A stretch of DNA of 37,748 nt, taken from the NCBI RefSeq assembly GCF_000423425.1, contig NZ_AUHY01000025.1, forward strand, positions 1 to 37,748, given 5' to 3'. Of the stretch, positions 1 to 37,748 are shown piece by piece. The number at the start of each line of letters is the position of its first letter. Positions within the stretch are counted from its first letter, which is position 1. The notes under the pieces were generated by a model. The model was given only the letters and a program-made list of their open reading frames with translations. It ran no database searches and had not been told where the DNA came from. The DNA comes from Meiothermus rufus DSM 22234 (lineage in GTDB: Bacteria; Deinococcota; Deinococci; Deinococcales; Thermaceae). The translations under genes and the position numbers were made by a program.

Positions 1-134
1 AGATCCTCCAGCCGGCCCAGGGTAGCGACCACCCGCTGGCGGACGCGGCCGCCCTGGCGCACGCTCTCGACGAGCTGGAGGTAGGTGCGGGTGGAGCCGT
101 CTTTGTTCTTGAAGGCCTTCTGGCGGATGAACAT
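1..134 (-). CDS. IS1634-like transposase, N-terminal fragment (cut by window edge)
   Basis: The reverse strand from the ATG at 134 reads MFIRQKAFKNKDGSTRTYLQ and continues with a VRQRVVATLGRLE segment to the window edge. This opening (an FxRxK start, a KDGSTRTYLQ block, then RQRVVATLGR) is typical of IS1634/IS4-group DDE transposases. Only about 44 residues are inside the window, so the catalytic core is not visible and intactness cannot be judged. It shows that an insertion sequence abuts the lipoprotein gene starting at 322. The family call rests on recognition of the N-terminus only. Confidence 0.7.
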   Translation of the reverse strand, partial: MFIRQKAFKNKDGSTRTYLQLVESVRQGGRVRQRVVATLGRLED

Positions 135-321
135 GGCACAACTAACGTAGCATCAAAACTATTCGCCTTCAAGATCTTATCTGAAAAACGTGGCACTACA
201 CTTTTGACCCCAAAGAACCGCCGCCCCATGGAAACCCCTTGATTCATGCGGGTTCCTGGGGCGGCGTGGCACCGAGAAGGGCCGTCAACTGTCAAACCCG
301 AGAAGCAGAAAGGAGGGTTTT
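135..321. other. IS end and intergenic region with a GC-rich hairpin
   Basis: This 187-bp gap lies between the divergent transposase and the lipoprotein gene. It holds a large imperfect hairpin at about 219-266, with left arm around GCCGCCCCATGG and right arm around CCTGGGGCGGC. The sequence at 189-201, which reads GTGTAGTGCCACG on the reverse strand, could be the outer end of the insertion sequence, but the other end is not in view. No TANNNT box stands 6-7 nt before the GTG at 322; that gene has an AGGAGG ribosome site at 311-316 instead, so its promoter may lie in the IS end. Confidence 0.35.
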
Positions 322-912
322 GTGAAGCGATTCGGAGTTCCAAGCTTTTTGGTTTTGTTGCTTGCAGCCTGTGGCCTGATTAGCAGCCCGCCCATCGACA
401 ACCCCTTCGGCCTGGCAGGGGAGCAGACCACCTTTACCCTGGGCCCTTCCAGCGCGGCCACCGGCACGGCCAGCGCAACCGCCACCTTCGAGGATCTAAC
501 CAACCTCAACCTGCCCCTCAACCCCACCGGTTTCACCTACAACCTGGCCATCCAGGGGGGGACCCTCGGCGGCACGGGCTGCCCCTCGCCCCTACCCTCC
601 TCCGTCCAGGTGAAAATGGACGTCACCCTGACCGTCTCGGATAACCCCGCTAGCGGCCCCCGCAGTACCAGCGCCACCGCCAACAACGTGGAGTTCACCC
701 TCAGTGCAATCGGGGGCGGGAACTACAGTGTGAGCAACCTGAGTGCGGGCAGCCTGAACCTGAACGTGGGCCAGGTCCTGCAGATCATCCAGACCGGCGG
801 CAGCAACACCGCGGTGCTCCAGGCCACGATCAACACCACCAGCACCCCCGACCTGGCAGGCTGCACCCTGACCCTCACCTGGGGCGGCGGCACGGGCGTT
901 TTGAAGTTCTAG
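322..912 (+). CDS. Small secreted lipoprotein, unknown function
   Basis: A 196-residue protein with a short basic N-terminus, a hydrophobic stretch and a lipobox (LLLAACG, Cys about residue 17), so it is probably lipid-anchored on the outer face of a membrane. The mature part is rich in Thr, Ser, Asn and Gly and looks like beta-structure; three cysteines remain after the lipobox (one near TGCPSP, one near AGCTLT). The GTG start at 322 is supported by AGGAGG six bases upstream. It stands alone next to an insertion sequence and ends at a strong hairpin. No family was recognised. Confidence 0.7.
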   Translation: MKRFGVPSFLVLLLAACGLISSPPIDNPFGLAGEQTTFTLGPSSAATGTASATATFEDLTNLNLPLNPTGFTYNLAIQGGTLGGTGCPSPLPSSVQVKMDVTLTVSDNPASGPRSTSATANNVEFTLSAIGGGNYSVSNLSAGSLNLNVGQVLQIIQTGGSNTAVLQATINTTSTPDLAGCTLTLTWGGGTGVLKF

Positions 913-913
913 C

Positions 914-959
914 CCTTAGCGTAGCCCCACCCCGCTGGAAGGCTGGGGTGGGGGCTAAG
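914..959. terminator. Bidirectional hairpin terminator between converging genes
   Basis: Two long arms, CCTTAG...CCCCACCCC on the left and GGGGTGGGGGCTAAGG on the right, enclose a loop of about 11 nt. The hairpin sits exactly between the stop of the lipoprotein gene (912) and the stop of the converging membrane-protein gene (955), and the right arm runs into that gene's end. There is no clear T-run, which is common in GC-rich thermophiles. Confidence 0.6.
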
Positions 960-2124
960 GCGGCAGCTCAAAGTAGCGCCGCAAAATACGGCGCACCTCG
1001 GGGGGCAGAGGCTCGCTTTGAAGGTACTTTTCCGCCTGGCGCTGCACGTTCTGGGGGGGCTGGCCGGCGGCCCAGGGGCTGGGCAGGGGCTGGGGCCTTC
1101 CCTGCCCGGCCTCTCCCCCACGGACGGGGGCTTCGCCCGCGGGTGAAGGAAGGTTAGAGGGCAGGTTGCTAGCGGATGGGGCCTGGCCTTGGGGGCTTCC
1201 GGTGGGCCTATCCCCCGGCGAACCTCCAGCGGGCTGCTCCCCAGGCGAGCTACCCTGGGAAGACCCCTGCTCGGCCTGGGGCTGGGCTGGCCTCGAGGAG
1301 GGACTAGGCATGGGCTGGCCTTCGCGTCCCGGTGCGGGCTGGGACAGACTGGGTGTGGGTGAGGCTTCCCCGCCGGGCTGGCCTTGCGGAGAGGATGGCG
1401 GCTGGAGCTGGCCCGGCCCGGGTGAGGCCTCACCCGTAGACTGGTTCTGCTCGGGAACTGGCTCAGCACCGGCGTTCCCCGAAAACGGGTTTTGCTCTGC
1501 CTGAGCCTGGGAAGTCTGGGCCGGCTGTTCCTCAGCGGGGGAAGCCCCTACCTCATTCTGCTCCCCTTCAGCAGCCTCCTGGCCCTCGCCCGAGGAACCC
1601 TCAGCCGTAGGGGATACCTCGTCCGGGGCGGAAAAGGGCGGGGTAGCCGCTGGCGAAGAAGGCGGGCTGGTCTGCGTTGGGGCCTCGGGTTGGGCCACAA
1701 CCGGCTGGGCTCCCGGCAGCAGCCACACCAGCCCAAGGGAAAGGAGGTACAACGCCACCAGCGCCCAGGGCCAGGGGGGGAGCCGGGCTGTGCGCAGGCT
1801 GGTCTCGGCCTCGGCTTGTAGCTGGTTTCGCCAAGGGTGGTCGGGGGGGGCCTCGAGGGCACTACGGTAGGCCAGGCCATACCGCCGGTCCAGCTCGGCC
1901 AAGGCCCGCTCTTCCTCCCAGCGGCTGGGGTAGAGCAGAGCCAGGCCTGAGAGCAAAGCCCAGGCGGGGTGCACCCCCCAGGCCAGGGGCAGCAGAACCA
2001 AGGCCAGGCCAGCCGCCAACCCCAGCCGTACCCGCCAAGCACGCCTACGGGCCCATGCGCGGTGCATGGTTCTAGGGTAGCCGATACCGGGGCCGGGCGG
2101 TTGGGGTGTGGCCCACCTTGCCAT
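955..2124 (-). CDS. Membrane protein with long Pro/Gln/Ser/Glu-rich tail, last gene of MoxR-VWA operon
   Basis: A 389-residue protein of unrecognised family. Hydrophobic segments lie at about residues 33-65 and 118-138. A low-complexity stretch rich in Pro, Gln, Ser, Gly, Ala and Glu fills about 140-345, followed by a short ordered end with a charged helix (QRQAEKYLQSEPLPPEVRRI). The long polar region is probably extracytoplasmic. The ATG at 2124 overlaps the stop of the upstream small gene as TAATG, suggesting coupled translation; a second ATG at 2067 gives a more conventional N-terminus, and neither has a clear ribosome site. It follows MoxR and VWA genes on the same strand, so it may be their membrane partner; that is inference. 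Confidence 0.6.
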   Translation of the reverse strand: MARWATPQPPGPGIGYPRTMHRAWARRRAWRVRLGLAAGLALVLLPLAWGVHPAWALLSGLALLYPSRWEEERALAELDRRYGLAYRSALEAPPDHPWRNQLQAEAETSLRTARLPPWPWALVALYLLSLGLVWLLPGAQPVVAQPEAPTQTSPPSSPAATPPFSAPDEVSPTAEGSSGEGQEAAEGEQNEVGASPAEEQPAQTSQAQAEQNPFSGNAGAEPVPEQNQSTGEASPGPGQLQPPSSPQGQPGGEASPTPSLSQPAPGREGQPMPSPSSRPAQPQAEQGSSQGSSPGEQPAGGSPGDRPTGSPQGQAPSASNLPSNLPSPAGEAPVRGGEAGQGRPQPLPSPWAAGQPPQNVQRQAEKYLQSEPLPPEVRRILRRYFELPP

Positions 2125-2369
2125 TAGAGCCGCTGCAAAAGCTCTTCGCTTTGGTGAAAATAGCCATCCTTGGGAATCAGCACATACCCTCGAGCACTGC
2201 GTGCAGGGTGGTAGGGAACCTCGAGGCTCAGCTTCAACACCATCCCCTGGCAGGGGCGAACCTGGGCCGGGTGGACCATCAGGCAGGGGCGAAACGGCAC
2301 CGCCTGAGCGATGCGCTCGAGGAGGAAAGCCAGGTAGGCGGCAATGCCTATGGACCGAAGCCGCTTCAC
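2124..2369 (-). CDS. Small protein of MoxR-VWA operon, unknown function
   Basis: An 81-residue frame from a GTG at 2369, lying 34 bp after the VWA gene and overlapping the next gene's start as TAATG. The N-terminal 25 residues (KRLRSIGIAAYLAFLLERIA) look like a signal anchor or amphipathic membrane helix; the rest is mixed polar with two cysteines. The start is uncertain because no clear ribosome site precedes it. It fits the operon by spacing and strand, which is the main reason to accept it as real. No family was recognised. Confidence 0.5.
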   Translation of the reverse strand: MKRLRSIGIAAYLAFLLERIAQAVPFRPCLMVHPAQVRPCQGMVLKLSLEVPYHPARSARGYVLIPKDGYFHQSEELLQRL

Positions 2370-2403
2370 AAAAACCAGTCTAGCCCAGAACCTATGGCCC
2401 CGT

Positions 2404-3624
2404 TTAGTTCCGGCTTACCTTACGGTTCAGGAAGTCCATCAGCACATAGCGCCCAATGTTGGCCGGGGTGGTCAGATAGGCCTTGCCCTTGGTGATCTGG
2501 GTGATTTTCTTGACAAAGGCCAGCAGTTCCGGCTCACGGGCCAGCATGAAGGTGTGGATGGGGATGCCCTCCTTGCGGGCTAGGGTGGCCTCCTTGAGGG
2601 TTTCAGCCAGAATCACCGGATCGAGGCCCCAGGCGTTCTTGTAAATCTGGCCCGAAGGCAGGGTGAGCGCGGAGGGCTTGCCATCGGTAATCATGATGAT
2701 CTGTTTCATCTCCCCGCTCATCTTCTTGAGCATCTTACGGGCCAACCGGAGGCCTTCGGCGGTGTTGGTATGGTAAGGGCCTACCTGCACCATGGGCAAG
2801 CGGCCCAAGGGCACTTCCTCAGCGCTGTCGTGGAAGATGCCGAAGCGCACCTGGTCGCCGGGATACTGGGTGCGGATGAGGTGGGCCAGGCCCAAGGCTA
2901 CTCGCTTAGCCGGGGTGAAACGATCCTCACCGTATAGGATCATCGAATGGGAGCAGTCCAGCAGCACCACGGTGTTCATAGCCGCGGCATACTCGGCCAG
3001 CTCGATGACCAGGTCGGAGGCCTCGAGGTTCTCCAGCCCCTTGGTCACCACCCGCTTCAGGGTCTCGGCCAGGTTGAGGTTGGGCTGGTCGCCAAACTCG
3101 TAGGGCTTGGTCTCGCCGCTGGACTCTACCCCAGAGGCGTAGTGACGGGTAGGGTGGGCGCCGGGGGCGTTCTTGCCCAAAGAACCCAGCAAGGCCCGCA
3201 GACTTTTGAGGCCCAGAAAATCCACCGACTTCTGCGTGAGCTCGAGGCGCACCTCCTGGGCCTCCCCTTGGCTTCCTGGACCGGCGGGCTGGGTGGGGTC
3301 GGGGCCGCCTAGGCGGATAAACCCCTCCTCTTGCAGCCGCTGAATGAGCTTTTGAATCTCCTGGTATAGCCGGGTCTCCTCCTTGCGGTTGGCGAAGCGG
3401 GCCTCGCGCAGCCATTCCTCGGGAATGCGGCCCTGCTCTAAGAGGGCTTGCAGCAAGGCATCGTAGAGGTCCTCGGCGGTGGGGGTGCGGCTGGGGTCGG
3501 GCTGGTAGCGGTTGTAGGGGTCGGAAAAGCCCGAGTCCATCAGGAAGTCCTGGATCATCTCCATCAGCTCGGCTCCGCTCAGGTCGTCGAAGCCAGGCTT
3601 GTATTTGGAGTACCGCACGCGCAT
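2404..3624 (-). CDS. VWA-domain protein (CoxE/BatA-like MIDAS protein)
   Basis: A 406-residue protein whose C-terminal half is a von Willebrand A domain. The metal-ion-dependent adhesion site is visible: DCSHS (DxSxS), a threonine in the YHTNTAEGL segment, and ITDGKPS. The N-terminal half is helical, charged and unassigned. Such proteins are the usual partners of MoxR ATPases, the pair acting as a remodelling or metal-insertion chaperone. The frame is open upstream to 3705, but the ATG at 3624 is preferred because AAGGGGTGG stands just before it and the upstream extension would overlap the MoxR gene. The gap to the MoxR stop is 10 bp, so they are cotranscribed. Confidence 0.85.
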
Positions 3625-3634
3625 AGCCACCCCT

Positions 3635-5056
3635 TCAGTTCCCGCTGCCCCAGCGCTCCCGTTCACGCTCCAAAGGAGCGCTATAGCTCTCCTCGCCCCG
3701 GGCAATCTTGCGTCGGCCGGCTAAGCCCTCGAGGATGAACTCCCCAGCCGCCACTATGGCCTCTGGGGTCCCCTGGGGCTCCAGCTTGCGGGCTGCCGCC
3801 AGCAGACCCGGCACCTTCTCCATCTCTGCCAGCAGCTTGCGGGCGCTATCCTCGGGCAGGGTGAGGAGGTTGCCCTCAGCGAAGTACTGCACCACCTCGT
3901 CGGTGGGGAGGCTCCGGGCCCGCTCAGCAAAGGCCATGCCGAAGGCTTTGAGCAACAGGTCTTTGGCCACCCGCTCAGCCCCTTGGAGCTCCCCTTCGTA
4001 CTCCAGCTCGATCTTGCCGGTGATGGCCGGTAAAGCGGCGTAGAGGTCGCGGGGGCGGGCCACCGGGCGCTCGCCCAGGCGCAAGGCCCGACGCTCGGCA
4101 TTGGAAACCACCAACTCCAAAAGGCTGATGGAAAGCCGCTGCGAGACCCCCGAGGTCTTATCCACCCGCTTGTCTTCCCGGGCCACAAAGGCCACCGCCT
4201 CCGCGGCCTCGGCCACGTAGGCCGGCACGTAGATGCCCTCCTCACGGGCAATCCAGGCCTCTTGCTGGGTGATGGCCAGACCTTCCTCGAGGCTGTGCGG
4301 GTAGTGGGTGCGTATCTCTGAGCCAATGCGGTCTTTGAGGGGGGTAACGATCTTTCCGCGGGCAGTGTAGTCCTGGGGGTTGGCGGTAAAGGCAATCCAT
4401 ACATCGAGCTCGAGGCGCACCGGGTAGCCCCGAATCTGCACGTCGCCTTCCTGCAGAATGTTGAACAAGGCCACCTGCACTTTAGGGGCTAAGTCGGCCA
4501 CCTCGTTGACGGCAAAGATACCCCGGTTGGCCCGGGGCAACAGGCCATAGTGGACAGCCTCGAGGTCGGAAAGCCCGGTGCCCCGCTTAGCCGCTTTGAT
4601 GGGGTCGATGTCGCCCAGGATGTCGGCCACGGTGGTGTCGGGGGTGGCCAGTTTTTCCACGTAGCGCTCACTGCGGGGAATCCAGACGATGGGGGCATCG
4701 TCGCCGGCCTCCGCGAGCAGGCGCTTGGCCTCTGCGGAAAGGGGAAACAGCGGATTATCGCGAATCTCGGTGGGTAGGGCGGGTATTTCTTCGTCCAAAA
4801 GCTCGGTGAGCTGGCGTAGAATGCGGCTTTTGGCCTGGCCCCGCAAGCCCAGCAAAATAAAGTTGTGCCGGGCCAGGATGGCGTTGATCAAGCTGGGAAT
4901 TACCGTCTCGTCGTAGCCTTGTATGCCAGGAAAAAGCCGCTCACCTCGCCGCAGCTTAGCGATAAGGTTCTGCCGCGCTTCATCCTTGACGCTGCGACGC
5001 AGCTTCTCCAAGGGATATGTACGCCTGAGCTCACCGAGGGTCTGGGCCTTGCGCAT
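3635..5056 (-). CDS. MoxR-family / Mg-chelatase-like AAA+ ATPase
   Basis: A 473-residue AAA+ ATPase, the first gene of a four-gene minus-strand operon. The nucleotide site is atypical: the P-loop reads GLRGQAKS, with Ala where GxxGxGKS has Gly before Lys, and the Walker B region reads [11 protein letters not shown], with Asn in the usual Asp position. The pattern [18 protein letters not shown] and the arginine-rich sensor segments further on match the MoxR/ChlI class. MoxR proteins work with VWA partners, and one follows directly. The ATG at 5056 is supported by a TAGACT box ending six bases upstream, so the mRNA is probably leaderless. Confidence 0.85.
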
Positions 5057-5062
5057 TCTTCA

Positions 5063-5068
5063 AGTCTA
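5063..5068 (-). promoter_or_regulatory. -10 box of MoxR-VWA operon (leaderless type)
   Basis: TAGACT on the reverse strand, then six bases (TGAAGA), then the ATG at 5056. No convincing -35 was found. Confidence 0.55.
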
Positions 5069-5094
5069 GCCCGACCCGCGTAGGAATGTGTAAA

Positions 5095-5673
5095 TCAGAC
5101 CGGGTTCTCCAGAACGGCCACCACCAGCCGCCCAGGGCCGTGCACCCCCCTGACCATAATCTGGCCGATGTCGGCGGACTTGCTCGGGCCGGAGTGCAGG
5201 CCAATAGCCGCGGGGAGCTGGGGCCTAAGGGCGTTCAACGCCTCAAAGAGGGTGGGGTAAATCTTCTCCTGCAGCACAAACACCAGGTGCGACGGCGGCA
5301 GAAGCTGGACGCGGCGGCCCTCCTGGCTACTCAAGAGCACCGTGCCGGTCTCGGCCACCGCACCCAAGGCCCAGGAGAGGCCCAGGGGGGCTTCCTCCGG
5401 GGGCTGCACCGGCAGCTCGGGGTGCAGGGCCGGGGGCAGGCCAGCCCCCAAAGCCACCCCGCTAAAGGGCTGAACAAACTGGGCCAGCCAGGTACGGGCG
5501 GCCTCGAGGTTTTCTAGGTGCACCAACTCCCCCCCGTTCTCCCGCAGGCGCTGGCCGAAGAGGGCCAGGGCTTCCTCGAGCGCTAAAGAAGGTAGGGCCA
5601 GCGGCTCGGGTAGGGCCGGGGCTGGGCGGTGCTCCAGGGCCCGGCGGAGGCGGGCCAGGATGCGTTCGCGCAT
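5095..5673 (-). CDS. lutC: LUD-domain protein, LutC/YkgG type
   Basis: A 192-residue protein of the lactate-utilization C family. The C-terminal signature is clear: a GSVAETGTV-like segment (GAVAETGTVLLSS), then HSGPSKSADIGQ and GVHGPGRLVV near the end. Family members help oxidise L-lactate with the iron-sulfur protein LutB and LutA; neither of those is in the window, so this copy stands alone and its exact role is uncertain. The ATG at 5673 is fixed by a consensus-like TATACT six bases upstream. Cytoplasmic, no membrane segment. Confidence 0.75.
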   Translation of the reverse strand: MRERILARLRRALEHRPAPALPEPLALPSLALEEALALFGQRLRENGGELVHLENLEAARTWLAQFVQPFSGVALGAGLPPALHPELPVQPPEEAPLGLSWALGAVAETGTVLLSSQEGRRVQLLPPSHLVFVLQEKIYPTLFEALNALRPQLPAAIGLHSGPSKSADIGQIMVRGVHGPGRLVVAVLENPV

Positions 5674-5679
5674 GGGGCA

Positions 5680-5685
5680 AGTATA
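5680..5685 (-). promoter_or_regulatory. -10 box of lutC-like gene (leaderless type)
   Basis: TATACT on the reverse strand, six bases (TGCCCC), then ATG. It lies in the short gap after the broken LacI gene, so lutC does not depend on read-through. Confidence 0.6.
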
Positions 5686-5698
5686 TCGCAGTTCTCTA

Positions 5699-6487
5699 TT
5701 ACAGCGGAGCTGCCGTGGAAGCCCGCAAAACCAGTTGACTGGGGAACTCCTGCACCTCTTCTGCCAGGCGCTGGCCGCCCAAACCCCGGACTAAAAGCTC
5801 CACCGCCATCCTGGCCATAGCTTGTACTGGCTGAGCCACCGTGGTTAAGGGGGGTTGGAGGTGGGCAGCAATGGGAATATCATCAAAGCCCACCACTGAA
5901 AGCTGGTTGGGAATTTCCAAACCCCGCTCTCGTGCAGCCTCATAAACCCCCAGTGCCGAGAGGTCGTTACCAGCAAAAATAGCCGTGGGCGGTGGGTCTT
6001 GGGTTAATAGCTGTCGAGCCGCCTGTAACCCCCCTTCCTGTGTGAACCCTCCTGGCACCACCCAGCGCTCGTTCCACAAACCTGCAGCTTGCATGACCTC
6101 ACGGTAAGCCCGCAGACGCTCGGCCCCCTGGCCCGAGTGGGGGGCGCCGGAGATATGGGCAATCCGGCGATGGCCTAAGGCCAGCAGGTGACGTAACAAG
6201 TCGGTGGTAGCGTGGTAGTTGTCGGCACGGATCACCGGAAGGTGTGTGGGAGGACCAAAGTAGTTGATAAGCACAATGGGTGCGGGAACCTGTTCAAGAG
6301 CCCGCAGGAATTGCCTCGAGCTGCTAGGACCTACCAAGATCAGCCCATCCACTAGTCCGCCCAGTAGTGAGCCTACCCGCTCACGCTCTCGTTCAGGGCT
6401 GCGCGAAGTTGTGAAAAGCCCCAAATCGTACCCCAGACGCCCAGCCATATCAGCTGCTGCTCGAGCCAACTCGGCAAAATAGGGGCT
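5699..6487 (-). pseudogene. LacI-family regulator missing its DNA-binding domain
   Basis: The frame encodes the effector-binding (periplasmic-binding-protein-like) part of a LacI repressor: SPYFAELARAA at its left end, then [43 protein letters not shown] and PPLTTVAQP. Family members run to about 330-340 residues and begin with a helix-turn-helix and hinge. Here homology starts only at the NPFFAEL-like motif, so roughly the first 60-70 residues are gone. The frame can start at a TTG at 6469. By chance or selection a TATTTT stands six bases before that TTG, so a truncated product could be made, but it could not bind DNA in the usual way. Confidence 0.75.
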
Positions 6488-6494
6488 GGCCCAG
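6478..6494. other. Junction of two truncated genes (deletion or rearrangement scar)
   Basis: LacI homology on the minus strand reaches about 6487 (SPYFAEL), and QuiC-like homology on the plus strand begins about 6486 (LAQTGYQGF). A TAG at 6480-6482 closes the plus-strand frame immediately upstream. Both genes lost their 5' parts at the same point, which is best explained by one deletion or inversion event. Confidence 0.6.
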
Positions 6495-7586
6495 ACCGGC
6501 TACCAGGGGTTCCTCTCCCTCGAGGTTTTCAACGACCACTTCCGCTATGCCCCAGCCCAGGAGGTCGCCCAGGATGGCTACCGCTCGCTGCTCTACCTGG
6601 AAGCCCCTCAGGCCCCTGGGGTCTCGGTGAAGCGGCTGGCCTTTGTGGAGTTCGCCCTGGGCCAGGAAGACCGGCCTGCAATGGCAAAAACCCTGGATCG
6701 CATGGGGTTTTCCCCCACCCCGCTGGGCCCTGAGGTAGAGGTCTGGCAGCAGGGCCAGGCGGCCATCCTGCTCAACAGCGCCCCTCAGGGCTTCGCCCAC
6801 GACTACTGGGAGCGGCGGGGGCCCTCGGTCTGTGCGTTGGGCCTCGAGGTAGCCCAGGCCGGCCCGGTGCTGGAGCGGGCTAAGGCCCTGGGCTACGCCC
6901 TACTGCAGGGCGACCACCCCTGGCCCGCCCTGGAGGGGCCCGAGGGAAGCCTGCTTTACCTCCTCGAGCCGGGCCAGGCCCCCTGGCGGTCTGCCCCCAG
7001 CCCGGCCCACCTCGAGGGCTTCGACCACCTGGCCTGGGTGCTGCCCACCGGCCAGCTTCTGGCCCGGCTGCTCTTCTACCGAGCGGTGCTAAAGCTCCAC
7101 AGCACCCCCACAGTGGAGATTCCCGACCCCAGCGGCTACATCCAGAGCCAGGCCCTGGAGAACCCCGAGGGCAGCCTGCGCCTGGTGCTCAACATCCCCC
7201 AGAGCGGGGGTAGCCTGGCCTCGCGTTTCCTGCTGGAGCACTACGGGGGCGGGGTGCAGCACCTGGCCCTGCAAAGCCGCGACATCCTCGCCACGGTAGC
7301 CTATCTGAAGGCCCGTGAAGCCCCTCTGCTGGAGATTCCCGAAAACTACTACCTAGACCTCGAGGCCCGCTGGGGCTTAGCCCCCGAGTTTGCCCAGCGG
7401 CTTCAGGCCCACGCCCTACTCTACGACGCAAACCAGGGCCAGTTCTTCCAGGCCTACCTACCCACCGAGGAGGGGCTGTTTTTCTTCGAGGTGGTCGAGC
7501 GGCAAGGGGGCTACCGCGGCTACGGCGAGGCCAACGCCCCCATCCGGTTAGCGGCCCAGGCCCGCTGGCTCCACCGGGCCTCATAG
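6483..7586 (+). pseudogene. C-terminal half of QuiC-type 3-dehydroshikimate dehydratase / HPPD-like protein
   Basis: The open frame reads LAQTGYQGFLSLEVFNDHF, the end of the sugar-phosphate-isomerase-like TIM barrel, then a complete vicinal-oxygen-chelate (4-hydroxyphenylpyruvate-dioxygenase-like) domain. The three expected metal ligands are visible: His in GFDHLAW, His in GVQHLAL and Glu in FFFEVVER. Full proteins are about 600 residues and convert 3-dehydroshikimate to protocatechuate through the N-terminal barrel, which is missing here. A GTG at 6627 could start a 319-residue product, but no ribosome site or -10 box supports it. The intact C-terminal domain suggests the break is recent. 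Confidence 0.7.
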
Positions 7587-7600
7587 GGCAGGGGTTGGGG

Positions 7601-7606
7601 TAACAT
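7601..7606 (+). promoter_or_regulatory. -10 box of aroQ (leaderless type)
   Basis: TAACAT followed by seven bases and then the ATG at 7614. The box contains the earlier ATG at 7605, which argues that the real start is 7614. Confidence 0.5.
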
Positions 7607-7613
7607 GAGGCAA

Positions 7614-8054
7614 ATGATCCTGATTCTCAACGGCCCTAACCTGAACCGCCTGGGCCTGCGCGAACCGGCGGTCTACGGCCAGACCACCCTCGAGGAGCTG
7701 GAAGAACTCTGCGAGACCTGGGGGGCCGAGCTGGGCCTGGGGGTGGCCTGCCGCCAGTCCAACTTCGAGGGGCAGTTGGTGGAGTGGATTCACCAGGCCG
7801 AAAGCGAGGGCTTCCGGGCCATTGTGCTCAACCCCGGGGCCCTTACTCATTACTCCATCGCCCTGCTCGATGCCATCCGGGCCCAGCCCTTGCCGGTGGT
7901 GGAGGTGCACCTTTCCAACATCCACGCCCGCGAGGAGTTCCGCCGCCACTCGGTCACGGCGGCTGCCGCCAGGGGGCTGGTCTCGGGCTTTGGGGCCCTT
8001 TCCTACAAGCTAGCCCTGGTCTACCTGGCCGACCTGCTCGAGGCCCAGCCATGA
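7614..8054 (+). CDS. aroQ: 3-dehydroquinate dehydratase, type II
   Basis: A 146-residue enzyme that dehydrates 3-dehydroquinate to 3-dehydroshikimate (shikimate pathway or quinate breakdown). All family motifs are present: ILNGPNLNRLG at the N-terminus, the active-site loop Arg/Tyr region (LREPAVYG), QSNFEGQLVEWIH, NPGALTHYSIAL, and EVHLSNIHAREEFRRHS with the catalytic His. The start is set at 7614, three codons inside the longest frame, because it gives the normal N-terminus and lies seven bases after TAACAT. The end overlaps the next gene as ATGA. Lying beside a broken QuiC gene, it may once have served quinate catabolism, but it is intact and could supply biosynthesis. Confidence 0.92.
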   Translation: MILILNGPNLNRLGLREPAVYGQTTLEELEELCETWGAELGLGVACRQSNFEGQLVEWIHQAESEGFRAIVLNPGALTHYSIALLDAIRAQPLPVVEVHLSNIHAREEFRRHSVTAAAARGLVSGFGALSYKLALVYLADLLEAQP

Positions 8055-8257
8055 AGGTGCACTGGCAGGAAGCCGCGATGGCCGCCGCCATCGTCTGGGT
8101 TTTCAGCACTATAGCCCAGATTGACGCTGGCTTCTTTCAGGCCGTCCTGCGGGGCCTACCCTGGGGGGTGCTGGCCGGGGCGGCCTACGGGCTACTCATG
8201 CCCTGGGTCATCTGCTGGGCGGCTGGCAAAAACCGCCAAGACCCCCCGGAAACCTAG
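8051..8257 (+). CDS. Small two-helix membrane protein
   Basis: A 68-residue protein whose ATG overlaps the aroQ stop (ATGA), so the two are translationally coupled. Two hydrophobic segments lie at about residues 7-25 and 35-57, with a short polar C-terminus (AGKNRQDPPET). No family was recognised. Its stop lies two bases from the stop of the converging methylase gene, with no hairpin between. Confidence 0.6.
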   Translation: MKVHWQEAAMAAAIVWVFSTIAQIDAGFFQAVLRGLPWGVLAGAAYGLLMPWVICWAAGKNRQDPPET

Positions 8258-8259
8258 CC

Positions 8260-11022
8260 CTACAACAGCCGCTGGGCCACGGGCCGGGGCAGCCCGGCCC
8301 GCACCGAGAGCAGCTCGTGCAGCCCTCGGCCCTCCTCGGTCTCCTCCAGCACCTCGGCCAGGGCCTGGGCCACCTGCCAGAAGGCTTCCTGCTCGAGGTA
8401 GCCCACCTCGCCCAAATAGTCGGCAATGGCCTGCTTGCCCTCGCGCATCAGGAGCAGGGTGCGGTGCAGGGCATCTATCATGGGCACGGCGGCACGCAGT
8501 CCCGCTGGGGCATCGTCCGCGGCGTTAGCAGGCAGGCCCAGGTGCTTGTCCTTGGCCCGCTCGCGGGAGAGCCGGATAAAGGTCTTCTCGCCCTTCTCCT
8601 GCGCCAGCGAGCCCAGCTCGGCCAGCTCCACCCCGGCGCTCTGGGCTAGCTTGCGGGCCTCATCGGAGGGCAGCTCGGTGCCGTAGGCCCAGATGGCCAG
8701 CAGGGCAAACTGGGTGGGCCCGTCCACCCCGCCCATGGCCTTGGTGCCCAGCACCCGCTCCAGGGCAAACTCCAGCACGATCTTGCGCACCTCGTCTAAA
8801 AACTCGCCCACCCCCACCTCGCGCCCGTCGGCCCGCTTGACCACGTCGTAGCGGCTGTAGGCCGAAAGCCCCGGCCCAATGGCCGACATGAAGAAATCGG
8901 CCCCGCGAATCCCCGCCTCCCAGAACTCTTCAAGCTGCGGGCGGATGGCCTCTTGCATCTCGCGGCGCACCTCGGCGAAAAAGCCCGTGCTCCCCCCCTC
9001 GCGCTTGGTGCAATTGAGGAAGGTGGAAGAGGCCAGCGCCGCCGAGTCCCTGGCCCGAAGCCGGGTCGGCATCTCGGTATGCAGGGGCCAGGAGGCCTCC
9101 ACCTGGAACCCCGCCCGAACGAGCGCCCCAATCAGGGTCTCCCAGGCCTCGGTGCTCTTGTGGGCAAAGACGATGGTGGCCTTGCCATGGGGCTTGAGCA
9201 CCCGGTGCATCTCCCGGAAGGCCTGGCCCATCATCTCCTCGAAGAACTGCTTGGCCCGCTGGTTGTCGCCCCCGTGGCGCACCGGGTTCTGCACCGCCTC
9301 CTCGCGCTTGGGCGTAAGGGGGGTGCGGAAGTGCTCGGGGTAGAGGTGGCCGATGGTGCGCCGGAGCCAGACATAGAAGAAATCCGAAAGGTCGGCGTAG
9401 GGCACGGCGTCGTAGTAGGGGGGGTCGGTGATGATGGCGTCGAAGAAGTTGTCTTCAAAGGGGAGGCGGGTAGCGGTGCCGCGCAGGACTGCAGTGGAGC
9501 TACTAGACACCCTACTCTCATGCTCTATCGCTCGTGTAACCCATTCTGTACTACCTACCCAACCAATCGAGCTAAGTGCGTTTGCCTCTGCATATTGCCA
9601 AACCATGGGCAATGCTTGTCTAGCAAAAACATGATCCACAAACTCAGCGATATGATGCCAAAAAACCAAAGTAGCACTTTTATCCGCTAGCCGGTCATGA
9701 ATAATAGCCAAATACGTCGCCACCCCTCGAGCCCACTCCTCATCCATCCCCACCTTCAGCATCTCGGCGTGGGCCTCGCGCACCCACTTGGCAAAGGTGA
9801 CCAGGGCCAGGGCCTGGCGGGAGTTGAAAAGCTGGCCCCAGGTCTCAATCCCGTAGAGGTTTACCCGAAACCCCAGTGTACCCTTGGGTGGTAAGGGCTC
9901 GTCTGGGACAAGGCTCATTTCACCACTGTGACCAGCTTCAAGCTCGGCAAGTCTCTTTTTAGCTTGCTCGAACACAGCTCTATCCGCTTCGTTGGCAGGC
10001 CGGTAGGCTTTGCCCTCCCCGCCCGTTGAGAGAACCACCGCCAACAAGCGCTCGCCCCAGCTTCCTTGCTTGGCCTCGTCACGAACGTTCTCCACCGGAA
10101 TGGCCGTGCTGCAGACCAAGCAGGTGGCGTTTCCCCGCTCGATGGTTCCCTTATCGGGCCACTCCTCGCCCCTGCCCACCTCCACCACCTCAAACGAAAC
10201 GGTCTTGGCCTCGGCGTCTACCTTGGGCCTCAGGGCAATGCGCTTTTTGTCCTTCTTGGCCAGCCACCACTGGCGCACCAGGGGCACCTCGGCACGGCAG
10301 GCGGGGTTGGTGCAGGTCACGGTGCGGGCCCACAGGTAGGCCACCGGGGTTTTGCCGTCGGGGTCGGGCGGGTAAAACTGGGCAAGCTCGGCCTTGGCCC
10401 GCTCCAGCACCCACTCGCCCCAGTAGCGCACCTCGGCGCTCAGGGGGTTTTGCTGGTAACTGCTGGTCCACTCCCCCATTGGGCCTACCGGCTTGGCCCC
10501 GCCAAAATCCAGCGCCTGGCGGCCCTTGCCCCTGGGGGCGTCCCTGGCCCGGATGTACTCGGGCACTGGGCGGCTATTGGGCTGGCCGTACTTCTGGGGG
10601 TACTCCAGGGTGGCCCGCTGGATGAGGTGGGCCACCGGGTTGAGGTCGAGGGCGTAGACCTCGCAACCCAGGCGCAGGGCCTCCAGCGGCATAGCCCCGC
10701 CCCCGGCGAAGGGGTCGAGCACCTTGGGCGGCTTGCCCCCGCCCGCCTCCAGGACCCGGCGGCGGGCCTCGAGGACGGCCGCGTTGTTGCCGTCCTTCAC
10801 GGCCTCCCAGGGCACAATCTGCTTCACCAGCTCGTGGTTTTCCTCGGTGTCGGGCACCAGCGTAGCGAAGACCGCAGCCCGGCTGGCGGCCAAAGGCCGC
10901 CTGGCCCACCAGATGTGCAGGGTGGAGATGTGCCCGTGGCGGATGGACTTCTCCCGGCTCGAGGCCTGGGAGATTTCCTCGAGGGGTAGGCGGTGCTCGA
11001 TAAGGCGGCGTTTCTGCTGCAT
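8260..11022 (-). CDS. DUF1156 adenine-specific DNA methylase with zinc ribbon
   Basis: A 920-residue N6-adenine methylase-like protein. The DUF1156 start is clear (EISQASSREKSIRHGHISTLHIWWARRPL, residues 15-43 in part), followed by AdoMet motif I DPFAGGGAMPLEAL at 103-116, two CxxC-type zinc-ribbon pairs (CTNPAC near residue 245, CLVC near 300) and catalytic motif IV DPPYY at 533-537. It is the likely modification enzyme of the operon, marking host DNA. The ATG at 11022 has GGGGAG just upstream. Two stretches inside the gene, about 9495-9720 and 9900-10000, are visibly less GC-rich than the rest. It lies 75 bp after darG, and that gap holds two tandem palindromes, so it may be controlled separately. 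Confidence 0.88.
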   Translation of the reverse strand: MQQKRRLIEHRLPLEEISQASSREKSIRHGHISTLHIWWARRPLAASRAAVFATLVPDTEENHELVKQIVPWEAVKDGNNAAVLEARRRVLEAGGGKPPKVLDPFAGGGAMPLEALRLGCEVYALDLNPVAHLIQRATLEYPQKYGQPNSRPVPEYIRARDAPRGKGRQALDFGGAKPVGPMGEWTSSYQQNPLSAEVRYWGEWVLERAKAELAQFYPPDPDGKTPVAYLWARTVTCTNPACRAEVPLVRQWWLAKKDKKRIALRPKVDAEAKTVSFEVVEVGRGEEWPDKGTIERGNATCLVCSTAIPVENVRDEAKQGSWGERLLAVVLSTGGEGKAYRPANEADRAVFEQAKKRLAELEAGHSGEMSLVPDEPLPPKGTLGFRVNLYGIETWGQLFNSRQALALVTFAKWVREAHAEMLKVGMDEEWARGVATYLAIIHDRLADKSATLVFWHHIAEFVDHVFARQALPMVWQYAEANALSSIGWVGSTEWVTRAIEHESRVSSSSTAVLRGTATRLPFEDNFFDAIITDPPYYDAVPYADLSDFFYVWLRRTIGHLYPEHFRTPLTPKREEAVQNPVRHGGDNQRAKQFFEEMMGQAFREMHRVLKPHGKATIVFAHKSTEAWETLIGALVRAGFQVEASWPLHTEMPTRLRARDSAALASSTFLNCTKREGGSTGFFAEVRREMQEAIRPQLEEFWEAGIRGADFFMSAIGPGLSAYSRYDVVKRADGREVGVGEFLDEVRKIVLEFALERVLGTKAMGGVDGPTQFALLAIWAYGTELPSDEARKLAQSAGVELAELGSLAQEKGEKTFIRLSRERAKDKHLGLPANAADDAPAGLRAAVPMIDALHRTLLLMREGKQAIADYLGEVGYLEQEAFWQVAQALAEVLEETEEGRGLHELLSVRAGLPRPVAQRLL

Positions 11023-11045
11023 AGTGAACTCCCCATCTCGACAAA

Positions 11046-11084
11046 AACTCTGAATTCAGAGTTAAGAACTCAGCTTTCAGAGTT
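11046..11084. promoter_or_regulatory. Tandem 18-bp palindromic operators before the methylase
   Basis: Copy one, 11046-11063, is AACTCTGAATTCAGAGTT, a perfect palindrome. Copy two, 11067-11084, is AACTCAGCTTTCAGAGTT, matching copy one at 14 of 18 bases and keeping both outer arms. They are separated by AAG, giving a 21-bp repeat, two helical turns. They lie 24-62 bp upstream of the methylase ATG, between darG and the methylase. This is the layout of a two-dimer repressor site. The binding protein is unknown. Confidence 0.7.
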
Positions 11085-11097
11085 TGGATACGGCCAG

Positions 11098-12147
11098 CTA
11101 CGACTGTGCTGAATCGGCTACAGGCTGAGGGAGCCAGCCCCTCTGGGCCAGGTGCTCTGCCGCCACCCGCAGGTGGGCTTCGGGAAAGCGCTCTTTGCGG
11201 GGGCTCCAGGCGCGAACCACCCTCAGCAGCGAGGGCCAGTCCCGGGCTTCTTCGCGGGTAAAAGCCCAGTGCACCGTAGCCAGCAACTCTAGACCATAGG
11301 GCGATTCAAAGCCCTCGATTAGCTCGGCGACACGGCCCACTGCCTCGTCGAATTCCGGGTAATCGGCCAAAAAGGCTACTGCCTCGTCCAGGGCTCCAGG
11401 AGCCAGTTGTATAGCCGAGGAGGTGTTACGGTCGCCATATCCCCGCAGGTAGTGGCCCTCGAGGCGCTGCAATACCGGGTTGAGGTTCTCCGCATAGGGG
11501 CCATACTTCTGCTTGACGAAATTTAGCTTCAGGGGTAAAGGCGATTCCTGAAGGAAGTAGGCCAGCTTTTGAGCCTCTAACCTACCCACCGGTTCACCAA
11601 AAGCACTGTAGAGTGCAAACAGCTTCAGCAATGCGGCCCTGGCTGGGGTGAGGTGGGGTTTGCTCGAGGGCTTAGCCAGGTTGGCCTGAAAAGCAGGCTG
11701 GGGTTGATAGACCCAAACCTCCACCTCCGGCAAGCCAGCAAAAGCCTCCTCAATCAGGGGCCGCACCACAGCCCAGTCCAGGCCGCCGTTGCCCACGCCC
11801 AAAGGCGGTAGGGCCAGCGAGCGCACCCCTAGCGACCTAACCTGGTGCACCAGGTCGCGCAGGCCTTCCTGGACGTACTCGAGGCGGGAAGGCTGCCGCC
11901 AATGCTTTTTGGTAGGAAAGTTGAAGATGTAGCGGGGATAAGCCAGCGGACCTCGGTCAAACACAAAAATACGACCTATCTGCACCTCGCCCTTACGGCA
12001 GGCCGCCTCGTAGGCCCGGTAGTTCTCTGGGTAGGCCCGCTTGAATTGCAAAGCCACCCCCTTGCCCATCACCCCCACGGTGTTGACCGTGTTGACCAGG
12101 GCCTCTACTGGAGCCTGCAAGAGGTCACCCTGCTTGTACTGGATCAT
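11098..12147 (-). CDS. darG: DarG antitoxin: macro-domain DNA ADP-ribosylglycohydrolase
   Basis: A 349-residue antitoxin. The N-terminal macro domain (about 1-150) has the ADP-ribose-binding loops NTVNTVGVMGKG at 19-30 and PPLGVGNGGLDW at 114-125, and Lys80 in FPTKKHW, the position of the catalytic lysine reported for Thermus DarG. It removes ADP-ribose from thymidine in DNA. The C-terminal part (about 165-340) contains KYGPYAENLNPVLQRLEGH and is the region that in DarG proteins binds and blocks DarT. The ATG at 12147 lies 13 bp after the darT stop with GAGGGG upstream. The pair looks complete and functional. Confidence 0.9.
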   Translation of the reverse strand: MIQYKQGDLLQAPVEALVNTVNTVGVMGKGVALQFKRAYPENYRAYEAACRKGEVQIGRIFVFDRGPLAYPRYIFNFPTKKHWRQPSRLEYVQEGLRDLVHQVRSLGVRSLALPPLGVGNGGLDWAVVRPLIEEAFAGLPEVEVWVYQPQPAFQANLAKPSSKPHLTPARAALLKLFALYSAFGEPVGRLEAQKLAYFLQESPLPLKLNFVKQKYGPYAENLNPVLQRLEGHYLRGYGDRNTSSAIQLAPGALDEAVAFLADYPEFDEAVGRVAELIEGFESPYGLELLATVHWAFTREEARDWPSLLRVVRAWSPRKERFPEAHLRVAAEHLAQRGWLPQPVADSAQS

Positions 12148-12160
12148 CGCCCCTCACGGC

Positions 12161-12796
12161 TCAATAATACCAACCCCGCTTAACCCAGACTTTCCGCCAA
12201 ATCTCCCTGGGAAAATCTTCAAGGATTTGTCGAACTTCTCTCGCCATACCCGAATCCAAGACCCCGATGCCCTCAACCAGTTCCCAGGGAAAATAGCGGT
12301 GAACCAGGAACTCGGCCTGCTTCTTTTCCTTGCGGAAGGGCTCTTCGGGCGTGTCGAACCAACTCCGGGCTCGGATAGCCTGCCAGTCCAGCCGAGCAAA
12401 GTCGGTTTTATGGGTGAAGAAATCCGCGTATTTTTTCTTGGCATGCCGGTCTGTGAAAACAAAAGGTAGGCCAGCCTGCTCGACCCGTTCGACGCTCGAG
12501 ACAATGTGCAGGATAGGTCTTTGACCTCCCCTATAGGGCATCTGCCCTTCCAGGGGGTTATGTAGGGCATAGAGCATGGGCGAACGGGGACAAAAGTAAA
12601 AAGGCACGTAGTCGTGCAGAACCCCTCCAGGGCCTACCGGCACCGTTCGCTGGGCTCGCTCCTCCTGAATATGTTCGTAGGCTATGCTGGTACATAGCCT
12701 CGGCAAGTGGTTTTTCGCCCAGAGGCAGCCTTCTTCCAGGATGCCTCTAAGGTTTTCTATGTGGGTGATGTGGTAGATAAGCACGGGTAGCTTCAT
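12161..12796 (-). CDS. darT: DarT toxin: DNA thymidine ADP-ribosyltransferase (DUF4433)
   Basis: A 211-residue toxin that attaches ADP-ribose from NAD+ to thymidine in single-stranded DNA, stalling replication; DarTG pairs are known phage-defence modules. Family features are visible: YHITHIENLRGILEEG at the N-terminus (NAD+-binding His9 or His12), an arginine-rich segment EERAQRTVP at about 45-53, VHDYVPFYFCPRSPMLYALH-like core at 59-79, and KKQAEFLVHR with the presumed catalytic Glu162. Nothing suggests inactivation. Its ATG overlaps the helicase stop by four bases (ATGA at 12793-12796), so toxin synthesis is coupled to helicase translation. Confidence 0.9.
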   Translation of the reverse strand: MKLPVLIYHITHIENLRGILEEGCLWAKNHLPRLCTSIAYEHIQEERAQRTVPVGPGGVLHDYVPFYFCPRSPMLYALHNPLEGQMPYRGGQRPILHIVSSVERVEQAGLPFVFTDRHAKKKYADFFTHKTDFARLDWQAIRARSWFDTPEEPFRKEKKQAEFLVHRYFPWELVEGIGVLDSGMAREVRQILEDFPREIWRKVWVKRGWYY

Positions 12797-15700
12797 TTTG
12801 CCGCAGTTTCAGCGTGCTTTTGCCATTCCTCCAAGGGCAGCACATAGCGCACCACGCTCACCTCTTCGCCAGGGGTCAGCTTGGCCGCAGGGTTTTGGAT
12901 GAGGTACAGCCGTGGCTGGGTGAGGGCCTCGGTCACGATGTAGAGCCAGTACTGATGGCCCAGGCGCCGGGCGGAAATCCACTCGTTGGGGGTCAGCACC
13001 ACCGGCCCCACCCCGGCCCGGCCCTTAACCTCGATGTAGCGCCCGCTCGAGCGGATGTCGTAGCCCAGGTTTTGCTGGCTCACGTCCAGAGCCTCGCGCC
13101 CCTGGGCCTGCTCATAGGCCAGGCTCACCCGCATGGCCGCTTCTTCCACCGCCTGGCGCAGCGCGGGGTCTTCCTCGTTGGGAAGGCCCAAAGGGCGCGG
13201 GCGCAAATAGGCCAGCGTCAGCACCCGCGCGGGTTCGGGATGGAGGGTCGCCGCCCGCTGGAGTTCTTCCTCGAGGGCTTTTAGCCGCTCCTCCAGCTCC
13301 TTGAGGCGGCGCTCTTCTTGCAGGATAGCCAGGCGCATGGCCTCGCCCTCCTTGAGCTTGTACTGGGTGAGCTTCCGCACCGACTCCTCCAGCAAAAACT
13401 CCAGGCTGCGGCGGGCATACTTACGGCGAATAGCCACCTCGTGCTGCCGCTCACGCGCTACCTCCTGGAAAAACCCATCTAAAACCTCGGCGTAAGCCCA
13501 GGCCAAAAGCTTTTCCTCGGCTGCTGCCCCCTCGGCAGGCAGGGCCTGGCCCGCTGGGGCAGGCTCGAGGTCCACCACCAGCTCCGGCGGTACGGGCCGA
13601 ACCTCCGCCTGGGCAATGGCGGCATACAGCCGGCGGGCCACGGTCTGCCCCAGCCCGTCCACCACGCTCAGCTCGAGGTAACCCAGCACCCCCTCCAAGC
13701 CCTGGTCGCTCCAGTAGACCGCCCCTTGGCGCAGCACGGGCGTGGCCTGGGCCAGGGTCTCCTCCAGCACCAGATCGAAAAGGGGGTGCCCCGGCGCGAT
13801 GAGCTCGGCTTCCTGGCGGGCTTTGGGGTCGAAGGTGGCCCTGCCGTACTCGCGGGCCAGCAGGCCAGGGCGCTTGCGGAAAAGCTCGTAGGGCAGGGTA
13901 ACCCGGTAAAGCCCATCGCTACGCCGCTCCACGCTCCCGCCCAAGCGCCCCAGGGCCCGCACGAAGAAGCGCTGGGTGTACTCCGGCTGCAAGCGGTGCT
14001 CTTCCGAGCGGGCCCGCTCCTCCCGCAGGCGCGACAGGTCTAGCTCGCGCTTGGCTAAAGCCTCCAGGGTGACCTCGCGGATGAAGGCTACCCGCTCGGG
14101 GGAGAGGCGGGCCTCGACCACCGCGCGGATTTCCGCCAGGGTCTTGCGACCGGTGAGGTGCTCGAGGATCAGGGCCTCGAGGTTGACGTCGGAGAGCAGC
14201 TCGCCCACCACGTCGTAGACCCGGTCGGAGCCCATCTCCTGGCGCATGCGCTCCAGCTTGTCCAGCACCACCTTCAGCACCTCGCCCTCGCGGGTGCCCT
14301 CGGCCACCAGGTTGTAGATGTGCACGTCGTAGCGCTGCCCGTAGCGGTGGATGCGGCCCATGCGCTGCTCGAGGCGGGTGGGGTTCCAGGGCAGGTCGTA
14401 GTTGACCATCACCGCGCAGAACTGCAGGTTGATGCCCTCGCCGGCGGCCTCGGTGGCCACCATCACCTGGGCGCTGTCGCGGAACTCCCGCTCGCGCAGG
14501 ACCCGCTCCTCCAGGGTCATCGAGCCGTCGATGGAGGTCACGGCATAGCCCCGCTTCCGCAGCACCTCCACCAGGAAGCGCAGGGTGTCCTTGTGCTCGG
14601 TGAAGATGAGGAGCTTTTCCGCACCGATGTTCTGCAACACCCCCAAAAGCTCCCGCAGCTTGCGGTCGTCCTCCAGGCGGGCCAGGGTGCGGGCTTCCTT
14701 GGAGAGGGCCTCGAGCTCGCCCAGCTCGGCCTCGAGTTCGGGCAGGTTGCGGGCCAGGGTCAGCCGCTCGGCCAGGGCATTTTCCACCTGCCAACGCTGA
14801 TCCTCGGTCAGCTCCTCCAGGTCTTCCTCGGTGTACTCGCCGTAAGGGTTCTCCTGCAGCGCGGCCACCTGCTGCCGCAGCGAATCCAGCCGCCGGTAAC
14901 GGTTCTCCAGGCTCTGGGCAATGGCGTAGGTGCTGCTGGCCAGGCGTCGCTGGAGCACCGTCATGGCCAGCCCCACGTTGCGCTGCCGCTCGTCCCAGGC
15001 CCGCTTGAAGTGCCGGGCCACATACTCGCTAACCTTTACGTACAAAGCCTGCTCGCTGGGCGAAAGCCTGAAGGATAGCGTGTGGACATAGCGCGGGGGA
15101 AAGAGGGGCCGGCCCTCGAAGTCGGTCATGTCCTCTTTGAGGCGGCGCAGCAGGATGGGGTTCTCGTTTTTCTGGGCCGCCTCTTGCAGCAAAGCCGTGT
15201 TGGCGAAGAGGTCGGGTTCCAACAGGTCGAGCAGCAGCCGGAACTTTTCGTCGTCGCCCTGGTGGGGGGTGGCCGTGAGGAACAAGAGGTGGGTGCTGCT
15301 TTGGGCCAGCACCTCGCCCAGGCGGTAGCGCTGCGACTTCTTGACCTCGGCCCCATAGCGGGTGGCCGATAGCTTGTGGGCCTCGTCCACAATCACCAGG
15401 TCCCACTGCACCCGCTCCAGGAGGCTCAGGTTCTCCTCCCGTTTGGCGAAGTCGAGGCTGGCGATGAGCTGGGGGCGCTTCTCCCAGGGGTTGTCCTGGT
15501 AAAGGGCGGTAGCGGCGTCGCGGTTCATGACCTCGAAGCTCTCGCCAAACTTCTCCTTCAGCTCCCGCCGCCACTGGTCGGTGAGGTTGGCCGGCGTGAC
15601 GATGAGGATGCGCGAGAGCACCCCCCGGTACTTGAGCTCCTTGAGGAAGAGCCCCGCCATGATGGTCTTCCCGGCCCCAGGGTCGTCGGCCAGCAAAAAG

Positions 15701-16053
15701 CGCACCCGGGGCTTCTTCAACAGCACCCCATAGACGGCCTCGAGCTGGTGCGGCAGGGGGTCGATGCGGCTGGCCGAGACCGCGAAAAAGGGGTCGAAGA
15801 GGTAGCCCAGCTGGATACGCCGGGCCTCGAGGCCCAGGGCAAACACCTCGCCATCCCCGGCGAAGGGCCGCTCTTCAGGCAGCAGGGTGGCTACCTCGGC
15901 CTCGGCCAGAAGGCGGTGATGGGTCTGGCGGCTCAAGAGCCCCTCCGCCACCACCGCGTAGCGCCCCCCGGCGGGCGTAACCCGCAGGATGCGCACCGGC
16001 TCGGGCCAGAAGGGGGCCTCTACCACCCGGTCTACCAGGGCTTCCCACCCCAC
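12793..16053 (-). CDS. SNF2-type DEAH helicase with C-terminal DUF3883 domain
   Basis: A 1086-residue superfamily-2 helicase or translocase. Motif I is DDPGAGKTI at 123-131, motif II DEAH at 223-226, motif III TATPHQGD, and the RecA2 domain ends with motif VI RLEQRMGRIHRYGQ. After a long helical middle part the C-terminus has a DUF3883-like domain with LGYDIRSSGRYIEVKGRAG, whose D...ExK pattern recalls PD-(D/E)XK nucleases. It probably moves along DNA to find or process invading, unmodified DNA together with the DUF499 ATPase. The GTG start at 16053 has AGGAGGAG within the end of the upstream gene, three bases away. Confidence 0.88.
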   Translation of the reverse strand: MGWEALVDRVVEAPFWPEPVRILRVTPAGGRYAVVAEGLLSRQTHHRLLAEAEVATLLPEERPFAGDGEVFALGLEARRIQLGYLFDPFFAVSASRIDPLPHQLEAVYGVLLKKPRVRFLLADDPGAGKTIMAGLFLKELKYRGVLSRILIVTPANLTDQWRRELKEKFGESFEVMNRDAATALYQDNPWEKRPQLIASLDFAKREENLSLLERVQWDLVIVDEAHKLSATRYGAEVKKSQRYRLGEVLAQSSTHLLFLTATPHQGDDEKFRLLLDLLEPDLFANTALLQEAAQKNENPILLRRLKEDMTDFEGRPLFPPRYVHTLSFRLSPSEQALYVKVSEYVARHFKRAWDERQRNVGLAMTVLQRRLASSTYAIAQSLENRYRRLDSLRQQVAALQENPYGEYTEEDLEELTEDQRWQVENALAERLTLARNLPELEAELGELEALSKEARTLARLEDDRKLRELLGVLQNIGAEKLLIFTEHKDTLRFLVEVLRKRGYAVTSIDGSMTLEERVLREREFRDSAQVMVATEAAGEGINLQFCAVMVNYDLPWNPTRLEQRMGRIHRYGQRYDVHIYNLVAEGTREGEVLKVVLDKLERMRQEMGSDRVYDVVGELLSDVNLEALILEHLTGRKTLAEIRAVVEARLSPERVAFIREVTLEALAKRELDLSRLREERARSEEHRLQPEYTQRFFVRALGRLGGSVERRSDGLYRVTLPYELFRKRPGLLAREYGRATFDPKARQEAELIAPGHPLFDLVLEETLAQATPVLRQGAVYWSDQGLEGVLGYLELSVVDGLGQTVARRLYAAIAQAEVRPVPPELVVDLEPAPAGQALPAEGAAAEEKLLAWAYAEVLDGFFQEVARERQHEVAIRRKYARRSLEFLLEESVRKLTQYKLKEGEAMRLAILQEERRLKELEERLKALEEELQRAATLHPEPARVLTLAYLRPRPLGLPNEEDPALRQAVEEAAMRVSLAYEQAQGREALDVSQQNLGYDIRSSGRYIEVKGRAGVGPVVLTPNEWISARRLGHQYWLYIVTEALTQPRLYLIQNPAAKLTPGEEVSVVRYVLPLEEWQKHAETAAK

Positions 16054-16056
16054 CGG

Positions 16057-19000
16057 CTACTCCTCCTGCCAGTCCGCCTCGATATTGTGCTGGTCGAGAA
16101 TCTCCCGGGCCGAGGTACGCAGCACGGCCTCATCCAGCCCCGCCGGGTTCACCGCCTCTACCTCGACCCGCAGGCGCACCGTGCCCTTGGCATCGCGCAG
16201 GGCCTTGACCAGGTCCACCAGGGCCGGGATGCGGGCCAGCTCGAGCTGGGGGATGGTCACGGCGACCCGGGTCTTTAGGGGTTTTTTGCCGTTTACCGGC
16301 TGGGAGTCAGGCTCGGGCTTGACCTCCCTCCCCTCCTCTGGCAGCGGTGTCTTCCCTACCTCAACCGGCGCATCAGGACGAGGTAGGCTACCTAGACGGG
16401 CCAGCACATAAGCTTCGGTGAAAAAAAGCTCCTCGGCCCGGGGAACCTTCCCGGCGTGCCAGACCTGGCTAAAGCCCTCGCCTGAGCGCACCCCTAGCTC
16501 AAACAGGCGGATGCGGATGCCCTGCACAACAGCCTCCTTCAAGGCTTCCTCCCGCTCGAGGAAGGGCAGGTGGGGCAGGCGCAAGAAGTACTCCCGCAGA
16601 TCCTTCAAAGAAAGATAGGGTTCGTCCCGGGGCCACAGACCCCAGGGGCCCTGCACCAGATAGGCCGGGTCGAGGGCGGCTATCAGCCGGTCCTCCGCCC
16701 GCAGCACCTCCATGACCGCGGCCTGCAGGCTGGGCTGGGTTTTGGCATAGGCGGTGAGGTCGTAGTAGTGGTAGGCTCCTTTGGCATCTTTGGGCTCGAG
16801 CATCCCCGTGTAGCTGGCCTTGACCAGCACCGGCAAAGCTTCCCGCGCCTCCTTCAAAAGGCGCTCCAAATCCTGCCGCTGCTCCTCGGACAAAACCAGC
16901 CCCCGGTCGGCTTTGATCTCCTCCAAGGCCAGCAGCTTGCAGGCAGCCTCCTGGGCCCGCAGGTAGGCTGCCCGGGAAAGGGCCAAAAAGAGGGTGGTGT
17001 TCTTGTAGATACGGGGCCCAGAGGCATGGTTGTCCTGCACGATGTGGTAGGCCCGCTCGAGGGCCTCCTTGTGGTCGTTGGGGGCTTCCGGCCCCAAAAG
17101 CACCAGCTTGAGGGCGGGGTTATCGGGCACCTCGCGGTGGTTGCTGGGCCAGATGTAGACCCGGAACACCCCCGGCCCCGCGGCTTTTTCCACCTGTTGC
17201 CGGAGCAGTTCCTCCACCGCCTCTGGCTTGACCTGGGCCATCCGGTCGGCCAGCACCGCATTGAGGTTGGGTTGAGCCTTGAAGGCCCAGCCCCCGTTGA
17301 TGTACAGGTAGTACAGCCGCTTTTTGAGGTTGTCCAGCGCGTCACCTATGAGCAGGGGAGAAATGCCTTCGGGGTAGACCAACGCCAGGTTGAGCTGGGG
17401 GCGGGAGGCCCCGCGTTCCGCACCGCCAGAGTGGGAGTAAAAGAATACCGCTGTGGCCAGCGACTGCGCCAAGCGGAAGCGCGCGTAATCTCCGCCCAGC
17501 TCGCGATCCAGCAGGTAGGCCTTGCCCTCTGGGGGGATAATGTCCGAGGCCAGCACCGGCTCCCAGTGAGCCTCGCCCAACACGCTGGTGACCGTGGCCC
17601 TCAGGTCGGCGGACTCCAAGGCGGCGTCGCCCAGCCCGATCAGGGGGCGGGCCGAGGCCGAAAGATACCCCGCTTCCACCAGCCGGGCCAGAAGGCGCAG
17701 CACGCCGCGGGTCTTCTGGAAGGTCTGTAGGGTGCCCCAGCGCTCGTAGAGCACGCGCACCAGCTCGGGGTGAAAGGGAAAGGCCGCCAGCATCTTGCGC
17801 CCGTACTCGCCGCTGCGCACCTCGCTGGGCAGCTCGTTCTTCAGCTCCTCGTAGGCCTTCATGTAGGCGGCCACCACCTGCTTGGCCCCCTCGCCGTCGA
17901 TGCGCTCGAACAGGCGGCGCCGCAGCACCTCGTAGATTTCCTCCCCCTGCACCGGCATGCGCACGGCCTGCACCCGGCCGAAGATCTTCTCTAGACGGGC
18001 AAAGACCTCTGGAGCCTCCTTGTGGTCGTAGTACTCGAGGTGCGACTCAGGGAAGGTGGTGACCAAAGCGACGTTACGCAGGCTGCCCACCACCTCGGTG
18101 AGTTCCTGCAGGAAGGCGAAGGTCTGGGCCTGCAGGCTGGTATTGCCGATGGAAACCGAGGCCGCCTTGACCTGGTAGACCAAAAGCTCGTCAATCAGGA
18201 TGAGAACCGGGCTGTACGCTCGCAGGAGTTCATCCAGGGCCTGCTTGCCGGGCGGGGTCATGGCCTCGTCTGCAGCACGCAGCCTTTCGTAACCGGCCTT
18301 ATCGCCTAGCTGGTAGGCCAGCTCACCCCACAGGGTTTGGATGCGCAGGCCATCCACCATGCGTCCTTGGGCGGAAAGATCGGTGCCCACCAGCACCGCT
18401 ACCCGCGCCCTTGGCATGCTGCCGACCCCAGCCTCTTGCAGCAGGGCCTTGATCTCCGGCAGGTCGGTGAGTTCGGCATAGGCCTTGACCAGATGGTACA
18501 GGGCAATCAAGGCATGGGTCTTACCCCCGCCGAAGGGGGTGCGCAGTTGGACCACCGCCTCCCCACCCATGCCGGCCAGCCGCCGCAGCGTGTCCTTGAG
18601 GATGGAGGCGAGTTCCTTGGTAAGGTAGGTCTTCTTGAAAAACGCCTCGGCGTAGCGGTACTCGGCTGGCGCTCTGCCAAACACCACGTCGTCGAGCTTG
18701 GCCGCGAAGGTGTTCTCGTCGAACTCGCCCCGGCGAATGGCCTCATCCGGCTCGGCCAGCTGCCACCAGGGGGGTAGGCTGCCCTTGGGCGCACTGGGTA
18801 AGGTGCGCTCCATAAGCTGGCGCACCTCTTTGGCCACCTCTTCCGCACCGATCTGGCGCAAAAAGCGCACGATGTTGTCCAGGGCACGGCTTACATCCTC
18901 TTCGGGGAGGTGTTTCTGATGGGCCCAGGCGTTGCGCACCTCGCTGATCTCGTCAGCCCAGGTGACCGCGCGGTTAAAGTTGCGGCCAAACGCCTCGCGG

Positions 19001-19245
19001 AACACTTCTCGCTGGCCTAGCAGAACGTCCTTGACGTGGTTGATATCGAAAACATCCTCTGCCGTCTTGCCGCGCTTCAGGTCCTCCAGGGCCTGGGCTC
19101 GCCGGGCCTCGCTTAGCGCAGCCAGGTAGGCTTCTACCCAAGCTTGGCCCTGGCCATACACCCGCTGCAACTCGGCCACAAAATAAGCACGCACCGCCTC
19201 GGCATACAGCCGCAGGGCGGTGCTTAGGTAGCTTTCGGCCTTCAT
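16057..19245 (-). CDS. DUF499 AAA+ ATPase with N-terminal Swt1-like HEPN domain
   Basis: A 1062-residue protein, first gene of the defence operon. Residues about 1-145 form an all-helical HEPN-like domain with the RNase signature R-x4-H at 104-109 (RNAWAH). The DUF499 ATPase core follows, with Walker A FGGGKTH at 238-244 and Walker B LILIDEL at 348-354. The C-terminal part (about 985-1062) is a separate small domain after a Pro/Glu-rich linker. Proteins of this family accompany DUF1156 methylases and helicases in defence islands. The ATG at 19245 lies six bases after TAAGAT, so the operon seems to have its own leaderless promoter although bioY ends only 36 bp upstream. Confidence 0.88.
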   Translation of the reverse strand: MKAESYLSTALRLYAEAVRAYFVAELQRVYGQGQAWVEAYLAALSEARRAQALEDLKRGKTAEDVFDINHVKDVLLGQREVFREAFGRNFNRAVTWADEISEVRNAWAHQKHLPEEDVSRALDNIVRFLRQIGAEEVAKEVRQLMERTLPSAPKGSLPPWWQLAEPDEAIRRGEFDENTFAAKLDDVVFGRAPAEYRYAEAFFKKTYLTKELASILKDTLRRLAGMGGEAVVQLRTPFGGGKTHALIALYHLVKAYAELTDLPEIKALLQEAGVGSMPRARVAVLVGTDLSAQGRMVDGLRIQTLWGELAYQLGDKAGYERLRAADEAMTPPGKQALDELLRAYSPVLILIDELLVYQVKAASVSIGNTSLQAQTFAFLQELTEVVGSLRNVALVTTFPESHLEYYDHKEAPEVFARLEKIFGRVQAVRMPVQGEEIYEVLRRRLFERIDGEGAKQVVAAYMKAYEELKNELPSEVRSGEYGRKMLAAFPFHPELVRVLYERWGTLQTFQKTRGVLRLLARLVEAGYLSASARPLIGLGDAALESADLRATVTSVLGEAHWEPVLASDIIPPEGKAYLLDRELGGDYARFRLAQSLATAVFFYSHSGGAERGASRPQLNLALVYPEGISPLLIGDALDNLKKRLYYLYINGGWAFKAQPNLNAVLADRMAQVKPEAVEELLRQQVEKAAGPGVFRVYIWPSNHREVPDNPALKLVLLGPEAPNDHKEALERAYHIVQDNHASGPRIYKNTTLFLALSRAAYLRAQEAACKLLALEEIKADRGLVLSEEQRQDLERLLKEAREALPVLVKASYTGMLEPKDAKGAYHYYDLTAYAKTQPSLQAAVMEVLRAEDRLIAALDPAYLVQGPWGLWPRDEPYLSLKDLREYFLRLPHLPFLEREEALKEAVVQGIRIRLFELGVRSGEGFSQVWHAGKVPRAEELFFTEAYVLARLGSLPRPDAPVEVGKTPLPEEGREVKPEPDSQPVNGKKPLKTRVAVTIPQLELARIPALVDLVKALRDAKGTVRLRVEVEAVNPAGLDEAVLRTSAREILDQHNIEADWQEE

Positions 19246-19251
19246 GGGACC

Positions 19252-19257
19252 ATCTTA
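19252..19257 (-). promoter_or_regulatory. -10 box of the defence operon (leaderless type)
   Basis: TAAGAT on the reverse strand, six bases (GGTCCC), then ATG. It is the only promoter-like element in the 36 bp between bioY and the ATPase gene; read-through from birA-bioY is also possible because no hairpin intervenes. Confidence 0.5.
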
Positions 19258-19281
19258 AGGCCATGGCCCCCTGGCCGGTGT

Positions 19282-19884
19282 TCAGCGCCGAAGCAAGCGC
19301 CAGGCGCTAGGCAGGAGTATGGCCGCAATGGCCGCTTTGATCAGGTCGCCCAGCAGGAAGGGGAGCATTCCGGCCTGCAACACCCCCCAGACCCCGCTGT
19401 AGCGCCCGGCCCCGCTCAGGGCAAAGCCCAGCCAGGTAACCCCCACCGCATAGATAAGCAGGCTGGCCAGCAGCATGGCCGCAAAGGTCTTGAGCACGCT
19501 GCGGTCGGTACCGTAGCGCTCGACCAGATAGCCCACCGCAAAGGCCGCCAGGGGGAAGGCCAGGAGGTAGCCAGCGGTGAAGGCGATGCGGGGGTGGAAC
19601 CAGGTGGCCCCCCCGGCGAAAACCGGCAAAACCAGGCCCTCGAGCAAATACACCCCCGCCGCCCAAAAGCCCAGCCGGCTGCCCAGGGCAGCGCCGACCA
19701 GCAGTACCCCCAGGGTTTGCAGGGTAAGGGGTACGGGCGTGAAGGGCAGCTTGATCTCCGGCTGGGCCAAGAGAGCGATGAATAGGCTACCCGAAAGCAC
19801 CAGCAGCAGATCGCGCATCAGGCTGCGCACGGGAAAGAGCGACTTGGACAAAGGTAGATACGGTAGACTCTGGGTTGGGTTCAT
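19282..19884 (-). CDS. bioY: Biotin transporter substrate-binding component BioY
   Basis: A 200-residue integral membrane protein, the S component of an ECF-type biotin importer. The family hallmark PFTPVPLTLQTLGVLL is present near residue 50, followed by repeated hydrophobic helices (five to six) and the ARPHPRIAFTAGYLLAFP-like loop (WFHPRIAFTAGYL). It would need shared EcfA/EcfT subunits, not in this window. The ATG at 19884 has a strong AAAGGAGG site. It lies 12 bp after birA and is clearly in one operon with it, so biotin uptake and biotin use are co-regulated, perhaps by BirA itself. Confidence 0.93.
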   Translation of the reverse strand: MNPTQSLPYLPLSKSLFPVRSLMRDLLLVLSGSLFIALLAQPEIKLPFTPVPLTLQTLGVLLVGAALGSRLGFWAAGVYLLEGLVLPVFAGGATWFHPRIAFTAGYLLAFPLAAFAVGYLVERYGTDRSVLKTFAAMLLASLLIYAVGVTWLGFALSGAGRYSGVWGVLQAGMLPFLLGDLIKAAIAAILLPSAWRLLRR

Positions 19885-19896
19885 ACAAAACCTCCT

Positions 19897-20814
19897 TTAC
19901 AGACTTCCGATCAGGTGGACATCCCCGGCCCCAATGCGATGGAGCCGGCCCTCGCTTTCCAAAAGCAGCGAGCCGTCGGGGGCGATGCCCTGAGCCTGGC
20001 CTTGCACCTCCCCTTCTGGGGTGGTCACCCGTACCAGCCGCCCCAGGGTGTAGCTCTGGGCCCGATAGTCGCGCAACACCCCCTCGAGGTCGCCCGAAAG
20101 CTGGGTGTAGCGGGCCTCCAGCCGGGCCAGCAGGTCGGCTAAAAGCTCGACCCGGCTGGCCTCCCTGAACTCTTCCAGAGCGGCTGCCTCGGGCGGCAGG
20201 TGGGGGCTGGGGTGAACGTTGAGGCCGATGCCCAACAGCACATAGGCCACCTCTTCCCCGCTCACCTGGGCCTCCAGCAGCACCCCGGCCAGCTTGCGCC
20301 CATCGGGGCTTAACAGGTCGTTAGGCCACTTGAGCCCCCCCACCCCGCAGGCCTCCCAGAGGGCCAGCCCCGCCGCCAAAGAGAGCAAGGGCAGGCTCGA
20401 GAGGGCCAGCCGGGGGCGCAGCAGGAGGGAGAAGGTCAGGGCAGAGCCGGGCGGGCTGGCCCAGGGCCGCCCCCGCCGCCCCCGGCCTTTCTCCTGGCGC
20501 TCGGCCAGCACCACCGCGCCCTCCTCGGCGCCATCCAGGGCCCAGTTCTTGAGCACGTCCTGGGTGCTCTTCACCGTGCCCAAATAGGCATAAAAAGCCC
20601 CAAAACGGCCCCTGCGCCGGGCTTCCAGGGCCGCGGGGGTAGGGGTGCCGGGCCGCAGCCGGTAGCCCTTGCCCTTCTGAGTCTCTACCGGGTATCCGGC
20701 CCGACGCAGGGTCTCGACCTGCTTCCACACCGCAGCCCGGCTGATGCCGAGCTGCCGGGCCAGGGCTTCGCCGCTCTGGTAGCGGTCGCCCAGGTGGGCC
20801 AGCAGCTCGAACAC
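19897..20814 (-). CDS. birA: Biotin-protein ligase and biotin repressor
   Basis: About 305 residues. An N-terminal winged helix-turn-helix (SGEALARQLGISRAAVWKQV) precedes the ligase core with GRGRRGRPW (biotinyl-AMP loop), KWPNDLL and LLGIGLNVHP, then an SH3-like C-terminal domain. It activates biotin and attaches it to acetyl-CoA carboxylase; the helix-turn-helix suggests it also represses biotin genes. The frame is open to a TTG at 20850, but the GTG at 20814 lies seven bases after TATTTT and gives the usual N-terminus (FELLAHLGD), so it is preferred. Divergent from the WD40 gene; bioY follows. Confidence 0.9.
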   Translation of the reverse strand: MFELLAHLGDRYQSGEALARQLGISRAAVWKQVETLRRAGYPVETQKGKGYRLRPGTPTPAALEARRRGRFGAFYAYLGTVKSTQDVLKNWALDGAEEGAVVLAERQEKGRGRRGRPWASPPGSALTFSLLLRPRLALSSLPLLSLAAGLALWEACGVGGLKWPNDLLSPDGRKLAGVLLEAQVSGEEVAYVLLGIGLNVHPSPHLPPEAAALEEFREASRVELLADLLARLEARYTQLSGDLEGVLRDYRAQSYTLGRLVRVTTPEGEVQGQAQGIAPDGSLLLESEGRLHRIGAGDVHLIGSL

Positions 20815-20821
20815 GTCAACC

Positions 20822-20827
20822 AAAATA
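20822..20827 (-). promoter_or_regulatory. -10 box of birA-bioY (leaderless type)
   Basis: TATTTT on the reverse strand, seven bases (GGTTGAC), then the preferred GTG at 20814. Confidence 0.45.
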
Positions 20828-20864
20828 CCGGTTTCGGGTTGACCAAGCAACCCCGCCGACCGGC

Positions 20865-20870
20865 TAAGCT
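20865..20870 (+). promoter_or_regulatory. -10 box of the WD40 gene (leaderless type)
   Basis: TAAGCT followed by AAAAGG and the GTG at 20877. The AAGG could also act as a short ribosome site. Confidence 0.5.
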
Positions 20871-20876
20871 AAAAGG

Positions 20877-22640
20877 GTGCAGCGGTGGATGGCTTTGCTC
20901 ATAGGCCTGGCCCTGGCGCTGGCCCAGGGGGGCCTGGAGGTACGCTCGGGGCACCGGGCCCCGGTGGGGGCGGTGGCCCTGGGCCCCCAGGGCATGCTGG
21001 CCTTAGGGGCCGATGCCTACATCCAGCTCTACCAGGCCGATGGCCGCTGGCTGCGCACCCTGAGCGGCCATAGCGATACCGTCCGTAGCCTGGACTTCGC
21101 CCCCGACGGCACCCTGCTGAGCGCCTCGGCCGACGCCACCCTGCGGCTGTGGAACCCCCAGAGGGGGGCCAGCCAAAGGGTCTTGCGGGGCCCGCGCGAC
21201 CAGGTCTGGGCGGCCCGCTTCAGCCCGGATGGCCAGCGCCTGCTGAGCGGCAGCGCCGATGGGGAGGTGTGGCTGTGGAGCCGCAGCGAAGCGGTGCAGA
21301 AACTGAACCTGGGGCGTGGCTGGGTCTATGGGGTGGCCTTCTCCCCCGATGGCCGCCTGGCGGCTGTGGGCGGGCTCGAGGGGGCGCTCTTGTGGAACCC
21401 CCGCGAGGGCAGCCGCCTTCCCCTGCTGGCACCGCTTTCCCTAAGGGCCTTGGCCTGGGGCCCGGACGGGCGGCTGGCCACCGGCGACCGCGAGGGACAG
21501 ATTCAGCTCTGGGACGCCCAGGGCCGCTTCCTGCAACAGTTCACGGCCCATAGCCTGGCGGTGGGGGCGCTGGTCTGGTCAGCGGGGGGCCGGCTCATCA
21601 GCGGGGGGCAGGATGGCCGGATAGTCTTTTGGCAAGGGGATAGGCCCCTGCAAAGCCTTCAGACGGCCTCGGTACTGAGCCTGGCCAGCGCCAAAGACCG
21701 GCTTCTGAGCGGGCACGACGATGGGCGAGCCCGGCTGTGGAGCAGCTCGGGCCAGCTTCTAAGGACCCTCGAGCCCCCCGCCGCCTCGGTGGCGGCCCTG
21801 GCCCACAGCCCCGACGGCAGCCTGCTGGCCAGCGGGGGCTGGGAGGGGGAGGTCTGGCTGTGGAACGCCCAGGGGCGGGTGGTGGCCCGGCTAGCGGGGC
21901 CCGGGCTGGAGGTCACCGCCCTAGCCTTTAGCCCGGACGGGCAGTACCTGGCGGTGGGCAGCCGCGAGGGGCGCACCTTCATTTACCAGGTGCCAAGCCA
22001 AAGGCGGGTGCAGACCCTGGAGGCCCACGGCAACGGGGTAGGGGCCCTGGCCTTCGCCCCCAACGGACGGGCTTTGGCCAGCGGCGGGCGCGACCGGCTG
22101 CTGCGGGTCTGGGACTGGCAAAGCGGGCGCAAGGTGCTCGAGTTCCGCGCCCACGAGGCCCACCTCACCGGCCTGGCCTGGAACCCCGATGGCCGCACCC
22201 TGGTGAGCAGCAGCCTGGACGAAACCCTGGCCTGGTGGGCCCTGCGCCCCGAAGGGGTACGGCTGGTGCGCCGGGCGGTGGCCCACGCCCGAGGGGTCTC
22301 GAGCCTGGCCCAAAGCCCCGACGGGCGCCTGCTGGCCAGCGCCAGCTTCGACCAGACCCTAAAGCTCTGGGAGGCCCAAAGCGGAACCCTGCTGCGAACC
22401 CTGTCCGGGCACACCGAGGCGGTTTTGGCCCTGGCCTTCTCCCCCGATGGCCGGCGGCTGGCTAGCGTGGGCTGGGACAAAACCCTGCGGCTGTGGAATG
22501 TGCAGGGAGAGCTTCTACAAACCGTTCCCGGCTTCGTTCGCCCGCTGTACGCGGTGGCCTGGCCGGCGGGGAAAGGGGTTTTGGTGGTGGGTGGGGGCAC
22601 CCTGCGCCAGGGAGGAACCTTGACCATCCTCCAACAGTAG
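20877..22640 (+). CDS. Exported WD40-repeat protein, two seven-bladed propellers
   Basis: A 587-residue protein with a cleavable-looking signal peptide (MQRWMALLIGLALALAQG) and then WD40 repeats to the end. Fourteen repeats can be counted, most with a GH near the start, SPDG in the middle and a closing LW or VW dipeptide (for example SGHSDTVRSLDFAPDG and the repeat ending LRLWN). Fourteen blades fit two seven-bladed propellers. The mature protein would act outside the cytoplasm as a scaffold; no catalytic domain is visible. The last repeat is degenerate. Expressed from its own leaderless promoter divergent from birA. Confidence 0.88.
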   Translation: MQRWMALLIGLALALAQGGLEVRSGHRAPVGAVALGPQGMLALGADAYIQLYQADGRWLRTLSGHSDTVRSLDFAPDGTLLSASADATLRLWNPQRGASQRVLRGPRDQVWAARFSPDGQRLLSGSADGEVWLWSRSEAVQKLNLGRGWVYGVAFSPDGRLAAVGGLEGALLWNPREGSRLPLLAPLSLRALAWGPDGRLATGDREGQIQLWDAQGRFLQQFTAHSLAVGALVWSAGGRLISGGQDGRIVFWQGDRPLQSLQTASVLSLASAKDRLLSGHDDGRARLWSSSGQLLRTLEPPAASVAALAHSPDGSLLASGGWEGEVWLWNAQGRVVARLAGPGLEVTALAFSPDGQYLAVGSREGRTFIYQVPSQRRVQTLEAHGNGVGALAFAPNGRALASGGRDRLLRVWDWQSGRKVLEFRAHEAHLTGLAWNPDGRTLVSSSLDETLAWWALRPEGVRLVRRAVAHARGVSSLAQSPDGRLLASASFDQTLKLWEAQSGTLLRTLSGHTEAVLALAFSPDGRRLASVGWDKTLRLWNVQGELLQTVPGFVRPLYAVAWPAGKGVLVVGGGTLRQGGTLTILQQ

Positions 22641-22746
22641 TCGGCCCTGCCCATTTCTTTCGGCCCTACGGCGAGGCGTTGGGCGAAAAAGGGCCTTTAT
22701 CCCTCAGCAGAGCGCCACCCGGCAATGACGCGCAAAAGGCTTTGCT

Positions 22747-22752
22747 TATGAT
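22747..22752 (+). promoter_or_regulatory. -10 box of plsC (leaderless type)
   Basis: TATGAT, then AGGGGCG (seven bases), then ATG at 22760. A weak -35 (ATGACG at 22725-22730) lies 16 bp upstream. The box overlaps the earlier ATG at 22748, arguing against that start. The gap 22641-22746 otherwise shows nothing clear. Confidence 0.5.
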
Positions 22753-22759
22753 AGGGGCG

Positions 22760-23401
22760 ATGTACGCGTATGGCCTAGGCGTCTACACAGTAGCAAAGGC
22801 GATGGCTCGAGTCCTCCTGCAGGCGTTGTTTGGCCTGCGGGTAGAAGGAGCGGAAAAAATTCCCCTGGAGGGGCCGGTTATCCTAGCCTCCAACCACATG
22901 TCCTTTTTAGACCCGGTGGTCATGGGAGTAGCCTGCCCGCGGGTGGTGAGCTACATGTCACGCGACGACGTGTTTAAGTACCCTATCCTGCATTGGCTGT
23001 TGCCACGGTTGTACGCAATTCCGGTCGCGCGGGGCACCGGCGACCTAGCCGCCATCAAGGCGGCTATCCGGGTTTTGAAAAGCGGCATGGCCTTCGGCAT
23101 CTTCCCCGAGGGACGGCGCAGCCGCACCGGCCATATCGAGCCCTTTAAGATTGGCACTGCAGCCATCGCCTTGCGCACCGGAGCGCGGATTGTCCCGGCA
23201 GCCATCATCGGCAGCGACAAGGCCTGGCCGGTAGGCGGCTGGCCCCGTCTGCGCCGGCCCATCCGGGTTGTCTTTGGCGACCCTATCGAACTACCTCCAG
23301 GAAAGACCGACCACCAAACCCTAGAGGAGGTCACTCGTCAGCTCGAGGCTGCTGTAACCGCACTTCTACCACCTGAATACCACAGAAAGCCCACCATTTA
23401 G
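22760..23401 (+). CDS. plsC: 1-acyl-sn-glycerol-3-phosphate acyltransferase
   Basis: A 213-residue membrane-associated enzyme that acylates lysophosphatidate to phosphatidate in phospholipid synthesis. The catalytic HX4D motif is SNHMSFLD, and the substrate-binding block is FPEGRRSRTG; VPAAIIGSD and RVVFGDPI follow in the usual order. The N-terminus is hydrophobic. The frame can start at 22748 or 22760; 22760 is preferred because a TATGAT box ends seven bases before it. PlsY, which makes the substrate, is also in the window (24401-24967), although the two are on opposite strands. Confidence 0.9.
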   Translation: MYAYGLGVYTVAKAMARVLLQALFGLRVEGAEKIPLEGPVILASNHMSFLDPVVMGVACPRVVSYMSRDDVFKYPILHWLLPRLYAIPVARGTGDLAAIKAAIRVLKSGMAFGIFPEGRRSRTGHIEPFKIGTAAIALRTGARIVPAAIIGSDKAWPVGGWPRLRRPIRVVFGDPIELPPGKTDHQTLEEVTRQLEAAVTALLPPEYHRKPTI

Positions 23402-23445
23402 CCTTTCTGTCTTGAGCAGAAGAGGCTTCCGTACTGCTCTGGTGC

Positions 23446-23475
23446 TTGCAATTTAGATATGGGGTGTGTTACACT
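23446..23475 (+). promoter_or_regulatory. Promoter of the HU gene
   Basis: TTGCAA at 23446-23451 and TACACT at 23470-23475 with an 18-bp spacer. The mRNA would carry a leader of about 25-30 nt with the AAAGGAGG ribosome site, unlike the leaderless genes around it. Confidence 0.55.
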
Positions 23476-23508
23476 CCGTCCTGAAGGGAAAATAAAGGAG
23501 GTAAGTAC

Positions 23509-23811
23509 ATGGCAAGAGCGACTGCTAAGAAAACCAAGACCAAAGCCGACCTGATTGACCAAGTGGCCGCCTCGACCAGCCTGAAGAAAAAAGACGCCAA
23601 GGCTGCCGTGGACGCCTTCCTGGCCAAGGTGGAAGAGGCCCTCAAGGCCGGCAGCAAGGTGCAGCTCACCGGCTTCGGCACCTTTGAGGTGCGCAGCCGC
23701 AAAGCCCGCACCGGGGTTAAGCCTGGCACCACACAGAAAATTAAGATTCCCGCTTCCAAGTACCCTGCCTTCAAACCCGGCAAAGCCCTGAAGGAAGCCG
23801 TCAAGAAGTAA
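23509..23811 (+). CDS. hup: HU-family histone-like DNA-binding protein
   Basis: A 100-residue nucleoid protein. After a basic Lys/Thr/Ala-rich extension ([11 protein letters not shown]) comes the HU fold: [37 protein letters not shown] and the DNA-clasping arm region with [19 protein letters not shown]. It bends and compacts DNA as a dimer. The ATG at 23509 has AAAGGAGGT upstream. The promoter, leader and strong terminator make it a single-gene unit. The basic N-terminal extension of about 12 residues is common in Deinococcus-Thermus HU proteins. Confidence 0.95.
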
Positions 23812-23814
23812 ACG

Positions 23815-23864
23815 GACAATCCCTTCCTTTAGAGGAGGCCTAGGCCTCCTCTATTGTCCTTTTG
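23815..23864 (+). terminator. Strong terminator after HU
   Basis: A perfect 24-base palindrome at 23830-23853 (arms AGAGGAGGCC / GGCCTCCTCT) is flanked by an outer pair GGACAAT (23814-23820) and ATTGTCC (23853-23859), followed by TTTT. The converging membrane-protein gene ends at 23872, so it may serve both. Confidence 0.8.
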
Positions 23865-23871
23865 GCATAGG

Positions 23872-24315
23872 CTAACCGAGCCGCAACAAAGGCCGCCACC
23901 AGGGGATAGCCAGCAACACCAAAGCCATGCTTAGGCCGTACCAAAGCAGGGTCTGACGATGCTTTTGCAAAGCGTCGGCGGATTTTCTAACCCGGCTGCT
24001 GCCCACATGGGCCAAGACCACGGCAAGCAGCATGAGCACCCAGTGCTCGGCAATAAAGAAGCGAACCTGGCTGCTTTTCATCGCCGCCTCCAGGTTGCCC
24101 AGCCCACTTTGCACCAGCGGGCTGATGAACATCAGCAGGATTCCCAAAAGCAGTTGCAAATCCATCAGGCCGGTGTATATCTGGCCAAAGCGCCGATCGG
24201 CAGGGGTATGAACCCGGCTGCGCAGGCCGCTTAGGGCCCGGTAAAGCAAGTAGACACCCGCCAAAAGCACCAGCCAGCGCAAGATGTTGTGCAGGGATAA
24301 AAGCCAGTCGTACAT
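23872..24315 (-). CDS. Four-helix membrane protein, possibly cytochrome-b-like
   Basis: A 147-residue integral membrane protein with four hydrophobic helices (about 9-26, 48-65, 88-104 and 122-140). Histidines stand in or beside helices (LHNILRW, FFIAEHWVLM, VLAHVGS), a pattern seen in small membrane proteins often labelled cytochrome b-like; heme binding is not shown. The ATG at 24315 is placed six bases after TAAGCT. It lies downstream of plsY on the same strand but has its own promoter-like box. Family not firmly identified. Confidence 0.65.
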   Translation of the reverse strand: MYDWLLSLHNILRWLVLLAGVYLLYRALSGLRSRVHTPADRRFGQIYTGLMDLQLLLGILLMFISPLVQSGLGNLEAAMKSSQVRFFIAEHWVLMLLAVVLAHVGSSRVRKSADALQKHRQTLLWYGLSMALVLLAIPWWRPLLRLG

Positions 24316-24321
24316 GTCCTT

Positions 24322-24327
24322 AGCTTA
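24322..24327 (-). promoter_or_regulatory. -10 box of the four-helix membrane protein (leaderless type)
   Basis: TAAGCT on the reverse strand, six bases (AAGGAC), then ATG. Confidence 0.5.
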
Positions 24328-24393
24328 GCGCAAAACCACTTGCTGCAACCGCGGCTCCAGTGGCTCTCCCAGTTTCAGCTTCACACAGTTCAT
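24325..24393 (-). CDS. Possible 22-residue small ORF after plsY
   Basis: Seven bases after the plsY stop an ATG opens MNCVKLKLGEPLEPRLQQVV and two more residues, ending in a TAA that lies inside the next gene's -10 box. The composition looks coding (Leu/Glu/Pro/Arg-rich). AAAGGA touches the ATG, too close for a normal ribosome site; a GTG three codons in is better spaced. It could equally be a decayed gene end. Confidence 0.3.
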   Translation of the reverse strand: MNCVKLKLGEPLEPRLQQVVLR

Positions 24394-24400
24394 TCCTTTG

Positions 24401-24967
24401 TCAGGGTCTATTGGGCCAGGAACGGTTCCACTCGGGCAGGTGCTTGAAAACAATGGGGAGGGCCACGCCCAGGGCAAACCAAAGGTAGGCCGCCCCACCC
24501 CCAATAGCCCCAGCGGAGAGGGGAAAGGCTAGGGCGCCCAACAGCACCGCGCGGTAGAGGCTGCGGGTCAGCAGGTAGGCCAACCCGAACCAGCCCAACC
24601 CCGCCAGCAAAAGCCAGGGATTAACCGCAAAAAGAACCCCTATGGCCGGAGCGACGCCCTTGCCCCCACGGCCCAGCAGCCAAAGCGAATAGGCGTGCCC
24701 CACCACCGCTAGAGCCCCCGCCAGGAGGCCTCCTTTGGGGTCTTGGGCTAGGAACTCCCCCAGGGCCACGGCCATAATTCCCTTAACCACGTCCAACACC
24801 AACACCATTAGCCCCGGCACCGGGCCCAAAACCCGCCAAGCATTGGTACTACCCAGATTGCCCGACCCCTCGACCAGCAGGTTTTTGCCCTGCAGCAAGC
24901 CAAACCAGTAGGCAAAGGGCAGCGAGCCGAAAAAGTACCCCGCCAGCGCTGCGTATAACCACTCCAT
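24401..24967 (-). CDS. plsY: Glycerol-3-phosphate acyltransferase PlsY
   Basis: A 188-residue membrane enzyme that transfers an acyl group from acyl-phosphate to glycerol-3-phosphate, the first step of phospholipid synthesis. The three conserved loops are present: GSLPFAYWFG, EGSGNLGSTNAWRVLG, and GHAYSLWLLGRGGKGVAPAIG; the C-terminal end PIVFKHLPEWNR also fits. Several transmembrane helices are evident. The ATG at 24967 lies seven bases after TAGCCT. It is divergent from argG across a 240-bp gap. Confidence 0.93.
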   Translation of the reverse strand: MEWLYAALAGYFFGSLPFAYWFGLLQGKNLLVEGSGNLGSTNAWRVLGPVPGLMVLVLDVVKGIMAVALGEFLAQDPKGGLLAGALAVVGHAYSLWLLGRGGKGVAPAIGVLFAVNPWLLLAGLGWFGLAYLLTRSLYRAVLLGALAFPLSAGAIGGGAAYLWFALGVALPIVFKHLPEWNRSWPNRP

Positions 24968-24974
24968 AGCCCTA

Positions 24975-24980
24975 AGGCTA
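24975..24980 (-). promoter_or_regulatory. -10 box of plsY (leaderless type)
   Basis: TAGCCT on the reverse strand, seven bases (TAGGGCT), then ATG at 24967. Confidence 0.45.
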
Positions 24981-25007
24981 CCAGGCCGCCTAAGGTGGGT
25001 TGGGATT

Positions 25008-25021
25008 TGAACATTTATACA
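25008..25021. promoter_or_regulatory. ArgR-box-like operator upstream of argG
   Basis: TGAACATTTATACA fits the ArgR half-site palindrome TGAATWWWWATTCA at 12 of 14 positions. It lies 187 bp before argG and 41 bp before plsY on the other strand. Compare the similar site before carA. Confidence 0.45.
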
Positions 25022-25207
25022 GGGCTCGCCCTACGGCCTAAACTTTTTCCAGCTTTTTTGCTACAGTAAAAGACGCTCTGGCTGGCTTAACCTCTTCGCG
25101 CATCCTTATACGGCAGCCTCGAGCCCCTCTCTCGGTTGTGTTACCCGGGATTTGGCAGTACTCTATGGCTTTGTGTGGGGTCTCTCCCCGCCTTCAGAGG
25201 TGAATGA
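25022..25207 (+). promoter_or_regulatory. argG leader region with possible 12-codon leader ORF
   Basis: The leader contains an AT-rich stretch (TTTTTCCAGCTTTTTTGCTA region, 25045-25065) followed by TACAGT, a possible -10. Nearer the gene, an ATG at 25165 opens MALCGVSPRLQR and stops at 25201-25203, directly overlapping the argG start region; two of its last five codons are arginine (CGC, AGG). A short GGGG-TCTCT-CCCC hairpin lies inside it. Arginine-sensing control by this ORF is speculation. Confidence 0.3.
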
Positions 25208-26401
25208 ATGAAAATCGTGCTTGCCTACTCCGGCGGTTTGGATACCAGCATCATCTTGCGGTGGCTGATCGAAAACTACCAAGCCGAGGTCATCACCTTT
25301 ACTGCGGACATCGGCCAGGGGGAAGACCTGGAGGAGATTCGACAAAAGGCCCTACGCACTGGGGCTTCCAAGGCCCATGTCCTGGACTTGCGCGAGGAAT
25401 TCGTGCGGGACTTTGTCTTTCCCATGCTCCGCTCAGGTGCGCTCTACGAGGGCTACTATCTGTTGGGCACCTCCATTGCCCGGCCCCTGATTGCCAAACA
25501 CCTGGTGCGCATCGCCCAGGAAGAAGGGGCCGAGGCCATTGCCCACGGGGCTACCGGCAAAGGCAACGACCAGGTGCGCTTCGAGCTTACCGCCTATGCC
25601 CTAAAGCCCGAGATTAAGGTCATCGCTCCTTGGCGCGAGTGGAACCTGGTCAGCCGGCCCCAGATGATGGAGTATGCGGCCATGCACGGCATCCCGGTGC
25701 CCACTACCCTGGAAAAGCCCTACAGCGTGGACTCCAACCTGCTGCACAACTCTTTTGAAGGGGGGGTGCTGGAAGACCCCTGGGCCGAGCCACCCGCCGG
25801 GATGTTCCGCATGACCCAGGACCCCTGGCAGGCCCCCGACCAACCCGAGCTGGTGGAGATAGAACTCGAGGGCGGGGACGTGGTGGCGGTCAATGGCGAG
25901 CGCCTCAGCCCAGCCAGTCTGCTGGCCCGGCTCAACGAGATCGGCGGACGGCACGGCATCGGGCGGGTAGACCTGGTGGAAAACCGCTTCGTGGGGATGA
26001 AGTCGCGTGGGGTTTACGAGACCCCAGGCGGCACCCTGATCTACCACGCCCGGCGGGCGGTGGAGAGCCTGACGTTAGACCGCGAGGTATTGCGCCAGCG
26101 CGACCAGCTAGGCATCAAGTACGCTGAGCTGGTTTACAACGGCTTCTGGTTTGCCCCCGAACGGGAGGCCTTGCAGGTCTACATGGACCACGTGGCCAAA
26201 ACCGTAAGCGGGACGGTGCGCTTCCGCCTGTACAAGGGCAATATCATCCTGGCCGGGCGCAAGTCGCCCCTCTCGCTCTACGATAAGAGCCTGGTTTCCT
26301 TCGACGAGAAGGGCGGGTACAACCAGGCCGACGCCGAGGGCTTCATCAAGCTTAATTCGCTGCGCCTACGGGTACGGGCCAAGGCCCAGCCCAAGGACTA
26401 G
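25208..26401 (+). CDS. argG: Argininosuccinate synthase
   Basis: A 397-residue cytosolic enzyme joining citrulline and aspartate with ATP to form argininosuccinate. The ATP-pyrophosphatase P-loop YSGGLDTS is at residues 7-14; the family blocks [30 protein letters not shown] and [12 protein letters not shown] follow in order. Normal length. The ATG has AGAGG upstream; a closely preceding in-frame-shifted ATG (25204) is not used. Seven bases separate its stop from the argH start, and argA follows, forming an arginine operon. Confidence 0.96.
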
Positions 26402-26407
26402 GAGGGT

Positions 26408-27814
26408 GTGTTGAGCCGGGATGTGACCCAGAAAACCTGGGGGGGCCGCTTCAGCCAAGCACCCAGCCAGATTGCCCAGGAGTTCAACGCCTCGCTGCGC
26501 TTCGACCGGCGGCTGGCGCTGGTGGATATTGAGGGCTCGCTGGCCCATGCGGCGATGCTCGGCCAGCAGGGCATCCTCAGCCCTGAGGAGGCCGAGCAGA
26601 TTCGTCAGGGGTTGTTGGCTGTGCGCCAGGAAATTCTGGAGGGGCGCTTCCCCTGGCGCGAAGAGCTGGAGGACGTGCATATGAACCTCGAGGCCCGCCT
26701 GACCGAGCTGGTAGGCCCGGTGGGGGGCAAGCTGCACACCGCCCGCAGCCGCAACGACCAGGTGGCTACCGACCTGCGCCTGTGGCTGCGGCAGGAGCTG
26801 GACGGGGCCCTGGAGGACCTAAAGGCCCTGCGCCGGGTTTTGCTGGCCCAGGCTGAGCGCTACCTCGAGCCCCCCCTCATCCTGCCCGGCTACACCCATC
26901 TGCAACGGGCCATGCCCCTCCTGCTTTCCCACTGGTTCATGGCCTACTACGAGATGCTCTCGCGCGATGCTGGCCGGCTTAAGGACGCCCGCGCCCGGCT
27001 CAACGAGTCTCCCTTGGGAGCCGCTGCCCTGGCCGGCACCGGCTTCCCCATCGACCGAGAGGCCACGGCCCAGGCCCTCGGCTTCGCACGGCCCATGCGC
27101 AACTCACTGGACGCAGTAGGCTCGCGCGACTTTGTACTCGAGGCCTTGGCGGCGCTCACCATCGGCCAGGTCAACCTCTCCCGTCTGGCCGAGGAGATCG
27201 TCTTGTACACCACCCTCGAGTTCGGCTTCGCTACCCTGCCCGATGCCTTCTCCACCGGTTCCTCCATCATGCCCCAGAAGAAAAATGCCGACCATGCCGA
27301 GCTTATCCGGGCCAAGGCGGGGCGGGTACTGGGTAGCTTCGTCACCTTAGCCACCCTCAGCAAAGGGCTACCCCTGGCCTACAACAAGGATCTACAGGAA
27401 GACAAAGAGCCCCTCTTCGACGCCATGGACACCTACCGGGCCTCGCTGCGCCTTCTGGCGGCCATGCTGCCGGGACTGGTATGGCACCCTGAGGCCATGC
27501 GCCAGGCTGCGGCCTCGGGCTTTGCCCTGGCTACCGAGCTGGCCGACTACTTAGCCGAGCGCGGCCTGCCCTTCCGCGAGGCCCACCACGTGGTGGGACG
27601 TCTGGTGCGCTACTGCCTAGAAGAGCGAAAGGAGCTACACCAGCTCTCCTTGGCCGAGCTACAAAGCTTCCACCCCCTCTTCGCCGAGGACGCCCTGGCC
27701 CTGACCCACCTCGAGAGCGCCATCCACCGCCGACGAAGCTACGGAGGAACCGCACCCGAGGCTGTTAGAGAAGCCATAAAGACCGCCAAAGCCGAGTTGG
27801 AGGGGGAAGCTTGA
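26408..27814 (+). CDS. argH: Argininosuccinate lyase
   Basis: A 468-residue enzyme that splits argininosuccinate to arginine and fumarate, the last step of arginine synthesis. The WGGRFSQ start, [16 protein letters not shown] and the superfamily signature [12 protein letters not shown] (about residue 283) are clear. The start could be GTG 26408 or the adjacent TTG 26411; the GGAGGG at 26401-26406 is better spaced for the TTG. The stop overlaps the start of the next gene as TTGA. Confidence 0.95.
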
Positions 27815-28350
27815 AGGGAATCGAACTGGGAACCACCATTCTGCCCAAGGTGCGCTGGGATGCCAACGTGGAGCTGCGCAAGGCCCACATGAGGGATGTA
27901 GAGGCTATCTACACCCTGATCAAGTACTGGGCCGAGCGCGGCCTGATGCTGGTACGCAGCCACGACCACCTCTACGAAAACCTGCGCGACTTTTTCGTGC
28001 TGGAAGACGAGGACGGGCATATCGTGGGCAGCGGGGCTTTGCACATCCTGTGGCACGACATTGCCGAGGTGCGGGGACTGGCCGTTCACCCCGACCGCCA
28101 GGGTCAGGGCTTGGGCCGCTGGCTGGCCCTGGCCGCCGAGCGCGAGGCCAAGGACCTAGGCATCCCCCAGATTTTCGCCTGGACCCTGCAGGTGCGCTTC
28201 TTTACCAGCCTGGGCTACCAGGTGACCACCCGTGAGGCCCTGCCGCCTAAGGTTTTCGCCGAGTGCAGCGCCTGCCCCTTCTACGACAACTGCCGCGAAA
28301 TTGGGGTGACCAAGGTGCTGGATGAAAGGAACGCCTACCGGCGGAGTTAA
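27811..28350 (+). CDS. argA: N-acetyltransferase, compact ArgA-type (N-acetylglutamate synthase)
   Basis: A 179-residue GNAT protein with the acetyl-CoA-binding [13 protein letters not shown] motif. Coupled to argH by a TTGA overlap and preceded by GGAGGGGGAAG, it is read from a TTG start. A cysteine cluster near the end ([10 protein letters not shown]) is typical of the short ArgA-like enzymes found in actinobacteria and Thermaceae, which acetylate glutamate for arginine synthesis. Operon position with argG and argH supports this role; other GNAT substrates cannot be excluded. Confidence 0.8.
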
Positions 28351-28414
28351 GCCCGTTAGACAAGCACCTAGGTGTTGGATAAAGGTGCGTCTTCGTTCCG
28401 TGCCCTCAAAAGAG

Positions 28415-28450
28415 AGGTGGCCCCGCCTATCAAGATAGGCGGGGCCACCT
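28415..28450 (+). terminator. Terminator of the arginine operon
   Basis: A perfect 17-bp stem with arms AGGTGGCCCCGCCTATC and GATAGGCGGGGCCACCT separated by only two bases (effective loop of four). There is no T-run. It lies 65 bp after the argA stop, at the boundary to a less GC-rich region. Confidence 0.75.
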
Positions 28451-28506
28451 AGCTTAGTATTGGGAGAGGCTATCTTCCACTCGTGTCAATCTGAGGAGAG
28501 GAGGGC

Positions 28507-29298
28507 ATGTTGAGGGTAGCGCTTTTGCTTCTTATCTTGGCGACAGTTGCTGTCGCCTGCACCCGGGTCTCGGAGTTTGAAAAATCTAATCCCCGGCCAT
28601 GGGAGGATTCACAAAAGGTGCTGTGGGAAAGAACAGCAGAACAGGTATTGAAGGGTCTGACTGACCCCGACCATCTGCGTCTCCTTGCCGAAGACCTTAG
28701 ACGAGAACCATACCGCACATACTTTTTGGACGCCAAGGGCCATTTTAGGCAAGACAGGATTCCAAACCTCAAGCTGCACCGAGCAAAAACCCTCCTCGAC
28801 TGGAGCAAGGAGGCGGCCTTGGAAACCTGGCGCAGGGTTGGCCTTGACCAACCAAAGCCCTGGGAGGTTCTGGCAGCCCAGCGTGAGCTTGCGGACTGGT
28901 ATGTAGGGGGCCTCTGGGTGCCCGGCATCGGTTACATAGGGGAGGTTTGGGCCCCCGTCTATGGGCTACCCTATGATCCAAGTGGGAATGCCGGGGGATT
29001 CACCGCGTGGTTCCACGACTTTAACCCCCCGCTGTCGTCCCTGCCCTATGAGGGGGTCGAGGAGCTTTATTGGCTCCGAATAAGCCTCGAACACACATCC
29101 ATTCTCACACCGCAGAAAGACCAAACGGGACAGGTGGTGGGCTTCTTGGATGTCAGGACAGGCCGGAGGTATCGAATGGCCGAAGGGGAAGTATCGGTCT
29201 CTTCCCAGCAAGATACAACCTATTTCGGGGCAGACCTGGGCGGAAATCCGCTGATTTTCCAGGGAAAGCGCATTCATCTTGTACTCGAGGAGGGCTAA
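28507..29298 (+). CDS. Lipoprotein of unknown function
   Basis: A 263-residue protein with a signal peptide and lipobox (ATVAVAC, Cys about residue 18), so it is lipid-anchored. The mature part is rich in Trp, Tyr and Gly (GLWVPGIGYIGEVWAPVYG, GVEELYWLRISLEH) and mostly soluble-looking. The ATG has a long purine-rich site GAGGAGAGGAGGG. Base composition is lower in GC than the operons on either side, suggesting a different history. No family was recognised. The next gene starts three bases after its stop. Confidence 0.65.
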   Translation: MLRVALLLLILATVAVACTRVSEFEKSNPRPWEDSQKVLWERTAEQVLKGLTDPDHLRLLAEDLRREPYRTYFLDAKGHFRQDRIPNLKLHRAKTLLDWSKEAALETWRRVGLDQPKPWEVLAAQRELADWYVGGLWVPGIGYIGEVWAPVYGLPYDPSGNAGGFTAWFHDFNPPLSSLPYEGVEELYWLRISLEHTSILTPQKDQTGQVVGFLDVRTGRRYRMAEGEVSVSSQQDTTYFGADLGGNPLIFQGKRIHLVLEEG

Positions 29299-29301
29299 TG
29301 T

Positions 29302-29751
29302 ATGGGTTGGCTGAACAATCTCCGAATGGCTGGGCTGGCTATTCTGCTCTCCATCGGGCTTTCCCAGGGAAGCTGTGGCGTGCAAATACCAGGTGGCAGT
29401 GGTGCCTGCCCCATAACCTCGATGGACCCCAGCTTCATCTCTAGTGCCTCGGTAGGTGTGGTGGGGCCGGGTGTCATCCGAGGGTGTGAGGTTTCCTCCA
29501 GAGTGGAGTTCAGAGCCACTGTGCGCGGTGTGTCTGGGCCAAGCCCGGCCCCTGTGTATGCTCGCTTTGGCATTGTTGGCGCTAACTTTAATGGCGCACC
29601 TTGCACGGTTTCTTCAACGCAACCCTGGCTGCCCAACTCGAGCTTCTCTGCCAGCACGCTCCCTTGCGCAACACCCAGCAGCGGCACCTACTTTGGCGAC
29701 CTCATCGTACTAACTCCCGTACTGACCTTCAATGTGCGAAGCACTTTTTGA
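29302..29751 (+). CDS. Small exported protein, unknown function
   Basis: A 149-residue protein with an N-terminal signal sequence (NLRMAGLAILLSIGLSQG) followed by Cys in QGSCG; the lipobox is poor, so it may be secreted or lipidated. The mature part is Ser/Gly/Thr/Val-rich with several cysteines, like a beta-sandwich. It follows the lipoprotein gene by three bases and shares its ribosome site region, so they form a two-gene unit. No family was recognised; its composition resembles the lipoprotein at 322-912, but no direct homology was seen. Confidence 0.55.
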   Translation: MGWLNNLRMAGLAILLSIGLSQGSCGVQIPGGSGACPITSMDPSFISSASVGVVGPGVIRGCEVSSRVEFRATVRGVSGPSPAPVYARFGIVGANFNGAPCTVSSTQPWLPNSSFSASTLPCATPSSGTYFGDLIVLTPVLTFNVRSTF

Positions 29752-29784
29752 AAGCTGCTTCAAAGCACTTCAAAACTGCTGGGT

Positions 29785-29790
29785 TAGAAT
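29785..29790 (+). promoter_or_regulatory. -10 box of the HicB-nuclease fusion gene
   Basis: TAGAAT lies nine bases before the ATG at 29800. AGGAGGG directly touches the ATG, too close for standard use, so initiation may be leaderless or nearly so. The region just upstream holds two related words, AAGCACTT at 29738-29746 and 29763-29770. Confidence 0.4.
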
Positions 29791-29799
29791 CAGGAGGGT

Positions 29800-30897
29800 A
29801 TGGGCATCCTCTCCGACTACCTTGCAGCCGCCTTAAAACAAGCCAGCTACAAGCCCAGCGAGGGCGGTTTCCTCGAGGCCACCGTACCTGGGCTGACCGG
29901 CCTGATGGTGCGGGGGCGCACCTTCGAGGAGTGCCGCGAGCGGCTGCGCGACGAGCTCGAGCTCTACCTGGCCAAAACCCTGCTGGCCCACCAGCCCCTG
30001 CCCGAGCTGCCGGGGGCCCCAAACAGCCTGCAGGAGCTGGCCCTGGAGATTCACCCCAGCGAAAGCCTGACCGAGCAGGCCATCCTGCAGACCGTGCGCA
30101 CCATCCTGGAGGAGGTGCGCTCCCTGCGCCGGGGTGGCCCGGCCCCCGCCCCCAGCCCCCGCCCCCCCGAGGCCAAGCGGCCCTCGTTGCGGCTCTCGGA
30201 GTATGTGCAGGAACTGGGCCTGGGCCTCCAGCTAAGCCGCAACGGCCTGAGCGAGGCCGAGGAAAAGACCCTCGAGCGCATTAGCGGCTTCCTGGGCGAG
30301 CGCTTCGAGAAGCTACAGGGCCTCTACGAGAAACTCAAGCAGGCTGCCGGCAAGGGCAACGGCGAGTTCCAGTACTCCTTGGCCTCCTTAGCCCAACAGG
30401 ACATCGGGCTTTCCACCCAGCTTTGCACCTTGCTCAAGGAAGGCGGGCTTTTGAAAAGCTATACCTACAGCTCCAAGCAGCGGCGCATCTACGCTCGGCT
30501 GGTGGACGAGGGCAGGGTGCGCAGCTTCATCACCGGGGGCTGGCTCGAGCGCTACGCCCGCCAGGTGGTGCAGCTCGCCCTCCGGCGGCGCAACATCCCC
30601 CACGACCTACTGCTGAACCCGGTGCTACTCTACCCCAACGGTGACCGCTTCGAGCTGGACCTGTTGCTGCGTACCCCCAGCCTGATGCTATTGGTGGAGT
30701 GCAAAACCGGCGGCTACGAGGAGAACCTCGAGCGCCACCAGCGCATCGCTACCGACCTGCGCATCCCCCCCAAGCAGGTGGTCTACCTGCTTTTGGGGGT
30801 ACCGGAGAGCACCCTGGACGAGCTAGGCCGGCAGTGGGGCTTCACCTTTGTCAACGAGAAAACCCTGGGCGAGTATCTGGAAAAGCTGCTGGGCTGA
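29800..30897 (+). CDS. HicB-like domain fused to a PD-(D/E)XK nuclease (Card1/Can2-like)
   Basis: A 365-residue fusion. Residues about 18-62 look like the HicB antitoxin fold ([35 protein letters not shown]). A Pro/Ala-rich linker (113-128) and a helical, winged-helix-like middle (about 130-240) follow. The C-terminal domain, 246-365, matches the nuclease end of DUF1887/Card1-type proteins: GGWLE at 246-250, FELD at 284-287 and VECKTG at 299-304, giving Glu250, Asp287, Glu300 and Lys302 as a full catalytic set. There is no CARF domain and no HicA partner. It could be a defence nuclease gated by the HicB-like part; function is inferred. Confidence 0.7.
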
Positions 30898-30903
30898 GGG
30901 GGC

Positions 30904-30932
30904 TGTATATAAATGCAAAAAGCCAGTATATT
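30904..30932 (+). promoter_or_regulatory. carA promoter with ArgR-box-like operator
   Basis: TGTATATAAATGCA at 30904-30917 fits TGAATWWWWATTCA at 12 of 14 positions. TATATT at 30927-30932 can serve as -10 with a 17-bp spacer to TGTATA at 30904-30909, so the operator would cover the -35. ATG follows 24 bp later with GAGG upstream. Confidence 0.5.
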
Positions 30933-30956
30933 GTTTATTCGAGTGTGAGGATGGGC

Positions 30957-32123
30957 ATGAAAGAGCGTGCAGTGCTGGTTCTGGAAGATGGCACCACCTA
31001 CCACGGTTACGCCTTCGGGTACCGCGGCAAAAACGTGGGCGAGGTGGTCTTCAACACCGCCCAGACCGGCTACCAGGAAATCCTGACCGACCCCAGCTAC
31101 AACGGGCAGATTGTGGTGATGACCTATCCCCACCAGGGTAACTACGGGGTGAACGTCTTCGATATGGAAAGCAACCGCCCCTGGGTGCGCGGTTTTGTGG
31201 CCCGGGAGTTCAGCAAGTACGCCGCCGGTTCCCGGGCCCAGCAGAGCCTGGAAGAGTTCATGCGCGAGACGGGCGTGATTGGCCTTGAGGGCATTGATAC
31301 CCGTGCTTTGGTGCGCAAAATTCGCGAGGGTGGGGTGATGAAGGGGGTGATTGCCCACGCCAGCCACCTTGGCTCGCCCGACTACCGCTTTACCCCCGAC
31401 GACCTGGCCGCCCTGCGCGAGGAGGCCCGCCGCTGGACTGACATCGACGGACGGGATATGACCCCCGAGGTCTCCACGCCTCTGCCCTACCAGTTCCCCA
31501 CCTTCCGGGGCCGGCGCAGGGTGGTGGTGATGGACTTCGGCATCAAACACGCCCAGATGCGCTACATGGCCGAGATGGGCTGCGAGCTGATCGTGGTACC
31601 CGGCAAAACCAGCCCTGCCCAGATCATGGCCTTGGAACCCCATGGCCTCTTCGTCTCCAACGGCCCCGGCGACCCCAGCATGCCCCGCTACGCCCACGAG
31701 ACCCTCTGGAAGCTGATGGGGCTTCTGCCCACCTTTGGCATCTGCCTGGGCCACCAGCTCTTGGGCCTGGCCGCTGGAGGGCGCACTTTCAAGCTCAAGT
31801 TCGGCCACCGCGGGGCCAACCACCCGGTCAAGAACCTGCTTACCGGCAAGATCGAGATCACCAGCCAGAACCACGGCTATGCGGTAGACCCCGACTCGCT
31901 CAAGGAGTTCCGGCCCACCCACATCAACCTGAACGATGGCACCTTGGAAGGTATGGCCCACCAGCGCTACCCAGTCTTCAGCGTGCAGTACCACCCCGAG
32001 GCCTGCCCTGGGCCGCACGACTCGCTCTACCTTTTCCGCCGCTTCTTGGAGGAGGTGGATGCCTTCAACGGTCTGACCGGCGCCCCGGTGGAGAAGCAGC
32101 GGGTGGGCAGCTTAGGTATCTAA
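30957..32123 (+). CDS. carA: Carbamoyl-phosphate synthase small subunit
   Basis: A 388-residue glutamine amidotransferase subunit that releases ammonia from glutamine for the large subunit (CarB, not in this window). The N-terminal CPSase domain ([28 protein letters not shown]) precedes the class I amidotransferase domain with Cys263 in GICLGHQ and His346-Glu348 in QYHPEA. The frame runs further upstream, but the ATG at 30957 gives the normal start with GAGG seven bases before it; ATG 30951 is an alternative. It feeds both arginine and pyrimidine synthesis; the ArgR-like site favours arginine control. Confidence 0.95.
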
Positions 32124-32743
32124 CCCCGCCCAAACTCGAGGAGTTCCACGCTGGCCCCGCCAACACTGCCCTCGCTTACCTGTTTGACCACGCCCACTCC
32201 CTCAGCAAACCAGTAGGTGGCCCGGCCCTCCAAACGGATGCCGAACTCCCCCTTGAAGCTGGCCTCTACCCGCAGGGCCTCAAAACGCCCCGCCGGGACG
32301 CTCACCCATTCCTTGGCCACAATGCGGTTGTCCACCTCGAGGTGGCCGCTCAGATCGAAAAAAGCCACCCGCCCCCTAAGCTCGTAGCGGTAGCGCCAGC
32401 GCCCTCCCACCCGCCATACCTCCGCAGCAGGGATAACTACACCTACCAGCCGAGTTATCCGTGCCTGCCCTCCCGGAATGGGCTGCTCACCCGCTGGCAA
32501 GACCTGTAGCCCCGTAGGGGTGCAGCGCCACTCCACTGCCTCGCTGCGGTTGGCAAACTGGCGGCGCTCGAGCAGGGCCGAGGGCCCCAGCGGGCTGAAG
32601 CTCTGGGTATAGACCTCCTGGCTGGCCAGGTTGCGGTAGCGCCAGCGCAGGCTGGGGTCGGTGGGGTAAAAAGGGTTAGCGCAGGGACTGGTCAGGGCCA
32701 GGCTGCCCAGCCAAACCAGGGCAATGCTCCCCCAGCGCCGCAT
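32120..32743 (-). CDS. Exported protein of unknown function (DUF3108-like tail)
   Basis: A 207-residue protein with a signal peptide ([20 protein letters not shown] then Cys). The mature part is beta-rich with [12 protein letters not shown] and a closing block [16 protein letters not shown] that recalls DUF3108/lipoprotein-like outer-envelope proteins; this is a weak resemblance. The frame is open upstream to 32908, but the ATG at 32743 gives the signal peptide and is preferred. Its TAG overlaps the TAA of converging carA (32120-32123), with no terminator between. Confidence 0.65.
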
Positions 32744-32837
32744 ATGCTTAGTCTGGGTCTTCCGCACAAAGCCAATGTGAAGCGGGCCTACACAAAGGTG
32801 CTGGTCAAGGCCGACCCCCTTTTGGCCCCTGGCCCTA

Positions 32838-32843
32838 TACAAT
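32838..32843 (+). promoter_or_regulatory. -10 box of the esterase gene (leaderless type)
   Basis: TACAAT within TATACAAT, then six bases (ACCCCA), then ATG at 32850. Confidence 0.55.
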
Positions 32844-32849
32844 ACCCCA

Positions 32850-33677
32850 ATGCACCACACCCTAAAGCCCCAGGTATGGCAACCCCATCCCACCAGCCCC
32901 GGCCACACCGTGGTCGGGGAGGTACTGGTCTATGAGGATTTACACAGCCCCCAACTGGGAAACAAGCGCGATATCCTGGTGTATCTTCCGCCCTCTTACC
33001 GCAAGAGCAACCGGCGCTACCCGGTGCTTTATATGCACGATGGACAAAACCTCTTCGACCAGGCCACCAGCTATGTGGGGGAGTGGCAGGTAGATGAAAG
33101 CATGGAACAGCTCGCCCAGGAGGGCCTCGAGGTCATCGTGGTGGGCATCCCTAACCAAGGCGCTGAGCGCCTAAACGAGTACAGCCCCTTCCCCGACCCC
33201 CGGCATGGCGGGGGCAAGGGGGCGCGTTACCTGCGCTTTTTGGTGGAAACGGTCAAACCGCTGATAGACCGCTCCTTCCGCACCCGGCCTGAGCGCGAGC
33301 ACACCGGGATAGCGGGCTCCTCCATGGGAGGCTTTATCAGCCTGTGCGCCTACTACCTTCACCCTCAGGTGTTCGGCAAGGTGGGGACGGTGAGCCCGGC
33401 CTTTTGGTTTGCCGACGGGGCCATCTATCCCTTTGTGGCGCAGGCCCTGCAGGTGCCGGGCCGGCTCTACATGGACGTGGGCCGCTGCGAGCTGACCCTC
33501 TCCCAAATCAGCAGCCAGCGCTATCTGGAAGGGGTACGGCGGATGCACCGCTTACTGTTGCAAAAAGGCTGGCAGCCCGGCCTGAACTACCTCTACCTGG
33601 AGGACGCCCAGGGCGCGCACCACGAGGCCCACTGGGCCCGGCGCTTTCCCGCTATGATGCGCTTTTTGTTTGGCTAG
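32850..33677 (+). CDS. Esterase-D-like alpha/beta hydrolase
   Basis: A 275-residue hydrolase of the Esterase D/enterochelin-esterase group. KRDILVYLPPSYRKSNRRYPVLYMHDGQN in part marks the N-terminal strands; the nucleophile elbow is GSSMGGFIS, and the C-terminal HHEAHWARRFP supplies the catalytic His. No signal peptide, so it is probably cytoplasmic. The natural substrate is unknown; family members hydrolyse short esters, including enterochelin and S-formylglutathione-type compounds. The ATG at 32850 is six bases after TACAAT. Confidence 0.8.
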   Translation: MHHTLKPQVWQPHPTSPGHTVVGEVLVYEDLHSPQLGNKRDILVYLPPSYRKSNRRYPVLYMHDGQNLFDQATSYVGEWQVDESMEQLAQEGLEVIVVGIPNQGAERLNEYSPFPDPRHGGGKGARYLRFLVETVKPLIDRSFRTRPEREHTGIAGSSMGGFISLCAYYLHPQVFGKVGTVSPAFWFADGAIYPFVAQALQVPGRLYMDVGRCELTLSQISSQRYLEGVRRMHRLLLQKGWQPGLNYLYLEDAQGAHHEAHWARRFPAMMRFLFG

Positions 33678-34831
33678 GCAAGGGCCTGCACTACCCGGGC
33701 CATACGCTCTAGGGCTTCTTGCAGCAGGTCTCGGCTGGTGGCGAAGTTCAGGCGCAACCAGCCCTGGTACTGATGCCCAAACATCTGACCATCGTTGAGG
33801 CCCAGCTTAGCCTGCTCCAGCATCACCTGGTGGGCCCGTGGCCCAAAGGTAGCTGAGAAGTCGAACCAGGCCAGGTAGGTAGCTTCCGGGGGCCAGTAGC
33901 CCACCTGGGGCAGGTGTTGCTGCACAAAGGCGGTAATGAGGTCGCGGTTGCCCCGCAGGTAGGCGCGCACCTCCTCTAACCAGGCCTGGCCGTGCTCCAG
34001 AGCTGCCCGCCAGGCGGCCATGGCCAGCACGTTGGGGTGCCCCCCCAGGCCTTTGAGTACCCTGGCCAGAGCAGCCAGAATCTGGGGGTTGTGGCTGATG
34101 GCCACCCCACCCCCCAGTCCGGCAGTGTTGTAGGCCTTGCAGGGGCCGGTCAAGGTGACGGTGCGCTGGGCGATCTCGGGGCCCAGCGAGGCAAGGGGAA
34201 TGTGCCTTCCTTCGTAGATAAGGTCGGCCCAAAGTTCGTCCGACATTACCCACAAGCGGTGGCGCAGGGCAAACTCAGCCAGTCTTTCCAGCTCGTCGCG
34301 GCGGAAGACGCGCCCGGTGGGGTTTTGCGGGTTGCACAGCAGCAACAGCCGGGTGCGGGGGGTCACCAGGCTTTCCAGTTGGTCGAAATCAATAGCCCAG
34401 CCCTGAGGGGTGCGTTGCAGGGGGTTATACCGGGCGACGCGGTGGTGCTCCTGCAAGGCATTCAGAAAGGGATGATAGACCGGAACCTGGGTAATCACCT
34501 CGTCGCCGGGGCTGCTCAGGGCCAGCACGCTGGCGTAAATCCCCGGCACCACCGAGGTGGTGAGCAGCAGGTTGTCCGGGGTCAGGCCCTTCAGACCACG
34601 GGCCTCCTGCTGCTGGAGGATGCTTTGCAAGAGGGCAGGATCGCCTTTCATCTGAGGGTAGCCCACCCGCTCTTGCAAGCGCTCGAGGACGCCCTGGACG
34701 ATGGCTGGGGCGATGGGAAAATCCATATCGGCCACCCACATGGGCAGCACATCCTCGGGAAAGAAGTGCCATTTGAGGCTGTAGCCGTAGGGGTCGCGCA
34801 GGGTGGAAGGAGTCAGGTCGTCGAGCCGCAT
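33674..34831 (-). CDS. MalY/PatB-type PLP-dependent cystathionine beta-lyase or aminotransferase
   Basis: A 385-residue fold-type I PLP enzyme. PMWVADMDFPIAPAI near the N-terminus, NPQNPTGRVF, SDELWADLIY with Asp198, and the PLP lysine in TGPCKAYNTAGLG (Lys232) match the MalY/PatB family, which cleaves C-S bonds in cystathionine and related compounds. The ATG at 34831 lies six bases after TAAGCT, and that box sits inside an inverted repeat, which suggests an operator. Its end overlaps the esterase stop by four bases, with no terminator. Confidence 0.88.
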   Translation of the reverse strand: MRLDDLTPSTLRDPYGYSLKWHFFPEDVLPMWVADMDFPIAPAIVQGVLERLQERVGYPQMKGDPALLQSILQQQEARGLKGLTPDNLLLTTSVVPGIYASVLALSSPGDEVITQVPVYHPFLNALQEHHRVARYNPLQRTPQGWAIDFDQLESLVTPRTRLLLLCNPQNPTGRVFRRDELERLAEFALRHRLWVMSDELWADLIYEGRHIPLASLGPEIAQRTVTLTGPCKAYNTAGLGGGVAISHNPQILAALARVLKGLGGHPNVLAMAAWRAALEHGQAWLEEVRAYLRGNRDLITAFVQQHLPQVGYWPPEATYLAWFDFSATFGPRAHQVMLEQAKLGLNDGQMFGHQYQGWLRLNFATSRDLLQEALERMARVVQALA

Positions 34832-34833
34832 GG

Positions 34834-34852
34834 CCCAAGCTTATCGCTTGGG
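34834..34852. promoter_or_regulatory. Promoter and inverted-repeat operator of the PatB-like gene
   Basis: CCCAAGC (34834-34840), five bases, GCTTGGG (34846-34852). The reverse-strand -10 box TAAGCT (34838-34843), six bases before the ATG, lies inside the repeat. Since the mRNA would start at about the ATG, the repeat acts as DNA, probably a repressor site. Confidence 0.5.
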
Positions 34853-34864
34853 TAAGCCCCTGGG

Positions 34865-35995
34865 CTACTGGGCATCGGGTTGCGTGGTGTGGGCTGGGAT
34901 GATGACGTCCTCGAGCCCTTCTTCTAGCACCACCTGGTTGCGGCCTGCCGCTTTAGCCCGATACATGGCCTCGTCGGCCCGGCTCAGCAGTGCGGCCACA
35001 CTATCGCCCTCACGGTAGCAGGCCACCCCTAGGCTGAGGGTGACCGGCACCCCGGCCATGGGGGCCTCGCGCACCGCCTCGAGCAGACGCCAGGCCAGGT
35101 GCTGGGCCTGGTGCAGGTCGGTCTCCGGGGCCAGCACCAAGAATTCCTCGCCGCCCCAGCGGGCCAACGTGTCGCTCTCCCGTAGGTGCTGCTGCAGGCG
35201 CAGGGCAACCTCGCGCAAAACCTGGTCGCCTACCGAGTGGCCGTAGGTGTCGTTTACATTTTTGAAGTGGTCGAGGTCGGCTAGCAAAAGGGCAAAGGGG
35301 CGGTTGTAGCGCCGGGCCCACTCCAGTTCGGCCTCGAGCCGGGCCTGCATGGCCCGCCGGTTGGTGGTGCTGGTCAGGGCATCGGTGTGGGCCAACTGGT
35401 GCATCTGGGCGTAGTGGCGCCGCAAATAAGCGAAAATGTAAAGCAGCAGCACATAGGCCAGGTTGGAAAAAGTGAACTGCATCGCGGTATTGACGGCAGA
35501 AACCCCCAGAGGGGGGCTTTGCCAGACCCCCACCACCCCCACCAATAGGCCCAGTCCCAAGTAGCCTACGGAAAAAAACAAAGCATGGCGACGCCTAAAG
35601 AGCACAAAGGCCATCAGGTAGACCATAGGGAACCATAGCAGGGCCGGGGTAAGGCCGTTGCGCTGGTGCAACATGTAAGCGGCCTCGTAGTAAACGCTCA
35701 GAATTTCGTACAAAGCGATGATGCCCAAAGCGATCTGCCAAACCAGGCGGATGCTCTGGGGGTTACGCCAGAGGTAAAACTCCAGCCCTAGAAACCCCAA
35801 GGCCATGGGCCAGAGCAGATAGCGGTCGGGAAAGGAAAGGTGCCCAACTACAACCGATAGGCTCCAGGCGGTCAGGGCGGCCACACTTCCCATAGGCAAA
35901 AGCCAGAGGGTAAGGCGCAGGCGCAGCCCCTCGAGGGGGTCAGCCACCTCTAGGGTGGCGTAGGGATCGGGCAGGTGGCTGCGGCGTAAGGGCAT
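34865..35995 (-). CDS. Membrane-bound diguanylate cyclase (GGDEF)
   Basis: A 376-residue protein with about six transmembrane helices in residues 28-190 and a C-terminal GGDEF domain. The active site GGEEF is at 281-285, the metal/substrate segment ADLDHFKNVNDTYGH at 239-253, and the product-inhibition I-site RESD at 272-275 lies the standard five residues upstream. It makes cyclic di-GMP from two GTP and should be active and feedback-inhibited. The membrane part may sense a signal. The ATG at 35995 lies six bases after TACCCT. Confidence 0.92.
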   Translation of the reverse strand: MPLRRSHLPDPYATLEVADPLEGLRLRLTLWLLPMGSVAALTAWSLSVVVGHLSFPDRYLLWPMALGFLGLEFYLWRNPQSIRLVWQIALGIIALYEILSVYYEAAYMLHQRNGLTPALLWFPMVYLMAFVLFRRRHALFFSVGYLGLGLLVGVVGVWQSPPLGVSAVNTAMQFTFSNLAYVLLLYIFAYLRRHYAQMHQLAHTDALTSTTNRRAMQARLEAELEWARRYNRPFALLLADLDHFKNVNDTYGHSVGDQVLREVALRLQQHLRESDTLARWGGEEFLVLAPETDLHQAQHLAWRLLEAVREAPMAGVPVTLSLGVACYREGDSVAALLSRADEAMYRAKAAGRNQVVLEEGLEDVIIPAHTTQPDAQ

Positions 35996-36001
35996 ATGGA
36001 A

Positions 36002-36020
36002 AGGGTAAAACTACTTTACC
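36002..36020. promoter_or_regulatory. -10 box and inverted repeat before the GGDEF gene
   Basis: TACCCT on the reverse strand (36002-36007), six bases before the ATG. It overlaps the inverted repeat GGTAAA (36004-36009), five bases, TTTACC (36015-36020). The repeat could be an operator or end the transcript of the small ORF upstream. Confidence 0.4.
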
Positions 36021-36021
36021 A

Positions 36022-36093
36022 TCAACGCTGGTTATCTTTATTTTCGATCAGGTAATCGGCTGCTGCCCAGCCAATCCCGCGCCCACCGGCCAT
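36022..36093 (-). CDS. Possible 23-residue small protein upstream of the GGDEF gene
   Basis: An ATG at 36093 opens MAGGRGIGWAAADYLIENKD and three more residues. AAGGGGTGG stands three bases before the ATG, the same ribosome site as in the VWA gene at 3624. A TTGACG (36130-36135, reverse strand) with a 16-bp spacer to TAAACC (36108-36113) could be its promoter. The composition is protein-like and fills most of an otherwise empty 155-bp gap. No family was recognised. Confidence 0.4.
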   Translation of the reverse strand: MAGGRGIGWAAADYLIENKDNQR

Positions 36094-36142
36094 GGTCCAC
36101 CCCTTCAGGTTTAGTTCCCAAAGCTATTTCGTCAACTTTTGC

Positions 36143-36148
36143 TAGGCT
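36143..36148 (+). promoter_or_regulatory. -10 box of rnhB (leaderless type)
   Basis: TAGGCT, six bases (GAAGCC), then ATG at 36155. Confidence 0.5.
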
Positions 36149-36154
36149 GAAGCC

Positions 36155-36778
36155 ATGTTGGAAAGAGACTGGTGGCAGATGGGCCTGCGGGTGGCCGGCC
36201 TGGACGAGGCCGGGCGCGGCGCTCTGGCCGGGCCGGTCACAGCAGCCGCAGTGGTGCTACCCCCTTGCCTAGAGGGCTACCCCTTCCGCGACTCCAAGAC
36301 CCTCAGCCCCCCGCAGCGAGCGGCGCTGGCCCAGGAGATTCGCCAGGTAGCCCTGGCCTGGGGCGTGGGGTGGGCTGAAGCAACAGAGATAGACCGGCTG
36401 GGCATCCTCAAGGCCACCTACCTGGCCGCCACCCGGGCCCTGGCCCAGCTGGGCCTTCGCCCTCAGGCCCTGCTCACCGACTATTTGCGCTGGCAGGCCG
36501 AATGGCAACCCTACCTGGAGGCCTCCTTTCTCTTCCGCGCTCCGCCCAAGGCCGACCAAAATAGCCCCAGCGTGGCCGCGGCCAGCATCCTGGCTAAGGT
36601 GGCGCGAGACGAGCACATGCGGCAGCTCGAGCAGCAGTATCCGGGCTACGGCTTTGCCCAGCACAAGGGCTACGGCACCCCCGCTCACCTGAAAGCCCTA
36701 GAGGAGCTGGGCCCCTGCCCCCAACACCGGCGCAGCTTCGCTCCCCTAATCCAAAGGCCACTTTTGAGCCTTTCTTGA
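36155..36778 (+). CDS. rnhB: Ribonuclease HII
   Basis: A 207-residue endonuclease that removes RNA from RNA-DNA hybrids and single ribonucleotides. The acidic metal ligands are visible: Asp-Glu in GLDEAGRGALAGPV (about 16-17), Asp in TDYLRW, and Asp in VARDEHM; DSKTLSPPQR and KADQNSPSVAAASILAKV complete the fold, with GYGTPAHLKAL and CPQHRRSF at the end. TDYLRW replaces the more common VDG motif, but the Asp is kept. Normal length. Confidence 0.95.
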   Translation: MLERDWWQMGLRVAGLDEAGRGALAGPVTAAAVVLPPCLEGYPFRDSKTLSPPQRAALAQEIRQVALAWGVGWAEATEIDRLGILKATYLAATRALAQLGLRPQALLTDYLRWQAEWQPYLEASFLFRAPPKADQNSPSVAAASILAKVARDEHMRQLEQQYPGYGFAQHKGYGTPAHLKALEELGPCPQHRRSFAPLIQRPLLSLS

Positions 36779-36807
36779 GCCAGGGGCCATCTGCCAGGGC
36801 CGTGCGC

Positions 36808-36813
36808 TAAAAT
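36808..36813 (+). promoter_or_regulatory. -10 box of the DUF4384-like lipoprotein gene
   Basis: TAAAAT lies ten bases before the ATG at 36824 and overlaps the earlier ATG at 36812, so translation probably starts at 36824. Confidence 0.45.
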
Positions 36814-36823
36814 GCGAGGCGTC

Positions 36824-37324
36824 ATGGGTAGGTATGTCCTGTTTTTGGCTTTACTAGCGGGCCTGCTCGCGGGCTGTGTTCCGGGAACGCGCTCGAGCCT
36901 AAGCGTGGGCCTGCGCTTTGGGCTGGAGCTAAGCCCCGTCATCACCCGCTTTGAGCCCGACCGAGGGCCAGGCGCCAGCTACCGGGTAGGCGAAAGTGTG
37001 CGCTTTGTGGTGAGCCTGACCCGCCCTGGCTACCTCACCCTGGTCGGCCTCGACCCCGATGGGGTGGCCTACGAGTTCGACCGGCTCTACCTTAACCCCG
37101 GCACCCACCTGCTTTCTGGGCCTCCCGGCTACCGCTACGAGCTGCGCCCCCCGCTGGGCTTGCAACGGGTGCGGGCTATTTATACCGATACCCCCTATCC
37201 TGCTAGCTTGGTCTTTCGCGGTGTCTACACCCTCCAAGGCTTGGATCAGCAAACCTCGATCTACATTCAGCAAAGCGGCTCGAGGGTGCGCGACGTAGCT
37301 GAAACCTTCTTCTATATTCGCTAG
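36824..37324 (+). CDS. Lipoprotein with DUF4384-like domain
   Basis: A 166-residue protein with signal peptide and lipobox (LLAGLLAGC), so it is membrane-anchored outside the cytoplasm. The mature part has YRVGESVRFVVSLTRPGYLTL followed by VGLDPDGVAYEFD-type text, the pattern of DUF4384 domains found in surface proteins. The frame also allows ATG 36812, rejected because it lies inside the -10 box. It follows rnhB by 45 bp but has its own promoter-like box. Confidence 0.75.
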   Translation: MGRYVLFLALLAGLLAGCVPGTRSSLSVGLRFGLELSPVITRFEPDRGPGASYRVGESVRFVVSLTRPGYLTLVGLDPDGVAYEFDRLYLNPGTHLLSGPPGYRYELRPPLGLQRVRAIYTDTPYPASLVFRGVYTLQGLDQQTSIYIQQSGSRVRDVAETFFYIR

Positions 37325-37458
37325 AGTTCTAGCCTTTTCCAAACAAAAGCTGCTGGCCGCTCGAGCGATGTAAAGGGCTGGCATTCTGGTTTTGCAAAAC
37401 CATTTTTTGCATTGGGTACAAACTTCCTACGAGGGTGCCCTGAACCCGGACAAACACA
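37325..37458. other. Intergenic region with short palindrome and T-run
   Basis: GGTTTTGCAAAACC at 37388-37401 is a perfect 14-base palindrome followed by ATTTTTTG, a possible weak terminator for the lipoprotein gene. Nothing else clear is visible before the insertion sequence. Confidence 0.4.
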
Positions 37459-37486
37459 TGTGAGACTCTAAGCTGGGATAAAAAGA

Positions 37487-37515
37487 GGGGAACCAACCAA
37501 GAAAGGAGGTTCCCC
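37487..37515 (+). promoter_or_regulatory. Hairpin over the transposase ribosome site
   Basis: GGGGAACC (37487-37494) pairs with GGTTCCCC (37508-37515) across a 13-base loop. The ribosome site AAAGGAGG (37502-37509) lies in the loop and the 3' arm, so the hairpin could block translation from the GTG at 37518. Confidence 0.6.
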
Positions 37516-37517
37516 AG

Positions 37518-37748
37518 GTGCAGTTTACCACCGTTGGCCGAGAGATATGGCAAGGCGCTAGACAAGCACAGAGGCTGGCCGAGGCCAAAGCAGGCGACCC
37601 AGAGGTCAAGGAACGTCTGCGCAAGCTCCGACTGGTCAAAGCCCTGCGTGAAAGTAAAAAGAGCTGGAAGGAGATCCAGGACCTGGTCGGGATCAGCCGG
37701 GCCACCTACCACCGCTGGAAAAAAGCCCTAAAAGAAAAGGGCCTGGCC
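37518..37748 (+). CDS. IS481-like transposase, N-terminal part (cut by window edge)
   Basis: 77 codons from a GTG at 37518, preceded by AAAGGAGG eight bases away. The visible part is a basic helical segment followed by a helix-turn-helix (SWKEIQDLVGISRATYHRW), as in IS481/IS3-group transposases; the DDE core would lie beyond the window. Family assignment rests on the HTH and the likely TGT end only. Confidence 0.6.
   Translation, partial: MQFTTVGREIWQGARQAQRLAEAKAGDPEVKERLRKLRLVKALRESKKSWKEIQDLVGISRATYHRWKKALKEKGLA

Follow-up and report, generated by a model that had tools for sequence, protein, structure and literature searches.

Two tandem palindromes in the leader of the methylase gene hmaB of Meiothermus rufus DSM 22234 have, in our estimate, an even chance of being a tandem operator private to the locus, at which paired dimers of a winged-helix protein would govern transcription into hmaB, and the comparison with related loci suggests that the regulator gene has been lost from this strain with its docking site left behind. 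The stretch of DNA analyzed (37,748 nucleotides; hereafter the window) encodes on its minus strand an Hma (DUF499/DUF1156) defence operon with a darTG pair inserted between hmaA and hmaB. The features concerned are the following:

16057–19245, minus strand: hmaC, DUF499 ATPase with an N-terminal HEPN_Swt1 domain (PADLOC and Pfam)
12793–16053, minus strand: hmaA, SNF2-type helicase with a NOV_C domain (PADLOC and Pfam)
12161–12796, minus strand: darT, toxin and slot cargo between hmaA and hmaB, overlapping the hmaA stop (family match)
11098–12147, minus strand: darG, antitoxin, cargo of the same slot (family match)
11067–11084, minus strand: copy 1, imperfect 18-bp dyad, AACTCTGAAAGCTGAGTT on the minus strand, upstream in gene direction
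11046–11063, no strand assigned: copy 2, perfect 18-bp palindrome AACTCTGAATTCAGAGTT (from sequence); 17 bp, with one core base fewer, in the related loci of Calidithermus and of genome G016
11045–11085, minus strand: the whole element as a single long inverted repeat or, possibly, an RNA hairpin, 5' of the hmaB ribosome-binding site
11029–11034, minus strand: Shine-Dalgarno-like GGGGAG of hmaB (from sequence)
8260–11022, minus strand: hmaB, DUF1156 adenine-methylase-like protein of 920 amino acids (PADLOC HmaB, Pfam DUF1156), whose leader holds the element

HmaA, HmaB and HmaC occur together with PADLOC scores of 693, 490.9 and 513 bits, respectively, placing the locus among the Hma (Type-1 BR) systems, while the inserted pair belongs to DarTG, with 247.7 bits for DarT (NCBIfam cut-off 150) and 428 bits for DarG (cut-off 250). 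The gene called a methylase in the preliminary description is hmaB. The Hma system (PMC8565338), renamed Type-1 BR (PMC12839542), has a helicase, a DUF1156 methylase and a DUF499 ATPase, as the locus does; the accessible parts of these papers mention neither a toxin-antitoxin slot between hmaA and hmaB nor a palindromic site before hmaB, in contrast to the window, where both are present.

The preliminary description had reported a perfect 18-bp palindrome and an imperfect copy in tandem between darG and the methylase gene, and this was confirmed: the copies lie 21 bp apart (start to start) in the 75-bp gap 11023–11097, copy 1 (AACTCAGCTTTCAGAGTT) being identical to copy 2 in 15 of 18 positions and forming six of nine dyad pairs, with a strong left and a weak right half. 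The copy pair is also one inverted repeat with 19-nt arms, 84% complementary and separated by 3 nt, which that description did not contain. The GC content is 64% in the window, 44% in the gap and 36% in the element, and no sigma-70-like consensus promoter was detected in the gap. A single perfect 18-bp palindrome is unremarkable, the window having three of them; the tandem pair has no second example in the window, and one of 150 dinucleotide shuffles contained such a pair, while in a second control none of 100 shuffles reached two matches. Many unrelated genomic copies of the 18-mer had been named as the outcome that would speak against a specific site; with up to three mismatches allowed, matches in the genome (2.74 Mb) were found at these two places only. 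A dispersed repeat was rejected, the element being private to the locus. The 114 viral stretches matching the bare dyad pattern are taken as chance, given the size of that collection, and an integron attC-like hairpin was set aside because the flanking bases do not fit the attC consensus. A second long inverted repeat of the window, at 28410–28455 (17 of 19 positions paired) after the gene 27811–28350, is probably a terminator.

Searching 111 genomes of the phylum for HmaB at E ≤ 1e-150 gave seven carriers: the window genome (G000), Calidithermus chliarophilus (G003), G016, M. hypogaeus (G007), G010, T. igniterrae (G034) and G108. The hmaA–hmaB interval (window 12161–16053; loci L061, L063, L064 and L069) is an exchangeable slot. 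It contains darTG in the window and Calidithermus, RecQ-like and DprA-like genes plus an AlbA-type gene in G016 and M. hypogaeus, and Phd/YefM with PIN in G108, while it is empty in G010 and T. igniterrae. The RecQ-like/DprA-like pair scores as PsyrT/PsyrA (M. hypogaeus genes scanned), and by family match each cargo, present in five of the seven loci, contains a toxin-antitoxin pair. Of the five loci with cargo, four have tandem palindromes before hmaB; neither of the two without cargo does.

The composite element itself was found in three of the 111 genomes (three of the seven close hma loci), once each and always directly 5' of hmaB, with darG as upstream neighbour in the window and Calidithermus and the AlbA-type gene in G016, where the stop codon of that gene falls within copy 1. 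Since it stands before hmaB behind darG and behind the AlbA-type gene alike, the element is linked to hmaB and not to the toxin pair. Its 8-base arm AACTCTGA occurs three times each in the window, the 18.5-kb G016 locus and the 18-kb Calidithermus locus, every time inside the element and in the same 21-bp geometry; the left half of copy 1 is unchanged across these three loci, while the right half varies in G016. An assignment to darTG was rejected, as five Thermus DarTG loci (DarG 64–67% identical) do not have the element after darG, and it is also contradicted by G016, which has the element and no DarG of this kind.

The corresponding spot in M. hypogaeus is occupied by different tandem palindromes, ATAATTGC-N5-GCAATTAT twice, 31 bp apart, both copies of which are private among 50 family genomes. 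The contig of this species (L063, 16429) breaks off within hmaB, past residue 488, and the remainder of the gene has no match at similar identity elsewhere in the assembly. The PIN gene of G108 runs into the start of hmaB, and in that locus a dyad sits after hmaA, before the antitoxin gene, instead. Among 135 gene ends in 12 loci, dyads with arms of at least 8 near the stop were present at ten, five of which were AT-rich (AT at least 0.60); all five lie in the hma slot, four being the pre-hmaB elements and the fifth the one following hmaA in G108. The AlbA end of genome G018 was left out of this count, as the ORF picker took the opposite frame there. No comparable leader element was seen by eye in the distant Thermus HmaB loci (about 33–38% identical), and no HmaB relatives were found in viral contigs; plasmid relatives are less than 60% identical, and the plasmid DNA matches, among those listed, cover the hmaB start only.

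The candidate for the regulator comes from the AlbA-type proteins, in which the winged helix and the adjacent palindromes diverge jointly. The proteins of G016 and M. hypogaeus are identical in 450 of 496 residues (91%) up to the winged helix and in 21 of 69 (30%) within this C-terminal domain, and the diverged domain adjoins palindromes that also differ. The protein of G018 shares 233 of 492 residues with that of G016 before the winged helix and 30 of 64 within it (47% in both parts), while its C-terminus is 34% identical to that of M. hypogaeus; being equally like G016 in both parts, it makes M. hypogaeus look like the exchanged one. These three, the only AlbA proteins of this clade in the genome set, share AlbA_2 and HATPase_c_4. 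Pfam recognized HTH_24 at the C-terminus in G016 and HTH_24/MarR_2 in G018, and the diverged M. hypogaeus domain is likewise predicted to be a winged helix: the modelled fold runs helix-strand-helix-helix-strand-strand (pLDDT about 76–83 in the core, mean 69), and its PDB neighbours, none of them at E ≤ 0.001, are mostly winged-helix proteins (MarR-type, MecI, BlaI, Fur), including 3lmm.

In G018 the AlbA gene belongs to a Type I restriction-modification operon, between hsdM and fic-hsdS-DUF3800-hsdR, and is followed, before fic, by five AATGCACG half-sites within 70 bp (L214, around 10341–10398). These half-sites include two pairs spaced by exactly 21 bp and surround a perfect 18-bp palindrome, whose full dyad is private among 50 genomes. 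Thus, two unrelated palindrome sets beside AlbA-type genes have a near-integer-turn spacing, 31 and 21 bp. The AlbA genes that precede hmaB in G019 and G011, which are of a more distant kind, showed no evident palindrome, nor did the regions downstream of most Thermus AlbA paralogues, and only three AlbA relatives, all distant, were found on plasmids. The window genome has neither an AlbA homologue at E ≤ 1e-8 nor a winged-helix match at E ≤ 1, so the site lacks its presumed partner there; in Calidithermus the sole AlbA homologue is a distant paralogue that lacks the C-terminus, and the winged-helix matches are weak (best E 0.10).

On the DNA side the element has the properties of a tandem dimer operator, namely two dyads, 21 bp apart and unique in the genome, for a putative binder. 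It would be built for two cooperating dimers that sit two helical turns apart and so face the same side of the DNA, and its original partner would most likely be the AlbA_2-HATPase_c_4-winged-helix protein whose gene lies immediately upstream in G016 and similar relatives. The bound protein may block or tune transcription into hmaB, which would give the methylase a dose independent of the genes upstream. The window and Calidithermus lack the psyrTA-albA cargo and have darTG at that position, the junction coinciding with the element's left edge; the operator would thus be left there without its partner, either idle or used by some other protein. Binding, repression, the order of events and the exchange of the whole cargo by darTG are what we infer from this comparison of loci. 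A point against an operator is the length of copy 2, which is 18 bp in the window but 17 bp in Calidithermus and G016, a difference that a strict dimer site should not tolerate easily.

The preliminary interpretation thus stood in one part, a putative paired-dimer-type site belonging to the methylase, as the locus-private element recurs before hmaB with either upstream neighbour. Its other part, control through methylation of the GAATTC core, is unsupported because that core is not conserved, changing to GATTC in Calidithermus and to GAATC in G016; the window contains four GAATTC against 4.0 expected. Conservation of the element as proof of a present function was likewise unsupported. Between the window and Calidithermus it is no better than the local background, 367 of 4161 39-column segments being likewise free of substitutions, and against G016, with two substitutions and one gap in the element, 10.5% of 2520 hmaB segments do as well.

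An unlikely alternative is that the element acts as RNA, the hmaB-sense transcript forming a long hairpin upstream of the ribosome-binding site that serves as an attenuator, a processing site or an insulator between cargo and hmaB, with the DNA palindromes as a by-product. The 39-nt element folds with -15.2 kcal/mol (z -4.2; none of 200 shuffles as good), and each of the four pre-hmaB elements is predicted to form a long hairpin: that of M. hypogaeus has its two spacers paired, helped by G-U pairs, and in G016, where copy 1 has lost most of its dyad, the inner stem re-registers. This loss of the dyad with the hairpin kept speaks for RNA, and the change between 17 and 18 bp would be harmless to a hairpin. 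A T-run follows the hairpin in the window and G016, but it is missing in M. hypogaeus and broken in Calidithermus. The long hairpins of the four elements, predicted at -11 to -22 kcal/mol at 37°C, retain only -5 to -10 kcal/mol at 60°C (single-copy ones 0 to -3.4), the 81-nt leader as a whole is unexceptional (z -1.9), no Rfam family reached its gathering score, and the joint change of winged helix and palindromes is left unexplained. An intrinsic terminator was discarded in view of the element's 36% GC and the T-run absent in M. hypogaeus; the element is one of ten terminator-like sites listed, with 10.1 expected.

Rather improbable, in our view, is a relic or recombination seam, in which the element would have no present role in the window and would mark the join where the cargo between hmaA and hmaB was exchanged. 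The homology between the darTG-type and albA-type loci begins at the left edge of the element, the slot cargo differs among relatives, and both the background-level conservation against Calidithermus and the lack of AlbA and winged-helix matches in the window genome fit a site out of use. A seam does not account for the three half-sites that three genomes conserve in one geometry, nor for the match to G016 at 36 of 38 aligned bases, compared with 77% nucleotide identity for hmaB.

More doubtful still is an operator for a protein common to all carriers, either HmaB itself, as methylase autoregulation, or the winged helices of HmaC. Methylases repressing their own promoter are known, which counts in favor of HmaB, and the loci of the window, Calidithermus and G016 share no genes other than hmaC, hmaA and hmaB. 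DUF499 ATPases with wHTH domains are described in the accessible part of PMC12839542. Against this, HmaB of M. hypogaeus (first 485–488 residues), at 86–88% identity the closest of all to that of the window, faces quite different palindromes, with the reservation that its C-terminal half, missing from the contig, may differ. G010 and T. igniterrae, with HmaB, HmaC and HmaA present and the slot empty, have no palindromes.

An operator for paired dimers has parallels in known systems. In C-box restriction-modification systems paired dyads are bound by cooperating dimers that time the methylase and restriction genes; the likeness is in the paired dyads, while site sequence and spacing differ, and the putative partner here is a large AlbA_2-HATPase-wHTH protein. 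A small HTH C protein was not seen in the window: inspection by eye of 34 selected larger ORFs (at least 80 amino acids) gave only the ORF 5699–6469, which from its sequence we take to be LacI-like, and the HTH end of the presumably BirA-like ORF 19897–20850. The RptR island of E. coli (RRDM) carries DarTG2 between the hsdS and hsdR genes of a restriction operon and has a dimeric repressor acting on repeated palindromes, at least two sites being needed, according to the accessible part of PMC12255303. To this extent the window resembles it, having DarTG within a defence operon and repeated palindromes. In that same part, RptR, the product of the first gene, is assigned 6-bp TAGCTA palindromes in 9-bp repeats at the island promoter (PMC12255303), in contrast to the window sites, which are 18 bp long, internal and before the methylase gene, with no regulator gene seen in the window. 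An RptR operator was therefore dismissed, since the site sequences differ and no small regulator gene was seen by eye among the 34 larger ORFs. Thermus phage DarTG is treated in the accessible part of PMC11437467. The structure 3lmm (DIP2311), also AlbA_2-HATPase_c_4-wHTH, matches the G016 protein over 23–560 as a relative of the full protein and was deposited as uncharacterized. Our literature searches found no paper on an adjacent operator for such proteins and, in the accessible text, none describing the palindrome pair or the slot arrangement.

As a tentative generalization, a toxin-antitoxin slot before the methylase (DarTG, PsyrTA, Phd-PIN or empty) may be exchangeable, with the winged helix and its adjacent tandem operator travelling as one specificity cassette, and a docking site might outlive its regulator, after which a new toxin-antitoxin pair could take it over or simply lie above a leftover. 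This would bear on how the methylase of Hma/BR systems is dosed against the partner toxins and helicases. If the joint change holds, each locus would name its own regulator and DNA site, and the control site could remain at the methylase gene even as the cargo of a defence operon is replaced.

Other hma loci showed further rearrangements. HmaB of G108 (L069, 9690–12887) has a DUF559 endonuclease-like domain inserted at residues 175–282 with low-complexity flanks, and G019 (L215) has another hma locus with a DarG-like gene, in the order hmaA-albA-hmaB-darG (macro part only)-hmaC. In G005 a decayed locus retains only the C-terminal end of hmaB (L216, 15058–15372), and the chromosomal gene next to it is the one that also flanks the loci of G010 and G016.

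Follow-up and report, generated by a model that had tools for sequence, protein, structure and literature searches.

A predicted VC1899-like winged-helix nuclease with a HicB-like domain in place of CARF in Meiothermus and other Thermales

Introduction

The Card1 and Can2 nucleases are effectors that are driven by the second messengers of type III CRISPR systems, and the toxin HicA is an RNase of the dsRBD fold that is neutralised by HicB. Three domains make up VC1899, namely a Rossmann (CARF) domain, a winged helix (1xmx A161-249) and a restriction-endonuclease domain (PMC1462988); VC1899, Can2 and Card1 are grouped as DUF1887, with the order CARF, winged helix (wHTH) and PD-(D/E)XK nuclease. 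Can1 of Thermus thermophilus (TTHB155) has a related nuclease domain with the catalytic residues E541, D543, E560 and K562, next to two CARF domains and a second, inactive nuclease-like domain (PMC6981274), while Cdn1 (8z4i, 9u49) is a CARF nuclease activated by cA3/cA4. Among the HicB-like proteins, TTHA0281 (2dsy, UPF0150/HicB-like) is a stand-alone protein of 87 residues that carries no nuclease.

Here, we have analysed a gene of Meiothermus rufus DSM 22234, located on the forward strand of contig NZ_AUHY01000025.1 at positions 29800-30897 of a stretch of 37,748 nucleotides, to which we refer as the window. An initial annotation had described the product as a HicB-like domain fused to a Card1/Can2-type nuclease, with either a new sensor or a built-in antitoxin. 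Both components, the nuclease chassis as well as the HicB-like domain, are already known; a paper describing their fusion was not found, and none mentioned HicB together with DUF1887, in the literature library searched, which covers few of the subscription journals.

The open reading frame and its domains

The open reading frame starts with an ATG at 29800, has a stop codon that ends at 30897 and encodes 365 amino acids; the gene is complete, with M1 and G2 conserved at 90% or more in the 36 homologues that we have aligned, obtained from a protein search across 111 Deinococcota genomes. A strong AGGAGGG is present at 29792-29799, one base ahead of the conserved ATG, at a spacing shorter than that of the usual ribosome-binding site; a search for a sigma-70-like promoter close to the gene found none, and the Rfam scan of the window returned no match.

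Where the initial annotation had seen two parts, we distinguish three folded domains: the HicB-like and the nuclease parts stand, but the winged helix between them, at about residues 128-240, had been missed. The N-terminal UPF0150/HicB-like domain (residues 1-78, 29800-30033) is supported by Pfam, the PDB profile and structure, and is followed by a stretch of variable helices and a low-confidence linker (residues 79-127, 30034-30180), distinguished by its pLDDT and its dN/dS, where the pLDDT of the AlphaFold2 model drops below 50 at residues 107-109 and 111-124. The winged-helix domain (residues 128-240, 30181-30519; pLDDT 88-98) matches the middle domain of VC1899/Can2 in structure, while the PD-(D/E)XK endonuclease domain of the Card1/Can2 type (residues 241-365, 30520-30894) is supported by Pfam, PADLOC, the PDB profile and structure. 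The mean pLDDT of the model is 88.7 and the overall pTM is only 0.65, which leaves the placement of the domains relative to each other uncertain. Since the winged helix and the nuclease are aligned to VC1899 and the N-terminus is HicB-like, the protein is, by its sequence and its model, a VC1899-like wHTH-nuclease, with the last two of the three VC1899 domains and with a HicB-like domain in the place of the first, CARF.

The winged helix and the nuclease domain

The comparison of the C-terminal part with known families points to the CARF-associated nucleases in several ways. The Pfam family Card1_endonuc matches residues 241-314 with 19.1 bits (E=0.001, single sequence), below the curated cut-off, and is likewise found below the cut-off in 35 of the 36 homologues; the PADLOC CARF_PDDEXK models match residues 126-309 (E=4e-10), with matches that start only at residue 126; and the family profile, searched against the PDB, retrieves Can2 (7e-7), Cdn1 (2.6e-6), Card1 (5.5e-6) and VC1899 (8e-6). 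The PADLOC model PDLC01131 PD_DExK, described as “same family as the one fused to CARF, 1XMX”, matches 10 of the 36 homologues weakly and names no HicB-like domain, and NCBIfam gave no match for the protein.

The structural comparison is in line with these searches. Foldseek ranks VC1899 first (4e-11), followed by Cdn1 and Can2, and the alignments by VIA-align, for which unrelated folds give a baseline of Z about 7, reach Z 19.0 for Can2 (216 residues, model residues 116-365, rmsd 4.9 Å), 18.1 for Cdn1 (3.8 Å), 17.3 for VC1899 (4.5 Å), 12.8 for Card1 and 12.3 for Can1. The alignments to Can2, Cdn1 and VC1899 run from about residue 104 or 130 to residue 365, at Z 15-19 (15-18 for the core of Cdn1), and the likeness to VC1899, Can2 and Card1 as a group (Z 12.8-19) extends across the C-terminal 235 residues or so.

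The protein shares with VC1899, Can2 and Card1 the motifs GGW(L/F)E and ExD...ExK. GGWLE is located at residues 246-250 (30535-30549), where G246, W248 and E250 are invariant among the 36 homologues; FELD is located at residues 284-287 (30649-30660), where the invariant E285 and D287 follow the pattern of E541/D543 of Can1; and VECKTG, residues 299-304, contains the catalytic ExK, E300-C-K302 (30697-30705), in which E300 and K302 are invariant and patterned as E560/K562 of Can1. We have counted the invariance of E285, D287, E300 and K302 and their Can1-like pattern in favour of a nuclease, and the conserved catalytic residues suggest that the protein would be active and metal-dependent. The initial annotation, which had taken the three motifs for a PD-(D/E)XK set and the C-terminus for the Card1/Can2 type, is thus borne out on both points, for the latter by PADLOC, the family profile and the structure next to the Pfam match. 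As in the DUF1887 effectors, a winged helix precedes the PD-(D/E)XK domain and the catalytic ExD...ExK is present; the N-terminal CARF domain and the association with Cas10 that go with these effectors are absent here, and the lack of a CARF domain also separates the protein from the CARF-driven Cdn1.

The N-terminal domain and other N-termini on the same core

The assignment of the N-terminus to HicB and not to CARF, as first proposed, is confirmed. Pfam UPF0150 (HicB-like) matches residues 6-68 with 43.8 bits (E=2.4e-11), above the curated cut-off of 27.3, and is found in 32 of the 36 homologues, and none of the 36 has a CARF family among its Pfam matches. The family profile retrieves TTHA0281 from the PDB (E=1.3e-13), and model residues 1-78 are superposed on it with Z 12.2, at 1.4 Å and 28% identity, so that the domain both scores above the cut-off of the UPF0150/HicB-like family and has its fold; the likeness is confined to these 78 residues, TTHA0281 being unlike the Meiothermus fusion in its lack of a nuclease. 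The only UPF0150 domain of the host genome is the one in the nuclease protein, and HicA (PF07927) was detected nowhere in that genome, which extends to the whole genome the earlier statement that no HicA gene lies nearby; the adjacent hicA toxin gene of a HicAB system is therefore missing.

The same wHTH-nuclease core is also found without the HicB-like domain: four Meiothermus genomes (G031, G038, G043, G037) encode homologues of 316-317 amino acids (loci L051:7712-8662, L052:7386-8336, L053:7556-8506, L054:7949-8896) that start with a short, unrelated N-terminus and, in those aligned, retain intact catalytic residues. In the PADLOC CARF_PDDEXK scan, one protein of a further genome (G095) matches the model nearly end to end (positions 4-363), which indicates that a CARF-headed member is also present in the phylum. 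Three or more kinds of N-terminus are thus found on this core.

These variants bear on the proposal that the gene is a self-contained toxin-antitoxin unit, in which the fused HicB-like domain silences a toxic nuclease as long as it remains attached and in place. HicB-like domains do serve as the antitoxin part of HicAB, of which fused proteins are known (PMC10865869). The built-in antitoxin is nevertheless disfavoured because forms without the HicB-like domain persist with their catalytic residues in place; moreover, the host has no HicA, HicB is known to neutralise HicA and not PD-(D/E)XK enzymes, and the gene, present in every sampled Thermus genome and with no relative detected among phages, plasmids and viral contigs, is unlike mobile toxin-antitoxin loci. 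We therefore regard this part of the initial annotation as weakly supported and the explanation as unlikely.

Distribution, divergence and selection

Homologues are present in all 27 sampled genomes of the genus group g4, as well as in the genus groups g5, g3 (Calidithermus) and g2 and in some Thermales of the family f4; most other Deinococcota lack the gene. We have taken g4 as Thermus on the grounds that relatives from Meiothermus and Calidithermus could be named directly and that Thermus composti, a named control genome, matches the Card1-type nuclease. In the genus of the window itself (g1, Meiothermus), the HicB-headed form is found in 7 of 18 genomes, a patchy occurrence that resembles that of an accessory gene. 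A scan of genome contigs with the window protein, sensitive to close relatives only, returned Thermaceae; no relatives were found in phages and plasmids at E<=0.01 or in viral contigs at 1e-3, and the matches in PHROGs were weak only. The gene family is chromosomal, and its presence in all sampled Thermus genomes suggests a standing role. In two of the Thermus genomes (G060, L046:8280-9077, and G064, C143), the gene falls into two reading frames, owing either to a broken copy or to an assembly error.

Median dN/dS, taken over 464 pairs in which dS is partly saturated and thus to be read as rough, is 0.34 for the HicB-like domain, 0.36 for the winged helix, 0.36 for the nuclease and 0.65 for the linker; purifying selection is similar across all three folded parts. 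The open reading frame is not a chance one, because it has homologues throughout the Thermaceae and a median dN/dS of about 0.35 in these three domains. In the maximum-likelihood tree, the Meiothermus/Calidithermus group and a group of three f4 sequences are well supported, the Thermus grouping less so. Between Meiothermus/Calidithermus and Thermus, the nuclease gene has diverged faster than hisD, with 34% against 74% identity.

Gene neighbourhood

The surroundings of the gene differ from one group to another and indicate no pathway: murJ in Thermus, argH-GNAT and carA in Meiothermus, and different neighbours again in other Thermales (the names murJ, hisD and LytR-like gene have been assigned from the sequences). 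In Meiothermus and Calidithermus, the gene is situated between argH-GNAT and carA; the gap between the GNAT and the nuclease genes is 41-61 bp in the relatives checked and 1449 bp in the window, where it is occupied by two open reading frames without a Pfam match (28507-29298 and 29302-29751, forward strand), both of which have a signal-peptide-like start. In Thermus, the gene is located directly upstream of murJ, with an overlap of 8-11 bp that is conserved in the loci checked. A few genes upstream, the Thermus loci and several of those from Meiothermus/Calidithermus have hisD, which suggests an old common location with rearrangement in between.

The fixed presence in Thermus and the conserved overlap with murJ could be expected of a housekeeping nuclease of the Thermales for DNA processing or repair, with a role like that of EndoMS and other core repair enzymes of the PD-(D/E)XK fold; a similarity of this nuclease fold to EndoMS has been noted for Can2 (PMC7969007). 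The HicB-like domain would then do no more than hold a dimer together. Against this, the gene is missing from 11 of 18 Meiothermus genomes and from most other Deinococcota, and its divergence outpaces that of hisD; we hold such a role to be somewhat unlikely.

Other features of the window were noted along the way. On the reverse strand at 8260-19245, PADLOC and Pfam identify a defence island of the Hma type, composed of HmaB (8260-11022), HmaA (12793-16053) and HmaC (16057-19245), the last with an N-terminal HEPN_Swt1 domain; nested within this operon, between HmaB and HmaA, is a toxin-antitoxin pair, made up of DarG, an antitoxin with a macro domain (11098-12147), and a 211-residue open reading frame in the position of DarT (12161-12796). 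A link between this island and the nuclease gene was considered and rejected, because the homologous loci retain the order argH-GNAT-gene-carA with no such island among the adjacent genes. A 583-residue protein of WD40 repeats is encoded at 20889-22640 (forward strand), and an AAA_5 ATPase (3635-5056) adjoins a VWA-domain protein (2404-3624) on the reverse strand at 2404-5056, as a MoxR/VWA-like pair.

Relation to type III CRISPR

The closest relatives of the core are effectors activated by cA4, and the host genome encodes a Cmr2-type Cas10; the gene might, on these grounds, specify an ancillary type III CRISPR effector whose HicB-like domain binds a Cas10-made nucleotide in the place of CARF. 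The Cas10 locus is, however, located on another contig (C55), no CRISPR-like direct repeats were found in the window, in agreement with the initial annotation, which had seen no CRISPR locus nearby, and no CARF domain was detected in the protein. In a set of 46 Thermaceae genomes that are 90% complete or more, the gene and Cas10 occur together in 26, the gene alone in 10 and Cas10 alone in 9, while 1 genome lacks both (Fisher p=0.41; Cas10 was detected with the model TIGR02577, which the most divergent Cas10 proteins may escape), so that near-complete genomes keep the gene with no detectable Cas10 and others with Cas10 lack it. Dependence on CRISPR is disfavoured because the gene and Cas10 show no co-occurrence: the gene is decoupled from type III CRISPR, and we consider an effector role of this kind very improbable.

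Discussion

We favour, with a probability of roughly 0.55, the view that the protein is a VC1899/Can2-like nuclease whose HicB-like domain has assumed the structural and probably also the regulatory place of CARF. The C-terminal half, made up of winged helix and PD-(D/E)XK domain, would bind nucleic acid and cut it in a metal-dependent manner. The HicB-like domain, which would stand where the CARF dimers of Can2 bind cA4, most likely dimerises the protein and, to judge by the same position, most likely carries the regulatory input through the binding of a partner protein, an RNA or a small ligand. The protein would probably be a constitutively present chromosomal nuclease of the Thermales, independent of type III CRISPR, and it may serve in innate defence or in the processing of incoming or damaged DNA. 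The gene is not named in the main text of the HB27 Tn-seq paper (PMC13140390), where it was looked for without the HB27 locus tag.

The “new sensor” of the initial annotation is upheld in so far as a conserved HicB-like domain occupies the CARF position; that this domain senses anything may be supposed from its position. A stronger proposal, which we put forward only tentatively, is that it is a true activating sensor that has replaced CARF and responds to a new class of ligand or partner, with the chassis acting in a single-gene checkpoint of innate immunity or DNA uptake that is independent of CRISPR and fixed in Thermus.

A Card1/Can2-type nuclease with a different N-terminal module, found throughout Thermus, would mark the wHTH-nuclease half as a portable chassis, open to inputs other than the second messengers of CRISPR, and would give HicB-like domains a role beyond the antitoxins of HicAB; the thermostable protein would be tractable for testing both. 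For the annotation of the family, the labels “HicB family” or “DUF1887”, used alone, would misname the HicB-headed nucleases.
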